Source: Mucilaginibacter sp. (GTDB lineage: Bacteria; Bacteroidota; Bacteroidia; Sphingobacteriales; Sphingobacteriaceae). From it: a stretch of DNA of 64,000 nt. Made by a program: the position numbers and the translations under genes. The stretch lies in the NCBI RefSeq assembly GCF_028288205.1, contig NZ_JAQBOD010000018.1, positions 1 through 64,000 of the forward strand, given 5' to 3'. The notes under the pieces are model-generated. The model saw nothing but the letters and a program-made list of their open reading frames with translations. It was not told the origin of the DNA and ran no database searches. Shown one piece after another: positions 1 through 64,000 of the stretch; positions within the stretch are counted from its first letter, which is position 1, and each line of letters starts with the position of its first letter.

Positions 1-93
1 TCTCTACATAAGCTAATCAGTTATGAAGTATGTTTTATTTAAGCAGGGCTCCTATTTCTATTCCAACAATACGTTTTGTTGATTGTCCTACGT

Positions 94-121
94 AGAGATT
101 GCTTCGTTCCTCGCAATGACG
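94..121. repeat. Dispersed repeat half-element (GCAATGACG type)
   Basis: The stretch reads as the complement of a CGTCATTGCGAGG-type sequence that occurs as a dispersed repeat in many bacterial genomes. Related copies lie at about 14107-14137 and 42048-42140, with looser relatives at 23671-23770 and 50123-50156. It sits just downstream of the DUF1080 gene and may act as part of an mRNA 3' end hairpin. Family membership is by eye. Confidence 0.5.
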
Positions 122-137
122 TGGCGGCGAGGGTATC

Positions 138-851
138 TTATAACACCCTCACCTTAATATTTTTAAACATTACCGGCCCGTGATGATCCTGCAGTTGGAT
201 ACGGCCCTTATCAACCATGCCAAATACCGGCTCGGCTTTGTTGAATTTGCTGGCAGCTACACCGTCCAAATATTCTTTGCTGCCACGGGTAAACTCTAAT
301 ACTTTAACGCCGTTTACCCAATGCTCTACATGCTTGCCTTTGGCTACTACGCGTATGGTGTTCCACTGGCCGGGCGGGTTTACTTTTTTCTTTGCCTCTA
401 CCGGTGGCAATACATCATACAATGAGCCTAACAGGTGATTAGGCTGCTTATTATCCTCGCCCAAAACATCATCAATTATCTGGAACTCGCAGCCCAGGTT
501 GCCACCTTTATTATACTTATAGCAAAAGTATTTAATACCGGTGTTGGTGGCAGGTTCAATGTTAAAATCGGCAGTAAACTCAAAATCTCCGTATTCGTCA
601 GCGGTGTAAATATCGCCGCCGTTAGCTCCTTTTTTAAGCGTCAGGGCGCCGTCTACAACTTCCCATGCGCCGGGTGCGGCGGTTACAGGTTTGCCGTCTA
701 TGGTTGTCCAGCCGGTGGCGGTGCTGCCATCAAACAATAGTTTCCAGTGCTCACCCGCTTCTTTTTTAGTTAAGGTATTATCCTTTGCTTTCTGGCTAAA
801 GGCGGTAGTTACAACCGCGCCCATTATCAATGTTAAAAACAGCTTTCTCAT
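138..851 (-). CDS. DUF1080 / 3-keto-disaccharide hydrolase family secreted protein
   Basis: The product has 237 residues. A signal peptide ends around residue 19 (…TTAFSQ). One concanavalin-like beta-sandwich of the DUF1080 family (3-keto-disaccharide hydrolase, PF06439) follows. Family hallmarks are WKLLFDGSTATGWTT near residue 37, the GDIYTADEYGDFEFTADF strand, the NTGIKYFCY segment and the late NGVKVLEFTRG strand. Members act in the periplasm or outside the cell on oxidised sugars or glycosides. The gene is last of a minus-strand set, 12 bases after the GntP permease, so it probably shares a transcript with sugar-acid uptake and dehydration. The exact substrate cannot be read from sequence. 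Family assignment is firm, function inferred. Confidence 0.85.
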   Translation of the reverse strand: MRKLFLTLIMGAVVTTAFSQKAKDNTLTKKEAGEHWKLLFDGSTATGWTTIDGKPVTAAPGAWEVVDGALTLKKGANGGDIYTADEYGDFEFTADFNIEPATNTGIKYFCYKYNKGGNLGCEFQIIDDVLGEDNKQPNHLLGSLYDVLPPVEAKKKVNPPGQWNTIRVVAKGKHVEHWVNGVKVLEFTRGSKEYLDGVAASKFNKAEPVFGMVDKGRIQLQDHHGPVMFKNIKVRVL

Positions 852-863
852 GTTGTATAATCT

Positions 864-2180
864 TTAATGTATAAATGTATTCAATATCAACACCCCCACC
901 AGCCCGATAGTAGACACCAGCGTTTCCATTAACGACCAGGAAAGGAACGTATTTTTCATGCTCAAACCAAAGTATTCTTTAGTAACCCAAAAGGAGGTAT
1001 CATTAACATGCGAGCAAAACAAACTACCCGCGCCTACCGAAAGTACCATCAGGTTAGGATCGACAGGGATATGCTGCATTAGCGGGTAAATAATGCCCGC
1101 GGCCGTTAAGCCTGCAACGGTAGCTGATCCTAAACAAAGCCTTAATACGGCGGCTATTATCCATCCCAACAATAAAGGCGGCAGGTTAAGCCCTTGCAGG
1201 GTGGTAGCTATCTGGTTGCTTGCCCCGCTATCAAGGAAGATCTGTTTTAATATACCGGCACTACCAATGATAAGCAGGATCATGGATATTTCTTTAACGG
1301 CATCGGCATAAACGTTCATTACCTCGGTAAGTTTCATACCCATGCGGATGCCTAAGGTGTAGGTGGCTATCAGTATGGTTTCCATCATGGCAATATTTGG
1401 ATCGCCTAAAAAGGTAATTATATTTTTTAACCGGGGATGAGTGCCGATATAAGGGGTAATGATAATACTTAAACCAATAACAATAACCGGCAACAGCGAT
1501 GATAATATACTATTTGCCAGGCTTGGAAGTTTTTCGGCAGGTATCTCCTGTACCGACATGGCAATAATTGAGTTTGAGGGCATATTGCGTAAAAACCTTG
1601 CAAACAATGGTCCCGAAATAACAATTGCCGGAACGGCTACAATTATACCGTAAACAAAAACTTTAGCTATATCGGCATGGAACTGTGTAAGCAGCGCCAT
1701 AGGCGACGGATGCGGCGGTAAAAAGCCATGCATTACAGACAGTGATGCCAACATGGGAATACCCACATATACCAGCGGTAATTTATACTGGTTGGCTACC
1801 GAGAATATGATAGGGATAAGCAAAAAGAAGCCCACATTATAAAACAATGATATGCCTACAATAAACCCTGTTACGCACATGGCCCAGGTTATGTATTTTT
1901 CGCCAAAAGCATTGCGCATGGAACTTGCTATTTTTTGCGCGGCACCGCTTACGCCCACCAGCTTACCCAGCATGGCACCCAGTACAATGATGATAACCAG
2001 CGAGCCCAGCATATCGCCAATACCCTTATTTACCGATTGGGTAATATGGGTAAGAGGCATACCTAACAGCAATGCAGCCATTAGCGAAATAATTAAAAAA
2101 GTAAGGAACACGTTTAGCTTTGCCCAGGTTACGAGCAGTATAAGCGTTACAATACAAAAAACAAGAACAAATATTACCAT
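864..2180 (-). CDS. GntP-family gluconate / sugar-acid:H+ symporter
   Basis: A 438-residue inner-membrane protein, almost wholly hydrophobic, with a dozen or more predicted helices, matching the usual length of GntP permeases. Recognisable family stretches are LLGMPLTHITQSVNKGIGDMLGS near residue 40, SVMHGFLPPHPSPMAL near 150, and GSATVAGLTAAGI and CSHVNDTSFW in the C-terminal half. The family imports gluconate and related aldonates with protons. It lies 25 bases downstream of a sugar-acid dehydratase gene and 12 bases upstream of the DUF1080 gene, so it is probably the uptake step of that pathway. The substrate could be a pentonate, given the neighbour dehydratase; that is inference. Confidence 0.9.
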   Translation of the reverse strand: MVIFVLVFCIVTLILLVTWAKLNVFLTFLIISLMAALLLGMPLTHITQSVNKGIGDMLGSLVIIIVLGAMLGKLVGVSGAAQKIASSMRNAFGEKYITWAMCVTGFIVGISLFYNVGFFLLIPIIFSVANQYKLPLVYVGIPMLASLSVMHGFLPPHPSPMALLTQFHADIAKVFVYGIIVAVPAIVISGPLFARFLRNMPSNSIIAMSVQEIPAEKLPSLANSILSSLLPVIVIGLSIIITPYIGTHPRLKNIITFLGDPNIAMMETILIATYTLGIRMGMKLTEVMNVYADAVKEISMILLIIGSAGILKQIFLDSGASNQIATTLQGLNLPPLLLGWIIAAVLRLCLGSATVAGLTAAGIIYPLMQHIPVDPNLMVLSVGAGSLFCSHVNDTSFWVTKEYFGLSMKNTFLSWSLMETLVSTIGLVGVLILNTFIH

Positions 2181-2205
2181 GGTTTAGTTATAGGTTGATG
2201 GTTAA

Positions 2206-3921
2206 TTAATGGGAATCTCTTAGTACCTCTGAGCCCGAACCACCTACAAGGAAGTCAAGGTCGGCACCTTTATCGGCCTGTTGTACATGCTTAACATATA
2301 GGTTTACATAGCCACGGTTTGATGCAGGTGCGGCCGCTACCCATTTGCTTCTGCGGATGGCCAGTTCTTCGTCTGATACTTCAAGGTGGATAGACTTATT
2401 AGCCACATTAAGTTCTATCATATCGCCATTTTCAACCAATCCCAAATTACCGCCAATAGCAGATTCGGGCGATACATGCAGTATCACCGTACCAAAAGCG
2501 GTACCGCTCATGCGGCCATCGGATATACGCACCATATCAGTAACGCCTTTATCCAATAGTTTTTTAGGCAGGGTCATGTTACCAACTTCGGGCATGCCCG
2601 GATAGCCTACCGGACCAACACTTTTAAGTACCATTACGCAGGTTTCGTCAATATCCAGGTTAGGGTCATCAACACGGGCGTGATAATCTTCAATATTCTC
2701 AAATACAACGGCACGGCCACGGTGCTGCATCAGGCCCGGTGTTGCTGCCGATGGTTTAATAACCGCGCCATTTAGGGCCAAATTGCCTTTTACCACAACA
2801 ATACCAGCTTCGGGGATTATAGGTTTTTCGAATTGATGTATTACCTCTTCGTTATAAATAACGCCCGCGGTTTCTATATTTTCTTTATGCGATTTGCCGG
2901 TAACGGTCATCACATCCATATCTAAAACAGAACTCATCTGTTTCAATATAGCCGGCAGGCCGCCTGCATAATAAAAATCTTCCATCAAAAACTTACCCGA
3001 CGGCATCAGATCTAATAACAACGGCATTTTACTGCCTATCTGGTCAAAATCTCCCAGGTTTAATTCAACGCCAATGCGTCCCGCGATAGCGGTTAAGTGG
3101 ATAACAAAGTTAGATGAGCCGCCAATGGCCGCGTTAACTTTAATAGCATTCTCGAAAGCAGAACGGGTTAATATTTTAGATATTTTAAGGTCCTCTTTAA
3201 CCATTTCTACAATACGCCTGCCGGATAGCTGCGCCAGTCGTTTCCTCCTGGAATCAACCGCCGGAATAGCCGCGCCACCGCTTAATGACATGCCCAACGA
3301 TTCTACCATGCAAGCCATGGTTGAGGCCGTACCCATAGTCATACAATGACCGGGACTGCGCGACATACAGCTTTCGGCCTCGGTAAATTCGGCGTAGCTC
3401 ATTTTGCCGGTTTTAAGGTCGTCGGTAAACGTCCAAACGTTAGTGCCAGAGCCTATATCATGGCCCTTGTATTTGCCGTTTAGCATTGGGCCGCCCTGCA
3501 CTACAATGGTTGGCAGGTCTACACTGGCAGCACCCATCAGCGTAGATGGTGTAGTTTTATCGCAACCGGTAAGTAACACTACGCCATCAATAGGATTACC
3601 TCTTATAGATTCCTCGGCATCCATACTGGCCAGGTTGCGGAACAACATAGCGGTAGGTTTTAACAACGTTTCGCCTAATGACATGATAGGGAACTCCAGC
3701 GGGAAACCACCTGCTTCAAATACACCACGTTTCACACTTTCGGCAATATCGCGCAGGTGGGCGTTGCAGGGCGTGAGCTCTGACCAGGTGTTGCAGATTC
3801 CAATTACCGGACGGCCATCAAACATATCCTCGGGCATGCCCTGGTTCTTCATCCAGCTGCGGTAGATGAAGCCCATTTTATCCTTTTTACCAAACCAGTC
3901 TGAACTTCGAAATGTAGACAT
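2206..3921 (-). CDS. IlvD/Edd-family sugar-acid dehydratase (pentonate dehydratase-like)
   Basis: The product has 571 residues and belongs to the IlvD/Edd family of Fe-S dehydratases. Visible signatures are GICNTWSELTPCNAHLRD near residue 41, GCDKTTPSTLMGA near 118 with a cluster-ligand cysteine, and ESCMSRSPGHCMTMGTAS near 183 with another. Near the end are SDGRMSGTAFGTVILHVSPE and the basic RRSKW segment. The NTWSELTPCNAH form and the GSGTNVWTF segment are typical of aldonate dehydratases (arabinonate or xylonate type) rather than the branched-chain amino-acid enzyme. The adjoining GntP permease supports sugar-acid catabolism. The likely reaction is dehydration of a sugar acid to a 2-keto-3-deoxy acid. 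The precise substrate is unknown, and true dihydroxy-acid dehydratase is the main alternative. It is first of the minus-strand operon. Confidence 0.85.
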   Translation of the reverse strand: MSTFRSSDWFGKKDKMGFIYRSWMKNQGMPEDMFDGRPVIGICNTWSELTPCNAHLRDIAESVKRGVFEAGGFPLEFPIMSLGETLLKPTAMLFRNLASMDAEESIRGNPIDGVVLLTGCDKTTPSTLMGAASVDLPTIVVQGGPMLNGKYKGHDIGSGTNVWTFTDDLKTGKMSYAEFTEAESCMSRSPGHCMTMGTASTMACMVESLGMSLSGGAAIPAVDSRRKRLAQLSGRRIVEMVKEDLKISKILTRSAFENAIKVNAAIGGSSNFVIHLTAIAGRIGVELNLGDFDQIGSKMPLLLDLMPSGKFLMEDFYYAGGLPAILKQMSSVLDMDVMTVTGKSHKENIETAGVIYNEEVIHQFEKPIIPEAGIVVVKGNLALNGAVIKPSAATPGLMQHRGRAVVFENIEDYHARVDDPNLDIDETCVMVLKSVGPVGYPGMPEVGNMTLPKKLLDKGVTDMVRISDGRMSGTAFGTVILHVSPESAIGGNLGLVENGDMIELNVANKSIHLEVSDEELAIRRSKWVAAAPASNRGYVNLYVKHVQQADKGADLDFLVGGSGSEVLRDSH

Positions 3922-4244
3922 AACAATGTTATTGTGTGTAAATATTGTTTAAGCATAATTATCCAATTCCAATGTGGACAATAGAGCTATTAGCTATAAA
4001 ATATCAGTTTATTTTAAATTGGTGTTAACGGGATGCAAAGTAATAAATCTTTAAAACAAAATGAGCAATAAAATTGAGTGTGTATTCTCGGTTTTGAAGT
4101 GAGAACGTCCGGGAATACTGACACGGTCTTTCTATTACCCATTAATTATTAAGTATCAATCATTTAACTGTTGAATAATGTTGATATGTTTAAAAAAATC
4201 GTGTTAAATTAAGTTAAAATATTATGCTGCTAAATCCATAGCTA

Positions 4245-4252
4245 TATCTTTG
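4245..4252 (+). promoter_or_regulatory. -7 promoter element (TATCTTTG)
   Basis: TATCTTTG matches the Bacteroidota -7 consensus TAnnTTTG. No clear TTTG -33 element is seen about 19-20 bases upstream, so strength is uncertain. The expected start of transcription is near 4258, exactly where a paired RNA segment begins. Confidence 0.45.
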
Positions 4253-4257
4253 TTTAA

Positions 4258-4350
4258 TTGTTATTATCGAAGTTAAACCATTTGTTCTTTATGTTAATAA
4301 TGAGTCAGTTAATAACAAAGAGAGAGAGCCGTTTCAAGCCCTCTCTTTTT
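4258..4350 (+). ncRNA. Candidate structured small RNA with intrinsic terminator
   Basis: The stretch starts six bases after a TATCTTTG -7 element. Its first eight bases TTGTTATT (4258-4265) pair perfectly with AATAACAA (4311-4318), closing a large loop. Immediately afterwards comes a GA-rich hairpin, AGAGAGAGCC / GCCCTCTCT (8 of 9 pairs), with a T-run at about 4346-4350. No reading frame of note is inside. Together this looks like a transcript of about 90 nt with closed ends. No known RNA family was recognised; it could instead be a leader of the gene at 4472. Confidence 0.4.
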
Positions 4351-4471
4351 GTTTTAAGGCTTTCTTCTAACCATCTTTCTTTTTGCTGCATATAAAGAAG
4401 GTTGTATAAAACTTCCAATTAAAGTAAACATCCCATCAATTACGGTGTTATAAAAAATAAAATACTAAGCC

Positions 4472-4723
4472 ATGATTGATCCTCACGATACAACGCCAGC
4501 CGAAAAAGACGGAAAATATCAATTTCAGTTAAATTACTCGGGCCGCGAAGTGCCTTGCCTGGTAGAAAAAGAACAACAAATGCTGCACGTTAAAATTGAC
4601 GATAATATAGAAGCCGAGTTGGAAATACATAATGACGGTACTATAACCCAAATCAGCGGGGCTACGCTACCAAATTCAAGCATAGATTTTATTAAGAAAC
4701 AGGTTTTAGGCCTGCATGTATAG
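4472..4723 (+). CDS. Small conserved-looking hypothetical protein
   Basis: An 83-residue acidic soluble protein with no signal peptide or membrane segment. It reads as alternating short strands (KYQFQLNYSGREVPCLVEKE, LHVKIDDNIEAELEIHNDGTI), suggesting a small all-beta domain, followed by a short C-terminal helix. It is not recognised. The gene ends one base before the convergent recO gene, with no room for a terminator between them. An ATG start and clean coding composition support it being real. No function is proposed. Confidence 0.6.
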   Translation: MIDPHDTTPAEKDGKYQFQLNYSGREVPCLVEKEQQMLHVKIDDNIEAELEIHNDGTITQISGATLPNSSIDFIKKQVLGLHV

Positions 4724-5449
4724 TTAACTTAACACCTCTTCCAGTATTTCGTGCGAATGAATATTGCCAAATCCTTCTATATGCAGGGTGTAATACTCCA
4801 ATAGCTTTGCTATAAGGTAGCGGCGCTCATCATTAGTAAACTTTAATTGGGCAAGGCCCTCAAAATTACTTTGCAGCAATTTATTAAAGTTTTGCGTGTG
4901 GGGTGGCGACAGGTATAGCACACTATCAGGTTTGTATTTATTAAAAACTCCGTTTTTCAGATCGAAGTAATCGGCATCATTAGCCTGGTACCTGTCGGGA
5001 TAAAAGCCCAGATAACGGGTTAGTTGTAACAAAAACAACAAATGAAAGTTAGCCAGGCCGCTGGTTTGATTATCCAGCCATTCAATAGCGCTAAACACAA
5101 AACCAAACAGGTTTTCATCAGCCGATTGCTGCCTGATAGATTTATACAATACTTCATTTAAAAACATAGCCATGCTGCTTTTTACCATATCATAAGGGAT
5201 GCTTTGCAATACAGGCGAGTTCTTCAGTTCGGCTATACGCTGAACGTTCCCGGTATTTTTATGATAAACCACCATATCCAGCAAATGAAGGGGTTGCAGC
5301 ATGTTACGGCTTATTTTGGCCTTCGGCTTTTTAACTCCGTTTATGATGTATGATTGTAAGCCCAGCTTCTCTGTAAATACCTGTACAACAACACTGCTTT
5401 CGCCATAGTCGGTAGTTTTAAGTACTATGCCCCGGGTTTTATGCAGCAT
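4724..5449 (-). CDS. recO: DNA repair protein RecO
   Basis: 241 residues, normal length for RecO. The N-terminus (MLHKTRGIVLKTTDYGESSVVVQVFTEKLG) is the typical OB-fold start, followed by the INGVKKPKAK segment and the helical C-terminal half with LLQLTRYLGFYPD. RecO works with RecF and RecR to load RecA onto SSB-coated DNA during gap repair. The CxxC zinc motif found in many RecO proteins is absent, as often in this phylum. The start overlaps the 3' end of the DgkA-type kinase gene by 11 bases, so the two are probably co-transcribed. Confidence 0.93.
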   Translation of the reverse strand: MLHKTRGIVLKTTDYGESSVVVQVFTEKLGLQSYIINGVKKPKAKISRNMLQPLHLLDMVVYHKNTGNVQRIAELKNSPVLQSIPYDMVKSSMAMFLNEVLYKSIRQQSADENLFGFVFSAIEWLDNQTSGLANFHLLFLLQLTRYLGFYPDRYQANDADYFDLKNGVFNKYKPDSVLYLSPPHTQNFNKLLQSNFEGLAQLKFTNDERRYLIAKLLEYYTLHIEGFGNIHSHEILEEVLS

Positions 5450-5804
5450 GGGTGAGCAGTAACAATTTTGGTAAAAAAATAATTATGCCGGTTATCAAAG
5501 CAAACAATGCGGCAATAACCACTGCACTGGCGCCAATATCTTTTACATGGCCGGCTATTTTATTGTATTCGGGCGATACCAAATCGGTTAAAAATTCTAA
5601 CGCGGTATTAAATAGCTCGGCCATTAATACTAATGCTATGCAGAGGATAACCCATTGCCATTCGTTAACAGCAATGCGGAGGGCATAACCCATAAATACA
5701 GCTAAAATAGATGCCACTAAATGTACCCTGAAATTAAGCTGGGTTTTAGCAGCATAACCTAAACCATTAAAAGCATAGCCAAAGCCGCGGATGAGTTTTT
5801 TCAT
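5439..5804 (-). CDS. DgkA-type diacylglycerol / undecaprenol kinase
   Basis: 121 residues with three membrane helices, the size of the small membrane kinases of the DgkA family. The signature ELFNTALEFLTDLVSPEYNKIAGHVKDIGASAVV (in the middle third) carries the conserved Glu, Asn and Asp residues of the active site. The family phosphorylates diacylglycerol or, in many bacteria, undecaprenol to recycle the cell-wall lipid carrier; which one applies here is not decided by sequence. It overlaps recO downstream, giving a short two-gene operon. Confidence 0.88.
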   Translation of the reverse strand: MKKLIRGFGYAFNGLGYAAKTQLNFRVHLVASILAVFMGYALRIAVNEWQWVILCIALVLMAELFNTALEFLTDLVSPEYNKIAGHVKDIGASAVVIAALFALITGIIIFLPKLLLLTHAA

Positions 5805-5839
5805 ATTCCATCAAAAATAATGAAAAAGTGGGGATATAC

Positions 5840-5962
5840 ACACCTTGCCAACAGGTGAGCTAACCTGGATCACCTGACCCCACCTGACCTGGGGTGAACC
5901 CATCTGACCTACCCTGAACCCATCCACACCTTTTACCTTTCCACCTTTCACCTTTTACCTCC
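5840..5962. repeat. Low-complexity CACCTGACC / CCTTTTACC tract
   Basis: A strongly strand-biased tract made of degenerate CACCTGACC, GAACCCATC and CACCTTTTACC units. It lies between the 5' end of the DgkA-type gene and the SDR gene. Similar low-complexity units in other forms occur at 12665-12698 and 53940-54045. It has no coding potential, but it must lie within or next to the promoters of both flanking genes. Confidence 0.6.
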
Positions 5963-5985
5963 CCAAAAACTCTGTATATTAGCAT

Positions 5986-6762
5986 ATGGATTTAAAACTT
6001 GGTAACAAAGTAGCCATAGTATTAGCGGCCAGTAAAGGCCTGGGCAAAGCAATTGCCACAACCCTATCTGCCGAAGGCGCGAAAGTTATAATTGGCTCGC
6101 GCGATGAAAACGAACTGAATAAAACTGCCGGTGAAATAAAAAAGCTGACCGGCAACGAAGTGATAGCTATCCCGGTTGATGTATCAGACAGTAAACAAAT
6201 TGAAGATTTTGTTAAAAAAGCCGCCATTGCATTTGGGCGGATAGATATTTTGCTGAACAATGCCGGCGGACCACCATTTGACAAGTTTGAGAATTTTGAT
6301 ACAGCTGCCTGGCAAAAAGCATTCGAATTAAACCTGTTAAGTGTTGCCCACATGAGCAGGCTGGTATTACCTTATCTTAAAAAATCAGGCAGCGGGCGCA
6401 TTATCAATATTATAAGCGGAAGCACAAAATCTGTACTGGCAAATTCGGTATTGTCTACCAGTATGCGTTTGGGCGTGGTGGGGTTGGCTAAAATGATGGC
6501 TGACGAGTTTGGCCCTTATAACATCACGGTTAATAATGTTGGCCCGGGTATGATATTAACTGACAGAATTAAACATACTTTGCCAAAAGGCGTTGACCTG
6601 GAAGAAGCGTTAAAGGACCGTGCTAAAAGTATCCCCCTGGGCCGTATTGGCAAGCCCGAAGAACTGGCCGCGTTGGTGGCATTCCTGGCATCAGAGCAGG
6701 CATCCTACATTACCGGCACAACTATACAGGTTGATGGCGGCGCAAGCCGGGCCATATTTTAA
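5986..6762 (+). CDS. SDR-family protein with non-canonical active site
   Basis: 258 residues with a complete Rossmann-type SDR fold: NNAGG at 91-95, GRIINIISGS near 137-146, NNVGPG near 183 and the C-terminal TGTTIQVDGG. Two hallmarks are altered. The TGxxxGxG cofactor motif reads LAASKGLG (13-20). At the spacing where the catalytic Tyr and Lys should stand, the sequence is LSTSMRLG, giving Ser157 and Arg161. A subgroup of 3-ketoacyl-ACP-reductase-like SDRs is known to lack the Tyr, and this may belong there. Activity and substrate are unknown. It is a single gene with no operon partner. Confidence 0.85.
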   Translation: MDLKLGNKVAIVLAASKGLGKAIATTLSAEGAKVIIGSRDENELNKTAGEIKKLTGNEVIAIPVDVSDSKQIEDFVKKAAIAFGRIDILLNNAGGPPFDKFENFDTAAWQKAFELNLLSVAHMSRLVLPYLKKSGSGRIINIISGSTKSVLANSVLSTSMRLGVVGLAKMMADEFGPYNITVNNVGPGMILTDRIKHTLPKGVDLEEALKDRAKSIPLGRIGKPEELAALVAFLASEQASYITGTTIQVDGGASRAIF

Positions 6763-7138
6763 TTGGCTTGACCTTGTTGGTTAGGTTCTTTTTAATGTTT
6801 AATGACCGATATTATTGCGCCCGCTACAGCAAGCGTCCCGCTTGTGTGTAAATTAAACAGGCAACTCTAACATTCAAATTACCACAAAGCGGGACGCTTG
6901 CGGGCTGCACAGGAGAATATACTACCGTAAAAACAAATTTATTTTCACAAAATCTCATTACTCTTACTCACAAAAAAAGCTATACTCATTAATTGTGATG
7001 CGGTATCAGCTAACTGCTACGGTGACGATGTTGCGGAGTGGTAATGTTCCCGGAGTTAGGAAATGGGAGACATAAGTGTGTTGGTATTGAAGACTAAATT
7101 TTTTTTACCTTTAAATCGCCTTAAACAAAACTAAACGC
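6763..7138. other. Intergenic region with palindromic element
   Basis: About 375 bases. The left third holds the first copy of the CAAGCGTCCCGCTTG palindromic repeat (about 6815-6912). The rest, AT-rich near its right end, shows no reading frame and probably carries the promoter for the gene at 7139. Confidence 0.6.
6815..6912. repeat. Palindromic dispersed element, copy 1
   Basis: The arms GCAAGCGTCCCGCTT (from 6829) and AAGCGGGACGCTTGC (ending at 6901) are inverted copies around a centre containing AATTAAACAGGCA and TTCAAATTACCA. A second copy, nearly identical along its whole length, lies at 8743-8840. There is no reading frame. It resembles a MITE or REP-like element. Confidence 0.8.
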
Positions 7139-7636
7139 ATGAAACGCTGGCATAAAATAGCACTTACAATATCGATATTTTATATTTGCCTTTTTATAGT
7201 TTTTTATTTTCTTGGGCTAAGTGGAAATAGTGGTTTCGAACAGCAATACAAGTTTGATGTTAAAAAAGATTATTTAATAAAATCTGTAAAAGATTTTAAA
7301 ACTAAAAATAAAGAATTTATTCCTGATTCTAAGTATGGCGCAACCGATTATCTTGATACGATGACCAATCAATTTGTTGCGTATATTTATTACCCTACGG
7401 AGGATGCCATAGTTTGCTTTTATATAGATAGCAAGCCAAGTGAGCCTAATCAGTCGTATCTGAATCTACTTTCAGTAAATAAAGGTTTTCATGAGCCACA
7501 ATATAAGTTAGTAAATAAAGATTTTGGACGAACTGAAAACTTGGAAATTAAGAAGAACTTTCAAGAAAGATTTTTGAACAAACTTAACCTTAAATATTTT
7601 GACGATGGAAATGGCAACTTTGTTTTTTGGAAGTAA
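7139..7636 (+). CDS. AT-rich orphan membrane-anchored protein
   Basis: 165 residues, not recognised. An N-terminal hydrophobic stretch of about 20 residues (ISIFYICLFIVFYFLG) suggests a signal anchor, followed by a charged, Lys-rich extracytoplasmic domain. Codon use is visibly more AT-rich than in neighbouring genes. It lies between the two copies of the CAAGCGTCCCGCTTG palindrome, together with the START-like gene. This suggests an accessory gene of recent or foreign origin. No function is proposed. Confidence 0.6.
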   Translation: MKRWHKIALTISIFYICLFIVFYFLGLSGNSGFEQQYKFDVKKDYLIKSVKDFKTKNKEFIPDSKYGATDYLDTMTNQFVAYIYYPTEDAIVCFYIDSKPSEPNQSYLNLLSVNKGFHEPQYKLVNKDFGRTENLEIKKNFQERFLNKLNLKYFDDGNGNFVFWK

Positions 7637-7947
7637 ATCGGGGTTAAATAACTATTACATCTTATTGTTTAAAGAGGTTGTACTTTTACAGCCATGGGTA
7701 GTAAATACCCCGCTGTCCGAAGTTTGTAACTTCGACTAATATGCTTACCGCAATTAAATGCCCCGTAGGGGCTACCTCTTTGTAGAAAAAGCCAATCCAC
7801 CCATTTTTGCCCCATAGGGGCTACCCATCGCCACCATATTACAAACTTGTCAATTTAAGGGTTGCACCTACGGCGCAATTTATTTTCTGTTTTTTTAGCT
7901 ACAAAGAGGTAGCCCCTATGGGGCAAGTCTTTCATCTCCGCGAACGC
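7637..7947. other. Intergenic region filled by a palindromic repeat cluster
   Basis: About 310 bases between two convergent genes. Most of it is the GGGGCTACC-type palindromic element (7759-7925), which may also serve as a shared 3' end structure. No reading frame is supported. Confidence 0.7.
7759..7925. repeat. GGGGCTACCT...TTTGTAG palindromic element
   Basis: The left arm (7759-7786) reads GCCCCGTAGGGGCTACCTC then TTTGTAG. The right arm (7899-7925) is its near-exact inverted copy, CTACAAAGAGGTAGCCCC then TATGGGGC. A third partial copy (about 7808-7826) and a small palindrome TTGCACCTACGGCGCAA (about 7862-7878) lie inside. A diverged relative is at 63446-63564. Confidence 0.8.
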
Positions 7948-8568
7948 TTATTTGGAGGCGGCTTTTTTTAACTCATCCCTTAAACCCATAAAAGAATTAT
8001 AGGGGCCTATGGCTAAGGTGGTGTTTACCAGCCATGGGGGAAGGTTTCCGCCCGGGTTTACGCTGAAAGTATAGTCAACTTTTAAGGTATGGTCGTCAAC
8101 TACAATAACTTTCCATAGGGCAAGAGAGTACGGAACACGTATAAGATCAGGATTTTTAGGCAAATAATCAGGCAGGCTTTTAGCCTGTATCTCAAACCTG
8201 TTAGTTGTACTGTCGGGGATCAGGCTAAGCTGCACTATCAGGTCACGGTCTTTTATGGGCCACGGTAAATGCGATACCGAATAAAAAATGATCTGTTGCG
8301 AATTTACTGTTTTTAGCATCGTGGTTTTTCGTGTGCAGTAAACCCAATCATTATAGTGTTTAATATCCTGCAGCGTTTTTATCAATTGTGTTTTCGTGGT
8401 GGTTAATTCGCAAATAACCCTTAACTCTTTAAGGTTCCCGGTTAAAGGGGTGCGCGTAAACACCTCTATGCCATTTTCGTTTCGTTTCAGCTCCCATTTC
8501 CCCTGGCTAAAAGCCGCCGAAAGCAAGACAATTAAAATAATAATGGTGAATAATGCTTTTTTAAACAT
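7948..8568 (-). CDS. START-like lipid-binding domain protein, exported
   Basis: The frame is open further upstream, but the start at 8568 gives a clean signal peptide (MFKKALFTIIILIVLLSAAFSQ), so about 206 residues are proposed. The mature part resembles the START / polyketide-cyclase-like fold: GIEVFTRTP, ICELTTTKTQLIKTLQDIKHYNDWVYCT, LPWPIKDRDLIVQ and a C-terminal helix (GLRDELKKAA). Members bind hydrophobic ligands in a deep pocket; the ligand here is unknown. It stands alone, convergent with the AT-rich orphan gene, and between two palindromic repeat copies. Confidence 0.75.
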   Translation of the reverse strand: MFKKALFTIIILIVLLSAAFSQGKWELKRNENGIEVFTRTPLTGNLKELRVICELTTTKTQLIKTLQDIKHYNDWVYCTRKTTMLKTVNSQQIIFYSVSHLPWPIKDRDLIVQLSLIPDSTTNRFEIQAKSLPDYLPKNPDLIRVPYSLALWKVIVVDDHTLKVDYTFSVNPGGNLPPWLVNTTLAIGPYNSFMGLRDELKKAASK

Positions 8569-8613
8569 ATTTATATCAGGCTCGTAACGGAATACATCAT
8601 TTACAAAACGCAT

Positions 8614-8914
8614 TACCGCTTAAAACTACGGGTTATAGCAGTATATTAACGCATGGCGGCATAATATATTTGATAGATAGGATTTTAAGTTATAAAATCG
8701 CATATACAAGTTATTGAAGGGGGTGTAAACAAATTAAATAATACGCCCCGCTACCGCAAGCGTCCCGCTTGTGTGTAAATTAAACAGGCAGCTCTAACAA
8801 TTCAAATTACCACAAGCGGGACGCTTGCGGTAGCACAGGACCACTATGCTGCCGTACTGGCGCGAGTGGGTTAGGGTTGTGAAAGGGGCTACTCGTACCT
8901 TACTGAAAATAGCA
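8614..8914. other. Intergenic region with palindromic element copy 2
   Basis: About 300 bases between the START-like gene and the toxin gene. It contains the second copy of the CAAGCGTCCCGCTTG palindrome. The rest shows no gene. Confidence 0.6.
8743..8840. repeat. Palindromic dispersed element, copy 2
   Basis: Nearly identical to the copy at 6815-6912. It has the same arms (GCAAGCGTCCCGCTTG and CAAGCGGGACGCTTGC) and the same centre (GTGTAAATTAAACAGGCA then CAAATTACCACAA), differing at a handful of positions. The pair encloses the orphan gene and the START-like gene. Confidence 0.8.
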
Positions 8915-9205
8915 TTAAGTCCAAACGGGGTCTTGCCTGTTATCAAAAATATATAAAAGGATGATCTTTGTTTCTGTTACCTCATAAACTAATGAAGATT
9001 GGCGGGAAATAACAGCCCTCCGGTACCGCGCGTCTACCGGGATAGCCTGGTAGAGATCTGGGTTTATACTAATTTTTTTAACAATGCGGTCAATTCTGTC
9101 TAACAGTTTCCCAGCAGATGAAGCGCCATAATTGTTTTCTACGTAATTGATAACAGCAATTAAAGTTATTTTATAGGTATCGGTATAAACAACTTCAGCA
9201 GTCAT
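8915..9205 (-). CDS. ParE/RelE-superfamily toxin
   Basis: 96 residues with the ParE-like layout: an N-terminal strand VVYTDTYKITL, a long helix pair (AVINYVENNYGASSAGKLLDRIDRIVKKI), ISINPDLYQAIP, and the C-terminal strands YRRAVISRQSSLVYEVTETKIILLYIFDNRQDP. Plasmid-stabilisation toxins of this fold inhibit gyrase (ParE) or cleave mRNA on the ribosome (RelE). The helix layout favours ParE. It overlaps the upstream antitoxin gene by one base, as in many type II operons. Confidence 0.8.
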   Translation of the reverse strand: MTAEVVYTDTYKITLIAVINYVENNYGASSAGKLLDRIDRIVKKISINPDLYQAIPVDARYRRAVISRQSSLVYEVTETKIILLYIFDNRQDPVWT

Positions 9206-9417
9206 TACCTGCCTAAAATATCGCGGTGGCTGGTGTAGGTGGTTAGTCTGCCGTTTTCTTTATCGTTTTCGGCGCGTTGCAATAATTCCAATTCTTGTTC
9301 ACTTATCTTTTCCGTCGCGTCTTTGGCCGTGTAGTCTATATTCATAACTTCTAAAATGGTTTTCAGGGCGTTCCATTTTTTCTTGTTATTTATATTTAAT
9401 ACTACTTGTGTCATCAC
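9205..9417 (-). CDS. Antitoxin partner of the ParE/RelE-type toxin
   Basis: 70 residues, charged, directly upstream of and overlapping the toxin gene by one base (TAATG junction). The N-terminal strand TQVVLNINNKKKWNALKTILEVMNI and a Lys/Glu-rich disordered tail match the general style of small antitoxins in this phylum. A precise family was not recognised. The role is inferred from gene order and size. It probably represses its own promoter, but no operator was identified. Confidence 0.7.
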   Translation of the reverse strand: MMTQVVLNINNKKKWNALKTILEVMNIDYTAKDATEKISEQELELLQRAENDKENGRLTTYTSHRDILGR

Positions 9418-9624
9418 CTTATATGCAATTTAAGATATTCCCTTTCGGTTGCTTTAAAACAAAGTTAAATTAAATTGCCTTTATATGCAAGCCTCTCCCC
9501 GCTGCCGCAAAGAAAATGCCCCAAACATTACCAACCCTCGTTCCACACAGCAAAGAGAGGGAGTTAAACCATTTTATGTAATATAAATGACCAAGCTACT
9601 GCAAAAATTCAGGTAAACTTTTTG

Positions 9625-9632
9625 TACTTTTG
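9625..9632 (+). promoter_or_regulatory. -7 promoter element of ileS (TACTTTTG)
   Basis: TACTTTTG is a perfect TAnnTTTG match. It places the transcription start near 9638, giving a leader of about 25 bases before the ATG at 9664. This also argues against the TTG at 9646 as the start codon. A good -33 element is not obvious. Confidence 0.6.
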
Positions 9633-9663
9633 CAACCTCTAAAATTTGAGGTGTAATAGATTA

Positions 9664-12600
9664 ATGTACAAGGAATATAAGCAGTTAAACTTATCGCAAA
9701 CAGGCAAAGATATACTGGAGTTTTGGAAGGAGAATAACATCTTCGAAAAAAGTATCAGCAGTCGCCCGGCCGGTAACCCGTATACATTTTATGAGGGGCC
9801 GCCGAGTGCCAACGGCATGCCCGGCATTCACCACGTAATGGCGCGCGCCATTAAAGATATTTTTTGCCGTTACAAAACGCTGAAGGGTTACCAGGTAAAA
9901 CGTAAAGGCGGCTGGGATACCCACGGCCTGCCTATTGAACTGGCTGTAGAAAAAGCTTTAGGGATTACCAAAGACGATATCGGTAAAAAAATAACCGTTA
10001 AAGAATACAATGATGCCTGTCGGAAGGAGGTAATGCGCTACACCGATGTTTGGAACGACCTGACCGAAAAGATGGGTTACTGGGTTGATCTGGAAGATCC
10101 GTACATTACCTATAAAAACGAATACATAGAATCGCTTTGGTGGATATTAAAAGAGCTTCACTCAAAAAATCTGCTATATAAGGGTTATACCGTACAGCCT
10201 TACTCGCCAAAATCGGGCACCGGCCTAAGCTCGCACGAGCTGAACCAACCGGGCACCTATAAAATGGTGAAGGATACTACCATAACTGCGCAATTTAAAG
10301 TTAAAAGAGATAAAGACTCGGAGTTTTTATTCGAAAATATAAACTCTGACCTATACATATTAGCATGGACAACTACTCCGTGGACCCTGCCATCAAATTG
10401 CGCTTTAGCTGTTGGCGAAAAGATAAGCTATGTAAAAATAGCCTCGTTCAACCCTTATACCTATGAGCCGGTAACGGTAATATTAGCAAAGGACCTGATA
10501 GGCAAATTCTTTAAAGCCGAAGGTGAAAACGCTTCTTTTGAAGATTATAAAGGCGGCGATAAAATTATCCCCTGGGAAATAAAAGGAACTTACAAGGGTT
10601 CGGAATTATTGGGCCTGCACTATTGGCAGCTAATGCCTTATGTAACCAATGATGACCTGGAGAAAAACGCCTTCCGTGTAATCCCGGCTGATTTTGTTAC
10701 TACCGAGGATGGTACCGGCATAGTACATACCGCTTCTGTTTTTGGCGCGGATGACTTTAGGGCATGTAAAGAAAATAACGTGCCATCGGTAATGGTGAAG
10801 GACGAATTTGGCAAGGATGTTCCGCTGGTTGATAAACAGGGACGCTTTGTTGACGAAGTGACCGACTATGCCGGCCGTTATGTTAAAGAAGAATATTATA
10901 CAGCGGAAGAACGCGCGGAAGAAGGTTTTAAACCAACCGATGTACTCATTTCCATAAAACTAAAAACAGAGAACAAAGCGTTCGACGTTAAAAAATACGA
11001 GCACAGCTACCCGCACTCCTGGCGCAGCGACGAGCCTATTTTATATTACCCATTGGATAGCTGGTTTATCCGCACCACCGCGGTAAAGGATAAAATGGTT
11101 GAGCTAAACAAAACCATCAATTGGAAACCCGAATCGACCGGAACGGGCCGTTTTGGTAACTGGCTGGAAAATTTGGTAGACTGGAACCTGTCGCGGTCAC
11201 GTTTTTGGGGTACCCCGTTGCCTATATGGCGCGAGGAAAATGGCAGCGAAGAAATTTGTATTGGTTCGATTGCTGATCTGCATACCGAGATAGAAAAATC
11301 AATAACTGTCGGGTTAATGCCTGCGGGTTTTACTATTGATGACTTGCACCGGCCCTATGTTGATGATGTGATATTAACCTCATCAACCGGTAAACCTATG
11401 TATCGCGAGGCCGACCTTATCGATGTTTGGTTTGATAGCGGCGCCATGCCTTACGCGCAATGGCATTTCCCGTTCGAAAATAAAGACGAGTTTAAAAACT
11501 CTTATCCGGCAGATTTTATTGCCGAAGGTGTTGACCAAACCAGGGGCTGGTTCTTTACGCTGCATGCCATAGCGGTTATGCTGAGCGAAACCAGCGACGA
11601 GATAAAGAAAGTTAATGCCGAAGTTGGTAATAAAGGCGTAGCGTTTAAAAATGTAATATCAAACGGTTTGGTGCTTGATAAGAACGGCAACAAAATGTCT
11701 AAGCGTTTAGGCAATGGTGTTGATCCGTTTGCTACTATTGAGCAGTTTGGCGCCGATGCCCCGCGCTGGTACATGATAAGCAATGCCGCGCCGTGGGATA
11801 ACCTTAAATTTAACGCCGATGGTATAGACGAGGTTCGGCGTAAGTTTTTTGGCACTCTGTATAATACTTATACCTTCTTTGTAATGTATGCCAACATTGA
11901 TAAGTTTACTTACAGCGAAGCAGAGATAGCGATAACAGATCGCCCGGAAATTGATCAGTGGATCATATCGCTGTTAAATACATTAAGTAAAGAGGTTGAT
12001 GCTTTTTATGCTGATTTTGAACCAACCAAAGCTGCCCGCGCTATACAGGATTTTGTCGACGCGCATTTAAGCAACTGGTTTGTTCGGTTAAGCCGCCGCC
12101 GTTTCTGGAAGTCAGACAACTCTGCCGATAAACTATCTGCCTACCAAACTTTATATACCTGTTTAATTACGGTAGCTAAGCTGATGTCGCCCATAGCGCC
12201 ATTTTTTGCAGAGCGTTTATATACCGATCTGAACAGCGTTACCAAAAAGGAAGAATTTGAATCGGTTCATCTGGCTTATTTCCCTGAATATAATGCTAAG
12301 TTGGTAAGCACCAAACTGGAGGAGCGCATGCAATTAGCGCAGGACATATCATCATTGGTATTATCGTTGCGTAAAAAGGTGGGTATTAATGTAAGGCAGC
12401 CATTAAGCAAAATTCTTTTACCTATCTTGGATAAGAATTTCAAGCACCAGGTTGATCAGGTAAAAGAACTGATACTCTCTGAAACCAATATCAAGGATAT
12501 TGAATACATTACAGATACAGCCGGTTTCATTAAAAAGAAGATCAAACCAAACTTTAAAGCATTAGGTGCAAAAGTGGGTAAGGATATGAAAGCGGTTGCT

Positions 12601-13047
12601 GATGAAATAAATAATTTAGGTCAGGAAGATATAGCGAAACTGGAAAGTGAAGGAAGCATTCAACTACTCATCACTCACTACTCATTACTCACTACTGATG
12701 TAGAAATAATCGCCGAAGATGTTCCCGGATGGCAAGTTGCAAATTTAGGAAAACTAACTGTAGCTTTAGATGTTACCATTACCAACGAATTGAAAGAGGA
12801 AGGTATATCACGCGAATTGATAAACCGCATACAGAATCTGCGCAAAACCACAGGATTTGAAGTAACTGACAGGATAACTGTTCAATTAAGCGACCATCCA
12901 TTTATTAGCCGTGCCCTGAATAATAATTTATTATATATTTGCGCCGAAATTTTGGCTGACAGCGTAGTGATTGACAGCCAGTTAACAACAGGTGACATTG
13001 TCACCATTGATGAACATGAAATAATTATTGCTATTAATAAAGTATAA
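9664..13047 (+). CDS. ileS: Isoleucyl-tRNA synthetase
   Basis: About 1127 residues from the ATG at 9664; an in-frame TTG lies at 9646, but the ATG fits the promoter and the family start. It is a class I synthetase that charges tRNA-Ile. Visible are the HIGH-type motif PGIHHVMAR, GGWDTHGLPIE, the editing domain with WTTTPWTLPSN, SRFWGTPLPIW, VDQTRGWFFTLH, and KMSKRLGNG. The long form lacking a C-terminal zinc finger is usual in this phylum. One oddity is that the coding region at about 12665-12698 consists of ACTCATTACTCAC-type low-complexity repeat, read in frame as ITHYSLLTT. The DksA-like gene follows with no gap. Confidence 0.97.
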   Translation: MYKEYKQLNLSQTGKDILEFWKENNIFEKSISSRPAGNPYTFYEGPPSANGMPGIHHVMARAIKDIFCRYKTLKGYQVKRKGGWDTHGLPIELAVEKALGITKDDIGKKITVKEYNDACRKEVMRYTDVWNDLTEKMGYWVDLEDPYITYKNEYIESLWWILKELHSKNLLYKGYTVQPYSPKSGTGLSSHELNQPGTYKMVKDTTITAQFKVKRDKDSEFLFENINSDLYILAWTTTPWTLPSNCALAVGEKISYVKIASFNPYTYEPVTVILAKDLIGKFFKAEGENASFEDYKGGDKIIPWEIKGTYKGSELLGLHYWQLMPYVTNDDLEKNAFRVIPADFVTTEDGTGIVHTASVFGADDFRACKENNVPSVMVKDEFGKDVPLVDKQGRFVDEVTDYAGRYVKEEYYTAEERAEEGFKPTDVLISIKLKTENKAFDVKKYEHSYPHSWRSDEPILYYPLDSWFIRTTAVKDKMVELNKTINWKPESTGTGRFGNWLENLVDWNLSRSRFWGTPLPIWREENGSEEICIGSIADLHTEIEKSITVGLMPAGFTIDDLHRPYVDDVILTSSTGKPMYREADLIDVWFDSGAMPYAQWHFPFENKDEFKNSYPADFIAEGVDQTRGWFFTLHAIAVMLSETSDEIKKVNAEVGNKGVAFKNVISNGLVLDKNGNKMSKRLGNGVDPFATIEQFGADAPRWYMISNAAPWDNLKFNADGIDEVRRKFFGTLYNTYTFFVMYANIDKFTYSEAEIAITDRPEIDQWIISLLNTLSKEVDAFYADFEPTKAARAIQDFVDAHLSNWFVRLSRRRFWKSDNSADKLSAYQTLYTCLITVAKLMSPIAPFFAERLYTDLNSVTKKEEFESVHLAYFPEYNAKLVSTKLEERMQLAQDISSLVLSLRKKVGINVRQPLSKILLPILDKNFKHQVDQVKELILSETNIKDIEYITDTAGFIKKKIKPNFKALGAKVGKDMKAVADEINNLGQEDIAKLESEGSIQLLITHYSLLTTDVEIIAEDVPGWQVANLGKLTVALDVTITNELKEEGISRELINRIQNLRKTTGFEVTDRITVQLSDHPFISRALNNNLLYICAEILADSVVIDSQLTTGDIVTIDEHEIIIAINKV
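12665..12698 (+). repeat. ACTCATTACTCAC low-complexity repeat inside ileS
   Basis: The bases read as degenerate copies of ACTCATTACTCACT, similar to units seen between genes near 53940-54045. It is translated in frame within the C-terminal part of IleS without shifting the frame. Confidence 0.65.
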
Positions 13048-13431
13048 ATGAAAGTAGAAAACGAAAAGACTCGCTATAGCGATACAGAGCTAAAAGAATT
13101 TAAAGATCTGTTGTTGGATAAACTACGTAGCGCGAAAGAAGAATTAAACGCGTTGGCAACTTCTTTAAGTTCGCCAAATGCTAACGGTACTGATGATACT
13201 GCCGGTACCTATAAAACATTGGAAGACGGATCTGCCACTTTAGAGAAAGAACAGATTAACCAGTTAGCTGCCCGTCAGAAAAAATTCATTGAGCAATTAG
13301 AAGCTGCTTTAGTGCGTATTGAAAATAAAACTTACGGTATTTGCCGCGAAACCGGTAAGCTGATACCCAAAGAACGCTTACGCGCGGTACCGCACACAAC
13401 CTTAACAATGGAAGCTAAATTGAAGCAATAA
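13048..13431 (+). CDS. TraR/DksA-family protein with degenerate zinc finger
   Basis: 127 residues: an N-terminal coiled coil (KEFKDLLLDKLRSAKEELNAL and EQINQLAARQKKFIEQLEAALVRIEN) and a C-terminal finger region YGICRETGKLIPKERLRAVPHTTL. Only one of the four usual zinc-ligand cysteines remains, which is common in Bacteroidota DksA-like proteins. The family binds in the RNA polymerase secondary channel and adjusts transcription with ppGpp. It starts right after the ileS stop codon and ends right before lspA, so the three form one operon. Confidence 0.88.
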   Translation: MKVENEKTRYSDTELKEFKDLLLDKLRSAKEELNALATSLSSPNANGTDDTAGTYKTLEDGSATLEKEQINQLAARQKKFIEQLEAALVRIENKTYGICRETGKLIPKERLRAVPHTTLTMEAKLKQ

Positions 13432-14034
13432 ATGAAGGCTTACACCAAACCTTTTTTAACTGCTATATTAATTATCGTTGCCGACCAGGTTATCAAGACC
13501 TGGGTTAGGGGACATATGTACCAGGGAGAAGAAATTAAGTTTTTAGGCGACCGCGGCATGCTGCACTATACCGAAAATAATGGTATGGCATTTGGTATGG
13601 AACTGGGCGGCGACTGGGGCAAACTGGTTTTAACCCTGTTCCGCATTTTGGCTGTTTTTGCCATTGCTTATGGTATGGTTTTTTTAATTAAACGCAAGTA
13701 TCATCGTGGCCTTATCATGAATGTCGCGCTGATATTTGCCGGCGCCATGGGTAATATTATTGATTCTACCTTTTACGGTGTAGCCTATAATTACGCGCCG
13801 TTATTTCATGGCCGCGTGGTTGATATGTTTTATTTCCCATTGGTATCAGGCATATTCCCAACCTGGGTGCCGCTTTGGGGCGGGCAGGACTATATCTTCT
13901 TCCGCCCGGTATTTAACCTGGCAGACGCGGCAATATCTGTAGGTGTAATATTGATACTTATTTTCCAGAAACACTATTTTAAAAGTGAAGTTGTTGAAGA
14001 AAGCAGCCCGAATAGTGAAATGGTAGAAGAATAA
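13432..14034 (+). CDS. lspA: Lipoprotein signal peptidase (signal peptidase II)
   Basis: 200 residues with four membrane helices. The catalytic aspartates are visible in GAMGNIIDSTFYG and FNLADAAISVG, and the TENNGMAFG segment is typical. The enzyme cuts the signal peptide from prolipoproteins after lipidation; several lipoproteins in this window would be substrates. The C-terminal tail (SEVVEESSPNSEMVEE) is a short acidic extension. Last gene of the ileS operon, followed by a strong terminator at 14057. Confidence 0.95.
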   Translation: MKAYTKPFLTAILIIVADQVIKTWVRGHMYQGEEIKFLGDRGMLHYTENNGMAFGMELGGDWGKLVLTLFRILAVFAIAYGMVFLIKRKYHRGLIMNVALIFAGAMGNIIDSTFYGVAYNYAPLFHGRVVDMFYFPLVSGIFPTWVPLWGGQDYIFFRPVFNLADAAISVGVILILIFQKHYFKSEVVEESSPNSEMVEE

Positions 14035-14056
14035 AATTTTTATCTTAAATATTTGA

Positions 14057-14079
14057 GCCGCTTTTTAGCGGCTTTTTTG
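14057..14079 (+). terminator. Intrinsic terminator after lspA
   Basis: GCCGCT / AGCGGC with a TTTT loop, followed by six T. It lies 23 bases after the lspA stop codon. Confidence 0.9.
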
Positions 14080-14106
14080 TTTAGTCTCAACCCGCTCTTC
14101 ACAGTT

Positions 14107-14137
14107 CATTGCGAACGATAGCGTGGCAATCTCTGCA
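14107..14137. repeat. Dispersed repeat half-element (CATTGCGA...GCAATCTC)
   Basis: Reads CATTGCGAACGATAGCG then TGGCAATCTC. This is a diverged copy of the element at 94-121 in the opposite orientation. Confidence 0.45.
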
Positions 14138-14279
14138 CATGCTCAGACAATTGGATAGGCTTATTACAACATTTTAATTAATTCTTGCCAATCATTAAAA
14201 TATTTGCCTATTTAAGCATCTAAAAATTGTTTATTTTCACTTTTATTAGCTTTTTTATAAAAAATCAGTATTTTTAGGG

Positions 14280-14636
14280 ATGCAAACCCGCGATTACAGG
14301 CGTTTTTATATTTTTTTATTGGTATTTGCTGTGCAATTTCTTTGCACGGGCAATTCGTTTGCAAAAAACTTACCCTCTCATAAACAATCAGCCGCTGTTT
14401 CTCAATTAAAAGCCAGTCATCACAGTAATCATGAAATGGTTCTTAATGGAAACAACCAATTTCAATTGCTAAACTACCGGACGGTAAAGAGCGGTCATTT
14501 CATTAAGATTTTTCTTATTGACTTGCTAAGCATCTTTGTTTGTCTTAAATATTTAAAAAATAAGCTTAAAAGCATCTACAGCGAGTATGCCCGCTTCCTC
14601 AAGCTGCTGCTCTATCCCAACCACGTTTTTTGGTAA
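14280..14636 (+). CDS. Unrecognised small exported or membrane protein
   Basis: 118 residues. It begins with a plausible signal peptide (FYIFLLVFAVQFLCTGNSFA), has a polar His/Ser/Gln-rich middle, and a second hydrophobic stretch (FIKIFLIDLLSIFVCLKYL) near residue 80 followed by a basic tail. No family was recognised. It is isolated between the lspA terminator and the ammonium transporter leader. The ATG and the AT-rich upstream region allow it to be real, but a chance frame remains possible. Confidence 0.4.
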   Translation: MQTRDYRRFYIFLLVFAVQFLCTGNSFAKNLPSHKQSAAVSQLKASHHSNHEMVLNGNNQFQLLNYRTVKSGHFIKIFLIDLLSIFVCLKYLKNKLKSIYSEYARFLKLLLYPNHVFW

Positions 14637-14704
14637 GACCTCACTTTGTGCTTAAAATCGCATTGGTGCTTACATCGGTTAGATCGAATTAGATACACTT
14701 GTAA

Positions 14705-14738
14705 AGACTTTGCGAAGTTTATAAAACTTCGTAAGTCT
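14705..14738. repeat. Imperfect inverted repeat upstream of amt
   Basis: AAGACTTTGCGAAGTTT, a four-base loop ATAA, and AACTTCGTAAGTCT form a long imperfect hairpin about 165 bases before the amt start. It could be a repeat element or a leader structure; no T-run follows. Confidence 0.5.
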
Positions 14739-14902
14739 GATGGGGCTTATCGTATTGATCTCTTCCTATTGTTTGAAAAACAATTCATTTTTTCAAGACT
14801 ATCAAAAGAAGCATCGGCTTTATTCTGTACATCCCTTAAAGGCATGGCCATATTGCTCCATACCTGAACGTATTGTATTTGGTTTTATTTAAAATTTTTG
14901 AA

Positions 14903-16201
14903 ATGAAAAAATTTATACCCTTCGGCATACTTATCGTTGTAATAATACTTGCCTTTATATATCCCGGTAACATCGTAACACCTTCTAAAACACCAATAGA
15001 TAAAGCCGATACGGCGTGGTTATTAATATCAACCGCTTTGGTATTATTAATGACCCCCGGCCTGGCCTTCTTTTACGGTGGTATGGTTAGAAAGAAAAAT
15101 GTGATATCAACCATGCTGCAAAGTTTTGTTTGTATGGGCTTGATCACCATTATATGGGTGGTATTTGGATTTAGCCTTGCCTTTGGAACAGACGTCGGCG
15201 GCTTGGGATTTATTGGTAACCCTTCATCATTTTTTATGATGCAAAACACCTTAGGCGTAACCTGGGGAACCATCCCAGTTATATTATTTGCTATGTTCCA
15301 GTTAAAATTCGCGGTTATTACACCGGCGCTTATTACCGGGGCCTTTGCAGAACGTATCCGCTTTAATTCATACCTGATTTTTATCACCCTGTTTATCATC
15401 ATTATTTACGCGCCGCTTGCACATGCAACCTGGCATGCGGATGGTTTCTTCTATAAAATGGGTGTGCTTGATTTTGCAGGCGGTACCGTTGTACATATGT
15501 CTGCAGGTTGGGCGGCTTTGGCATCAGCCTTATATCTTAAAAAACGCAATAGCACAGAAGAAACACATGCACCGGCACGTATAACCTATGTTATTTTAGG
15601 TACGGGTCTGCTTTGGTTTGGCTGGTTTGGTTTTAACGCGGGCTCTGCATTAGGTGCTAATGAATTAGCAGCAACTGCATTAGCTACAACAACTACCGCA
15701 TCGGCAGCTGCCGCGATTGCGTGGATATTCTTTGATATACTAAGAGGAAAAAAACCTTCGGCGGTTGGCGCTTGTATTGGCGCGGTTGTGGGTTTGGTAG
15801 CGGTTACTCCTGCTGCGGGTTATATAACCGTTTCCAGCTCATTAATTGTAGGTATTGTTGCTGCTGTAATAAGTAACCTGGTAGTTATTTGGCGCTCAAG
15901 AACCAATATTGATGATACACTCGATGTATTTCCTTGTCATGGAGTAGGCGGTATGGTAGGTATGCTGCTTACAGGCGTATTTGCCACTACAAGTGTAAAC
16001 AGCGCTGGTGCCAACGGTTTGTTTTATGGTGAAACAGCTTTGTTTTTTAAGCATCTGATAGCGTTGGTTGCTGTATCTGCTTTCGCGTTTATAGGCTCGT
16101 TTATATTGCTAAAAGTAACAGATCTGATTAGTCCGTTACGTGTATCGCCCGAAGATGAATTAGTTGGGCTTGACGTAAGTCAACACCACGAAGAGCTTTA
16201 A
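14903..16201 (+). CDS. amt: Ammonium transporter (Amt/MEP/Rh family)
   Basis: 432 residues from the ATG at 14903. This start puts the hydrophobic signal-like helix KFIPFGILIVVIILAFIYPG at the N-terminus; the frame stays open for another ten codons upstream. Amt family features are DTAWLLISTALVLLMTPGLAFFYGG, the LGVTWGTIPVILFAMFQ region, HMSAGWAALASALYL with a pore His, WFGWFGFNAGSAL, and DTLDVFPCHGVGGMVGMLLTGVFA near the end. The transporter imports ammonium and trims as a membrane trimer. A PII regulator gene, often adjacent, is absent here. Transcription ends at the hairpin at 16470. Confidence 0.95.
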   Translation: MKKFIPFGILIVVIILAFIYPGNIVTPSKTPIDKADTAWLLISTALVLLMTPGLAFFYGGMVRKKNVISTMLQSFVCMGLITIIWVVFGFSLAFGTDVGGLGFIGNPSSFFMMQNTLGVTWGTIPVILFAMFQLKFAVITPALITGAFAERIRFNSYLIFITLFIIIIYAPLAHATWHADGFFYKMGVLDFAGGTVVHMSAGWAALASALYLKKRNSTEETHAPARITYVILGTGLLWFGWFGFNAGSALGANELAATALATTTTASAAAAIAWIFFDILRGKKPSAVGACIGAVVGLVAVTPAAGYITVSSSLIVGIVAAVISNLVVIWRSRTNIDDTLDVFPCHGVGGMVGMLLTGVFATTSVNSAGANGLFYGETALFFKHLIALVAVSAFAFIGSFILLKVTDLISPLRVSPEDELVGLDVSQHHEEL

Positions 16202-16204
16202 TTT

Positions 16205-16420
16205 TTGTTGTTGATCGCAATTATGGAGTTAACTGCATTTAGGATGCTTTTATTACTTTTTATTTTGATAATCCCTTTAAGAGGACCATCAAAAAGAAGA
16301 AGAATAGGATATAAGCATCCGGACCAAACCATTACCTGGTCAAATATGGAATTAATGAGCATGGCGAACTGGAAGAGAAAAACTCAATCAATAAAAACCT
16401 ATAATAATAAGGTAGTGTGA
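16205..16420 (+). CDS. Doubtful small frame after amt
   Basis: A 71-codon frame in the amt transcript, four bases after its stop codon and before the terminator at 16470. It opens with TTG and reads a hydrophobic stretch (TAFRMLLLLFILIIPL) followed by a basic tail. No family was recognised, and an in-frame ATG at 16223 would shorten it. The stretch may simply be 3' untranslated RNA. Confidence 0.2.
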   Translation: MLLIAIMELTAFRMLLLLFILIIPLRGPSKRRRIGYKHPDQTITWSNMELMSMANWKRKTQSIKTYNNKVV

Positions 16421-16469
16421 AAACTACAAGGAAATTTAGTCGTTTGTTGTTGAGCGGTTAAATGTGAAG

Positions 16470-16507
16470 GCCTGCACACTGTTTACAGGTGCAGGCTTTT
16501 TTCTTTT
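16470..16507 (+). terminator. Intrinsic terminator after amt
   Basis: GCCTGCAC / GTGCAGGC with an 11-base loop, followed by TTTTTTCTTTT. It ends the amt transcript and lies just beyond the 3' end of the convergent Gln-rich gene. Confidence 0.9.
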
Positions 16508-16519
16508 CACATTAAATTA

Positions 16520-18208
16520 TTAATTAGGCTGCTTTGGCGGCTCTTCTTTTGGAGGAGGAGGTTGCCTTTGCTTTTGTTGCTCCTGCTGTTGTTGACGCTG
16601 CTGCTGTTGTTGTTGCCTTTGCTGCTGCTGAGCCTGTTGCTGTTGTGCTTGCTGCCTTTGTTGATCCCTTTGGGCTTGCTGCTGTTGGGCCTGCTGTTGC
16701 TGAGCCTGTCCCTGCTGAGCTTGTTGCCTTTGGGCACGTTGTTGATCGCGTTGTTGTTGCATCTGCTGTTGCTGAGGAGGTTGCTGACCTTGTTGTTGTT
16801 GCTGCTGTGCCTGCTGCCTTTGCTGATCTCGTTGGGCACGTTGCTGATCACGCTGTTGTTGCTGTATCTGCTGTTGAGCAGCGTTTTGCTGACCTTGTTG
16901 TTGCTGCTGTACCTGCTGCCTTTGCTGATCTCGCTGGGCAGCACGTTGCTGGTCACGCTGTTGTTGCTGAATCTGTTGTTGAGCAGCATTTTGCTGACCT
17001 TGTTGCTGCTGTTGTACCTGCTGCCTTTGCTGATCTCGTTGGGCACGTTGCTGGTCGCGTTGTTGTTGCTGAATCTGCATATCATTATTAGCTGGTTGCT
17101 GGCCGGGAGGCGTTACGTTAGGACGGTTTTCAGGACGCCCGCGGCGATTGGCCGGTTGACCAGCATTCGGCTGATTACCTGGTTGTACTGTATTAGGATT
17201 ATTACCCGGTTGCCCCTGGTTGGCCCGGTTATCAAATTGACCCGGGCGGTTACCCTGCTGACCGGGATTAGGCCTGTTATCAGGACGCCGATTTATACGC
17301 ACTACATTATTATCTACATTAGTACTGCGGGCAACAGTAGCCAGTTTTGAAGCATTGGTATGGTCAAATCCGGCTGCACCACCCGGCCCTCTGCGGGCTA
17401 TGCCCTGGTTAGGATTTTGTTGTTTGTAGGCGTTTGCATCAACCACCCGCGCAGGGCGGGCATCAGGGGTGCGCCTAACTGCCGGTCTGAATATATTAAC
17501 CGCGTTATTTTGCACATGTATGGCACCCGGCCTGTCGGCATTATTTATGGCATAAACTTGCGGGCGCTGGTGCGTATAGCGCTGAATATCGGCTGCCCCG
17601 GGGCCGGCAATATAACGGCGGCCACCATTTACATAAGTATTATTAACTATAGTTGTACGATTAATAATATTTACTACCCTATTATGCGGCACATAATAAT
17701 TATAAATATTTGGCCGGTTTATATATCCCTCGGGTGCGAATGACCAATAGGTATCAGGCGCACGGTAACTGCTGCCAAATGATAAACTAATACTAATACC
17801 CGGCATTAAAGGCGCCCAGCCATAATAGCCACCGCCATGGCGCCAGCTAACCCATGCAGGTGCCCATTCATAACCGGGAATCCATTCCCACCCGTAATAA
17901 TCATCATAACGCCAGCGGCCATAGTGAAAAGTTGCCCATCCCCATGGATAGTCTGATACCCAGGTATTACCATATTCGGTTAATACCCAGTGTCCTTGTG
18001 TGGCATAGGGCCTAAAATCTTCATCTACATCAGGCACCCAAACATCGCCATATTGGGGGTCGCTTATCCAGGTACCATAAGGTTGTAAGTTATCATAAAA
18101 GTCCTGCTCAGAGATGTCTCCACCCTGTGCAAGGCTTTTACGCGGGGCGGCTACTATCAGCAACAATGCCAACAGGCCAATACCCCATATTTTAGTTAAT
18201 ATTTTCAT
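16520..18208 (-). CDS. Exported YXWGXW/DUF6600-like protein with Gln-rich repeat tail
   Basis: 562 residues. After a signal peptide (…APRKSLAQ) comes an aromatic-rich domain with repeated Trp/Tyr units: YGTWISDPQYGDVWVPD, YGNTWVSDYPWGWATFHYGRW, GWEWIPGYEWAPAWVSWR, resembling DUF6600. A middle Asn/Pro/Arg-rich linker follows. The last 190 residues are almost wholly Gln, Arg and Asp, built from units of about 34 residues (QQQQRDQQRAQRDQQRQQ then QQQQGQQNAAQQQ) repeated three or more times. Envelope location is inferred; function is unknown. The repeat tail may vary in copy number. It creates long spurious frames on the other strand. Confidence 0.85.
   Translation of the reverse strand: MKILTKIWGIGLLALLLIVAAPRKSLAQGGDISEQDFYDNLQPYGTWISDPQYGDVWVPDVDEDFRPYATQGHWVLTEYGNTWVSDYPWGWATFHYGRWRYDDYYGWEWIPGYEWAPAWVSWRHGGGYYGWAPLMPGISISLSFGSSYRAPDTYWSFAPEGYINRPNIYNYYVPHNRVVNIINRTTIVNNTYVNGGRRYIAGPGAADIQRYTHQRPQVYAINNADRPGAIHVQNNAVNIFRPAVRRTPDARPARVVDANAYKQQNPNQGIARRGPGGAAGFDHTNASKLATVARSTNVDNNVVRINRRPDNRPNPGQQGNRPGQFDNRANQGQPGNNPNTVQPGNQPNAGQPANRRGRPENRPNVTPPGQQPANNDMQIQQQQRDQQRAQRDQQRQQVQQQQQGQQNAAQQQIQQQQRDQQRAAQRDQQRQQVQQQQQGQQNAAQQQIQQQQRDQQRAQRDQQRQQAQQQQQQGQQPPQQQQMQQQRDQQRAQRQQAQQGQAQQQQAQQQQAQRDQQRQQAQQQQAQQQQRQQQQQQRQQQQEQQKQRQPPPPKEEPPKQPN
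16540..17090 (-). repeat. In-frame tandem repeats coding for Gln/Arg tail
   Basis: CTG/TTG-type codon runs (read on the plus strand) form degenerate tandem units of roughly 100 bases within the Gln-rich tail. Units beginning near 16850, 16970 and 17050 share long identical segments. Such DNA is prone to slippage and assembly error. Confidence 0.75.
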
Positions 18209-18374
18209 GATTTTAATATTTGTACTTAGATTTATTAATGGTTTATTTTTTTGACATGGTAAAATATAAAACGTTTAGTGGGGTAATTGTTTTTTTATTT
18301 AATTACATAAACTTATAATAGGGAGTTTTATATATTAAATTGATAGTTTTATCCTTTATTTATTTCATAACACT

Positions 18375-19337
18375 ATGAGTACAGTAAACATTCCTCGCCT
18401 TGATCTGAATACCTACGTCAACGGTAATGCTGCAGACCGTAAGCAATTTTCGGACGATATTGGAAAAGCTTTTAATGAAACCGGTTTTGTTACCATTACC
18501 AATCATGGCCTAAGCAAAGAGTTAATTGATGAGCTATATGCACAGGTTAAAGCGCTTTTTGCCTTGCCTGATAGTGTTAAATCAAGCTACGAGATACCAG
18601 AACTGGCAGGCCAGCGGGGTTATACCGGTAAAGGAAAAGAAACAGCCAAGGGCTTTAAAACCCCGGATCTGAAGGAGTTTTGGCAAATAGGCCAAACCGT
18701 TACTGATGATGCCGCGCTTAAAGCAGATTACCCTGATAACCTGGTGGTGAAAGAGCTACCTGCTTTTAATACTACAACACTTGATGTTTACAAAAAGCTG
18801 GAAGGCGCGGGCGTATATTTATTGCGCGCTATTGCAGTGTATCTGGGCCTTGACGAAAATTATTTTGATGATAAGGTGCATAATGGCAATTCCATATTGC
18901 GCACGTTACATTACTTCCCTATTGAGGACCCGGACTCTGTACCTGCTGATGCAGTGCGTGCCGGCGCGCATGAGGATATTAACCTGATAACCTTACTTAT
19001 TGGTGCAAGTGCCGATGGTTTGGAGCTGCTAACCCGCGAAGGAAAATGGTTCCCGGTTAAAGCGCATGGCGAGGATTTGGTGGTTAACGTAGGCGATATG
19101 CTACAACGTTTAACTAATAACAAACTTAAATCAACCACACACAGGGTAGTTAACCCGCCGCGCGAGCTGATGAAGAATTCGCGTTATTCGGTACCGTTCT
19201 TTTTGCACCCGGTATCAAACATGGATCTAACTTCGTTATCATCTACCGTTGATGCAGAGCATCCTAAAAAATATACCGATATAACTGCCGGCGAATATTT
19301 GGATGAGCGGTTAAGAGAAATTGGATTGAAAAAGTAA
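18375..19337 (+). CDS. 2-oxoglutarate/Fe(II) oxygenase, isopenicillin N synthase-like
   Basis: 320 residues matching the isopenicillin N synthase-like dioxygenase superfamily. The N-terminal part (IPRLDLNTYVNG, AFNETGFVTITNHGLSKELIDELYAQ) is the DIOX_N region. The iron-binding triad is HEDINLITLL (His and Asp) plus the later His in KSTTHRVVNP, with RYSVPFFLHP for the 2-oxoglutarate carboxylate. These enzymes are cytosolic and oxidise small molecules; the substrate here is unknown. It is a single gene with its own promoter region. Confidence 0.88.
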   Translation: MSTVNIPRLDLNTYVNGNAADRKQFSDDIGKAFNETGFVTITNHGLSKELIDELYAQVKALFALPDSVKSSYEIPELAGQRGYTGKGKETAKGFKTPDLKEFWQIGQTVTDDAALKADYPDNLVVKELPAFNTTTLDVYKKLEGAGVYLLRAIAVYLGLDENYFDDKVHNGNSILRTLHYFPIEDPDSVPADAVRAGAHEDINLITLLIGASADGLELLTREGKWFPVKAHGEDLVVNVGDMLQRLTNNKLKSTTHRVVNPPRELMKNSRYSVPFFLHPVSNMDLTSLSSTVDAEHPKKYTDITAGEYLDERLREIGLKK

Positions 19338-19399
19338 GCTCTTCAGTTTTCAGTGGCAGTTTGCATTATGCAGATTGCCCATTTTTACTTTGTGCCAAC

Positions 19400-19882
19400 T
19401 TAATCCTTCATCTCTTCCTGTATGGCTCTTAACAATTCGTTAGGGTGTTGCGAGCCAATAATGTACACCAGCCCATCCCTGTCTGTAAGATGGATAGCTT
19501 CTTTACCCGCGGCAAAAAAACGTATAGTACCCTTATTATGCAGGTTATATACCGGGTTATTAAACAGGTAGCGGCTATACGGTGCTTTTTCAACTTTTAC
19601 TATACTGTTAAGGTCTATCTTAACCAGGCGGGTTGTCCATAAACCATTTAGCAAAATACTTTTGTTTTCTACCTGGGTACGAAAATGCAGCAGAAATCCC
19701 ATTATAATAGAAATTATAAGGATAGCAAAACCCACAACAGCCAGCAGATCGCCATTTTTATCGTCCGGAGCGGTTAAAGCATAAACGGCAAAGCAAAATA
19801 TTGCTAATACCAAACGTATGGTAATTGGTATAAATTCCCTGCCCAGGTATTGGTTTTCTGTAAAAACTACTTTTTCGCTCAT
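19400..19882 (-). CDS. Hypothetical two-helix membrane protein with PH-like tail
   Basis: 160 residues with two adjacent membrane helices (FIPITIRLVLAIFCFAVYAL and LLAVVGFAILIISIIMGFLL). A C-terminal beta-rich domain follows (KSILLNGLWTTRLVKIDLNSIVKVEKAPYS, GTIRFFAAGKEAIHLTDRDGLVYIIGS). The arrangement recalls bacterial PH-like membrane proteins, but the match is weak. Its ATG overlaps the tilS stop region by four bases, so it is translated from the tilS mRNA. No function is proposed. Confidence 0.7.
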   Translation of the reverse strand: MSEKVVFTENQYLGREFIPITIRLVLAIFCFAVYALTAPDDKNGDLLAVVGFAILIISIIMGFLLHFRTQVENKSILLNGLWTTRLVKIDLNSIVKVEKAPYSRYLFNNPVYNLHNKGTIRFFAAGKEAIHLTDRDGLVYIIGSQHPNELLRAIQEEMKD

Positions 19883-21222
19883 TTTACTTTATACAATTCG
19901 AATATAGTTACTTTTTTGGTGTTATTAGTTACTTTATAACGATCATTAAGCCGGTAGCCGCCTACCCAGATGATATCGCCATTGCCATTTATCAGCAACG
20001 GAATCTCACTCTTTTCGTGCAATGGTATTTTAAGGCCGATGAAAAAATCACTCAGTTTTTTATGGGTTTTCATGCCAAGAGGATAAAAGCTATCGCCGCG
20101 CTGCCAACTACGCAGGCTTAATGGATAGATCAATTTTTCTGCATCAACTGATGTCGCTAACGAGTTGTCTTTAATAATAAGCGGCGTTTCATCATGTAAT
20201 AAAGTTAACTTATAGTAGCCGTAATTTATTGTATGATCTATAGCGGCAATACTTATTGATTCCGGCCTTGCTCTATTTTTTTTTGTTTTAATGATGGTAA
20301 CCCTATCAATTACTAAAGTATGATCCGCAGCTTCAAACGTTCGTCCGGAATGCTTGTTTAACGCAGATATTAAGTTATCAACCGTAGTCTCATTATATCC
20401 ATAGTCCTGTAATAGTTTAAATAATAATAGTCGCTGCGGCACTAATTCTTTTATAGCCTTAATGCTGATGTGTAACTCGTCACCTTTATAAACGAACAGG
20501 TCTTTTTTTAATTCGGCAACACGCAGTTCCAATAAGGTCTCCATATCCCTGAAGTGTTTCATGTTATTCTCGAACGTGTGTTCCAAAGCCGGGTTAAGCT
20601 CTTTTAATTTGGGTATAACCTCGTGCCTTAATTTATTACGGGCATATTTTACCGAGGAATTAGAACTATCTTCAACATATTTTATTCCTTCTGCCTTTAT
20701 AATATTATATATCTCGTCGCGCCCTAAAAATAGTAGTGGCCGTACCAGCGATCCATTTTTAGGCAAAATTCCATGCAGGCCCGCTATGCCGGTACCACGC
20801 ACAAGGTTTAACAATATAGTTTCAATTGCATCGTTTTGGTGGTGCGCAAGCGCGATAGCAGTATAATTGTTTTGTTGTTTAATTTGCTCAAACCACTGAT
20901 ATCTAAGCTCTCGCGCGGCCATTTGGATGGATATTTTGTTATCGTTGGCATATTGCCGGGTATCGAAATTTATAGTGTGGAACGGTACATCATTTTGAAT
21001 AGCCAGTTGTTTGCAAAACTCCTGGTCGGCGTTAGCCTCGTCGCCGCGGAGTTGAAAATTACAATGAGCTATACTAAAATTATAACCGGATGATTTTAAT
21101 AAGTGAACCATTAACACAGAATCCATGCCTCCGCTTACAGCAGCCAACAGGGTGCAGTCGCGCTCAAACAAATTATTTTGTTCAATAAAATCAGTAAATT
21201 TTTTAACCGGGAGCATCATCAA
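19879..21222 (-). CDS. tilS: tRNA(Ile)-lysidine synthetase
   Basis: 447 residues. The PP-loop ATPase motif SGGMDS is at 30-35, followed by HCNFQLRGDEANADQEFC and ALAHHQNDAIETILLNLVRGTGIAGLHGI, all diagnostic of TilS. A substrate-binding middle domain and a C-terminal domain (LRSWQRGDSFYPLGMKTHKKLSDFFIGLKIP) follow. The enzyme converts C34 of the CAU-anticodon tRNA-Ile to lysidine, so AUA is read as Ile; it is essential. Three consecutive in-frame ATG codons make the exact start uncertain. It is divergent from the OstA-like gene. Confidence 0.95.
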   Translation of the reverse strand: MMMLPVKKFTDFIEQNNLFERDCTLLAAVSGGMDSVLMVHLLKSSGYNFSIAHCNFQLRGDEANADQEFCKQLAIQNDVPFHTINFDTRQYANDNKISIQMAARELRYQWFEQIKQQNNYTAIALAHHQNDAIETILLNLVRGTGIAGLHGILPKNGSLVRPLLFLGRDEIYNIIKAEGIKYVEDSSNSSVKYARNKLRHEVIPKLKELNPALEHTFENNMKHFRDMETLLELRVAELKKDLFVYKGDELHISIKAIKELVPQRLLLFKLLQDYGYNETTVDNLISALNKHSGRTFEAADHTLVIDRVTIIKTKKNRARPESISIAAIDHTINYGYYKLTLLHDETPLIIKDNSLATSVDAEKLIYPLSLRSWQRGDSFYPLGMKTHKKLSDFFIGLKIPLHEKSEIPLLINGNGDIIWVGGYRLNDRYKVTNNTKKVTIFELYKVK

Positions 21223-21253
21223 AATTATTAATTTAATAACCCCAACAAAAAAC

Positions 21254-21261
21254 TAATTTTG
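21254..21261 (+). promoter_or_regulatory. -7 promoter element next to GTG start (TAATTTTG)
   Basis: A perfect TAnnTTTG match lying only five bases before the GTG at 21267 that begins the OstA-like protein. If used, transcription would start at or beside the initiation codon, implying a leaderless mRNA. Confidence 0.4.
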
Positions 21262-21266
21262 CAGTA

Positions 21267-23660
21267 GTGAATAAATATGTTTTAAGCTTCTTGTTTTTAT
21301 TAGCGACGGCAGCTGTTTTTGGCCAGAAGAAATCATCAAAGGTTAATCTGGTCAGCTCAACTTCCCTTGAATCTGTTTCCGGAATTAACGGTAAAAAAAC
21401 GGTGAAGGTACATAATGGGGTATTTAAACAGGATTTTTCAACCCTGCGTTCTGACAGCGCCTATTTTTATCCCGACCTAAACATGGTTGATGCTTTTGGC
21501 CATGTAAATATAAATCAGGGCGATACCTTAAATATATATTCGGATAAACTCAATTATAATGGCAATACCAAAGTTGCTATTTTAACAGACCATGTTAAAA
21601 TGATAGACAAGGATGCCATTTTAACTACTAACTATTTTACCTATAACACAGCCACCCGTATTGGTACTTATACAGGTGGTGGCAAGCTGGTAAACAAGGA
21701 TAATACGCTTACCAGTAAAAACGGTTATTATTTTGCCTTTACACGTGATGAATACTTTAGGTACAATGTAGTATGTACCACGCCCGACGCGGTTATAAAA
21801 ACAGATACCCTGCGCTATAACTCAGGCAGCAGGATAGCTTATTTTTATGGGCCAACCAATATACTTGGTAAGGATAAAGATAATTTATATACCGAAAATG
21901 GCACCTATAACACCATTACAGAACAGGCCCTTTTTGGAAAAAATAATTTATATACACAGGGAACTAAATCCTTAAAAGGTGATAGCTTATTTTACGACAG
22001 GCTAAAAGGCTATGGCCGCGCTACCAGGCATGTTACGTTTGATGATAAAGAGCAAAAAATGACCATTAAAGGCGACCTGGGCGAATATTATAAGGCCGAT
22101 GAACGGCTGGTTATGACCCAAAACCCATATATGATATTTGTTACTGAGGATACTACAGCGGTTAAAACCAACGATAAAAAATTAACTGCCGATTCTTTAT
22201 TTAAAAATCAGAAAACGGTAATTGCGGATAAAGCGCATATACCCGACAAAAAATTAACTTTAAAAGGCATAACTGATTCTATAACAAAAAAACTTCCGGC
22301 AAACGTTAATAAGAATGCTGTTGTTAACAAAAAACTTACCTTACAGGGAATAACAGATTCTGTTACAAAGAAAATTACCGCACAGGCAAACGCTAAAGTA
22401 CCCTCTGCCAAACAAAGCATAAACAAACTTACAGACAGCATAAAATCGTTAACTAAAAAACCGGGCAATGTTAAGTATGACTCGCTGTTTTTTGTGGCCG
22501 ATACTTTAGAGACCCAGGTTATAACTTTTAAGGCATTTAAAGCATTAAAAGAAAGCCAATACCAGGCAAGTCATCGCGATACTTCTATTAAAGTGATTAA
22601 AAAGGCACCGTCTATCGTTTATAAAAAATCGCCTAAATTTTTAGCCCTTGATGCGCCAAAGCATTGGACAAGGGATACAACCAGTTTCTTGCATCCTGAT
22701 TATTTTAATAGGCCGGGGTCGCCGTTTAATAAACCAGTTGCCCCGGCAGCTAAAGCGCCGCCAAAAACTGTTGTAAAGGTTGTGCCCAAAAAGACAGCGC
22801 AGGACTCACTTAAAGATAAGCGGAAGACAGATTCGCTTGCTTTGCTTGCGCCAAAAGCTTTAAGTGATACGGCGAGGATCAGGATAGTGAATGGTCATCA
22901 TCATGCTAAGTTATTTAAAACAGACCTGCAGGCTAAAGCCGATTCTATGTTTTATAGCAGCAGCGACTCTACCATACGCTGTTACGTAAACCCGATGATA
23001 TGGACGCAGGGCTCGCAACTATCAGGGGATACCATCAATCTGCAAATGAAAAATAAAAAGCTGGATAACATGGACATGTACCCTTCGGCTTTTATTGTAA
23101 ATATTGAAAAAAATGATTCTCTGCATTTTAACCAGGCGGGTGGCCGCACAATGCACGGTATTTTTAAAGACAATAAATTAAACAATATACGTATTAGCGG
23201 CAACGCCGAAACTATATTTTTTAAGCGCGATTCGGTTACTAATAAGGTTACCGATATGAATAGAACGGTAAGTGGCGGAATATATGCGACCTTTAAAAAT
23301 GGGAACATAAAGAATCTTGATTTTTATGCAAATTATGAGGCTAAAGCGAATGCTATTGCCAAAATAAAAGATGATGATAAAGTATTAAAAGGCTTTATAT
23401 GGAAGCCTAAAGAAAGGCCTGTATCTAAAGAAGCTATATTATCTGCCTATAAAAAGCCGGTTAAGGCAACAGTACCGACAGCCAAACCCACCGGTAAACC
23501 GGAAGTTAAAAAACCCGTCGACGGTAAATTGAAGAGCGATTCAACAATTACTAAACCGCCTGTTTTAAAAATGGGCAGGGATAGTATTGTTAAGGATACA
23601 GCGGCAAAAAAAATTGTTAGGGATACAGCGATAAAGAAAATCGTCCCTATAAAGCCATAA
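21267..23660 (+). CDS. OstA-like (LptA/LptD N-domain) LPS transport protein
   Basis: 797 residues with a GTG start, chosen because it gives a clean signal peptide (NKYVLSFLFLLATAAVFGQ) and no ATG is nearby. The N-terminal 270 residues show the repeated beta-jellyroll pattern of OstA-like proteins (LRSDSAYFYPDLNMVDAFGHVNI, DTLNIYSDKLNYNGNTKVAILTDHVKM). The fold shuttles LPS across the periplasm. The middle is Lys/Thr-rich with two KLTLKGITDSITKK-type repeats. A second OstA-like stretch follows (KADSMFYSSSDSTIRCYVNPMIWTQGSQLSGDTINLQ), then a Lys/Pro/Asp tail. Periplasmic location is inferred. It is single and diverges from tilS. Confidence 0.82.
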   Translation: MNKYVLSFLFLLATAAVFGQKKSSKVNLVSSTSLESVSGINGKKTVKVHNGVFKQDFSTLRSDSAYFYPDLNMVDAFGHVNINQGDTLNIYSDKLNYNGNTKVAILTDHVKMIDKDAILTTNYFTYNTATRIGTYTGGGKLVNKDNTLTSKNGYYFAFTRDEYFRYNVVCTTPDAVIKTDTLRYNSGSRIAYFYGPTNILGKDKDNLYTENGTYNTITEQALFGKNNLYTQGTKSLKGDSLFYDRLKGYGRATRHVTFDDKEQKMTIKGDLGEYYKADERLVMTQNPYMIFVTEDTTAVKTNDKKLTADSLFKNQKTVIADKAHIPDKKLTLKGITDSITKKLPANVNKNAVVNKKLTLQGITDSVTKKITAQANAKVPSAKQSINKLTDSIKSLTKKPGNVKYDSLFFVADTLETQVITFKAFKALKESQYQASHRDTSIKVIKKAPSIVYKKSPKFLALDAPKHWTRDTTSFLHPDYFNRPGSPFNKPVAPAAKAPPKTVVKVVPKKTAQDSLKDKRKTDSLALLAPKALSDTARIRIVNGHHHAKLFKTDLQAKADSMFYSSSDSTIRCYVNPMIWTQGSQLSGDTINLQMKNKKLDNMDMYPSAFIVNIEKNDSLHFNQAGGRTMHGIFKDNKLNNIRISGNAETIFFKRDSVTNKVTDMNRTVSGGIYATFKNGNIKNLDFYANYEAKANAIAKIKDDDKVLKGFIWKPKERPVSKEAILSAYKKPVKATVPTAKPTGKPEVKKPVDGKLKSDSTITKPPVLKMGRDSIVKDTAAKKIVRDTAIKKIVPIKP

Positions 23661-23670
23661 TATTCTTCAT

Positions 23671-23770
23671 GTCAATTTCGACGAGGTACGAGGAGAAATC
23701 TTGTACAAGCAACAGGTGATAATTAAATCGTATAAGATTTCTATCCGCTATCCGGCGAATCGAAGATGAC
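23671..23770. repeat. Inverted repeat GTCAATTTCGACGAGG...CGAAGATGAC
   Basis: The left arm (23671-23702) reads GTCAATTTCGACGAGG then AGGAGAAATCTT. The right arm (23734-23770) is its imperfect inverse, ending GATTTCTATCC…CGAAGATGAC. It fills the gap between the convergent OstA-like and rdgB genes. Confidence 0.65.
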
Positions 23771-23778
23771 AACCAGTA

Positions 23779-24357
23779 TTAAACTTTCTTCAAAAACTCA
23801 ATCAATTTTTCTACAGCAATTGCCCGGTGGCTGATCTGGTTCTTTTCGGCCAGGGTCATTTCGGCAAAGGTAATGTTATATCCATCCGGCTGAAATATGG
23901 GGTCGTAGCCAAAGCCTGCTGTTCCGCTTAATTCATGGCGAATAGTACCTTCAACCGTGCCTTCAAAAAAATGCTCCTCACCGTCCCATACCAGGGATAT
24001 CACCGTGCGAAAACGGGCCGTACGATTAATTTCAGAACTTAGTTTTTCCAGTACCTTAGCCATGTTGGCAGCATGATTGCCATGCTCGCCCGCGTAATGT
24101 GCCGAATAAACACCGGGTTCGCCATTTAAGGCGTCTATCTCTAACCCGCTATCATCGCCAAAGCAATTAATCCGGTATTTATTATAAATGTAATGGCTTT
24201 TAATAGATGCGTTCTCCCTGAACGTTGTGCCGGTTTCGGCAATATCATCATGGCAATTAATGTCATTAAGGCTTAGTAATTGTATGCGCCCTTCAATTTT
24301 AGCGGCAACTTCTTCCAGTTTATGAGCATTATTTGTTGCAAATACTAATTGGTACAT
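23779..24357 (-). CDS. rdgB: Non-canonical purine NTP pyrophosphatase (RdgB/HAM1)
   Basis: 192 residues, normal length. Signatures are FATNNAHKLEEVAAKIEG at the start, DDIAETGTTFRENASIKSHY near 36, GDDSGLEIDALNGEPGVYSAHYAG near 67, and GFGYDPIFQPDG with FAEMTLAEKNQISHRAIA near the end. The enzyme removes inosine and xanthosine triphosphates from the nucleotide pool. It starts three bases after the stop codon of the unrecognised upstream gene, so both are on one transcript. Confidence 0.95.
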   Translation of the reverse strand: MYQLVFATNNAHKLEEVAAKIEGRIQLLSLNDINCHDDIAETGTTFRENASIKSHYIYNKYRINCFGDDSGLEIDALNGEPGVYSAHYAGEHGNHAANMAKVLEKLSSEINRTARFRTVISLVWDGEEHFFEGTVEGTIRHELSGTAGFGYDPIFQPDGYNITFAEMTLAEKNQISHRAIAVEKLIEFLKKV

Positions 24358-24360
24358 ACC

Positions 24361-24933
24361 TCACAGAGTTTTCATTTGGTCCCAAAAAGTCTTTTTATTT
24401 TCGGTGCTGCTCATCATATCATCAAAACTAAAGCTATACAGCGCTGTAACATTACTTATTTGTTTTGGCTGATTGAGGGTAAGCGCCTCTATTCTTCCTG
24501 GTAACGCGCTTTTGCCCAACACTAAAAGTTTTTGGGGATTAAAATAAGTTAACAGGCTATCTATATCTGTAATGGCCGCTTTGGCCATGTTCAATATGGC
24601 TACATCATCAATAGCATACTCTTTGCGTTTAAGTATACTTTCTAACGCGGTTAAATGGGCATCGGCAATAAACTCATGCTCCGTATAATGAACAAGTACA
24701 AGGAAACCTTTTTTATGCTCGCCTAAATAATTAAGTTTAACCGGAGGCGTTTCTACAATAGGTTCTGGAGTTTTCTCTGCAACGGGTTCTGTATGTATTT
24801 CTGCAGCAGGTTCAGCGAGTGTTTTTGCAATAGGCTCAGCGGGTAGTTTATCGGCAGCAGTTTTATCATGTGCTAACAGATAAATATCATCCTGTAAAAT
24901 AAATCGTAATGCCGTTGGGTTCTCTGTTCTCAC
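24361..24933 (-). CDS. Hypothetical protein with Pro/Glu linker, upstream of rdgB
   Basis: 190 residues. A short N-terminal segment (PTALRFILQDDIYLL) is followed by a Pro/Ala/Glu linker with repeated EPI/EPV units (about residues 30-68). A globular C-terminal domain with alternating strands and helices follows (GFLVLVHYTEHEF, LTALESILKRKEYAIDDVAILN, YFNPQKLLVLGKSALP). The domain order, with short N-terminus then linker, loosely recalls the psi (HolD) subunit of DNA polymerase III, but this is a weak impression. It lies directly upstream of rdgB in the same operon. No function is claimed. Confidence 0.6.
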   Translation of the reverse strand: MRTENPTALRFILQDDIYLLAHDKTAADKLPAEPIAKTLAEPAAEIHTEPVAEKTPEPIVETPPVKLNYLGEHKKGFLVLVHYTEHEFIADAHLTALESILKRKEYAIDDVAILNMAKAAITDIDSLLTYFNPQKLLVLGKSALPGRIEALTLNQPKQISNVTALYSFSFDDMMSSTENKKTFWDQMKTL

Positions 24934-25107
24934 TTTAACAAATTTTAACCAAAAATAGTTAAAGTGTTTGAAGCTTTATTGGCATATTCGCATAATTATA
25001 AATCTGCTGTATTAAAAGACCAGAATTATGCAGTTATAATTAATAAATTTTACCGAAATTCGGACGTTTTTATGGGTACCGACCCGTAGCATATTTAAGT
25101 AACATAC

Positions 25108-26484
25108 ATGAGAAAGTTTGGGATAGTAGTTTTAAGCATAATTTTATTCGCATCTGTAGCCAGTGCGCAGAAGATCACTTTAGACAAAATTGTAGCGGTT
25201 GTAGGCGCTAACGTAATATTACAATCAGATATTGAGCTGTTAAACGCGCAATATACCATGCAGGGCGCACATACGGACAAATGCTTTCTGGCACAAAATC
25301 TTATCACACAAAAACTGTTGGTTCAGCAAGCTATTATAGATAGTATTGATGTAAAAGAGGACGAGATTGACGGCGAAGTTGACCGCAGGATGCGCAGAAT
25401 GATGCAACAAGCCGGCGGGCAGGATAAGTTGGAGACATTTTTAGGACGATCTGTCATACAATATAAAGACGAAATACGACCTGATGTAAAAGAAATGTTG
25501 GTTGCAGAAAGAATGCGCCAGCATATTACAGAGAAATTGAATACTACTCCGCAGGATGTTAAGGATTATTTTAATAAAATGTCTAAAGACAGCCTGCCAA
25601 CATTTAATAAAGAGGTTGAGGTTGCCGAGATTGTTGTTGAACCCAAGCTTACTAAAGAGGAAAAGGAATATTATCGGCAAAAATCGCAGGATCTGTTAAA
25701 CAGGATAAAAAAGGGCGAAGACTTTGCTACGCTGGCAACCGCCTATTCGCAAGATCCGGGTTCGGCACCACAGGGTGGTGATGTAGGTTTTGCAGATCGC
25801 AATACCTTTGTTAAGGAATTTACTGCCTGGGCATTCAAACTAAAAGCGGGTGAATATTCGCCGGTATTTGAATCGCCCGATTATGGCTTCTTCTTTTTAC
25901 AGGTAATTGAGCGCCGCGGCGAGCAGGTACATGTGCGCCATATTTTAATTACACCGCCAATTACCCCAGAAAGCCTTACAAGGGCTAAAGGGAAAGCTGA
26001 TACTGTTTATAATTTATTAAATAAAAATCGCAAAGCTGATTTCTTTTCGGCTGCGGCCTCTGTTTATTCGGATAATAAGGAAACCAAATTTAATGGCGGG
26101 ATGATATTAAATCCTGAAAACGTTGAAGTACGGACCAGTTATATCCCTACTGACAAGCTTGACCCGCAAATTGCATTAGTGGTTGATACCATGAAAGTTG
26201 GCGGAATATCAAAACCAGTATTGTATACAGATGAAAGAGGCAAAAAAAGCTACCGCATATTTTATTTAAAATCTGTAACAGATGCACATAAAGCTAATTT
26301 GGCACAGGATCTTCCCAAAATAAAACTGATGGCAAACGATGCTAAAATTAGCCGTACCGTTAGCCAGTGGTTTGCTAAGAAAAGAAAAGAAACCTATATT
26401 AAGCTTGATCCGCAATACCAGGCATGCCCGGTATTAAAAGATTGGTCAACACCAACAACAACAGCCGCCCAGGTTAATCCTTAA
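25108..26484 (+). CDS. SurA-like periplasmic peptidylprolyl isomerase
   Basis: 458 residues with a signal peptide (…ASVASAQK). An N-terminal SurA-type chaperone domain (ITLDKIVAVVGANVILQSDIELL) is followed by two parvulin-type rotamase domains. The first is clear (GEDFATLATAYSQDPGSAPQGGDVGFADR… VFESPDYGFFFLQVIERRGEQVHVRHILI); the second (KADFFSAAASVYSDNKETKFNGGMI) is weaker. The protein would escort outer-membrane proteins through the periplasm. The MoxR gene starts five bases downstream, so the two are co-transcribed. Confidence 0.9.
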   Translation: MRKFGIVVLSIILFASVASAQKITLDKIVAVVGANVILQSDIELLNAQYTMQGAHTDKCFLAQNLITQKLLVQQAIIDSIDVKEDEIDGEVDRRMRRMMQQAGGQDKLETFLGRSVIQYKDEIRPDVKEMLVAERMRQHITEKLNTTPQDVKDYFNKMSKDSLPTFNKEVEVAEIVVEPKLTKEEKEYYRQKSQDLLNRIKKGEDFATLATAYSQDPGSAPQGGDVGFADRNTFVKEFTAWAFKLKAGEYSPVFESPDYGFFFLQVIERRGEQVHVRHILITPPITPESLTRAKGKADTVYNLLNKNRKADFFSAAASVYSDNKETKFNGGMILNPENVEVRTSYIPTDKLDPQIALVVDTMKVGGISKPVLYTDERGKKSYRIFYLKSVTDAHKANLAQDLPKIKLMANDAKISRTVSQWFAKKRKETYIKLDPQYQACPVLKDWSTPTTTAAQVNP

Positions 26485-26488
26485 AACT

Positions 26489-27451
26489 ATGCAACACACG
26501 TCCGATGTAGAAGCAGCAGATGCTTTAAAACACGCTTATGAGCAGATACGCTCAGAAATAAGTAATGTAATTGTCGGGCAGGATGAAGTTGTAAAGTTTG
26601 TGCTGATATCCATTTTTAGCAATGGGCATTGCCTGTTAGTGGGTGTGCCCGGCCTGGCAAAAACGTTATTGGTACAAACCGTATCAGAGGTGCTCCATCT
26701 TAATTTTAACCGTATACAATTTACGCCCGACCTGATGCCGTCAGACATTATAGGGTCTGAAATTTTGGGCGAAGACAGGAACTTTAAATTTATTCCGGGT
26801 CCGGTTTTTTCAAATATAATTTTAGCCGACGAGATAAACCGCACCCCACCTAAAACACAGGCAGCGCTTTTAGAGGCTATGCAGGAAAAAGCGGTTACCG
26901 CAGCGGGTGTTACGCATAAGCTTTCGCAACCATTTTTTGTTTTAGCTACCCAGAACCCTATTGAGCAGGAAGGCACCTACCCGTTGCCCGAGGCCCAGCT
27001 TGATCGTTTTATGTTTAAGATATCTTTAAACTATCCATCCTTTAAAGAAGAGCTGCAGATAGTTAAAAACACCACCAGTACCCTGCAATCTTCTGTTAAG
27101 AAAATATTAAATGCCGAGCAGATCATTTACTTTCAACAATTGGTACGCAATATACCGGTTACTGATAATGTATTGGAGTATGCTGTTAAGCTGGTAGCAA
27201 AAACACGTCCCGATGGCGAATTTGCCGCACCACAAGTTAAACGTTTATTAAACTGGGGCGCGGGGCCGCGCGCATCGCAGTTTTTAATATTGGGTGCTAA
27301 ATGCCACGCTGTTATTAACGGCAAATACTCACCGGATATTGAAGATGTAAAAGCTGTAGCAAAACCTATATTGAGTCATCGTATTGTGCGTAGCTATCAT
27401 GCAGAAGCCGAGGGCCTGTCAACAGATGATATAATTGAGCAGTTGTTTTAG
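26489..27451 (+). CDS. MoxR-family AAA+ ATPase
   Basis: 320 residues. Walker A reads VGVPGLAKT, Walker B IILADEINR, then PPKTQAALLEAMQEK and the sensor segment VLATQNPIEQEGTYPLPEAQLDRFMF, all typical MoxR. The family acts as a chaperone-like ATPase, often with von Willebrand A or DUF58 partners. Such partners usually follow in Bacteroidota, but here the gene is followed directly by a terminator, so the partner is elsewhere or absent. It shares an operon with the SurA-like gene. Confidence 0.93.
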   Translation: MQHTSDVEAADALKHAYEQIRSEISNVIVGQDEVVKFVLISIFSNGHCLLVGVPGLAKTLLVQTVSEVLHLNFNRIQFTPDLMPSDIIGSEILGEDRNFKFIPGPVFSNIILADEINRTPPKTQAALLEAMQEKAVTAAGVTHKLSQPFFVLATQNPIEQEGTYPLPEAQLDRFMFKISLNYPSFKEELQIVKNTTSTLQSSVKKILNAEQIIYFQQLVRNIPVTDNVLEYAVKLVAKTRPDGEFAAPQVKRLLNWGAGPRASQFLILGAKCHAVINGKYSPDIEDVKAVAKPILSHRIVRSYHAEAEGLSTDDIIEQLF

Positions 27452-27454
27452 TGT

Positions 27455-27577
27455 TAAAGATTGGTTATTAGAGATTAAAGATTAGTTGACTGTCTGTCGA
27501 AAAATACAAAAGGCTAACCGAACAGTTAGCCTTTTGTATTATGCAAATCCTAATAATAACTGATCTCTAATCTTTTA
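27455..27577. repeat. GAGATTAAAGATTAG-type flanking repeats
   Basis: TTATTAGAGATTAAAGATTAG at about 27466-27486 has a loose inverted counterpart, CTGATCTCTAATCTTTTAAG, at about 27558-27578. They enclose the terminator at 27503-27540. This is low-complexity intergenic DNA of a type repeated in such genomes. Confidence 0.5.
27503..27540. terminator. Bidirectional intrinsic terminator
   Basis: A perfect 16-bp stem, AATACAAAAGGCTAAC / GTTAGCCTTTTGTATT, with loop CGAACA. AT pairs at both ends can serve as T-runs for either strand. It separates the moxR transcript from the convergent NTF2-like gene. It is flanked by TTAGAGATTAAAGATTAG-type repeats on both sides. Confidence 0.85.
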
Positions 27578-27580
27578 AGC

Positions 27581-28447
27581 CTACTTTTCTATCGCCGAAA
27601 ACACTTCCAGCAAAATATTCCATTTGTGGCTGGCATTATCCACTTCCCAAATTCGCGCGTAATTGTAATCGCTTACAATATTGCCTTTTTTAATGCGTGC
27701 CCGGCCATAACTATAAGCCAGATCATTACTTGTTGAACGGCCGGCGCTAATTGTTTCGGCAGTTATAGTGATAGCCTCATTGCTCAAAAACTTCAGTATT
27801 TTATCTGTACCGGTCATTGGTTCAAATCCGGGGAAATAATAGCGCCCTTCAGGACTTAAGTATTCTTTATATGCAGCTAATGTAGATATGGGTAAAGAAT
27901 TATTAAAATACTTATCGGTAAGCAATATGATATTTTTACCGCCAAATGGGTCTTTATTTAGTGTTACTTTTTTTGTAGCATCGGGCTCTTTAAAATCTAC
28001 AGGTGTTTCTTGTTCAGCTTCGGGATGCTGTATGCCCAGATCAATTAATAATTTAAGTTTGTTTTCAGCATCTGCACGCCATATAGAAACATAATCACCA
28101 TACACCTTATCATCATCGGTTTTACCATTTTGATAAATATAAGGGCCGGCTGTAAAAGCCAGATCGCCATTAAAAGATATACGGGCAAATTTAGGCTGCC
28201 ATTGTAAGGTACCGGGTTGTTTTTCAATATTGCCATAAAAATCGGTGATCTTGATGGGCCTTGGTTTAAATACAATGCCTTCCGGATCGGCTACAGCTAA
28301 AAACCCATCTTTTATGCCTTTACGGGCAACTAATTTATTAAAACTATCTTCGGCCTCAACAACTTTACTAACCTGGGCAGGGCCCTGCGCTACAGCTATT
28401 GCTGCATAACTAATAAAGCTAATAACAACCAGTAATTTTTTTTTCAT
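27581..28447 (-). CDS. Exported protein with NTF2/SnoaL-like domains
   Basis: 288 residues with a signal peptide (…SYAAIAVAQ). Two halves each look like a DUF4440/SnoaL-type cone: VVEAEDSFNKLVARKGIKDGFLAVADPEGIVF with FNGDLAFTAGPYIYQNG, and LAAYKEYLSPEGRYYFPGFEPMTGTDKILKFL with DLAYSYGRARIKKGNIVSDYNYARIWE. The fold is used for many small-molecule roles, so function is open. It is a single gene bounded by the bidirectional terminator downstream. Confidence 0.75.
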   Translation of the reverse strand: MKKKLLVVISFISYAAIAVAQGPAQVSKVVEAEDSFNKLVARKGIKDGFLAVADPEGIVFKPRPIKITDFYGNIEKQPGTLQWQPKFARISFNGDLAFTAGPYIYQNGKTDDDKVYGDYVSIWRADAENKLKLLIDLGIQHPEAEQETPVDFKEPDATKKVTLNKDPFGGKNIILLTDKYFNNSLPISTLAAYKEYLSPEGRYYFPGFEPMTGTDKILKFLSNEAITITAETISAGRSTSNDLAYSYGRARIKKGNIVSDYNYARIWEVDNASHKWNILLEVFSAIEK

Positions 28448-28540
28448 TTGTAATGGATTTTTAGGTCGATTGATTTTTAATTAAACCGGGCATGAACCCG
28501 GTTGTATCTGCTTATAATTTGATTAACGTTATTTAATGAA

Positions 28541-30004
28541 TTAAATTTTACTCCAGTTAGTGCCTTCTTTACTATCTTTTAATTGAAAGCCTATTTTTTG
28601 TAAACCATCCCTTATTTTATCTGATGTAGCATAATCATGGTTGCCTTTAGCTTCGTTACGTAAGGTAACAATCAGGTTCAATATTTTAGGCAGATCGTCA
28701 TTCGCGGCTTGTTCATTCTTTAATCCTAAAATATCAAACGCAAAAATGTTCATCGTGTTTTTTATAAGTTGCAGGTTGGCCGCATCTATTTTCATTTTAC
28801 CATCATGCACAGAATTAATAATTCGCGAAGCTTCAAATAATTCGGCAATTAAAACCGGGCTGTTAAAATCATCATTCATGGCATCATAGCAGCGTTGTTG
28901 TAAAGGCGCTATCTCTACATCTGTACTGGCGGATACCTTTAAGGTATCCAGCAATGTAACCGCATTCATTAAGCGCTTAAATCCTTTTTCTGATGCTTCC
29001 ATGGCCTCATTGCCAAAGTCTAACGTACTACGATAGTGCGCCTGCAGCATGAAAAACTTTACGGTCATGGGGCTGTACCCTCTGTCTAATATAGAATGCT
29101 GACCGGTAAAAAGTTCATGCGGTAAAAAACTATTACCTAATGATTTTGACATTTTTTGCCCGTTTACCGTAAGCATATTGGTATGTATCCAGTAGGTAGC
29201 CGGGTTTTTACCGCAGCAAGCCACGTTTTGCGCTATCTCATTAGTATGATGGGTAGGCATTAAGTCTATACCACCACCATGAATATCAAATTGCTCGCCC
29301 AAATATTTATGGCTCATAGCCGAACATTCCAAATGCCACCCCGGGAACCCAACGCTCCATGGCGATGGCCACTTCATTAAATGTTCGGGCTTGGCTTTTA
29401 TCCACAACGCAAAATCAAGCGGCCCGTGTTTATCACCCTGGCCACCTAAGGTGCGGGTGTTAATTAATAGGTCTTCCAGTTTACGGCCATTTAGAATCCC
29501 ATAATCCTGGGTCCTGTTATATTTTTCAACATCAAAATAAACCGAGCCATCCACCTCATAAGCATACCCGTTTTCGAGTATTATTTTTATCAGTTCTATC
29601 TGCTCAACAATATGCCCGGTAGCTGTTGGCTCAATGCTTGGCGGCAGCGTGTTAAATATTTGCAGCACACCATGAAAACCAACGGTATATTGCTGTACAA
29701 TTTCCATTGGCTCCAGCTGGGCTATTTTGGCTTTTTTTGATATTTTATCTTCGCCCATATCGCCGCCATCACCTTCTAAGTGCCCCGCATCGGTAATATT
29801 GCGTACATAACGCACCTTGTAACCAATATGGTTAAGGTAACGAAACATTAAATCGAACGAAATATAGGTGCGGCAATTGCCCAGGTGAACATCACTATAA
29901 ACGGTAGGGCCGCATACATACATGCCTACATGAGGCGCGTTAAGCGGTTTAAATTCTTCCTTTTTTCGTGCTAAAGTATTGTAAACAAATAAATTTTGTT
30001 TCAT
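28541..30004 (-). CDS. cysS: Cysteinyl-tRNA synthetase
   Basis: 487 residues from the ATG at 30004. The frame stays open upstream to 30085, but [18 protein letters not shown] is the natural family N-terminus. Motifs are the zinc ligand [17 protein letters not shown] (HLGN is the HIGH-type motif), GWHLECSAM, the [17 protein letters not shown] zinc site and KMSKSLGNS. The enzyme charges tRNA-Cys. It is a single gene whose upstream region holds an imperfect palindrome. Confidence 0.96.
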
Positions 30005-30033
30005 GGTGGCAAACTTACGATTTTTCATTTTTA

Positions 30034-30108
30034 GTTGAGCGGTTGGATCGAGTTGATTATATGAATGAATGATTTTTACAATCATTCAACTTAATCCAAC
30101 CGGTAACA
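30034..30108. repeat. Imperfect palindrome upstream of cysS
   Basis: GGTTGGAT and ATCCAACC form the outer arms, and GAATGATT / AATCATTC the inner arms, around a short TTTAC centre. It lies between the cysS start and the 3' end of the EEP-family gene. Confidence 0.55.
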
Positions 30109-30123
30109 CAATCAACTACTCAC

Positions 30124-31236
30124 TTACTTTAATATTAAATCTGCGCAAACCGGGTAATGGTCTGATAGTTTTTTTTCGGTGATGGTATAGCTTGCCACAT
30201 CAAATTGCGGGGCCACCATAATATAATCTATCTGGTAATTAGGGAAATCGCCATTATAGGTACGACCCAGGCCAAAACCCTTTTCGCGAAAGGCATTTTT
30301 TAACCCTTTAGCCATCTGGTTAACCGCGTATGATGATGGTGTATCATTAAAATCGCCGGATATGATATAAGGATAAGGGCATTGTTGTGCATGCTCCCTT
30401 ATTTTTGCTACCTGCTCGCTGCGCTTTAAAAAAGCGCGTTTTAATTTGCCGCCTAAACGCATTGTTGATGTTATATCGGGTTTGCCGCTTTTTGATATGG
30501 TATCCAGATACCGGTAATCTTTAGGACCAAATTGTATAGATTGCAGATGAACGCTATATATCCTGAAAGGGTGGCCATTCTTTTTTATATCAATAAAAAC
30601 ACACTGGTTATCATTGTTTTTTTCGTCAGATAATTGAATAAATCCCTTCCCTACAATAGCAAGCCTTGAAAATATGGCCATACCCATATGCTCATCCGCG
30701 TTGCCATGCAACTCTGCAAAATAATAGTTACTGGCACCCATTATCTTTTTTACAGAATCGGCCATGTCATACTCTCCGCGGTTGCGTGTATAAAACTCTT
30801 GTATCCCAATAATATCCGGGTTGTTTGCAGAAATGATCTCCAGTATTTCGTGTTTGGTAGATATATCTTTTGTGGAACTGTATTTTTTAAAATTATGCAC
30901 GTTATAGGTCATCAAACGGATATTGTTACCATCGGGAGAAATATTATTATTATTGCCGATATGGAAACCTATATTATTCTTTAATACATTAATGCCGCAA
31001 AGTATTACCAACACAGACAGCAGACCGAACAAGGGCCTGCGAAATAACCAATACACTATCATGAGCACATTGGTTAGTAATAATGGCGGATAGGCCAATC
31101 CAAAAAAAGCGATGAGCCAGAATTGTTTAGGATCAGTTACCGGGGCAAGGTAGCTAATAAGCAATGCTAAACATAAACCACAATTTATCCATAAAAACAG
31201 CTTATCAATAAATGGTAGTTTTTTTATTGCCTTCAT
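30124..31236 (-). CDS. Membrane-anchored endonuclease/exonuclease/phosphatase family protein
   Basis: 370 residues. Two or three N-terminal membrane helices (residues 13-90) precede an EEP-fold domain: TYNVHNFKKY, IIGIQEFYTR, the HLQSIQFGP segment, SGDFNDTPSSYAVN, YQIDYIM and SDHYPVCADL carry the metal and catalytic residues. The domain faces the periplasm if the helices are read conventionally, so the substrate could be a phosphodiester lipid or nucleic acid; it is unknown. The start overlaps the downstream end of the first rhomboid gene by four bases, indicating a shared transcript. Confidence 0.88.
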   Translation of the reverse strand: MKAIKKLPFIDKLFLWINCGLCLALLISYLAPVTDPKQFWLIAFFGLAYPPLLLTNVLMIVYWLFRRPLFGLLSVLVILCGINVLKNNIGFHIGNNNNISPDGNNIRLMTYNVHNFKKYSSTKDISTKHEILEIISANNPDIIGIQEFYTRNRGEYDMADSVKKIMGASNYYFAELHGNADEHMGMAIFSRLAIVGKGFIQLSDEKNNDNQCVFIDIKKNGHPFRIYSVHLQSIQFGPKDYRYLDTISKSGKPDITSTMRLGGKLKRAFLKRSEQVAKIREHAQQCPYPYIISGDFNDTPSSYAVNQMAKGLKNAFREKGFGLGRTYNGDFPNYQIDYIMVAPQFDVASYTITEKKLSDHYPVCADLILK

Positions 31237-32093
31237 TTTTTGCTGGCGCGAAATAATATGTCTTTTTCCTGCTTGCTCAGGTTATCGTATCCCGTCTTTG
31301 AAATTTTATCCAATATTTGATCAACCTCATCTTGTCGCGGCTCGTTTGTAGCGCTTCTGTCCCTGTTGGTTGATGCTACTTTCAGCTTCGATCTTGATTT
31401 AAACAACCTGGCTATAAACCCTACCATATCGCGGCCTTTTTGTAACTGCTTAACGTATATAAAACCAAATAACGCACCGCCAATATGGGCTATTTCGCCA
31501 CCGGCATTTGGGCCCGTTATTCCTAAAAAATCAATTACTATATAAAATATAACCAGCCATTTTAACCTTATGGGGCCAATAAACATTAATGATATGGTAT
31601 AATTGGGCGCTATAGTAGCGGCGCCAACAATTATAGCCGTAACGCTGGCTGATGCCCCAATTGCAGAGCTTGTAAGCACTGCGCCGCTTTGTGTAAACGC
31701 CGGGAAAATATTGTAGCTGGCAATATATAATGCAGCCCCTGCTAATCCACCTAATAAATATAAACCTAATGTACGCTTTTTACCTAAAAACTCCTCAAAT
31801 ATTCCACCCATCCAATAAAGCCAAAGCATATTAAAAAGGATATGAAATATACCCGCATGCATGAACATATAAGTAAGCGGTGTCCAGAAACGGGTAAGCA
31901 GTTTGGGCAAATAGGATGGCAGCGCCAGGTACTCATAGCTATAAGATGCTATAATAGTAGTGCGCAGCATTAATTGTTCAAGCACAGAGGTAATGCCGAT
32001 AGCCAAAAAAACTATAACATTAATGCCAATAAGCAAGTTTAACTTACTGCCGGATTGAAATGTTTTATAATGTATATTTTGCCAGAACGTCAT
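31233..32093 (-). CDS. Rhomboid-family membrane serine protease
   Basis: 286 residues with about six helices. Rhomboid signs are MFMHAGIFHILFNMLWLYWMGG (loop and HxxxN), the serine motif GASASV, and the catalytic His in EIAHIGGALFGFIYV. The serine motif differs slightly from the usual GxSG, with Ala after the Ser. The C-terminal 80 residues are cytosolic and charged (SKLKVASTNRDRSATNEPRQ…LSKQEKDILFRA). It lies in tandem with a second rhomboid and overlaps the EEP gene by four bases. Confidence 0.9.
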   Translation of the reverse strand: MTFWQNIHYKTFQSGSKLNLLIGINVIVFLAIGITSVLEQLMLRTTIIASYSYEYLALPSYLPKLLTRFWTPLTYMFMHAGIFHILFNMLWLYWMGGIFEEFLGKKRTLGLYLLGGLAGAALYIASYNIFPAFTQSGAVLTSSAIGASASVTAIIVGAATIAPNYTISLMFIGPIRLKWLVIFYIVIDFLGITGPNAGGEIAHIGGALFGFIYVKQLQKGRDMVGFIARLFKSRSKLKVASTNRDRSATNEPRQDEVDQILDKISKTGYDNLSKQEKDILFRASKK

Positions 32094-32114
32094 AAAATTA
32101 ATTTATAAAACCGC

Positions 32115-32840
32115 TTAGAATTGAAAATCTTTCGGCCCTTGCAAACGCCAGGCCTTTACTAATATAAAACCTAATATGGCACCGCCTAAATGCGCAAAAT
32201 GAGCCACGTTATCGCCACCAAACTGGCCAATACCCAATCCCAATTCAATTAAAATATATACAGGGATAATGTATTTTGCTTTAACAGGTACCGGTATAAA
32301 CATGATCATTAATTCGGCATTAGGGTATATCATACCAAACGCAATCAGCAAGCCAAATATAGCACCGGATGCACCTACCATGTTACCATGATAAATATCA
32401 TATAGCTTCTGGGCATGTTCGCCATAAATTAAATAGGATGATTCCAGTTCGGGCGATTGAATGCTTAAATGGCCGGTTATAGCATGTACCTCAAATGCCT
32501 GTACCATCATTTGTAATATAATAGCGCCTAAACCGCAAATAAAATAAAATGCCAGAAAACGCTTAGAGCCCATTATATATTCTACAACCGTTCCGAAAGA
32601 ATATAACGCGAACATATTAAAAATGATATGCGCCCACCCGCCATGTAAAAACATGTAAGTAATTAATTGAAATGGCTTAAAGGACGGCGAATTAAAATAA
32701 TACACTCCAAAATATTCGGCCACCGGGTCGCTATTACCGGCAAAACCATGACTGTAATATAGCGATGGTATAAAACATAGAATATTAATAATAAGCAGGT
32801 TTTTTGCAACCGGCGGGATATTAGCTAAAGGAGACTGCAT
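32115..32840 (-). CDS. Rhomboid-family membrane serine protease
   Basis: 241 residues with about six helices. The motifs are complete: MFLHGGWAHIIFNMFALYSFG, GNMVGASGAIFGLLIAFG with the nucleophile Ser, and NVAHFAHLGGAILGFILVK with the catalytic His. It cleaves other membrane proteins within the bilayer; targets are unknown. It is 30 bases downstream of mutL and 21 upstream of the other rhomboid, so mutL, both rhomboids and the EEP protein are probably one operon. Confidence 0.93.
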   Translation of the reverse strand: MQSPLANIPPVAKNLLIINILCFIPSLYYSHGFAGNSDPVAEYFGVYYFNSPSFKPFQLITYMFLHGGWAHIIFNMFALYSFGTVVEYIMGSKRFLAFYFICGLGAIILQMMVQAFEVHAITGHLSIQSPELESSYLIYGEHAQKLYDIYHGNMVGASGAIFGLLIAFGMIYPNAELMIMFIPVPVKAKYIIPVYILIELGLGIGQFGGDNVAHFAHLGGAILGFILVKAWRLQGPKDFQF

Positions 32841-32869
32841 GGGTGTTTAATATAGTTCAATTTACCCGG

Positions 32870-34723
32870 TTATTTTTCAAACCGTTCTAATAATTCATTT
32901 AATGTAAAGGTAGTAATTACAGGCTTGCCATTTAACGCCAAATTTGGCATTTGGCATGCAAAAAGCTGGTCGGTTAATAAGTTCATTTCTTCTGATGATA
33001 ATTTAGTACCTGCTTTAATAGCCGCGTTACGTGCTAACGACCGTGCCAGGTTATCGCGTTTGTCTAATTTCAATATGGCCAGGTTATTTTTAAAGCCTTC
33101 CAGCAAATGCTCTAACAACTCGTGTTCGCCTACATTGTTTAGGTCGGCAGGTATGCCCTCAACAACCACGGTATTTTTACCAAACTCACGTATATCAAAA
33201 CCCAGCGCGCGTATATCAGGTAGTAATTCTTTTAATAACTCAAAATCACTGCTGTTTAGTGTAAGCGATTGCGGAAACAAACTTTGCTGACTAACGCCCG
33301 AATGATTTTGCAATTGTTGTAAAAATCGCTCATACAAAATACGCTCGTGTGCCGCTTGCTGGCTTATCAGCATAAAACCCGATTTAATTTGCGACATGAT
33401 AAACCGGTTATGTACCTGGAAAAATTGCCTATCGCTTGATTTGGCAATCTCCTGCTCATTAACCGCTAAAGTTTCTTCCGCATGTATCTCCTGTTGTGTA
33501 ATAGTATCTTTTTTGCTGATCTCGTACAACGTATCCCAATTTTTTGGGATAGGATTACTACGGCTGCCGCCGCTATCCCGCAAAAAAGGAATTTCACGGT
33601 CTGTTTTCTTATCTGCAAACGGATTAAAATCCGGGTTGAATGCAATAACCGGCGCAACTATCTGGTCAAAAGGTGTTGGCGTTATTAAATGCTCAATGCT
33701 ATTCTCCTGGTCAAAGTCTAAACTTGGGGTAATGTTATACCTGCCCAATGAACGTTTAACCGCCGAACGGATAATGGCATAAATGGCCTTTTCGTCCTGA
33801 TATTTTATTTCGGTTTTGGTGGGGTGTACGTTGATATCAATTTTTGATGGATCAATATCGATAAACAATACATACAAAGGGAAGGTATCATCAGGCAGCA
33901 GCTCCTCAAAAGCAGTTAATACCGCATGATTTAAATAAGCGTCCCTAATAAAACGATTGTTTACAAAAAAGAATTGCTCGCCGCGTGTTCTGCGTGCAAA
34001 CTCTGGCTTGCCAACAAAGCCACGCAGGTTAATAATGGTGGTATCCTCTTCAACCGGCACCAGGCGCTGGTTATAATTATTACCAAATAAATGTATAATG
34101 CGCTGTTTTAATGTTGTTGCCGGTAAATGATAAACCTCCTGCCCATCATGATGCAACGTAAAAAACACTTCGGGGTGCGCTAATGATACCCGCTGAAACT
34201 CGTCAATAATATGGCGCATTTCTACCGGGTTGCTTTTTAAAAAGTTACGGCGCGCGGGTATATTGTAAAATAAGTTTTTAACTGATATGGATGTTCCGGC
34301 ATTGGCAGAGCAAGCCTCCTGTTTTAATACTTCTGATGCTTCAATGAAAATTTGTGTTCCCAACTCATCCTCATGACGGCGGGTTTTCAGCTCCACCTGC
34401 GCAATTGCAGCTATAGAGGCCATGGCCTCGCCTCTGAACCCCATGGTACGGATGGCAAAAAGATCCTCGGCCCGTTTAATTTTTGATGTGGCATGGCGCT
34501 CAAAGCTCATACGCGCATCAGTGCCGCTCATGCCGCAGCCATTATCAATAACCTGTATTAATGATTTACCCGCATCTTTTACAATCAGCTGAATTTTATC
34601 GGCCCCGGCATCAATAGCATTCTCTATCAGTTCTTTTACTGCCGATGCTGGTCGTTGTACCACCTCGCCGGCAGCGATCTGGTTAGCAACGGAGTCCGGT
34701 AAAAGCTGAATTATATCTGACAT
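32870..34723 (-). CDS. mutL: DNA mismatch repair protein MutL
   Basis: 617 residues. The GHKL ATPase motifs are clear: ELIENAIDAGA at 31-41, DNGCGM near 60 and TMGFRGEAMASI near 93, followed by FVNNRFIRD and DVHPTKTE-type IDINVHPTKTEIKY. A linker (340-430) leads to the C-terminal dimerisation domain starting at FFQVHNRFI. The endonuclease-type motif reads SQQAAHERILYE (454-465) instead of DQHA…E…E, losing the Asp and His but keeping both Glu. The end (CQMPNLALNGKPV) is present. First gene of a minus-strand operon. Confidence 0.96.
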   Translation of the reverse strand: MSDIIQLLPDSVANQIAAGEVVQRPASAVKELIENAIDAGADKIQLIVKDAGKSLIQVIDNGCGMSGTDARMSFERHATSKIKRAEDLFAIRTMGFRGEAMASIAAIAQVELKTRRHEDELGTQIFIEASEVLKQEACSANAGTSISVKNLFYNIPARRNFLKSNPVEMRHIIDEFQRVSLAHPEVFFTLHHDGQEVYHLPATTLKQRIIHLFGNNYNQRLVPVEEDTTIINLRGFVGKPEFARRTRGEQFFFVNNRFIRDAYLNHAVLTAFEELLPDDTFPLYVLFIDIDPSKIDINVHPTKTEIKYQDEKAIYAIIRSAVKRSLGRYNITPSLDFDQENSIEHLITPTPFDQIVAPVIAFNPDFNPFADKKTDREIPFLRDSGGSRSNPIPKNWDTLYEISKKDTITQQEIHAEETLAVNEQEIAKSSDRQFFQVHNRFIMSQIKSGFMLISQQAAHERILYERFLQQLQNHSGVSQQSLFPQSLTLNSSDFELLKELLPDIRALGFDIREFGKNTVVVEGIPADLNNVGEHELLEHLLEGFKNNLAILKLDKRDNLARSLARNAAIKAGTKLSSEEMNLLTDQLFACQMPNLALNGKPVITTFTLNELLERFEK

Positions 34724-35168
34724 GTAAAAAATTTCCCTTCAATTTCGTTTTCGGTGCTAAATTAATTATTTGCGGGCATAACTTTTTCTGTTTTTTTGCC
34801 CCGTCCAACCTCTCCAAAGCAGAGAGTTTCGATGCAGAACAGGTGGCACAGGATTTTTAAAGAAGCCATATCAAAAGTCATTAACAGTTAATATTAACAA
34901 AATAATAATTGGCCTTTGTGATCTTTGTGTCTCCTTTGCGGCCATTACGGTTAAGTTTTACCACTAAGTGCGCAAAGAAGTCACAAAGTAACGTGGAGAG
35001 CTGAGTCCACAAAATATAATTCTGTTCTGATTTTTGTAATATCAATTTTGATACAATCGCTTTTTTAAGGATGAGGCTATTAAATTAATTATTCATCCAC
35101 ATAACTTTATGATTTGATAGTTGTATATAGTTTTAAGTGTAATATATTTACAACAACACACTACCTGT
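34724..35168. other. Intergenic region between divergent genes
   Basis: About 445 bases. It contains the CTTTGTG…CACAAAG palindromic element (34912-34990) and the promoters of mutL and the amidohydrolase gene. Nothing else is recognised. Confidence 0.6.
34912..34990. repeat. CTTTGTGATCTTTGTGTC...GCGCAAAGAAGTCACAAAG palindrome
   Basis: CTTTGTG-type units on the left and TAAGTGCGCAAAGAAG then TCACAAAG on the right form an imperfect inverted repeat. A GGTTAAGTTTTACCA centre lies between. This form is a common dispersed intergenic repeat in Bacteroidota. Confidence 0.65.
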
Positions 35169-36800
35169 ATGAAAAAATTATGGCCCATCCTGCTGCTTTT
35201 TTTAGCAGCCTGTAAACAAAAAGAGTTTAATGCCGACCTTTTAATTAAAAATGCAATGGTGTATACCGTCGACAGCACTTTTAGTATAGCCGATGCATTT
35301 GTTGTACAAGGCGGAAAAATTATAGCCGTTGGCAATGGTGATAAACTGGAAGAGAAATACATGGCCCGTGAAGTTATTGACGCGCATGGCAAAGCTATAT
35401 ACCCCGGCTTTATTGATGCCCATGCCCATTTTTATGCGTATGGCATGGGCCTGCAGCAGATTAATTTAAAAGGTATTAAAAATTGGGACGAAGTTGTTGA
35501 TACCGTAAAAGCATATGCCGAACGTAACCCCGATGGCTGGATAATAGGCAATGGGTGGGATCAAAACTTATGGCCCGGCAAGAAATTTCCAGATAAGGCC
35601 AAGCTGGATGTATTGTTTCCGGTGCGGCCGGTGATATTAAACCGGGTTGATGGCCATGCGGTTATTGCCAACCAGGCCGCTTTAAATGTTGCAGGCATCA
35701 AACCCGGGCAAACTATTGCGGGAGGCGAAATTGAAACCACAAATGGAAAACTCACAGGTGTATTGGTTGATAACGCGGTAGGCATTGTTACCAGTAAAAT
35801 CCCCGATCCAACCGACCAATTGATACAAAACGCATTTTTAAGCGCACAACGTAATTGCTTTGCCGTTGGTTTAACTACAATTGATGATTGTGGCTTACCT
35901 TATACCATGGTAAATACTATTGCCGAACTACAACACAAAGGTTCTTTAAAAATGAGGATGTATGTAATGCTGGCAGACAGAGAGGAAAATTATGACTTCC
36001 TGTTTAAACGCGGTGTTTTTAAAACACCCGGTTTAGATGTGCGCGCGTTTAAGATTTATGCCGATGGGGCATTGGGCTCAAGAGGGGCTTGCCTGTTACG
36101 GCCCTATGCGGACCAAAAAAACTGGAAGGGCTTTTTGTTAAGCAGTCAAAAACATTTTGAAGAAGTGGCAAAAAAACTGGCCGACAAAGGTTTCCAAATG
36201 TGCACCCACGCCATTGGCGACTCGGCTAACCGGGTGATGCTTAAAATATACGCGGGGGTATTAAAAGGAAAGAATGATCGCCGCTGGCGCATTGAGCATT
36301 CGCAGGTGGTATCGCCACAGGATATGAGCATGTTTGGCAAGTACAGCATTATACCATCAGTACAACCCACCCATGCCACATCTGACATGTATTGGGCCGG
36401 GCAGCGGTTAGGTGCAAAACGTTTAAAATCGGCCTATGCCTATAAACAATTATTACAGCAAAATGGGTGGATACCTTTGGGTACCGATTTCCCGGTAGAA
36501 AACATTAGTCCCGTTTATACTTTTTATGCGGCCGTAGTACGCAAGGACCTGAAAGGATTCCCCGCAGCCGGCTTCCAAATGGAAAATGCACTTAACAGGG
36601 TAGAAGCGTTAAAAGGCATGACCATATGGGCAGCCAAAGCCAATTTTGAGGAAAAAGAAAAGGGCAGTATTGAGGCGGGTAAATATGCTGATTTTGTAAT
36701 AATGGACCAGGACCTCATGAAAACAGGTGCAAGAGGTTTGCCAAAAGTTAATGTTTTAAAAACCTATATAAACGGAGAGAAGGTATATGAGAGAAAATAA
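35169..36800 (+). CDS. YtcJ-type amidohydrolase, predicted lipoprotein
   Basis: 543 residues from the ATG at 35169, which gives a lipoprotein signal (MKKLWPILLLFLAACKQ). The frame is open earlier, but those codons would bury the signal. It belongs to amidohydrolase family 3: PGFIDAHAHFYAYGMG with the first metal-binding histidines, WIIGNGWDQNLWPG, DGALGSRGA, THAIGDSANR, RIEHSQVVSP, and DFPVENISP. It hydrolyses an amide or ester bond outside the inner membrane; the substrate is unknown. Its 3' end overlaps the serine hydrolase gene by 14 bases. Confidence 0.9.
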   Translation: MKKLWPILLLFLAACKQKEFNADLLIKNAMVYTVDSTFSIADAFVVQGGKIIAVGNGDKLEEKYMAREVIDAHGKAIYPGFIDAHAHFYAYGMGLQQINLKGIKNWDEVVDTVKAYAERNPDGWIIGNGWDQNLWPGKKFPDKAKLDVLFPVRPVILNRVDGHAVIANQAALNVAGIKPGQTIAGGEIETTNGKLTGVLVDNAVGIVTSKIPDPTDQLIQNAFLSAQRNCFAVGLTTIDDCGLPYTMVNTIAELQHKGSLKMRMYVMLADREENYDFLFKRGVFKTPGLDVRAFKIYADGALGSRGACLLRPYADQKNWKGFLLSSQKHFEEVAKKLADKGFQMCTHAIGDSANRVMLKIYAGVLKGKNDRRWRIEHSQVVSPQDMSMFGKYSIIPSVQPTHATSDMYWAGQRLGAKRLKSAYAYKQLLQQNGWIPLGTDFPVENISPVYTFYAAVVRKDLKGFPAAGFQMENALNRVEALKGMTIWAAKANFEEKEKGSIEAGKYADFVIMDQDLMKTGARGLPKVNVLKTYINGEKVYERK

Positions 36801-38595
36801 GTATAACTGCTTTCTGCTGATACTGTTAGTATTTACTTTATTAAATTCTGCATGCGCACAATATGCCGGTCTGGCTTATGTTAAAGAAGAAAAATTGGTT
36901 GAGAGATCGACAGTGTTATTAAATAATGGCAATTATCTTATCCCATTAAGAAACATTGGTAATTTAAAAATTGCCAGTATCCATTTCTCCAATGCATTCG
37001 CTACCGGATTTGATAGTTTATTGAATAAATATACCAAAGTGCAATCATTTAAAATAGCTGATTATACAGGAGGAGAAAATATTGATAAGCTATCGGCCGA
37101 TCTGAAACTGTATAACACCCTTATTGTCCAGCTAAACGAAGCAGACCTGAACAGCCCGCAGATCGTCAAATTTATTACCGATAATCAGCAAATAAAAAAT
37201 GTGGTGATAGCCTATTTTGGCAAAGGATCTTCGTTAGCCAAATTAAATGATGTTACCGCACCTATATTATATGCAGAACGCACATCGCCGGTTGCCGCTT
37301 ATTTTTGTGCGCAGGCCATATTTGGCGGGGTGGCCATCACCCAAAAACTAACCGGTACCATTACCCAGAAATATAGATTTGGGATGGGCTTTTTAACAGA
37401 AAAAACCCGCCTGGAATATTCTGTGCCCGAAGCTGTTGGCATCAATTCAAATAACCTGCAGGATATTGATAAGATAGCCCGCGAAGCTATGCTGGCCCAT
37501 GCAACGCCCGGCTGCGTGGTTTTGGTAGCTAAAGACGGCACGGTGATATTTAATAAAGCTTATGGCTTTCATACCTATGAACCCGATATGCCGGATAAAA
37601 TAACCGACATTTTCGACATAGCGTCTATGACCAAAATAACAGCTACCACCATAACGGCCATGCAGCTTAAAGATGAAGGCAAACTTAACATTGATTCTAC
37701 CATGGGTTTTTACCTGCCACTTGCGCATAATACCAATAAAAGCGATATACAGGTGCGCGAGCTATTAACCCACCAGGCAGGATTGATACCCGATATACCA
37801 ACTTTCGAAAAAATAAGACCTATAGATCATAGTCCTGATTCATCGGCAGCCTATCCGGTTAAAGTTAACAATGGCTATTATTTAAGGAAAGATTATTACA
37901 AAGATATAATGCTGCCCGCCATGCTAAACTCGCCGCTTAAAACGAGGGGCCAATATGTATATAGTGATATTAGCATGTGCTTTATGCAGCAAATTTTAGA
38001 AACCATTACCGCAACACCGCTTAATGTTTATGTACAGCAGCAATTTTATAACCGGTTAAGTATGCAAACCGCGGGTTTTTTACCTCTTTACCACTTTAAG
38101 CCTGATCAAATAGTGCCATCAGAGAATGACCAGGTTTACCGGCATTCTGTACTGGATGGTTATGTAAATGACCCTACCGCGGCGTTAATGGGCGGGGTTG
38201 CTGGGCATGCCGGTTTATTTGCCAGCGCTAATGATGTGGCTATACTATACCAAATGCTATTAAACAAAGGCATCTATGGCGGCGATCAATATTTTAAACC
38301 CGAAACAGTTAACCTGTTTACCGCCAGGCAATCGCCTGTAAGCCGCAGGGGTTTAGGATTTGACAGATGGGACCCGCTAACCGACCGCCATTACCCATCA
38401 GAGCTGGCATCGCCTGATAGTTACGGGCACACCGGCTATACCGGTACATGCGTTTGGGTTGATCCTAAATATAATTTGGTGTATGTGTTTTTATCAAACC
38501 GCACCTATCCTAAAGCAAGCAGCAAATTATCCAGCCTGAGTATCAGGCCACGCATACAGGATGTAGTTTATAAGGCGATAGAGAAGGGTTTGTAA
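36787..38595 (+). CDS. Serine hydrolase (beta-lactamase family) fused to GH3 C-domain-like region
   Basis: 602 residues. A signal peptide (…LLNSACA) is followed by about 185 residues resembling the C-terminal domain of GH3 glycosidases (RSTVLLNNGNYLIPLRN, KNVVIAYFGKGSSLAKL, VAAYFCAQAIFGG). The rest is a class C beta-lactamase-like serine hydrolase: SMTK at 280-283, YSD near 396, RELLTHQAGL, and HTGYTGT near the end. Larger fusions with the whole GH3 catalytic barrel exist in this phylum; here the barrel is missing. Peptidoglycan or cell-wall substrate is inferred. The gene overlaps the amidohydrolase by 14 bases. Confidence 0.88.
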   Translation: MRENKYNCFLLILLVFTLLNSACAQYAGLAYVKEEKLVERSTVLLNNGNYLIPLRNIGNLKIASIHFSNAFATGFDSLLNKYTKVQSFKIADYTGGENIDKLSADLKLYNTLIVQLNEADLNSPQIVKFITDNQQIKNVVIAYFGKGSSLAKLNDVTAPILYAERTSPVAAYFCAQAIFGGVAITQKLTGTITQKYRFGMGFLTEKTRLEYSVPEAVGINSNNLQDIDKIAREAMLAHATPGCVVLVAKDGTVIFNKAYGFHTYEPDMPDKITDIFDIASMTKITATTITAMQLKDEGKLNIDSTMGFYLPLAHNTNKSDIQVRELLTHQAGLIPDIPTFEKIRPIDHSPDSSAAYPVKVNNGYYLRKDYYKDIMLPAMLNSPLKTRGQYVYSDISMCFMQQILETITATPLNVYVQQQFYNRLSMQTAGFLPLYHFKPDQIVPSENDQVYRHSVLDGYVNDPTAALMGGVAGHAGLFASANDVAILYQMLLNKGIYGGDQYFKPETVNLFTARQSPVSRRGLGFDRWDPLTDRHYPSELASPDSYGHTGYTGTCVWVDPKYNLVYVFLSNRTYPKASSKLSSLSIRPRIQDVVYKAIEKGL

Positions 38596-38621
38596 TGACA
38601 AAGAGGGATGTACTAAATTAA

Positions 38622-38652
38622 AAAAGTGGTGCGGATAGCCCGCACCACTTTT
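38622..38652. terminator. Bidirectional intrinsic terminator
   Basis: A perfect 13-bp stem AAAAGTGGTGCGG / CCGCACCACTTTT with a five-base loop, between the convergent serine hydrolase and S51-type genes. Confidence 0.88.
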
Positions 38653-38674
38653 CAATCTATATTAACTGAAATTA

Positions 38675-39433
38675 TTAGTTTATGATTTCAGTAACCGGCA
38701 AATACTTTTCAACTATTTTACCTTTTTCAACCGAAATAAAATAAGTCTTAAAGCTTTTATCAATAGCTACAGACTTTACATACTTCTCGTTTTCGAACAA
38801 CAGTGCGGCCGCATCGTCGCAGGCATAACCTCCATTTAGTTTTCCTGTTAATAAGGCGTTAGTATAAAGCGGCCTGCGTGCCTGTTCTTTTAACCAGTGC
38901 GGGCAGTTGCTATAAGGTAAAAATCCTAAGCCCATACAAATAGAAAGCGCTTGTGGCCTTGAATCGGTAGTACCACCCTGGAACCAGCATAGTGAGCCGG
39001 CGCTGCCGCCACCTAAAACAATACCTTTATTATAGGCTTTCCTTAATATGGTATCAATGCCTTGTGCTTTCCACTCGGCTATGGCGTTAAGTGTGCTGCC
39101 ACCGCCAACAATAATGGCATCCATGCTTAACAGCACCTCTTCAAAACTTTTTAACTGACGGTATGAGCTTACGTACAGTGGCTGTATAAATGGCTGCATG
39201 TCCAGGTCCTCGCAGTTTTGGTACCAGGTAGCAATAGCGGCCTCGCTATCGCCGCTTGGTGTTGGCATAAAACATATTCTTGGGTTCTTCTTTTTTGTAA
39301 GCGCCATTACATATTTAATAAACGGCTTACCATAATTGCCGCCCGATGCAAATATGGTGCGTACAGGCGCGGTCTGTGCTTTACCGGCAATCGCGACAGC
39401 AAGCAATAATAATATAGCTAATATCTTTTTCAT
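38675..39433 (-). CDS. Exported peptidase S51 (dipeptidase E / cyanophycinase)-like protein
   Basis: 252 residues with a signal peptide (…VAIAGKAQ). It has the type 1 glutamine-amidotransferase-like fold of peptidase S51: PRICFMPTPSGDSEAAI, DAIIVGGGSTLNAI, and the nucleophile elbow GGGSAGSLCWFQGG with Ser144. The usual His follows in NCPHWLKEQARRPLY. Members cleave Asp-containing dipeptides or cyanophycin. Classic PepE is cytosolic, so export is unusual. It is a tandem paralogue of the next gene upstream. Confidence 0.85.
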   Translation of the reverse strand: MKKILAILLLLAVAIAGKAQTAPVRTIFASGGNYGKPFIKYVMALTKKKNPRICFMPTPSGDSEAAIATWYQNCEDLDMQPFIQPLYVSSYRQLKSFEEVLLSMDAIIVGGGSTLNAIAEWKAQGIDTILRKAYNKGIVLGGGSAGSLCWFQGGTTDSRPQALSICMGLGFLPYSNCPHWLKEQARRPLYTNALLTGKLNGGYACDDAAALLFENEKYVKSVAIDKSFKTYFISVEKGKIVEKYLPVTEIIN

Positions 39434-39470
39434 GATGATTTTAATTTAAGTCGACTAATGAGTGCGTAAA

Positions 39471-40235
39471 CTACTTTATTATTTCGGTTACCGGTAATAG
39501 CTTTTCGCTAAGTTTACCATTAACTACCGAAAGAAAATAGGTGTGGTTCATGGTATCCAGCGATACTGATTTTACATACTTTCCGTTCTCGAACAAAATA
39601 GCTGCAAAATCTTCTACCGCGTAACCTGCATTTAGCTTCCCCGTTAAAATAGCATCACGATACAGTGGCCTGCGTAATTGTTCACGTCTCCAGTGCGGAC
39701 TATGGCTATAAGGTAAAATACCCAAACCCGAAGTAAGCGACAGTTTTATCGGCCTTGAATCGGTAGTGCCACCCTGGAACCAGCATAATGAGCCGGCGCT
39801 GCCGCCTGCCAGTACAATGCCTTTTTTGTAGGCTTTCATTAAAACGGTATCAATACCTTGAGCCTTCCAGATGGCTATCATATTCATGGTATTGCCGCCG
39901 CCCATAATAATGGCATCCATGCCTAATAACTTTTGGTCAAATGTTTCCTGATCCGGGCTGGAGTTTAAAAATACTTTCTGCACATAGGGCCTGCAAGGTA
40001 ATGTGCGGCATGAATCATACCAGGCAATAATTTTGGCGATGTTATCCCCCCCGGCCGATCCCATAAAGCAGATCTTGGGGTTCTTTTTTTTGGTTAACTT
40101 AATTACGTATTTAATGTAGGGGATGGAAAAATTTCCACCTGTAGCAAGAATAGTGGGCACATGCGTTGTTGATTCTTGCGCTTTGGCTGTAAAGAATACA
40201 GCGAGGCATAAACTAATAGTTAGGATTCGTTTCAT
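39471..40235 (-). CDS. Exported peptidase S51-like protein, paralogue
   Basis: 254 residues, clearly homologous along its whole length to its downstream neighbour, with a signal peptide (…FFTAKAQ). The nucleophile is Ser146 in AGGSAGSLCWFQGG, the His is in SPHWRREQLRRPLY, and the DAIIMGGGNTMNMI strand is conserved. The gap between the two copies is 37 bases, so they form a duplicated operon. They probably act on small acidic peptides in the periplasm; specificity is unknown. Confidence 0.85.
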   Translation of the reverse strand: MKRILTISLCLAVFFTAKAQESTTHVPTILATGGNFSIPYIKYVIKLTKKKNPKICFMGSAGGDNIAKIIAWYDSCRTLPCRPYVQKVFLNSSPDQETFDQKLLGMDAIIMGGGNTMNMIAIWKAQGIDTVLMKAYKKGIVLAGGSAGSLCWFQGGTTDSRPIKLSLTSGLGILPYSHSPHWRREQLRRPLYRDAILTGKLNAGYAVEDFAAILFENGKYVKSVSLDTMNHTYFLSVVNGKLSEKLLPVTEIIK

Positions 40236-40881
40236 TATTTATGTTTTAATTAATTTGAAGTTTATTGGTAGTAAATCTACAATGTCATTAAACATTTTTG
40301 CAGGCTGTCAGGCGTGCTCATGTCAGGATTGTTATTTTGCGAATAGATACTTTTTACATAGTTTTTAAAGGATTAAGGAGTTTTTAATTAATTATTGATT
40401 ACTTATCAATAAACATAGGGTTAAAATGGCAATTTTTAATAAAAAGTCGCCGAAAAAATTCTTTATAACAAAAAAGTTATAAATTTTTAATGCTATTCTG
40501 CCAAAAAATGAGTAAAACTATATTAATATAAACGCGTTTAGTGATTAAATTCCATATAAAAAATTAGTCCCCCCGTGAAGTAAGCAAATGCAGCAATAAA
40601 CCTATACCCGTTAAGTGTTGTTACTGTACTGTACCATGTACACGTTGATACACCTTGGTACACCTTGGTACACCCAAAAATTGCAATGAATTGAAAATAA
40701 GGAAATTAAATATTTCAAATAAACTTTAATTTAGTTTAAATCCGAAATTTAAAACCCGGTCACCAAAAATTAATATTACACCCGCTTAACACTATTTTAA
40801 ATAATTGCTGTTAAACTTGTAATGAAATTTCATAAGCAAAAATCAGTATATCTTCCTTATCCTAACAGATCAATATAATTA
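40236..40881. other. Long intergenic region with GTACACC repeat
   Basis: About 645 bases between divergent genes. The left part is AT-rich, with a small TTATAAC / GTTATAA hairpin at about 40464-40481. The centre holds the 125-base GTACACC repeat (40575-40700). The right end is the AT-rich leader of bshA. No protein frame is supported. Confidence 0.65.
40575..40700. repeat. TTGGTACACC dispersed element, copy 1
   Basis: It contains a shared core, GCAATAAACCTATACCCG then TTACTGTACTG, followed by tandem near-10-mers (GTACACG, TTGATACACC, TTGGTACACC, TTGGTACACC) and an AATTG-rich end. A second copy in the same orientation lies at 48605-48720. The core is strongly conserved between the two. Confidence 0.8.
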
Positions 40882-42039
40882 ATGAAAATCGGAATAGTTT
40901 GTTACCCAACCTTTGGCGGTAGCGGGGTTGTAGCCACTGAGCTTGGCAAAGCCCTTGCCGATAATGGCCACCAGGTTCATTTTATAACTTATAACCAGCC
41001 GGCCCGCCTGGATTTCTTTTCAGAGAACCTTTTTTATCACGAAGTTACCGTATCTAAATACCCATTGTTTGACTACCCACCGTATGAACTGGCACTGGCA
41101 AGCCGTTTGGTTGATGTGGTACGTTTTGAAAACCTGGATATTTTGCATGTGCATTACGCCATCCCGCATGCGTCGGCGGCGTTTATGGCTAAGCAGATAT
41201 TAATGACCTATGGCATCTATATCCCGGTGGTAACTACCCTGCACGGCACAGATATTACGCTGGTAGGTAAAGACCGCACCTATAAACCAGTGGTAACTTT
41301 CTCCATCAATAAATCAGACGGTGTTACGGCTGTATCTGAAAATTTGAGGAAGGATACCTTCGAGTTTTTTGATATTGAAAACGATATCAGGGTAATACCC
41401 AACTTTATAGATCTTAAACGCTTTAACCTGCAGGCTAAGGACCACTTTAAAAAAGCTATAGCCCCAAATGGCGAAAAGGTGCTGATACATACCTCCAACT
41501 TCCGCAAGGTAAAACGTACCGAGGATGTGGTTAAGATATTTGCCAAAATACGCGAGAAAATACCATCTAAACTGTTAATGGTTGGCGATGGCGGCGAGCG
41601 CAGCGACTGTGAGCAGCTTTGTCGCGACCTGGGCGTTGGCGACGATACCCGTTTTTTAGGCAAGCAGGATGCGATTGAAGAAATACTGTCAGTATCTGAT
41701 TTGTTTTTGATGCCATCGCAATCAGAAAGTTTTGGGTTGGCGGCGCTGGAGGCTATGGCCTGCAAGGTGCCGGTGATAAGCTCGAACGCGGGTGGATTGC
41801 CTGAACTGAATATAGACGGCGTGACCGGTTTCCTGAAAGATGTTGGCGATATACAAGGCATGGCCGATGCCTCCATTTATATTTTGGAAGATGAGGCACG
41901 CCTGGCAACTTTTAAAGAAAATGCCCTTGCCCGCGCCAAAGAATTCGACCTGGCTAAAATACTGCCCGTGTATGAAAATTATTATGTAGAAGTAATAGCC
42001 AAAACAAGGCAGCAGGCGGCAAGTTGTTCAAAGGTATAG
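40882..42039 (+). CDS. bshA: N-acetyl-alpha-D-glucosaminyl L-malate synthase (bacillithiol pathway)
   Basis: 385 residues, GT4 glycosyltransferase fold. The N-terminus MKIGIVCYPTFGGSGVVATELG and the segments HFITYNQPARLDFFSENLFYHEV and LHVHYAIPHASAAFMAKQIL are highly characteristic of BshA. GT4 motifs near the C-terminus are PSQSESFGLAALEAMACKVPVISSNAGGLPE. The enzyme joins GlcNAc to malate, the first step of bacillithiol synthesis. The later bsh genes are not in the window. It is a single gene after a long leader region. Confidence 0.95.
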   Translation: MKIGIVCYPTFGGSGVVATELGKALADNGHQVHFITYNQPARLDFFSENLFYHEVTVSKYPLFDYPPYELALASRLVDVVRFENLDILHVHYAIPHASAAFMAKQILMTYGIYIPVVTTLHGTDITLVGKDRTYKPVVTFSINKSDGVTAVSENLRKDTFEFFDIENDIRVIPNFIDLKRFNLQAKDHFKKAIAPNGEKVLIHTSNFRKVKRTEDVVKIFAKIREKIPSKLLMVGDGGERSDCEQLCRDLGVGDDTRFLGKQDAIEEILSVSDLFLMPSQSESFGLAALEAMACKVPVISSNAGGLPELNIDGVTGFLKDVGDIQGMADASIYILEDEARLATFKENALARAKEFDLAKILPVYENYYVEVIAKTRQQAASCSKV

Positions 42040-42047
42040 TATAGCTA

Positions 42048-42140
42048 CACTCGCGATGACGTGACGGAGTTGATGCCCCGCTTCCCCCCAAGCGTCATCG
42101 CCGAACGAGACACGAGTGTGGCGATGACGCGGCGGTTAGT
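42048..42140. repeat. CTCGCGATGACG dispersed repeat cluster
   Basis: CACTCGCGATGACGTGACGG, then CGTCATCGCC inverted, then GAGTGTGGCGATGACGCGGCGG. These are related units in both orientations, just beyond the bshA stop codon, of the GCAATGACG family seen near 94-121. Confidence 0.6.
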
Positions 42141-42178
42141 GTTGTCACGCTTCCTGCTTCAAGACAAAACCGCACCTG

Positions 42179-43003
42179 TTATTGTAATTGCACATCCAGC
42201 ATTAATGTAGCTGCCTGCATTGAAGTAAAAATACCCAGTCCATTTACAATATTGGTTGATGGGTTGGTTAAACTAAGCGATGTGCCGCCGCCGGCACTTA
42301 TAGCATCATTATACTCCTGGTTAATATGGAACAGCTGCACTTTATAGGTACCGGTATAAGCAAATAGCGTTGGCTGGGTATTAAAAATGGCTACCTGCCC
42401 TATAAGCGTTTCATTATCATGGTAGGGGTTGCTGTTAGCATTTGTTGGATACATAGCAGTGCTTGTGTTTTTATAAACCATTAAATAAAACCAGCTTGCC
42501 GGGCTTGTCCAGCTAAACGTTAACGGTACAAATGTACTTCCTGTTATACCCGCCCCCCTGAATGGAACTCTTTGTAAAGTATCAGACGCCTTAAAGCCGG
42601 TAGGTTTATCAGGCACGGTTGTTTTTGAAGAAACTGTACTGCCCTGATAAGTGAAATTAAGGGTATAGGTCTTTTTTTCCTGTATAAAGGTAGTGTCGCC
42701 CCAGGTATAATTACCCGGTGTGGTTTCTACTAATTGCACGGTGTTTGTCCCGTCTGATATATTTAATTTAAGCCCGGTAATAGGGAAGCCATAAGTTATA
42801 GTATCATCCAGGTATTTCTGGTAATAGACCTTAACCAGGGTTTTGGTGCCGGGTACCAGGTAGCCCTCAACAACAGGCTTATTGATACCGGATACGGTGG
42901 TAGTGGTATTAGTTTTTTGGCAGGCTGATAACAATGCGCCAATAGCAAAAAACAATACCATTGCTGATAGATAATAATAGGGTAATGATTTTTTTATTTC
43001 CAT
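42179..43003 (-). CDS. DUF4249 lipoprotein, partner of the TonB receptor
   Basis: 274 residues. A signal ending LLSACQK marks Cys28 as the lipid site. The body matches DUF4249: VVEGYLVPGTKTLVKVYYQKYLDDT, GLKLNISDGTNTVQLVETTPGNYTWGD, YTLNFTYQGSTVSSKTTVP, and repeated beta strands. Such lipoproteins sit next to TonB receptors in Bacteroidota and are thought to work with them at the outer membrane. Its start overlaps the receptor stop by ten bases. The ligand is unknown. Confidence 0.88.
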   Translation of the reverse strand: MEIKKSLPYYYLSAMVLFFAIGALLSACQKTNTTTTVSGINKPVVEGYLVPGTKTLVKVYYQKYLDDTITYGFPITGLKLNISDGTNTVQLVETTPGNYTWGDTTFIQEKKTYTLNFTYQGSTVSSKTTVPDKPTGFKASDTLQRVPFRGAGITGSTFVPLTFSWTSPASWFYLMVYKNTSTAMYPTNANSNPYHDNETLIGQVAIFNTQPTLFAYTGTYKVQLFHINQEYNDAISAGGGTSLSLTNPSTNIVNGLGIFTSMQAATLMLDVQLQ

Positions 43004-45810
43004 CTTAAACTAAGTGTTATATTAGGTGTAAAGCCCAGGTAATCTACATTAGAAGTAATAACCTGATTATTTACTATAGTGTATTGTTTATACCAAACAT
43101 TGGCACGGTTGTACATATTGAAAAGCGAAAAACCTATGCTGCCTATTTTTCGGCTATCTGTTTTTATCAAGTCATAGGTAACAGCGGCATCTAAACGGCT
43201 ATAATTAGGTAAGCGCTCGCCATTCTCTGCGCTTATAGTTAAATAATTATGGCTATTGCCAGCGTAATCATTTATAGTAAAACTGCTTAAAGGGGCAGTA
43301 TAGGGCCGCCCGGTTGCAAATATCCAGGTGGCTGCAAACGACCAACGGCCGTATTTGTACATATGCACTGTTTTAAACTCATGCTTTGTATCCTGGTTTG
43401 CCGGAAACTCGCCGCCATAAATAGCAAAATTATTAATGGCGTCTGCAAGTGTATAGCTTATCCACCCGGTATAGTTGCCGCGTGTTTTTTGCAGCAGTAC
43501 TTCAACACCCCTGGTGTATCCTGTACCAGTATAAAAATGCTGCTCAAGCGTTATCCCGGTACGGCGGTTGCCTGTTTGACGTTCGGAATACTGAGTTAAA
43601 CCGCCCAGTTGTTTATAGTATCCTTCCACATCAACCAAAAAATCTTTGGTTTCATAACTAAAGCCGCTAATATAATGATTGGCTGTAGCTACCGGGATAG
43701 TACTTCCGTTGGCCAGAACCCAAAAATCACGACTTCCAGACAGTACATCCTCGCGTATAACCTTATCTGTAAACTGGTTAAACCGCCCGGTTGATGCTTT
43801 TAAGGTAAGTTGGTCTGTAACTGTATAGGTTGCAGACAGGCGTGGTTCAAAATATAACTTGCTGGTTTGGTTGTAATAAGTTGTACGCACGCCAGGTTTT
43901 ATTTGTAATTTATCAGTGGGGTTGGCTTCAACTTCGGTATATACCCCCCCTGTTACTGCTTGCCTGTGCTGATCTACCAATATGCTGGTGTCATTCTGGC
44001 TATAATTATAGGCTACATCCTGGTGTGATACAAAGGTGCCAAACAATAGCTTATAATTATTTTTAAACTGCCATTCCCAATCAGATTTAAAGCTGAGGTC
44101 TTTTACATTATTAGTTTCAAATGTGCCGCTGTTAACGGTGGTTGAAACACCGGAAGCATTCGTTGAAGTTAACGCCGTGCTATTGTTCCTGTCGCTATGG
44201 TAAGTAGAATAACTTAGTAAGGTATTTGAGTATAATTTAGGGCTCCACTGTCTTGACCATTTTAAGCTTGACCCTAAATTGCCATAAGTGGTTTTATCTG
44301 TACTGTTAAGATTTCCGCCGCCCGCAAAAAACGATGGTAAATTTAAGATACGGCTATTATCCAAATTATCATTTCCCTGGTATAAGCTCCATGAGAAAAG
44401 GTTTTTCTGGTCGGGTGTATAGGTGTATTTGGCATTAAGATCATAAAAGTAAGAGGTAGGCACAGTAACCGAGCTAGACCCGCCGCCAAACCTGCCGCCG
44501 CCACCTCCTCGTGGAGGGCCGCCCGTGCCACCACCACCGCCACCACTTGTTGTTTGTGTGCTGTTAAACTTTTGGAATATTTTATTATATAAGGGCCCCT
44601 GGTAAGAATGGCGGTAGGCTAACAGCAAAGTTGATTGATTGCCTAAGGGCATTTCGGCAAACGCGTTGGCGCTTAACAAACTAAGATCTATGCCATAATT
44701 AGCCTCTTTTTTATTGCCTTCTTTACCCACCATATCGGTAACACTTGATAAACGGCCACCATACTTGGCCGAAAAACCACCTTTATATAAAGTAACATCC
44801 TTTACGGCGTTACTGTTAAATGCACTGAAAAAACCGTATAAATGATCTACCTGGTATACGGTGAACCCATCAAACAAAACCAAATTCTGATCGGGTGTGC
44901 CACCGCGTACATATACTCCGGATGAAGATTCATTGCTGCCGCTTACGCCGGGCATTAATTGAAATGATCGTAAAATATCTTTTTCGCCTAAACTGGGCAG
45001 CGTTTCTAACTTTTGCGGTGATATTTGCAATACGCTTACCCTGCGCTTATCCGTACTCATTAACGATTCGGTTCTTTTATCATTAATTACTACCTCATTT
45101 AATGCCTTATTCGAGGCAAATAGCCCTATAGTTATATTCTCCTTTATGTTTTCGGGGGTTAACTCAAATGTATCGGCCCGGTAACCCATATAGGTAATAT
45201 CCAGTTTGCAGGTATCGGCAGGTACATTTACAATGGTAAAATTCCCATCGACATTAGTTGTTGTGCTTATTTTGCTATTACGTATGGTTATAATAGAAGC
45301 CGGTAATGATTCGCCCGTACCCTGGTCTATAACCTTGCCGGAAATAGTAAAGTTTACAGATTTTGGCATAATTTTTACTGCCGGCCCATCATTATGCACA
45401 ATAATAGCAGATGAAACAGTGCTTTTTGGTATCGGGATTGGGCTATCGGGATTTTCAGGCGGCGGGTTAGCCCGCATTTTCTTTAAAGCAGTTACATCCT
45501 GCGGTTCTTTAATAACATAAATAACCTGGTCCGCATCAACCCAATAATGTAAATCATTTGCCTTACACACCTGGTTTAATACATTTTTAAGCGGTTCATT
45601 ATCATAATGTTCTACCACATCAAAGCGGCTTACAAGGCCACGGTTAAAAACAATTTGCAAATGATATTTACTGGCTAAATTATCTAAAAAAAGATCGAGC
45701 GTGGTAGTGTAAGAGCCATTTACCAGTACTGTACTTTTTAATTCTCCCTGCGCACTGGCAGTAAGAGCTGTTATTCCTGTAAGAAGTAAAATTAGTGCGA
45801 GTTTCTTCAT
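42994..45810 (-). CDS. TonB-dependent receptor with STN and CarboxypepD_reg-like domains
   Basis: 938 residues. Signal peptide (1-20). An STN domain (about 35-100: LDLFLDNLASKYHLQIVFNRGLV… PLKNVLNQVCKANDLHYWV) is followed by a CarboxypepD_reg-like domain (153-230), a plug (250-360: VYVRGGTPDQNLVLFDGFTVYQ, VTLYKGGFSAKYGGRLSSV) and the beta-barrel. A Gly-rich insertion (422-447) lies in an early barrel loop. The barrel ends in LSLRWK, a normal outer-membrane terminus. It imports a nutrient across the outer membrane using TonB; the STN domain suggests signalling to a partner, but no FecR-type gene is adjacent. It is co-transcribed with the DUF4249 gene. Confidence 0.92.
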   Translation of the reverse strand: MKKLALILLLTGITALTASAQGELKSTVLVNGSYTTTLDLFLDNLASKYHLQIVFNRGLVSRFDVVEHYDNEPLKNVLNQVCKANDLHYWVDADQVIYVIKEPQDVTALKKMRANPPPENPDSPIPIPKSTVSSAIIVHNDGPAVKIMPKSVNFTISGKVIDQGTGESLPASIITIRNSKISTTTNVDGNFTIVNVPADTCKLDITYMGYRADTFELTPENIKENITIGLFASNKALNEVVINDKRTESLMSTDKRRVSVLQISPQKLETLPSLGEKDILRSFQLMPGVSGSNESSSGVYVRGGTPDQNLVLFDGFTVYQVDHLYGFFSAFNSNAVKDVTLYKGGFSAKYGGRLSSVTDMVGKEGNKKEANYGIDLSLLSANAFAEMPLGNQSTLLLAYRHSYQGPLYNKIFQKFNSTQTTSGGGGGGTGGPPRGGGGGRFGGGSSSVTVPTSYFYDLNAKYTYTPDQKNLFSWSLYQGNDNLDNSRILNLPSFFAGGGNLNSTDKTTYGNLGSSLKWSRQWSPKLYSNTLLSYSTYHSDRNNSTALTSTNASGVSTTVNSGTFETNNVKDLSFKSDWEWQFKNNYKLLFGTFVSHQDVAYNYSQNDTSILVDQHRQAVTGGVYTEVEANPTDKLQIKPGVRTTYYNQTSKLYFEPRLSATYTVTDQLTLKASTGRFNQFTDKVIREDVLSGSRDFWVLANGSTIPVATANHYISGFSYETKDFLVDVEGYYKQLGGLTQYSERQTGNRRTGITLEQHFYTGTGYTRGVEVLLQKTRGNYTGWISYTLADAINNFAIYGGEFPANQDTKHEFKTVHMYKYGRWSFAATWIFATGRPYTAPLSSFTINDYAGNSHNYLTISAENGERLPNYSRLDAAVTYDLIKTDSRKIGSIGFSLFNMYNRANVWYKQYTIVNNQVITSNVDYLGFTPNITLSLRWK

Positions 45811-46009
45811 AATGATGCCGCTAAGTTTGAAAACTTTAATGTTAACAAATGTTAAATGCGACGTATACTTAATTTTTTCACACCAGCGGGTAATTTTTTG
45901 CGATTAAAAGAGTTAAACATTATTATTGGTCAGATTAAACGCCCATGGTCAAACTATCACATTATAATAATATCACCTTATACTTAACAAACTCCTAAGC
46001 CCGTAAAAC

Positions 46010-46717
46010 ATGAACTGTTTAATAGTAGATGACGAACCCCTCGCCCTTGATTTAATGGAAGATAATATTAAACAGATACCATTTTTAAAACTGGTTGGTG
46101 CTTGCCGCAATGCATTCGAAGCAATGAATGTTCTGAACGAGCAATCTGTTGACCTGATATTTTTAGACATACAAATGCCGGGAATAAGCGGCCTGGATTT
46201 TTTACGCTCATTAAAAAATCAGCCGCTTGCTATATTGGTTACCGCTTACGAAGAACATGCTGTTGATAGCTTTGACCTTGATGTGGTAGATTATCTCTTA
46301 AAGCCGGTATCATTTCCACGGTTTTTAAAAGCGGTGCAAAGGGCACATAATATGTTTAAGATGATGGAGCAGGTTAATAAAGCATCCCTAAAAACAGACG
46401 ATCATGTGTTTGTTAACGCAAATTATTCGCTGGTTAAAGTAATGCTGGATGAAGTAGCCTTTATAGAAGGGTTAAAAGATTATGTGCGTATAAACATGAT
46501 ATCAGGTAAAATAATAATTACCCGTATGGGTTTAAAAAATATAGAAGAAAAGCTAAATCCTATAAAATTTATGCGGATACACAAATCCTATATAATTGCA
46601 TTGGATAAGATCGATTCTATCCAAAAAGCCCAGCTAATAATTAAAGACCGCGAAATACCTATCGGGGATGGCTACCGGCAACTGTTGCAAAGCTATATTA
46701 GTAACAGGAATTTATAA
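46010..46717 (+). CDS. LytTR-type response regulator (orphan)
   Basis: 235 residues. The receiver domain starts MNCLIVDDEPLALDLMEDNI, with the phospho-acceptor Asp53 in LIFLDIQMPG and the Lys of DYLLKPVSF. The LytTR DNA-binding domain follows (SLVKVMLDEVAFIEGLKDYVRINMISGKII … MRIHKSYIIALDKIDSI). No sensor kinase is adjacent. It diverges from the TonB receptor operon and precedes a DUF4382 gene; it may regulate one of these, but this is inference. Confidence 0.93.
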   Translation: MNCLIVDDEPLALDLMEDNIKQIPFLKLVGACRNAFEAMNVLNEQSVDLIFLDIQMPGISGLDFLRSLKNQPLAILVTAYEEHAVDSFDLDVVDYLLKPVSFPRFLKAVQRAHNMFKMMEQVNKASLKTDDHVFVNANYSLVKVMLDEVAFIEGLKDYVRINMISGKIIITRMGLKNIEEKLNPIKFMRIHKSYIIALDKIDSIQKAQLIIKDREIPIGDGYRQLLQSYISNRNL

Positions 46718-46866
46718 AGGCCCTTTTAATTATTCGCCTGAAAGCTAAAAATGTACTACCTGCGAGACAGTTTACAATAACAGAGGCAAGGGATTTAACT
46801 ATACAATAACTATCGGTATAATGTTTGTTATAGGGGGGTATATATTATTCACTAATTATAAAACAA

Positions 46867-47634
46867 ATGAAAAAGCTAATATTATTTGCTATTGCAATTG
46901 CAGGTTTAGGATTTGCATCATGTACAAAAAACAACTCTGATTCATCCGGTACCACACATGTTACAGTTAAACTAACCGATGCCCCGGGTTCTTATGACGC
47001 CGTAATTTTAAATATTAAACAAGTTGTTATTATATCTGCAGGTGGGCAAAAGGTAATCGACGTCAATGCAACACCGATAGATATACTTCGCTTTAGGCAG
47101 GGGCGTGATACTGTACTTGCCGGTGTGGATGTACCTGCCGGAAGACTGCAGGAAGTACGTTTGGTATTGAATAGCACGGGTAACCGCGTAGTAATTGGTG
47201 GTGTTTCTTATGATCTGAATACACCCAGCGGACAAACCTCGGGCGTAAAATTAAAAGTACAGGATGACCTTGTTGCCGGCGTAGCATACACCCTAATGCT
47301 TGATTTTGACGCGGCACAATCTATTGTTGCTACCGGTAGCGGTAAATACAATTTAAAGCCGGTTATCAGAACCATACCACAAGCTGTTTCGGGCGTATTA
47401 ACCGGCATAGTTACCCCGGTGGTATCTTACCCTAAAGTATATGCTATTATGGGCACAGATACAGTAGGTACTGTTGCTGATGCTACAGGGAAATTTTATT
47501 TTCCGGGTCTGTCTGCAGGTATTTATAAGGTTAACTTTGTTCCTGTGAGCCCTTATGCATTAAAAACTATAGATAACGTTACAGTAATTAATGGCGCTGT
47601 AAAAGATATGGGTACCGTTACTATCACCCAATAA
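46867..47634 (+). CDS. DUF4382 lipoprotein
   Basis: 255 residues. A lipoprotein signal (AIAGLGFASCTKN) is followed by the DUF4382 domain: VTVKLTDAPGSYDAVILNIKQVVI, DVNATPIDILRFRQGRDTVLAGVDVPAGRLQEVRLVLN, and a C-terminal carboxypeptidase-like strand set (TGKFYFPGLSAGIYKVNFVPVSPYALKTIDNV). It is probably an outer-leaflet or periplasmic lipoprotein of unknown role. It ends before the terminator at 47684. Confidence 0.87.
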   Translation: MKKLILFAIAIAGLGFASCTKNNSDSSGTTHVTVKLTDAPGSYDAVILNIKQVVIISAGGQKVIDVNATPIDILRFRQGRDTVLAGVDVPAGRLQEVRLVLNSTGNRVVIGGVSYDLNTPSGQTSGVKLKVQDDLVAGVAYTLMLDFDAAQSIVATGSGKYNLKPVIRTIPQAVSGVLTGIVTPVVSYPKVYAIMGTDTVGTVADATGKFYFPGLSAGIYKVNFVPVSPYALKTIDNVTVINGAVKDMGTVTITQ

Positions 47635-47683
47635 AGTAAAAAATCAAATACAGTATAATGGCTGTATCATCAATTTAAAATTG

Positions 47684-47714
47684 AAAAAGCCCCGGTCAAT
47701 ATCCGGGGCTTTTT
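47684..47714 (+). terminator. Intrinsic terminator after the DUF4382 gene
   Basis: AAAAAGCCCCGG / CCGGGGCTTTTT with a seven-base loop, a strong hairpin with a T-run. Confidence 0.9.
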
Positions 47715-47819
47715 TGTCAGCTAAATGCAGCTGTTAAATTTGGGGTATAAATGGTGTTTTCGCCGCGTCGTTTCGCATTGGATTAAACATTTTTAGTGTG
47801 TAGATTTGATGTTACAGAT

Positions 47820-48593
47820 ATGAAAATAGCTACCTATAATGTTAACGGTGTTAATGGCCGCCTGCCGGTTTTATTACGCTGGCTGGAAGAAACCACACCC
47901 GATGTGGTTTGCCTGCAGGAGTTAAAAGCACCCGACGAGAAGTTTCCGTTACAAGCTATTAATGATGCCGGTTATACAGCCATCTGGCATGGGCAAAAGA
48001 GCTGGAACGGTGTGGCTATATTATCGCGCAGCGGAGATATTAAGGAACTAAGGCGCGGCCTTCCAGGTGATCCTGACGATACGCACAGCAGATACATAGA
48101 AGCTATGGTAGATGGTATTATACTTGGTTGCCTTTACCTGCCGAACGGTAACCCTGCCCCCGGACCTAAGTTTGATTATAAATTGGCCTGGTTTGAAAGG
48201 CTTACGGCACATGCCGCCAGTTTGATCATTCATGATATGCCGGCTGTTTTATGCGGAGATTATAATGTAATGCCTACCGAACTGGATGTTTACAAGCCGG
48301 AAAGATGGCTGGATGATGCACTATTCAGACCTGAGGTGCGGGTGGCGTTTAAAAACCTGGCAGACCAAGGCTGGACCGACGCTATACGGAAACTTTATCC
48401 CAACGAAAAGATCTACACCTTTTATGATTATTTTAGGAATGCATATGCACGCGATGCAGGCTTACGTATTGATCATTTTTTATTAAGCCGGCATATCAGC
48501 CAGCGCCTGCTTACTGCCGGGGTTGACAAGAATGTTCGCGGGTGGGAAAAAACAAGCGATCATTGCCCGGTTTGGATTGAGTTAACAACGTAA
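47820..48593 (+). CDS. xth: Exodeoxyribonuclease III (xth-type)
   Basis: 257 residues from the ATG at 47820; the frame opens 24 bases earlier at a GTG. Exo III features are MKIATYNVNGVNGRLP, VCLQELKAPDEKFP, WNGVAILSR, CGDYNVMPTELDVY, and LRIDHFLLS then SDHCPVWIEL. The enzyme cuts at abasic sites and degrades DNA from 3' ends in base-excision repair. Single gene. Confidence 0.93.
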   Translation: MKIATYNVNGVNGRLPVLLRWLEETTPDVVCLQELKAPDEKFPLQAINDAGYTAIWHGQKSWNGVAILSRSGDIKELRRGLPGDPDDTHSRYIEAMVDGIILGCLYLPNGNPAPGPKFDYKLAWFERLTAHAASLIIHDMPAVLCGDYNVMPTELDVYKPERWLDDALFRPEVRVAFKNLADQGWTDAIRKLYPNEKIYTFYDYFRNAYARDAGLRIDHFLLSRHISQRLLTAGVDKNVRGWEKTSDHCPVWIELTT

Positions 48594-48604
48594 GATTATA
48601 AGCT

Positions 48605-48720
48605 GTGAAGAAGCGGCAATAAACCTATACCCGTTAAATGTTATTACTGTACTGCACCACGCACACGTTGGTACACTTGGGTACACCCTGGTACACTTAA
48701 AATTGTAATTATCTTAAAAT
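48605..48720. repeat. TTGGTACACC dispersed element, copy 2
   Basis: The same core as at 40575-40700 (GCAATAAACCTATACCCG, TTACTGTACTG) followed by TTGGTACACTT, GGGTACACC and TGGTACACTT, then an AATTG end. It lies between the convergent xth and lactonase genes. Confidence 0.8.
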
Positions 48721-48816
48721 CAAGTATTTGTTAATAATCTAAATAATATAGTTGCTAAACTGGTTATAGAGATGCTGATTTTTTTTAAAATATATTTTAT
48801 ATTCATATTTAAATGC

Positions 48817-48855
48817 AAAGCGGCTGCCTTTTATTAAGGGCAGCCGCTTTTTTAA
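48817..48855. terminator. Intrinsic terminator between convergent genes
   Basis: AAAGCGGCTGCC / GGCAGCCGCTTT with a ten-base loop and T/A runs on both sides, able to work on both strands. Confidence 0.88.
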
Positions 48856-48876
48856 TTAGCTTATAGCTTAAAAAGC

Positions 48877-50004
48877 TTATTCAACAGGTACCAGTTTCAA
48901 GCATACTGGTGCGCCAATTTCAATAATTGAAGGTGTTAAGGTTAGCTTGCCTGTAGTTTTATCTCTTTTAAAGATGAGGATATTGTTCGAATCTTGATTA
49001 GCAACTAACAGAAAATTACCTGCCGGTTCTATAATAAAGTTTCGCGGGGCCTTGCCTACTTTATTGCGGGCAACAAAGGTAAGCTCGCCGTTTGCCTGGT
49101 TAATGCTGTAAGTTACAATTTCATTTGCTGCACCGCGGTTGGTTGCATATAAAAACAAACCATCGGGCGAAATATGGATATCAGCCGCGCCAACCGCGCC
49201 GGTAAAGCCGTCGGCAAGCATGGTAACGGTTTGGAAAGCAGTTAACTTGCCATCATCATATTTATAAGCCGTAACTGCCGAACCCATTTCCTGTACATTA
49301 TATAAAAATTTACCATTAGGCGAAAACTCCAAATGGCGCGGGCCATTGCCCGGTATAGCACTAACAAAAGCAGGGGATGCCGGGGTTAACGGCGGGTTTT
49401 TTGATGCTTTGTAACGATAGATATTTATTTTATCGGTACCAAGGTCTGTATATAGTAAATATTTGCCATCAGGCGATAGCATGGCGGTATGTACATGCGG
49501 GCCCTCTTGTCTTTTTTTGTCTATGCTACTGCCTTCGTCCTGTATTTTTTGCGACATGGGGCCCAATGAGCCATCTTTAGCTACGGGGTAAACCGTTAAG
49601 CTGCCTCCGGCATAATTGGCTGTAAATACATTTTTTTGATCCTTATCAATTGCTATATAAGCAGGGCTGCCATGGCCGGGTTGTTGGTTTATACTATCCA
49701 GCTTACCGGTTTTAACATCAAATTTAAAAGCGCCAACACTGCCCTGGCCTTTTCCTTCGTTCGCCGAGTAAACAAATTTATAATCTTTAGATACTGCTAA
49801 GTACGAAGGATTATCAATCCCGTCAATTTCACTCAGATAAGCCACTTTTCCTGTTTCTGCATAAAACCGGTAAACATATATGCCCTTGCTACCATTGCGG
49901 CGGGTGTAGGTCCCTATCAGCAGATCATAAGTTTTAGGGGTGGTTTTCTGCGCAAAACAAAACACAGGCGATACCAGCATTAGTATGATTAGTAATTTCT
50001 TCAT
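48877..50004 (-). CDS. Exported lactonase-family beta-propeller (6-phosphogluconolactonase-like)
   Basis: 375 residues from the ATG at 50004, giving a signal peptide (LLIILMLVSPVFCFAQ). The frame stays open upstream to 50049. The sequence reads as a seven-bladed propeller of the lactonase family: LLIGTYTRRNGSKGIYVYRF, GPHVHTAMLSPDGKYLLYTDLG, GNGPRHLEFSPNGKFLYNVQE, ADIHISPDGLFLYATNRG, PRNFIIEPAGNFLLVANQDSNNI. Cytosolic Pgl relatives open 6-phosphogluconolactone; the exported form suggests a different sugar lactone. Substrate unknown. Confidence 0.87.
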   Translation of the reverse strand: MKKLLIILMLVSPVFCFAQKTTPKTYDLLIGTYTRRNGSKGIYVYRFYAETGKVAYLSEIDGIDNPSYLAVSKDYKFVYSANEGKGQGSVGAFKFDVKTGKLDSINQQPGHGSPAYIAIDKDQKNVFTANYAGGSLTVYPVAKDGSLGPMSQKIQDEGSSIDKKRQEGPHVHTAMLSPDGKYLLYTDLGTDKINIYRYKASKNPPLTPASPAFVSAIPGNGPRHLEFSPNGKFLYNVQEMGSAVTAYKYDDGKLTAFQTVTMLADGFTGAVGAADIHISPDGLFLYATNRGAANEIVTYSINQANGELTFVARNKVGKAPRNFIIEPAGNFLLVANQDSNNILIFKRDKTTGKLTLTPSIIEIGAPVCLKLVPVE

Positions 50005-50122
50005 GATAATTTTAATTGATTTACTGTCGCAAGGTAATAAATTCGGCAAAAAAACGGGAGTATCAAAAGTATAATTAATGATACATGCAGGGGAATGTTG
50101 TTAGCCTGAACACAAATCCCAT

Positions 50123-50156
50123 TGTCAATTGCGATGAGATACGAGGAGAGCTATCT
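50123..50156. repeat. Dispersed repeat half-element (GTCAATTGCGATGAG)
   Basis: TGTCAATTGCGATGAGATACGAGGAG resembles the left arm of the inverted repeat at 23671-23770, found between the lactonase promoter and the abi gene 3' end. Confidence 0.45.
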
Positions 50157-50186
50157 ACTATAGATTAAAAAATACAAAGTAATAAT

Positions 50187-51167
50187 TTACTTTACCCAAC
50201 CCAAGTGTACAATTATTCTTTTAAAAAATGATCCTTCGATTTTCCATAACTCCTCCTGTTTCCAATTATTTGTAAAACCCATAGCCAATGGATCAACGTT
50301 GGGATATTTATTTAATAGGCTTATGAATTTGTTTTTAAATTTAGTTTTCGGATTAACTATTTTTGAGAGGTAAACAATCATTGATAGGATATAATATGTT
50401 CTATTGTTAATATTCCTAATTGAACCATTATTGGAATTGATTGTGTGATATACAGATAGCAACGTTTTTTGTGGATTATTGGGAATAACAGGTGATATTC
50501 TTAATGCTTTATTCCATAATCGTGAATGATGTGCGCATACGTTACGAATGTAAGCGATACTATGAATCCATGATTCAAAAGTTGAATCGTCTAATCCAAA
50601 ATGATGAGAAATCTCTCTTTTTGCACGTCCGGGTTTTAGATTTTGATATAAATTTGATAATACCCCAAATGATGAGACTTCTAATATTATCCAACTTGGT
50701 GGGAGTGGATTATTATATTTCACCTTGAATGAAGCTATAAAATCTTCTTTACTTCTATCATATTCTTCTGTTATTCTATTTAGTGTACTGCGAAATTTAA
50801 CATTATTTGAAAACAATGCAGCATCACTAAACCAAAATGCACCATATTCATGAGATAATACATAAATCATTTTAGCCCGTATCGCTATTTCTATTTTTTC
50901 TATCTCAGCTGTTACCAGTTTTCTTAGTTCGCGGTCAAAACAATAAAGATTAAAAGAGGAATTAAAAGAAGAGTTTGGTTTAAAAACATGAGTCGACTTA
51001 GGCATTTGAAGCATTGGATACCAATACCCACTCAATCTATAATAGCTAATAGTTTCTAGTAAAAAAAGACATTTAGAGTCCCTCTCAATTATTAAACCTC
51101 TGTTTTTAAGTTGTTGAAGTTGATCGTTAAAAGTTAAAGGGGGCTTTGAATACGGAACTCTCGGCAT
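50187..51167 (-). CDS. Abi_2-family (AbiD/AbiF-like) HEPN abortive-infection protein
   Basis: 326 residues from the ATG at 51167. The frame stays open upstream, but those codons run through a terminator-like hairpin. The N-terminus KPPLTFNDQLQQLKNRGLII is typical of Abi_2 proteins, followed by YYRLSGYWYP and REL(R)KLVTAEIEKIEIAIRAKM. The HEPN motif Rx4H is RNVCAHHSRLWN at 208-213, the usual RNase signature. Abi_2 proteins are phage-defence toxins related in fold to Cas13 HEPN domains. The composition is AT-rich compared with the neighbours. A leader RNA and promoter precede it. Inference: RNA-controlled toxin. Confidence 0.9.
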   Translation of the reverse strand: MPRVPYSKPPLTFNDQLQQLKNRGLIIERDSKCLFLLETISYYRLSGYWYPMLQMPKSTHVFKPNSSFNSSFNLYCFDRELRKLVTAEIEKIEIAIRAKMIYVLSHEYGAFWFSDAALFSNNVKFRSTLNRITEEYDRSKEDFIASFKVKYNNPLPPSWIILEVSSFGVLSNLYQNLKPGRAKREISHHFGLDDSTFESWIHSIAYIRNVCAHHSRLWNKALRISPVIPNNPQKTLLSVYHTINSNNGSIRNINNRTYYILSMIVYLSKIVNPKTKFKNKFISLLNKYPNVDPLAMGFTNNWKQEELWKIEGSFFKRIIVHLGWVK

Positions 51168-51179
51168 AAAATTCAGGTC

Positions 51180-51234
51180 AAAAAAAAGGCTCACCCTGAG
51201 CGCGCTGATCTGACGAGAAGCGGGGTGAGCATGT
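51180..51234 (-). ncRNA. Candidate abi leader/antitoxin RNA (abiF-type hairpin)
   Basis: On the minus strand GCTCACCC (51230-51223) pairs with GGGTGAGC (51196-51189), eight perfect pairs. A 26-base loop holds a small CGCT / AGCG inner stem. A T8 run (51187-51180) comes directly after. The predicted start is about six bases after the -7 element, giving an RNA of about 55 nt that ends 13 bases before the abi ATG. A conserved RNA motif upstream of abiF genes has been described from comparative surveys; this may be a member, unverified here. Confidence 0.6.
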
Positions 51235-51239
51235 TGATG

Positions 51240-51269
51240 CAAAGGTAATTACATAATTTGAAATAACAA
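51240..51269 (-). promoter_or_regulatory. Promoter of the abi leader RNA
   Basis: Read on the minus strand: TTG at 51269-51267, then 19 bases, then TACCTTTG at 51247-51240, a perfect TAnnTTTG -7 element at the expected spacing. The 19-base spacer is exactly one arm of the inverted repeat at 51248-51291. Transcription should start near 51234. Confidence 0.7.
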
Positions 51270-51291
51270 GTCTTATTTCAAATTATGTAAT
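51248..51291. promoter_or_regulatory. Perfect 19-bp inverted repeat over the abi promoter
   Basis: The arm at 51248-51266 (ATTACATAATTTGAAATAA) and the arm at 51273-51291 are exact reverse complements, separated by six bases. One arm fills the promoter spacer and the loop holds the -33 TTG. It looks like an operator for a dimeric DNA-binding protein. No regulator gene is nearby, so control could come from a phage- or host-encoded protein. Confidence 0.65.
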
Positions 51292-51361
51292 ATATAATTA
51301 AATTGACATTGCAAATCTTGGCCAATTAATTAATAGATTTTCATTGAATGTATAAATAAGC

Positions 51362-52840
51362 CTATTTTATCAAATGCTTTAACTGGATAACTTCCTTTTC
51401 GTCCAAAAAGCGCCAGCGGCCGCGTGGCAGGTCCTTCTTGGTAAGATTGGCATATACCACCCTGTCCAGCTTTACTACATCATAGCCTAAGTGCTCAAAC
51501 ATACGGCGCACTACACGGTTCTTTCCGCTGTGTATCTGTATACCTACTTCTCTTTTTGAGCCGCCTGCAACGTAAGCTACCGAGTCTGGTTTTATTAAAC
51601 CATCTTCCAGTTCTACACCAAACTGCAGTTTGTTCAGGTCGCCTTGTGTTAAAGCTTTATTTAGCTCAACCTGGTAAAGTTTGGTAATGTTGCTGCGCGG
51701 ATGTGAAAGCTTATCAGCCAGGTCGCCATCATTGGTCATTAACAATAAACCGGTTGTATTGCGGTCCAAACGCCCAATTGGATATATCCGCTCGCGACTG
51801 GCTTTTTCAACCAGGTGCATTACTGTGCGGCGTTCCTGCGGGTCATCAGTAGTAGTTATATAATCTTTTGGTTTATTTAATAATACATAAACGTTTTTTT
51901 CGCGCTTAAGCGTTTCGCCGTTGTATTTTATCTCGTCTTTAAACGGGTCAACCTTTAAACCCAGCTCATTTACCACCTCGCCGTTTACAGATACTACACC
52001 TGCCGCAATCAGCTCATCGGCCTTACGGCGGGAGCATATACCTGCATTTGCTATATAACGGTTAAGGCGGATAAGGCCCTCATCTTCTGCTTTTTTAGTT
52101 GGTTTCTTGGCGCGTAATGTTTTTACCGGCGCGTCACGGTCGCGGGTTATTTTATCATAAACCGGCTTATCGCCGGCTTTGCGGAAAGGTTTATCGCCCT
52201 CGTGTTTCTTAAAGTCGCCGGTTTTTGATTTTGCACCCGAAACTGCAAATTTCCTGTCGCCGGTTGATTCGCCACCGAAGCTTCTTTTTGGCTTGTCACC
52301 AAAATCTGCACCGGCTGGTTTTCTATTCCTTGGTGAAGATTCATTTCCAAAGCTTCTTTTAGGGCGCTCATCATCGCCGCCTGCTTGCGGGCGGCCGGAA
52401 TATGGTTTGTTACGCGGTAAAAAGTTTTTCTTGTTGCCACCTGATGATTCACCGTCAAAGCTTCTTTTAGGGCGATCATCATTGCTTCCCGTTGGTCTGC
52501 CTGAATATGGTTTATTACGCGGGGTAAAGCTTTTCTTTTCGCCGGTTGATTCGCCGCCAAAGCTTCTTTTTGGCTTTTCGTCGTCTCCGCCGGTTGGGCG
52601 GCCAGAATATGGCTTGCGTGGTCCAAAGCTTTTCTTTTCGCTTCCTGATGAGAAAGAGCTACGCTCGGCCGCAGGGCCGCTTGAGTATCTTTTTTTAGAA
52701 CTATCGTTGTTGGGTCTGTCCGTGCTTTTTGAAGAGTTTCCACGGGTGGAAGAAGATCGTTTATTATCGCCGCCTTTTGAGGGTCCGTTTGATCTGCCAT
52801 TCCGGTCGTCGCGACCGTTTGCTGGTCTTTTAAATACCAT
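51362..52840 (-). CDS. rluB: Pseudouridine synthase (RluB/RsuA family) with long disordered N-terminus
   Basis: 492 residues. The first 250 are low-complexity Ser/Gly/Lys/Arg, with units of about 30 residues around KPYSGRPTGG…KPKRSFGGES repeated four to five times. An S4 domain follows (GLIRLNRYIANAGICSRRKADELIAAG, near 255-300) and the catalytic domain with Asp359 in IGRLDRNTTGLLLMTNDG. It modifies a uridine in 23S rRNA. The long tail is an extra RNA-binding-like extension common in this phylum. Single gene. Confidence 0.93.
   Translation of the reverse strand: MVFKRPANGRDDRNGRSNGPSKGGDNKRSSSTRGNSSKSTDRPNNDSSKKRYSSGPAAERSSFSSGSEKKSFGPRKPYSGRPTGGDDEKPKRSFGGESTGEKKSFTPRNKPYSGRPTGSNDDRPKRSFDGESSGGNKKNFLPRNKPYSGRPQAGGDDERPKRSFGNESSPRNRKPAGADFGDKPKRSFGGESTGDRKFAVSGAKSKTGDFKKHEGDKPFRKAGDKPVYDKITRDRDAPVKTLRAKKPTKKAEDEGLIRLNRYIANAGICSRRKADELIAAGVVSVNGEVVNELGLKVDPFKDEIKYNGETLKREKNVYVLLNKPKDYITTTDDPQERRTVMHLVEKASRERIYPIGRLDRNTTGLLLMTNDGDLADKLSHPRSNITKLYQVELNKALTQGDLNKLQFGVELEDGLIKPDSVAYVAGGSKREVGIQIHSGKNRVVRRMFEHLGYDVVKLDRVVYANLTKKDLPRGRWRFLDEKEVIQLKHLIK
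52290..52650 (-). repeat. Coding tandem repeats in the rluB N-terminus
   Basis: DNA units of roughly 90 bases encode KPYSGRPTGG, DDEKPKRSFGGES and SGEKK-type segments, repeated with changes. They are prone to copy-number variation. Confidence 0.75.
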
Positions 52841-53012
52841 AGTTTTTATGTTTGCGCTTTCGCAGCGTGAGGGTCAAAGGTAAGATTTTTTGCCGGTTTT
52901 CGGGTGGTTTTTTCAACTTTTTTCATCGGTTCAAAAACCGTGTTTAAACCACTTTAAAGTGCGATTTTTAAACTATTTTCAAATTATTAAAACAACAAGA
53001 ACAGGTTAAGTG

Positions 53013-53044
53013 TTTGACAATCTGCTTTATATATCATACCTTTG
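53013..53044 (+). promoter_or_regulatory. Promoter: TTTG-N20-TACCTTTG
   Basis: TTTG at 53013-53016, 20 bases, then TACCTTTG at 53037-53044, a nearly ideal Bacteroidota promoter. Transcription should begin near 53050, just before the lytic transglycosylase gene. Confidence 0.75.
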
Positions 53045-53060
53045 TTTCACATTTATCTAA

Positions 53061-53846
53061 ATGTATCGTTCTATGAATAGAAAAAAAATGATTAAAAAAC
53101 ACTTATTTACGTGCTCCGTAATGCTTGTGCTGGCTGTCATTTTCAAGCTTAACATTTGCAGTACAACGGTTATAAAACCAACAGCAAAAACAAGCCACCG
53201 CATCTCTGGTTTTATATCATATAAAACCGATGCCACAAATGATTATAGCTTCGCTAATGAAGCTTTACCCTCAAATACTACTGTATATCGCAAACTGCAA
53301 AACTCTTTAAAAAGGCATAATTACAAGAACGTTCAATCACACATTCTGCATATTAAAGCCGAAAAATTGTTCCCTATTATTGAGCCAATTTTAAGAGCCT
53401 ATGGTATTCCCGAAGATTTTAAATACCTGCCCTTAGTGGAGTCGGGGTTAAATGAAGGAACCTCGTCAAAGGGCGCGGCAGGTTTATGGCAATTTATGCC
53501 GGGCACCGCGCGTATTTATGGCTTAAAAGTTGGCAAGGGTATTGATGAACGTAAAAACATTCGTAAATCAACTATCGCCGCCTGCAAGTACATTAAAGAG
53601 TTATATGTTGAGTTTAACAGCTGGACATTGGCTGCCGCCGCTTACAACAATGGCTCTATTAAATTAGAAAAAGCCATTCGCAGCCAAAGTGAGAAAAATT
53701 ATTTCCGTATGAAGTTAAATCGCGAAACAGGTAATTACGTTTATAATTTAGTTGCCATGAAGGCTATAATAGGCAATCCGCAGAGATATGGCTATGGTAA
53801 TTATATTACCTATGTAGCGCCTAAAAACTTTATAGTTTATAACTAA
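53061..53846 (+). CDS. Lytic transglycosylase (SLT domain), exported
   Basis: 261 residues. An N-terminal hydrophobic stretch (FTCSVMLVLAVIFKLNICS) suggests export. The SLT domain shows the catalytic Glu127 in YLPLVESGLNEGTSSKGAAGLWQFMPGTARIYGLKV, then WTLAAAAYNNG and Y-rich later motifs. It cleaves peptidoglycan glycan strands. Start choice is uncertain: ATG codons at 53061, 53073 and 53088 are in frame and all lie near the predicted transcription start. No LysM domain is present. A terminator follows at 53884. Confidence 0.88.
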   Translation: MYRSMNRKKMIKKHLFTCSVMLVLAVIFKLNICSTTVIKPTAKTSHRISGFISYKTDATNDYSFANEALPSNTTVYRKLQNSLKRHNYKNVQSHILHIKAEKLFPIIEPILRAYGIPEDFKYLPLVESGLNEGTSSKGAAGLWQFMPGTARIYGLKVGKGIDERKNIRKSTIAACKYIKELYVEFNSWTLAAAAYNNGSIKLEKAIRSQSEKNYFRMKLNRETGNYVYNLVAMKAIIGNPQRYGYGNYITYVAPKNFIVYN

Positions 53847-53883
53847 AAACTACAGTAATAATTATTATTACGGAGCACTATTA

Positions 53884-53918
53884 GCCCATCTGTCCAACTG
53901 GCAGATCGGGCTTTTTTG
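53884..53918 (+). terminator. Intrinsic terminator after the lytic transglycosylase
   Basis: GCCCATCTG / CAGATCGGGC with one bulge and a nine-base loop, followed by six T. Confidence 0.8.
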
Positions 53919-53939
53919 TTTATCTTTGCGGAGATTTTA

Positions 53940-54045
53940 ATGCGTGAGTTTTGAATGAGTGACTGAGTGATTGACAGGATGTTAAAAAATAGCAAACCGC
54001 CCAATTTTCATTCATCTAATTCGCTCATCCACTCAATCACTAATT
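53940..54045. repeat. Low-complexity TGAGTGA / TCACTCA repeats
   Basis: GTGAGTTTTGAATGAGTGACTGAGTGATTGACAGG-type units (about 53944-53980) and the inverted TTCATTCATC…CTCATCCACTCAATCACTA (about 54009-54043) enclose the uvrA leader region. They resemble the ACTCATTACTCAC tract within ileS. Confidence 0.55.
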
Positions 54046-54051
54046 AAATAT

Positions 54052-56895
54052 ATGAATAAAAAACCCATTGACCTTGGCGAGCAAAGTGAAGTTGAAGTTT
54101 ACGGAGCCCGGGTACATAATTTAAAAAACATTGATGTTTCTTTTCCGCGTAACCAGCTGGTAGTTATTACCGGCTTAAGTGGCAGTGGCAAATCATCCCT
54201 TGCGTTTGATACCATTTATGCCGAGGGCCAGCGTCGTTATATGGAAACATTTTCGGCCTATTCACGCCAGTTTATGGGCGGCATGGAGCGCCCTGATGTA
54301 GATAAGGTATCGGGCCTTAGCCCGGTTATCGCTATCGAGCAAAAAACCACCAGTAAAAATCCACGCTCAACCGTTGGCACCATTACAGAGATATATGACT
54401 TTATGCGCCTGCTATTTGCCCGTACCGGCGATGCATATTCGTACGTTAGTGGCGAGAAGATGGAGCGCATGTCTGAAGATCAGATACTGAAAACTATATC
54501 AGAAAAGTTTAAAGATGAGCCGATAAATATTTTGGCCCCGGTTGTAAAAGCCCGCAAGGGCCACTACCGCGAATTGTTCGAGCAGATACGTAAGCAGGGC
54601 TACCTAAAGGTTTGGATAGATGGTGCCATTGCCGATGTTGAGCCTAAAATGCAGGTAGACCGCTACAAAATACATGATATTGATATTGTGGTAGACCGCC
54701 TACAGGTGAGTGAAGAAAATAGCAAACGGTTATATACCTCTATACAAGCGGCTTTAAAAATTGCAAAAGGCATTATCCGCATAGGCGATAAAGATAATAA
54801 TGTAGCCTATTTTAGCAAGTACCTGATGGACCCGGTTTCGGGTATATCGTACGATGAACCGCAGCCAAATACCTTCTCGTTCAACTCGCCTTATGGCGCC
54901 TGCGAAAAATGTAATGGATTGGGATATATTTTTGAGGTGGATGAAGCTTCGGTAATTCCTAATCCTAAGTTGAGCATCTTGAATGGCGGCCTTGCGCCTT
55001 TGGGCGAGTACCGCGAAACATGGATATTCCAGGTGCTGAAAGCTTTGGCGAAGAAGTTTGAATTCTCACTGTCGACCCCAATTGATAAACTGGAAAAAGA
55101 CAAGCTGGATATTATTCTTAATGGCACTACCGAAATGGTAACCGTTTCTGTTGAGTATAACAAATGGAACGTACAAAGTTACCAGATAAGTTTTGATGGT
55201 ATCATCCGCATGCTGGAAGAGCAGCAGGAGCGCCGCGGCGAAGAAGGTATGGACGATATGGAAAACTATCGCGTACTAAAAGCCTGCCCGGTTTGTGATG
55301 GTGCACGTTTGAAAAAGGAATCGCTGCATTTTAAGGTCGACCATAAAAATATATTCGAGCTATCCATAATGGATATCAGTACCTTGCAGCAATGGTTCGG
55401 GAATTTAGAAGACAGGTTAACAGAACGCCAGAACGTCATCGCCAAAGAGATTTTAAAAGAGATACGTGCGCGTATTGTGTTTTTGATGGATGTGGGCCTG
55501 AGCTATTTAACGCTTGACCGTACTGCCAAAACGCTATCAGGTGGCGAAGCGCAGCGTATAAGATTGGCTACGCAGATAGGCTCGCAATTAATGAATGTAA
55601 TGTACATTCTGGATGAACCAAGCATTGGCCTGCACCAACGAGATAATGAACGTTTAATAAATGCCTTAAAGAACCTGCGCGACCTGGGCAATACCGTATT
55701 AGTGGTTGAGCATGATAAGGATATGATACTACAGGCCGACCACGTAATTGACATGGGCCCCGCTGCCGGTGTACATGGCGGCGAGATTGTTGCACAAGGC
55801 ACTCCGCAGGAATTAATGACGCATCATACCCTAACCACATCATACATTAACGGTGAGCGCGAAATTGCTGTGCCCAAGAAAAGACGCGAGGGTAATGGTA
55901 AAACCCTGTCACTTAAAAAGGCTACGGGTCATAATTTAAAGAAAGTTAGTGTTGAGTTTCCATTAGGGAAGCTGATTGGCATAACCGGTGTATCTGGCAG
56001 TGGCAAATCAAGCCTGATAACCGAGACCTTATACCCTATTTTAAATCATCATTTTTTCAGGGCCAAAAAGCATCCGCTGCCTTATGATAAAATTGAAGGA
56101 TTAGAAAACATCGATAAAGTAATTGAGATAGACCAAACCGCCATAGGCCGCACGCCACGCTCAAACCCGGCTACTTATACGGGCGTTTTCTCTGATATAC
56201 GTAACCTGTATGTAGCGTTGCCCGAGTCAAGGATTCGTGGTTATAAACCGGGGCGTTTCTCGTTCAACGTAAAAGGCGGCCGTTGCGAAACTTGCCAGGG
56301 CGCGGGTATGAAAGTGATAGAAATGAACTTTTTGCCTGATGTGCAGGTACCCTGCGAAGAATGCGGCGGCAGGCGCTATAACCGCGAAACTTTAGAAGTG
56401 CGTTATAAAGGTAAATCCATCAGCGATGTGCTGGACATGAGCATTGAGGATGCAGTGCCGTTTTTTGAGCATATTCCGTCTATCCACCGTAAGGTTAAAA
56501 CCTTGTTGGATGTTGGTTTAGGATATATCCGTTTGGGGCAATCATCAACCACCTTATCAGGCGGTGAGGCACAACGGGTTAAACTGGCAACTGAGCTATC
56601 TAAAAAAGATACCGGCAATACTTTCTATATTCTTGATGAGCCAACAACAGGTCTGCATTTTGAAGATATTAACGTTTTATTAGGCGTACTCTATCAGTTG
56701 GTAGATAAAGGCAATACGGTATTGGTAATTGAACATAACCTGGATGTAATTAAAGTGGTAGACCATGTTATTGATCTTGGACCGGAAGGTGGATCGGGTG
56801 GTGGTAATATCCTGTTCTCGGGCACGCCCGAGGGATTATGTAAAGTGAAGGATAGCTTTACCGGACAGTTTTTGAAGAAGGAGATGGGGTTGTAA
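54052..56895 (+). CDS. uvrA: Excinuclease ABC subunit A
   Basis: 947 residues, normal length. It has two ABC ATPase halves. The first has GLSGSGKSSLAFDT, the zinc finger CEKCNGLG…CPVCDGARL and LSGGEAQRIRLA with DEPSIGLH. The second has GVSGSGKSSL, CETCQGAGM…CEECGGRRYN and LSGGEAQRVKLA with DEPTTGLHF. UvrA dimers find DNA damage and load UvrB in nucleotide-excision repair. A YefM-like remnant starts two bases after its stop codon. Confidence 0.97.
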   Translation: MNKKPIDLGEQSEVEVYGARVHNLKNIDVSFPRNQLVVITGLSGSGKSSLAFDTIYAEGQRRYMETFSAYSRQFMGGMERPDVDKVSGLSPVIAIEQKTTSKNPRSTVGTITEIYDFMRLLFARTGDAYSYVSGEKMERMSEDQILKTISEKFKDEPINILAPVVKARKGHYRELFEQIRKQGYLKVWIDGAIADVEPKMQVDRYKIHDIDIVVDRLQVSEENSKRLYTSIQAALKIAKGIIRIGDKDNNVAYFSKYLMDPVSGISYDEPQPNTFSFNSPYGACEKCNGLGYIFEVDEASVIPNPKLSILNGGLAPLGEYRETWIFQVLKALAKKFEFSLSTPIDKLEKDKLDIILNGTTEMVTVSVEYNKWNVQSYQISFDGIIRMLEEQQERRGEEGMDDMENYRVLKACPVCDGARLKKESLHFKVDHKNIFELSIMDISTLQQWFGNLEDRLTERQNVIAKEILKEIRARIVFLMDVGLSYLTLDRTAKTLSGGEAQRIRLATQIGSQLMNVMYILDEPSIGLHQRDNERLINALKNLRDLGNTVLVVEHDKDMILQADHVIDMGPAAGVHGGEIVAQGTPQELMTHHTLTTSYINGEREIAVPKKRREGNGKTLSLKKATGHNLKKVSVEFPLGKLIGITGVSGSGKSSLITETLYPILNHHFFRAKKHPLPYDKIEGLENIDKVIEIDQTAIGRTPRSNPATYTGVFSDIRNLYVALPESRIRGYKPGRFSFNVKGGRCETCQGAGMKVIEMNFLPDVQVPCEECGGRRYNRETLEVRYKGKSISDVLDMSIEDAVPFFEHIPSIHRKVKTLLDVGLGYIRLGQSSTTLSGGEAQRVKLATELSKKDTGNTFYILDEPTTGLHFEDINVLLGVLYQLVDKGNTVLVIEHNLDVIKVVDHVIDLGPEGGSGGGNILFSGTPEGLCKVKDSFTGQFLKKEMGL

Positions 56896-56896
56896 G

Positions 56897-57079
56897 GTGA
56901 CGATTAAATCCTTTGGTCAAAAATTAAAATTCTTATGGTTTAGAATATTAAGAAAATATAATTTCATTAGTGAGGCTTCTTATTTATTGAAAAGCCCTGC
57001 TAATGCTGCAAGATTATTAAAGAGTATTGAAGATTTTGAAAAGGGTTTGGGGCAAGAAAGAAGCCTTATTGAAGAATAA
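56897..57079 (+). pseudogene. Remnant of a YefM/Phd-type antitoxin
   Basis: 60 codons from a GTG. The last 35 residues (SEASYLLKSPANAARLLKSIEDFEKGLGQERSLIEE) closely match the C-terminal half of YefM antitoxins (…ETAYLLRSPANARRLMDSI…KGTE…). The first 24 (MTIKSFGQKLKFLWFRILRKYNF) do not match the YefM DNA-binding region. A YoeB-type toxin gene does not follow. The best reading is a truncated antitoxin left from a deleted module, possibly still translated from the uvrA mRNA and able to bind a toxin. Alternative: a small free-standing antitoxin. Confidence 0.6.
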
Positions 57080-57128
57080 ATTAAAATTAAAGTGTTAAAT
57101 TTGTTATGATTAATTATTGAATCAAGCT

Positions 57129-57317
57129 ATGACAACTTTCACTATTGATATTCCAGATAATCATACTGATGAGATTTTAGCTCAATTAAAGAAACTTGGG
57201 GTTAAAGTCAGGCAGTCGAAACTATCTAAGTTAGATAAACTCACCAAAGAGGATTACCAGAAACACTTTTCGCACCGGGCACAGGTAACGCGTAACGAGG
57301 TGTTAAAATATCTATGA
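57129..57317 (+). CDS. Antitoxin of a MazF/PemK-like module
   Basis: 62 residues from the ATG at 57129; a TTG at 57117 lies in frame. It begins with a beta-strand (TFTIDIPDNHTDEILAQLKKLGVKV) and ends with a Lys/His-rich tail. No exact family was recognised. It overlaps the toxin gene by four bases (ATGA), the usual type II arrangement. Its antitoxin role is inferred from position and size. Confidence 0.7.
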   Translation: MTTFTIDIPDNHTDEILAQLKKLGVKVRQSKLSKLDKLTKEDYQKHFSHRAQVTRNEVLKYL

Positions 57318-57655
57318 ACATCCGGCAACGGGATATTGTAGAAATAGCCTTTTACACAGGAGGAAAATCCGAAACCCATCCTGCTGTAGTTGTTTCTGTA
57401 GATGAAATTTTTGAGATAGAAGGTTTTTTCTATGCAGTATTACTTTCCACTAAAAATATTTACCCTGATTTTACTTTTGAAATAACTCCCGTAATGATTA
57501 ATAGTCCGCGAAATCAACGTAGCGGTTTTGCTGTGTGTCATATGGTTCAGCTATTTTATCCGGAAGATGTTATTACACGTACTGGGGCATCACTTAAAAT
57601 TGATACTTTTAAAAGTGTAATTAATAGGATTCAGGAAGTTGTATTTGGTTTATAA
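57314..57655 (+). CDS. MazF/PemK-like toxin
   Basis: 113 residues with the PemK/MazF fold: MNIRQRDIVEIAFYTGGKSETHPAVVVSVDEI (the DIV…PAVVVS strand pair), AVLLSTKNI, and a C-terminal helix pair (DTFKSVINRIQEVVFGL). MazF-type toxins are sequence-specific mRNA endonucleases. The usual RG-rich motif is weak, so classification is moderate. It is translationally coupled to the antitoxin at 57129. Confidence 0.75.
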   Translation: MNIRQRDIVEIAFYTGGKSETHPAVVVSVDEIFEIEGFFYAVLLSTKNIYPDFTFEITPVMINSPRNQRSGFAVCHMVQLFYPEDVITRTGASLKIDTFKSVINRIQEVVFGL

Positions 57656-57663
57656 AGTCAATA

Positions 57664-57990
57664 CTATTGACACAATACTATGCCTTCTTTTTTTATAGCT
57701 TCATGCAACGGAGTAATTGACAATTTAGTGTTCCAATCCTGCATTGAATAAACAAATGTTGAAATAGGCTCTCCGGTTTCTAATTCCAGATCATATAAAT
57801 TATGCATAAGAACCTGTTCATCCTTTAGCGTTACGGACGGCCTGTCCACCAAAATCAAAACATCGCAATCCGAGTCTTTTCTTGCTTTCCCGGTAGCTCT
57901 CGAACCATACAATATAGCCACGGCAGATGGGTCGGTCTGCTGAACTACCTGCTTTATTTTATTGGCAACTGTATGAGTGTATTGATTCAT
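57664..57990 (-). CDS. MNT-type minimal nucleotidyltransferase
   Basis: 108 residues. The nucleotidyltransferase signature GSRATGKARKDSDCDVLILVD is at 29-49, with the two catalytic aspartates D43 and D45 (SDCD). A helical C-terminal half follows. Such MNT proteins often pair with a HEPN toxin and AMPylate it. No HEPN partner is next to it: downstream on its strand is the 3' end of the MazF-like gene, upstream is the leader of the next operon. It is an orphan or decayed half of an MNT-HEPN module. Confidence 0.85.
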   Translation of the reverse strand: MNQYTHTVANKIKQVVQQTDPSAVAILYGSRATGKARKDSDCDVLILVDRPSVTLKDEQVLMHNLYDLELETGEPISTFVYSMQDWNTKLSITPLHEAIKKEGIVLCQ

Positions 57991-58123
57991 TTATACAAAA
58001 ATAACTAATAAATATCATAGTAAGTGGCTGTATCTCATCAAACAAATCCATCCATATTTTGTAATTGTACATATTCAAATTACTACTGCTGTCTTTTTTG
58101 TAACATTGCATAAATATTTGTAG

Positions 58124-59098
58124 TTGACCAAAGCCGCTAAAAAATTCCTTTCCATATTGCTAAAAGCCACCATACTGGTTTTAGCTTTCGTATTTATTTA
58201 TCATCAGTACTTAAAAAAGGGCGATAGTTTAAAGCAGTTTGAGCTTTCTATAAATCACCTTAACCATCGGCACGTTATTATTGTTATGGGCGTGGTGATA
58301 TTTTTAATGTTTGCCAATTGGCTGGTAGAATGTTTGAAATGGCAGCATTTAACCCGTAACCTGGTGCCTATAACTTTATGGGAATCTATCGAGGGTGTTT
58401 TTTGTGGTTTAACCTGGGCCATATTCACACCCAACCGTATTGGCGAATACGGTGGCCGGGTAATGTTTTTACCCCCGCGTAAGCGTATTCATGGTGTTTT
58501 TGCTATGGCAGTAGGCTCGTTCGGGCAAAACGTTATTACCAATGTATTGGGCGCGGGCGCCTTTGTTTGGTTCGCTTATACTTTTCTTAACCTTAATACA
58601 TGGGCACTGGGCGGAATTTTACTGCTTGCTGTTGTTATTATGGGCATGTTTCTGGTATTTTACTTTAATATTAAATGGCTGGTATGGTTGTTAAACAGTA
58701 TATCGTTCCTTAAAAAATACCACCGTTTTTTTGATATAATGGGTGCCTATAAATTTGAAGAATTGTTAAACATAATGTGTTTTTGCTTAACAAGATTTTT
58801 CATTTTTTCATTCCAGTATTACCTGGTAATACATTTATTGATACCTGATATCGCGTTTCATGATGTGGTATTGATGACATTTATTGTATTCTTTATACAA
58901 TCGGCCCTGCCCTCACTTGATCTGTTGGATGTACCCGTGCGCGCTACTGCAGCTGTTACGCTGTTTGCCTATATAACAAACCAACATATTGCTATAATTG
59001 CCGCCTTTACATCCATCTGGCTTATAAATTTGATAATTCCCGCTATTTTAGGCTCAGTATTTATTTTTAATTTAAAATTCTTTGAGCGTAACATATAG
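58124..59098 (+). CDS. Lysylphosphatidylglycerol-synthase-type membrane protein
   Basis: 324 residues from a TTG; no in-frame ATG is well placed. About eight to nine membrane helices match the LPG_synthase_TM (UPF0104) family: LAFVFIYHQYLKKG at the start, MFANWLVECLKWQHL, WAIFTPNRIGEYGGRVMFLPP and the PSLDLLDVPVRATAAV segment near the end. The domain appears in flippase-like or lipid-modifying proteins. The GT2 gene begins within its last codons, a 17-base overlap. Together they suggest synthesis of a glycolipid or polymer; the product is unknown. Confidence 0.82.
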   Translation: MTKAAKKFLSILLKATILVLAFVFIYHQYLKKGDSLKQFELSINHLNHRHVIIVMGVVIFLMFANWLVECLKWQHLTRNLVPITLWESIEGVFCGLTWAIFTPNRIGEYGGRVMFLPPRKRIHGVFAMAVGSFGQNVITNVLGAGAFVWFAYTFLNLNTWALGGILLLAVVIMGMFLVFYFNIKWLVWLLNSISFLKKYHRFFDIMGAYKFEELLNIMCFCLTRFFIFSFQYYLVIHLLIPDIAFHDVVLMTFIVFFIQSALPSLDLLDVPVRATAAVTLFAYITNQHIAIIAAFTSIWLINLIIPAILGSVFIFNLKFFERNI

Positions 59099-60212
59099 TA
59101 TAATTTGCTTTTTGCTAACAGGTTGTTACCTGTTGTTGGTGCTATACCTTATAAAAGGATGGCTTAATTTAAAGCAGCCTAAAATTAACACCAGCAATTT
59201 TACAACTAAAGTGACAGTGTTGATAGCTGCCCGTAATGAGGAAGCGAGGATACATTACACCATAGAGGATATACTGGCCCAGGATTATCCCAAACAGCTA
59301 ACAGAAATAATTATTGTAGATGATCACTCTACCGATCGCACTTCTGCTATTATAAGCAGCTATGCAAACCGGGGCATAAAATTGCTGCAGCTTAATGAAG
59401 CACAGCCATTAAACTCCTATAAAAAAAAGGCAATTGCTACGGCTATAGGCATGTCATCGGGCGAGCTGATGGTAGCTACAGATGCCGATTGCCGAATGGG
59501 CGCGCAATGGTTATCATCTGTTGTTGGCTATTATGAAGCTAATCACCCGGTCATGATATCATCGCCGGTTGCTTTTTTTGAAGAGAAATCATTATTTGAA
59601 CGGATGCAAACGCTGGAATTTTCATTCCTGATAGGCATAGGCGGGGCATTTATTGGAAATAAAAGGGCATCAACTTGCAATGGCGCTAACCTTGCTTACC
59701 GTAAAGATGTATTTTATGAGGTAGGTGGATTTGCAGGCATCGATGAGCTGGCATCAGGTGATGACGAGTTATTACTGCAAAAGATAGCCGAGCGGTATCC
59801 CGGGCAAATTGGTTTTTTAAACCTTCAAGAAGCTATTGTTTATACCCATGCCAAATACACACTGAAAGAGTTTTTACAACAACGCCGCCGCTGGGCATCA
59901 AAATCAACCAAATACAAGGATAAAAAAGTTATAGCTATGGCTCTTTTTATGTGGCTGTTTAATATAACTATGCTGCTAAACGTTGCTTTGGGTTTTTATG
60001 ATGGCTGGTTCTTTAAGCTTGTATTAATACAATTTGCTTTAAAGTGTTTAATTGAAGCCATATTTCTATATTTAATATGCTCGTTTTTTAAACGCGCCGC
60101 CCTTTTACCGCTACTATTAATAGTTGCCCCGTTACATATGCTGTACCTGGCCTATTTGGGTATAATGACCAATGCCCGCAAATATTACTGGAAAGGCAGA
60201 ATGGTGAAGTAG
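59082..60212 (+). CDS. GT2 family glycosyltransferase, membrane-bound
   Basis: 376 residues from a TTG overlapping the upstream gene by 17 bases. An N-terminal helix (SIICFLLTGCYLLLVLYLIKGW) precedes the GT2 domain: VLIAARNEEARIHYTIEDILAQDYP, IVDDHSTDRTSA, ATDADCRMGAQWL (DxD-like), ASGDDELLLQKIAERY and QQRRRWASKSTK (QxxRW). Three C-terminal helices follow. This is the layout of processive synthases such as hyaluronan- or polysaccharide-type enzymes. The sugar is unknown. Confidence 0.88.
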   Translation: MSVTYSIICFLLTGCYLLLVLYLIKGWLNLKQPKINTSNFTTKVTVLIAARNEEARIHYTIEDILAQDYPKQLTEIIIVDDHSTDRTSAIISSYANRGIKLLQLNEAQPLNSYKKKAIATAIGMSSGELMVATDADCRMGAQWLSSVVGYYEANHPVMISSPVAFFEEKSLFERMQTLEFSFLIGIGGAFIGNKRASTCNGANLAYRKDVFYEVGGFAGIDELASGDDELLLQKIAERYPGQIGFLNLQEAIVYTHAKYTLKEFLQQRRRWASKSTKYKDKKVIAMALFMWLFNITMLLNVALGFYDGWFFKLVLIQFALKCLIEAIFLYLICSFFKRAALLPLLLIVAPLHMLYLAYLGIMTNARKYYWKGRMVK

Positions 60213-60357
60213 GCCGTGATTGTTTTTGATTTGAATATTTTTACGATTCGTGCTTTTTCAATCATAACAATCTCATAAATCCTGCAAATCACGTTCAAAA
60301 AATTGGCAATGCACCCAAATTAAACGATATTTAACCAAAAGGAACAAAAATATACAC

Positions 60358-61467
60358 TTGGCCGAACTCACACCCACACAGCGCACCTGGAAGATATTTA
60401 AACGCAATAAATTTGCTGTTGCCGGTATGTTATTTATCATAGTTACTATCATTATAGCCATATTGGGCTATTTAATAATGCCCGACTCTACCCCATCGGC
60501 TAATAACCAGACCATACAACTCAGCATAAAAAAGCCCGGTGCCAAATTCATGATGCTGCGGCTTATAAAACCTGAGCACGTAGATACTGTTGATTTTTTT
60601 ACAAAAATGCTGTTTGGGCAGCCAGCCTTTTACCGGGATATACCTATTACCGGTTACCGTATCCTGAAAGATTCTGTACAGGTAAATGAATATATTGGCT
60701 ACGAAGATAAACCTGAAAAAAAAACATACAAATTACCTGCGGCGGTATTAGCTAAAGGGCCACCCGCTTTTATCGCCCATAAAACCTTTTTACTGGGTAC
60801 TGATGTATATGGACGCGATATGCTCAGCCGGTTAATTTTAGGGGCACGCATATCTTTGTCAGTAGGTTTAATGGCGGTTATTATTAGTTTGCTTATTGGG
60901 GTAACCATTGGCGCTATAGCGGGTTATTTTGGCGGCTGGGTAGATGCCGCGCTTAGCTGGCTTATGAATATATTATGGGCATTACCCGCGTTATTGTTAG
61001 TTATCGCTATTTCCTTTGCTTTAGGTAAGGGCCTTTGGCAAATATTTATAGCCGTAGGTTTATCTATGTGGGTAGAGGTTGCCCGGTTAGTGCGCGGACA
61101 GGTTTTGAGCATAAAGCAAACAGAATATATTGAGGCGGCGCGATCATTAGGTTATACCAATATGCGGATCATCCGCAGGCATATTTTACCCAATATAGCC
61201 GGGCCAATATTGGTCATGGCTTCATCAAATTTTGCATCGGCTATATTATTAGAGGCCGGTCTTAGCTTTTTAGGGTTCGGCGCGCAGCCGCCAATGCCCA
61301 CCTGGGGCAGCATGATCAAGGAACATTATGGCTATATTATTATGGATTCGGCATTTTTATCAATAATTCCCGGATTAGCTATCATGCTGATAGTGTATGC
61401 GTTTAACCTGGTAACGGTTGGTCTTAGAGATGTTTTTGATATTAAATCGCAAAGTACACGCATTTAA
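60358..61467 (+). CDS. Oligopeptide/dipeptide ABC transporter permease (DppC/OppC-like)
   Basis: 369 residues from a TTG with AAAAGGAAC about ten bases upstream. It begins THRTWKIFKRNKFAVAGMLFIIVTI-like (PTQRTWKIFKRNKFAVAGM), the OppC_N signature. A periplasmic insertion of about 100 residues (residues 45-140) precedes DVYGRDMLSRLILGARISLSVG, the membrane core, and the EAA loop EAARSLGYTNMRIIRRHILPNI. No ATPase, partner permease or binding protein is adjacent, so the other subunits are encoded elsewhere. Single gene between the GT2 and the phosphatase. Confidence 0.9.
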   Translation: MAELTPTQRTWKIFKRNKFAVAGMLFIIVTIIIAILGYLIMPDSTPSANNQTIQLSIKKPGAKFMMLRLIKPEHVDTVDFFTKMLFGQPAFYRDIPITGYRILKDSVQVNEYIGYEDKPEKKTYKLPAAVLAKGPPAFIAHKTFLLGTDVYGRDMLSRLILGARISLSVGLMAVIISLLIGVTIGAIAGYFGGWVDAALSWLMNILWALPALLLVIAISFALGKGLWQIFIAVGLSMWVEVARLVRGQVLSIKQTEYIEAARSLGYTNMRIIRRHILPNIAGPILVMASSNFASAILLEAGLSFLGFGAQPPMPTWGSMIKEHYGYIIMDSAFLSIIPGLAIMLIVYAFNLVTVGLRDVFDIKSQSTRI

Positions 61468-61508
61468 ATTATAATTTTTCTCTAATTTAGGCACACCGAG
61501 ACCCCGAA

Positions 61509-62747
61509 ATGCAAAACTTAGGACAGTCCTCCGGTGAGGACGAATTAATTAGACTACTTTTAAAAAGACAGTCCGAGTTAAACTCCTTATTGGAGGTAAC
61601 CCGTGCTATCAATAAGAACGCGTCCACACCTGTGTTAATTCAGATGCTGGAGGTAATTTTGCAAAACTATTTGCAAGTTGGCAAGTTTCGCTTTTTAATA
61701 GAGAAGGAAAACAATTATTCCTGTATTTCTAAATATGGCGGCCCCGTCGAACCTGTTGGCGCATTGCACCGTTCATGTGCAACATTAAGTAAGATCAAAT
61801 CTCCTGAATCATTAGCCGGCAATACCGACCCGATTCTTAAAAATTACGATTTTTTTATCCCAATATACCATAAAAGCAAAGCGCTTGCATTTGCCTTGAT
61901 CGGCGATTTTAATACCTCCGGCGAAATGCTGAGCAATGATCTGAATTTTATTCAAACCATGATAAACGTGGTAGTTGTCGCGCTCGAAAATAAAAAGCTG
62001 TTCCGCGAAAGACTGCAATCAGAACGTTTTCAAAGAGAGATGGAGCTTGCTGCCGAAGTGCAAAATATGTTGATCCCTTTAAGGATGCATAAAGATAACA
62101 GTGTTGAAATAGGCGCAAAATACTTACCCCATCAAAATATTGGCGGCGATTATTATGATTTTATCAGGCTTAACGACCATGAATTTATATGGTGCATTGC
62201 CGATGTATCAGGTAAAGGAATTTCGGCAGCATTATTAATGGCTAATTTCCAGGCAAGCCTGCATGCCTGGGCCGCGGTGGAGGATGACCTGACCAATATT
62301 ATTGATCGCTTAAATCAAAAAGTGGTTTCTAATACACAAGGCGAAAGATTTATTACCTTGTTCATTGCTAAATACAATGAGCACACGCGCAGGCTTAATT
62401 ACATAAATGCCGGCCATAATGCTACCATACTATATTCGGAGGGTGAAGCTATTCCGCTTAAATTAGGGTGCACCATGATAGGGGCATTTGAACAATTGCC
62501 TTTTTTAAATGAGGGTGAAATAGATATTGAGCCCGGCAGCCTACTGGTTAATTATACAGATGGATTATTGGATTTTGAATCCTATAGTGACAAAGCCTGG
62601 AATGAAGAATTGCTTATAGATTTTGTAATAAAACATGGCGAATTATCGCCCGATAATTTTAACCAGACCTTAATGAATCATCTAAATATAGGCATAAAAG
62701 GAAAGCCTATTGATGATATTACCCTATTGACGTTGAGGATTTTTTAG
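61509..62747 (+). CDS. GAF-SpoIIE (PP2C-type) serine/threonine phosphatase
   Basis: 412 residues. A GAF-like sensor occupies about 20-165 (LLEVTRAINKNASTPVLIQMLEVIL… ENKKLFRERL). A short coiled coil leads to the SpoIIE phosphatase domain: ELAAEVQNMLIP, IGGDYYDFIRL, CIADVSGKGISAALLMANFQ, INAGHNATIL and YTDGLLDFES, with the metal-binding aspartates. Members dephosphorylate anti-sigma-factor antagonists in stress signalling. No anti-sigma partner is adjacent; its target is unknown. Confidence 0.92.
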   Translation: MQNLGQSSGEDELIRLLLKRQSELNSLLEVTRAINKNASTPVLIQMLEVILQNYLQVGKFRFLIEKENNYSCISKYGGPVEPVGALHRSCATLSKIKSPESLAGNTDPILKNYDFFIPIYHKSKALAFALIGDFNTSGEMLSNDLNFIQTMINVVVVALENKKLFRERLQSERFQREMELAAEVQNMLIPLRMHKDNSVEIGAKYLPHQNIGGDYYDFIRLNDHEFIWCIADVSGKGISAALLMANFQASLHAWAAVEDDLTNIIDRLNQKVVSNTQGERFITLFIAKYNEHTRRLNYINAGHNATILYSEGEAIPLKLGCTMIGAFEQLPFLNEGEIDIEPGSLLVNYTDGLLDFESYSDKAWNEELLIDFVIKHGELSPDNFNQTLMNHLNIGIKGKPIDDITLLTLRIF

Positions 62748-62811
62748 ATAATAAATCATTAAAGGTATCGTCTATAAAAATAATAGTTTTACAGCTACGT
62801 TTTAAGATCAA

Positions 62812-63411
62812 ATGTTATTAGCAAGATATCAGCATAAATTTATCGAGGCAGGGTGCGACGAAGCCGGCAGGGGTTGCCTTGCAGGTCCGGTTTTTGCTGC
62901 CGCGGTAATACTACCTCATGATTTCGATCATGGCCTGCTGAATGATTCCAAACAACTAACAGAAAGCGTACGTTACGAGTTACGTATTGAAATTGAGCAA
63001 AGAGCCATTGCCCATGCTGTGGGCATTGTTGATAATATAGAGATAGACGAAATAAATATCCTTAACGCATCTTTCCTGGCTATGCATCGTGCAATAGATA
63101 AGCTGCATTTAAAACCCCAGTTTTTAATAATTGATGGTAACCGGTTTAATAAATACCAAAGCACACCACATGAATGTATTGTAGAAGGCGATGGTAAATA
63201 CTTCAGCATCGCCGCGGCATCTGTTTTAGCCAAGACCTACAGAGATGATTATATGAAACAAATAGCGGCCGAACATCCCGAATATGATTGGCACACTAAT
63301 AAAGGTTACCCAACTTTAAAACACCGCGAAACTATCCTGAAAATTGGTTATACGCCTTATCATCGCAGAACTTTCAGGGTAACTGCAGCTATTGACGAAA
63401 TAGAGGTATAA
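62812..63411 (+). CDS. rnhB: Ribonuclease HII
   Basis: 199 residues. The catalytic [19 protein letters not shown] is at 18-36 (Asp and Glu), followed by [13 protein letters not shown] with the third acid and [15 protein letters not shown]. The enzyme nicks at ribonucleotides in DNA and removes RNA primers. It begins 64 bases after the phosphatase gene. Confidence 0.96.
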
Positions 63412-63445
63412 TCCTTAATTAAAACAGGTCCGATATAAATATTCT

Positions 63446-63564
63446 TTGCCGCATCGGGGTTATCCGTTTGTAGCAGTAAGGAACGTGGCGCGAGTTTTTG
63501 GCCCGATTGGGGCAAATATTTTATATAAATGAATGACTGCAAACAGGTAGCCCCGATGAGGCAA
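63446..63564. repeat. GGGGCTACC-type palindromic element, diverged copy
   Basis: TTGCCGCATCGGGGTTATCC then GTTTGTAGCAGT on the left and ACTGCAAACAGGTAGCCCCG then ATGAGGCAA on the right form a long imperfect inverted repeat of the same family as 7759-7925. It lies between rnhB and the next gene. Confidence 0.75.
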
Positions 63565-63698
63565 TGCAATCGAATAAACGGTAATCCGACTTATGTATTT
63601 AAGATTTTACTTTTTGCTGATTATAAGTTGTTAGGTTATAAGGTTTATACCTTGATTCTATAGCCTAATTAAAGTATTTTTGTTAAAAACCCAAGTAG

Positions 63699-64000
63699 TT
63701 GAAGATTTTAATATTAAGCCATCGTGTACCATTTCCGCAAAATGGCGGCTATGCTATAGTGGTAGCTAATACCATTAAGGGCTTAGTCAATTCAGGGCAT
63801 GAAGTTTCTTTAGTTGCCCTGAATGCAAAAAAAAACAGTCATGAAAGCCATCTGCCTGATGATGACCTGATGGGTAAAATAAAGTACCGGGCCTATGATA
63901 TTGATACCACGGTGACCCTGTTTGGTGTAGCGGTTAATTTGTTTAGCAATACATCCTTTAATATAGACCGGTACTACGACCCCGAATTTGAAAAGTTACT
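63699..64000 (+). CDS. Glycosyltransferase family 4 (partial, runs off the end)
   Basis: It starts at a TTG at 63699 and runs off the window. The visible 100 residues (MKILILSHRVPFPQNGGYAIVV then ANTIKGLVNSGHEVSLVALNAKK) have the N-terminal Rossmann start and gap of GT4 glycosyltransferases that use a nucleotide sugar. The segment RVPFPQNGG is typical. Specificity and length are not visible. It follows the repeat element after rnhB. Confidence 0.8.
   Translation, partial: MKILILSHRVPFPQNGGYAIVVANTIKGLVNSGHEVSLVALNAKKNSHESHLPDDDLMGKIKYRAYDIDTTVTLFGVAVNLFSNTSFNIDRYYDPEFEKL

Follow-up and report, generated by a model that had tools for sequence, protein, structure and literature searches.

A perfect inverted repeat over the predicted promoter of an AbiF-AbiFr-type module in Mucilaginibacter

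An abiF-type gene of C. difficile is toxic, and its leader RNA works as a terminator-coupled attenuator and as an antitoxin in trans, according to excerpts of the original report (PMC12373285). The same excerpts state that the RNA, RCd22, binds and neutralizes AbiF (PMC12373285). An AbiF that binds one RNA per monomer and is inhibited via bases in a single-stranded bulge is described in excerpts of a review (PMC12737573). The PbAbiF-AbiFr pair of Prevotellaceae (8VZ6; Zilberzwige-Tal et al. 2025), as far as these excerpts describe it (PMC12373285, PMC12737573), consists of an Abi_2 HEPN protein and its cognate RNA. The locus described here lies in a stretch of 64,000 nucleotides of Mucilaginibacter sp. 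(GCF_028288205.1, contig NZ_JAQBOD010000018.1), hereafter called the window. Like the AbiF-RCd22 locus, it has an RNA, a terminator, and a toxin gene under one promoter. However, RCd22 has two abiF motifs (RF03085) and a full-length transcript of 132 nt (excerpts of PMC12373285), whereas the RNA here has one motif, undetected by RF03085, and a predicted length of 52-56 nt. The protein is homologous to PbAbiF. For this pair, a single-stranded bulge of the RNA is described as inhibiting the RNase, and the RNA here likewise has a conserved unpaired 3′ stretch. Unlike the locus described here, PbAbiF-AbiFr has no promoter palindrome mentioned in the excerpts of the two reports (PMC12373285, PMC12737573).

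The toxin gene (50187-51167, minus strand, ATG at 51167) encodes an AbiF/AbiD (Abi_2) HEPN protein of 326 amino acids, as judged by Pfam, PADLOC, and structure homology. The Pfam Abi_2 profile matched with an E-value of 1.5e-57 (195 bits against a curated cut-off of 25.6) and the PADLOC AbiD profile with 3.7e-75, while residues 3-309 are homologous to the solved AbiF structure 8VZ6 (E 9e-74). The HEPN R-x4-H motif is RNVCAH (residues 208-213), with R208 and H213 invariant in nine sequences. A TTG start at 51242, given in the list of open reading frames, falls inside the -7 element of the promoter. Plasmids (409 records) and phages (46 records) carry Abi_2 relatives, each of them below 60% identity. 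A single-sequence search revealed no viral relatives of the Abi protein, and an alignment-based search revealed four viral loci, the best at 51% (L081, in the same record as L073, see below). Since the Abi_2 gene is homologous to 8VZ6 and a conserved covarying RNA lies ahead of it, the module is, on its sequence, very probably of a known kind, in which an AbiF toxin is paired with an RNA antitoxin of AbiFr type.

The AbiFr-type RNA, the predicted antitoxin, was located at 51184-51235 on the minus strand by a covariance model and by covariation. It has an outer stem (51230-51223/51196-51189), an inner stem (51222-51219/51206-51203), and an unpaired 3′ stretch (51202-51197, CGCUCA). RF03085 likewise has an outer stem, an inner stem, and six unpaired 3′-side nucleotides between them, with GCUCA at that place, while its sequence and stem lengths differ from those of the RNA here. 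An intrinsic terminator was predicted at 51180-51201 (minus strand), with a 5-bp hairpin (51201-51189) or the larger RNA stem having the same end base; behind the hairpin come a C and T8 (51187-51180), and 12 nt further lies the abi start codon. A conserved structured RNA with a terminator-like end was thus found between the promoter and the Abi_2 gene. The original prediction had the promoter drive the Abi gene directly; the predicted first product is instead the short RNA (51235-51184), followed by T8 and then by the gene. It had also stated that no regulator gene is nearby. This is right for the adjacent protein genes, which are a synthase gene and abi, but incomplete, as the covarying AbiFr-type RNA lies directly downstream of the promoter.

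The same RNA precedes the Abi gene in 7/7 relatives of the genome_contigs set having upstream DNA (L014-L020); an eighth, L021, is cut upstream and stands outside this count. The 26 distinct class-1 copies taken from host genomes, irrespective of Abi, have 100% of their cells paired, and 23 double changes were found against 5.4 in shuffles. The single-sequence fold of 51184-51235 is modest (z -2.1). The covariance model, built from eight sequences, was used at a threshold of E ≤ 0.001 and matched 18/395 genomes of the class, 32/400 of the order, and 37/395 of the phylum; these samples overlap, and the counts take in three weak matches (L041-L043) judged to be false. RF03085 gave no match in 50000-52000 of the window at E ≤ 1, and its best hit over the whole genome (19.5 bits, cut-off 37) lies elsewhere than this RNA. 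RF03085 was also undetected in 17 further loci (L012, L014-L020, L029, L036, L037, L054, L056, L060, L086, L147, and L150). Tandem-repeat antitoxin RNA, the criterion of type III toxin-antitoxin systems, is absent, the window having a single copy of the motif. A search of 50,697 named-phage records with the 52-nt RNA returned nine records with E-values of 1-4, which is a weak test given the short query. The small RNA behind the promoter is the toxin's likely antitoxin and likely its main regulator.

A second RNA class (AACAGTACACGCCACGCTACCC type and variants) was seen in roughly 20/400 genomes of the order, a count for which not all loci were fetched (L054-L058, L060-L072, and others). It often precedes a more distant Abi gene, and the scanned loci L054, L056, and L060 have no RF03085 match. 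At another distant Abi locus, L010, the leader (1429-1465) was detected by RF03085 with 57.4 bits. This class of bacteria thus has two or more classes of leader side by side.

The promoter consists of a -33 element, TTG (51267-51269, minus strand), and a -7 element, TACCTTTG (51240-51247, minus strand), which has the form TAnnTTTG and was called from its sequence and its conservation in relatives. The promoter consensus of Bacteroidota is TTG-N19-TAnnTTTG. In 16 distinct leaders, TAnnTTTG lies 11-13 nt ahead of the RNA start, the distance being exactly 12 nt in 14/16, and 8/16 have TTG at exactly 19-nt spacing. This comparison counted only leaders having TAnnTTTG, namely 21 rows from 32 loci with an Abi E-value ≤ 1e-100; the remaining 11 loci are L049, L073 (cut by the locus end), and nine leaders of a different family (f84). 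The relatives support the promoter call.

A perfect inverted repeat (51248-51291), a feature without strand, overlaps this promoter. Its arms (51248-51266 and 51273-51291) are 19 nt each and 100% complementary, with a loop of 6 nt (51267-51272). At loops of 3-30 nt, no other perfect inverted repeat of the 64-kb window is as long. (The runner-up, at 27503-27540, has 16-bp arms and a 6-nt loop.) Dinucleotide shuffling of the 194-nt stretch 51168-51361 (2000 rounds, loops of 3-20 nt) gave a longest arm of 13, reached once; the dyad symmetry over the promoter thus exceeds chance. On the minus strand, the order is the arm 51291-51273, the loop GACTTG (51272-51267), the arm 51266-51248, and TACCTTTG (51247-51240), so the second arm is exactly the 19-nt promoter spacer. 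It had been claimed from the sequence that one complete arm equals the spacer and that the loop holds the -33 TTG (51269-51267), and both claims proved exact. Also supported are the overlap of the dyad with a promoter of Bacteroidota type, conserved in relatives, and the claim that a protein bound there would block the polymerase.

Is the palindrome itself conserved? The part common to relatives (51255-51284, minus strand) comprises inner 12-bp arms (51255-51266 and 51273-51284), which are kept in L014 and L023, and the half-sites TTTGA (51282-51278) and TCAAA (51261-51257) occur at the same places in L015 and L024. L014, the nearest relative, encodes a protein of 87% identity, and its dyad has perfect arms of 12 bp, or 21 nt at 81% with mismatches allowed. 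Its DNA similarity to the window runs from the inner arm inward, with none upstream, and ends near the 3′ end of the gene. Between the window and L014, 30/31 sites match in the core and spacer arms and 3/6 in the loop (Fisher p = 0.0096, by a test picked after the alignment was seen and leaving out the outer left arm, with 3/7 matches). The dyad of L015, whose protein is 63% identical, is a different one of 10 bp, but it shares the centre (-34) and the half-sites TTTGA-N16-TCAAA. None of 400 of the L015 shuffles was equally symmetric, but correction for 73 leaders removes the significance of this symmetry (pooled tail 0.0014).

Taken together, the leaders show no enrichment of palindromes. Among 75 non-redundant leaders, 5 reached p < 0.05 against about 3.75 expected, and without the window and L014 the count is 3/73. 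Viral leaders were part of the tested set, as was every RNA class fetched up to that point, and 23 loci were left out: 15 near-duplicate leaders (one being the window's own copy), seven without an accepted RNA position (L010, with an RF03085-type RNA that was not located; L041-L043, weak and judged false; and L082-L084), and L073, whose leader is too short. With the centre fixed, 9/73 other leaders reach 8/15 pairs against 5.2 expected from shuffles. The fixed-centre symmetry looked raised against unshuffled DNA (-130 to -80), as 11/75 leaders have at least 8 pairs against a background of 2.8%. This was discounted because the leaders are A+T-rich and because, measured against shuffles, the 73 other leaders give 9 observed and 5.2 expected. 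The palindrome as a general feature of AbiF promoters was rejected on the 5/75 count.

The original prediction named many copies unrelated to promoters as the mark of a plain dispersed repeat. Over the 3.9-Mb genome, this repeat is the only place that has the arm at 0 mismatches; 1 mismatch gave no place, 2 gave one, and 3 gave eight, while the reversed-arm control gave 5 and 8 per strand. A dispersed (REP-like) palindromic repeat was thus ruled out by the uniqueness of the arm at 0-1 mismatch. For the core dyad, the genome offers a single further site at 3 mismatches (reversed control 5) and no second site within 2 mismatches. In 149 genomes of the genus, allowing up to 2 mismatches, the core dyad matched at 40 places and its reversed pattern at 10, the abi loci G000 and G142 not being counted. 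Among the 20/40 places fetched, 7 are inside an ORF of at least 100 amino acids, and the others are beside unrelated genes; since the places are mixed, no coherent set was seen. The genus dyads are of the TTTGAAATAA-N6-TTATTTCAAA type, and some are common to two species, as in L166/L167 (inside a gene) and L168/L169 (between genes). An unlinked regulon was rejected on the 20 of 40 genus places, while the excess over the reversed pattern remains. Control by an unlinked factor, as had been proposed, is possible, but neither a second genome site within 2 mismatches nor a coherent set in these 20/40 genus places speaks for it. No cognate regulator gene is adjacent, the neighbours being a pseudouridine synthase gene and abi. 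The nearest regulator-like gene noticed, for a putative LytTR-type response regulator, lies about 4.5 kb away (window 46010-46717).

Two readings of the palindrome have to be weighed first. It may act as a lineage-specific protein-binding operator, a reading that is favored tentatively and stays somewhat short of an even chance. Its close rival, which is on the unlikely side, is a quasi-palindrome perfected by mutation, in which template switching during replication copied the spacer arm upstream and the left arm has no role. The absence of dyad enrichment in leaders and of a second genome site fits this rival, as does the short dyad of L014, whose 12-bp perfect arms and poorly matching outer left arm suggest that the 19 bp of the window extend an imperfect dyad. 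Against it, the inner left arm is kept 12/12 between the window and L014 while the loop is not, and the L015 dyad has the same centre and half-sites in an otherwise different sequence. It was from this balance, conservation in L014 and the L015 dyad on one side and the lack of leader enrichment and of a second site on the other, that the operator was rated above the quasi-palindrome. Two further points weigh against the operator: a perfect palindrome of 44 bp exceeds usual operators in length and perfection, and the conserved right arm doubles as promoter spacer. The outer 7 bp of the left arm, which L014 lacks, may be a mutational extension also in the case that the core serves as an operator. 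The palindrome is probably selected in one clade, and it probably adds no more than a local layer of control.

The genomic setting bears on two weaker rivals. Upstream of abi, on the same minus strand, lies a gene (51362-52840) for an RNA pseudouridine synthase with an S4 domain, presumably RluB-like. The N-terminal part of the synthase (window 52150-52840) has a long low-complexity stretch with repeated PKRSFGGES-like units. Downstream lies a putative lactonase-like gene (48877-50049, minus strand), named from its appearance. The synthase is present in 58/60 relatives searched, 29 of which were fetched; in 23/29 a lactonase-like homologue lies downstream of the synthase, and an Abi gene lies there in 0/29. 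The module of L014, on the other hand, is flanked by glycosyltransferase-like genes rather than by the synthase and lactonase genes. These arrangements are read most simply as an insertion of the module in this lineage, with the palindrome core travelling along, as L014 shows. The best explanation of the repeat is that a mobile AbiF-AbiFr module has its upstream edge and its promoter region here.

Might the repeat act in RNA instead? Transcripts reading out of the synthase gene would carry a stem of 19 bp, which would shield or terminate them on the 3′ side or would insulate the promoter of abi. The stretch 51248-51291 does fold into a single 19-bp hairpin (-19.1 kcal/mol and z -6.9 as RNA, -14.6 and z -7.8 as DNA), and many of the 29 relatives have, by eye, G+C-rich terminator-like hairpins after the synthase, while none precedes the palindrome in the window. 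However, the stem is A+T-rich with no T-run behind it on the minus strand, the terminator scan called 51201-51189 and not this hairpin, and L014 carries the dyad between unrelated genes. This rival is rather improbable. Slightly less probable still is a dyad at the end of a mobile cassette, recognized by a recombinase or transposase instead of a regulator. The similarity between the window and L014, beginning at the inner arm and stopping near the 3′ end of the gene in unrelated contexts, points that way, as does the absence of abi at this place in the 29 fetched relatives. Nevertheless, no second copy of the dyad and no bracketing repeat was found around the module, where only weak other pairs were seen (window 50000-51420; L014 1700-3150). 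In addition, abi is the only gene seen in the segment common to the window and L014, and the lack of general dyad enrichment in leaders also speaks against a cassette end.

Toxin-antitoxin modules often autoregulate, and this general knowledge is what speaks for the last rival, in which the palindrome is bound by AbiF, as proposed earlier, or by AbiF together with its RNA, and the abi promoter is thereby repressed. It found no support and is highly improbable, since the Abi_2/AbiD/AbiF protein here is homologous to an AbiF that excerpts of its studies describe as an RNA-binding HEPN protein (PMC12373285, PMC12737573) and AbiFr promoters overall are not dyad-enriched. A literature search found no test of autoregulation at a native abiF promoter, and the trans experiment of PMC12373285, in the excerpts available, used an inducible promoter.

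To return to the operator, it would be placed in the module as follows. One conserved promoter is predicted to give a short structured RNA with a terminator-like end, with the toxin gene 12 nt on. Judging from the relatives, most transcripts would stop at the RNA end and supply an excess of RNA antitoxin, while a few would read through into the gene for the HEPN RNase AbiF. The RNA would bind AbiF and keep it silent until the balance is disturbed by phage infection. The palindrome over the -33 box would be the operator for a dimeric repressor encoded elsewhere, which would shut off the antitoxin and the toxin together. This whole explanation, the module plus the operator, is put forward as the best one at hand, with slightly less than even confidence.

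It was also found that AbiFr-type RNAs occur without an Abi_2 match. A search of IMG/VR viral contigs with the RNA gave 17 class-1 records and 4 class-2 records. In 20/21 of these viral records, which may be fragments, the whole record lacks an Abi_2 match; the exception, L073, carries the full module. The solitary viral copies are L074-L080, L144-L150, L186, and L187 in class 1 and L151-L154 in class 2. For six of the 17 class-1 viral copies, ARAGORN placed tRNA genes within about 35 nt, on one side or on both (L075, L076, L079, L080, L145, and L187, of which L079 and L080 are near-identical). In the several copies exactly between tRNA genes, tRNA processing would release the RNA. In L147, the RNA starts 5 nt past a major tail protein gene. 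In L146, it lies just ahead of a putative lysozyme-like ORF, judged from appearance. The 13 distinct copies used of 16 solitary class-1 viral copies (L080 equals L079, and L186 and L187 came later) have 98.9% of cells paired and 23 double changes against 5.7 in shuffles; from this covariation, the solitary viral copies look like maintained RNAs.

Solitary copies are not peculiar to viruses, as 17/82 host loci with a located RNA, a set not made non-redundant, have no Abi-profile match downstream (L034, L040, L052, L055, L057, L062, L063, L068, L085, L096, L098-L103, and L111). The span searched was 85 nt for L111 and about 1.5 kb for the others, and 16/17 were also viewed by eye. Some of these copies adjoin HipA-like or other defence-like genes, as judged from appearance. 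The pseudo-ToxI of phage phiTE (PMC3475682) and the Racr solitary CRISPR repeats (PMC10651486), the nearest precedents, are likewise reported as cases in which a phage carries a defence RNA without the protein; the solitary viral AbiFr differs as a candidate mimic of the AbiF antitoxin, several copies being beside or between phage tRNA genes. I recognized no paper on solitary AbiFr in phages in a literature search that did not cover Zilberzwige-Tal et al. 2025 (Cell). It is an evenly balanced possibility that phages, probably of Bacteroidota, carry these copies as RNA decoy antitoxins that would disarm AbiF.

These results show that AbiFr-type RNAs missed by the public abiF model are spread over Bacteroidota. 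For the module described here, the palindrome becomes a defined question: which protein, if any, sits on the AbiF-AbiFr promoter, and would a block of this promoter deprive the cell of the antitoxin RNA first? Cas13 is thought to descend from AbiF, an RNA-guarded toxin family. The solitary viral AbiFr, if true, would be an RNA-based counter-defence against such a toxin and is a directly testable candidate.
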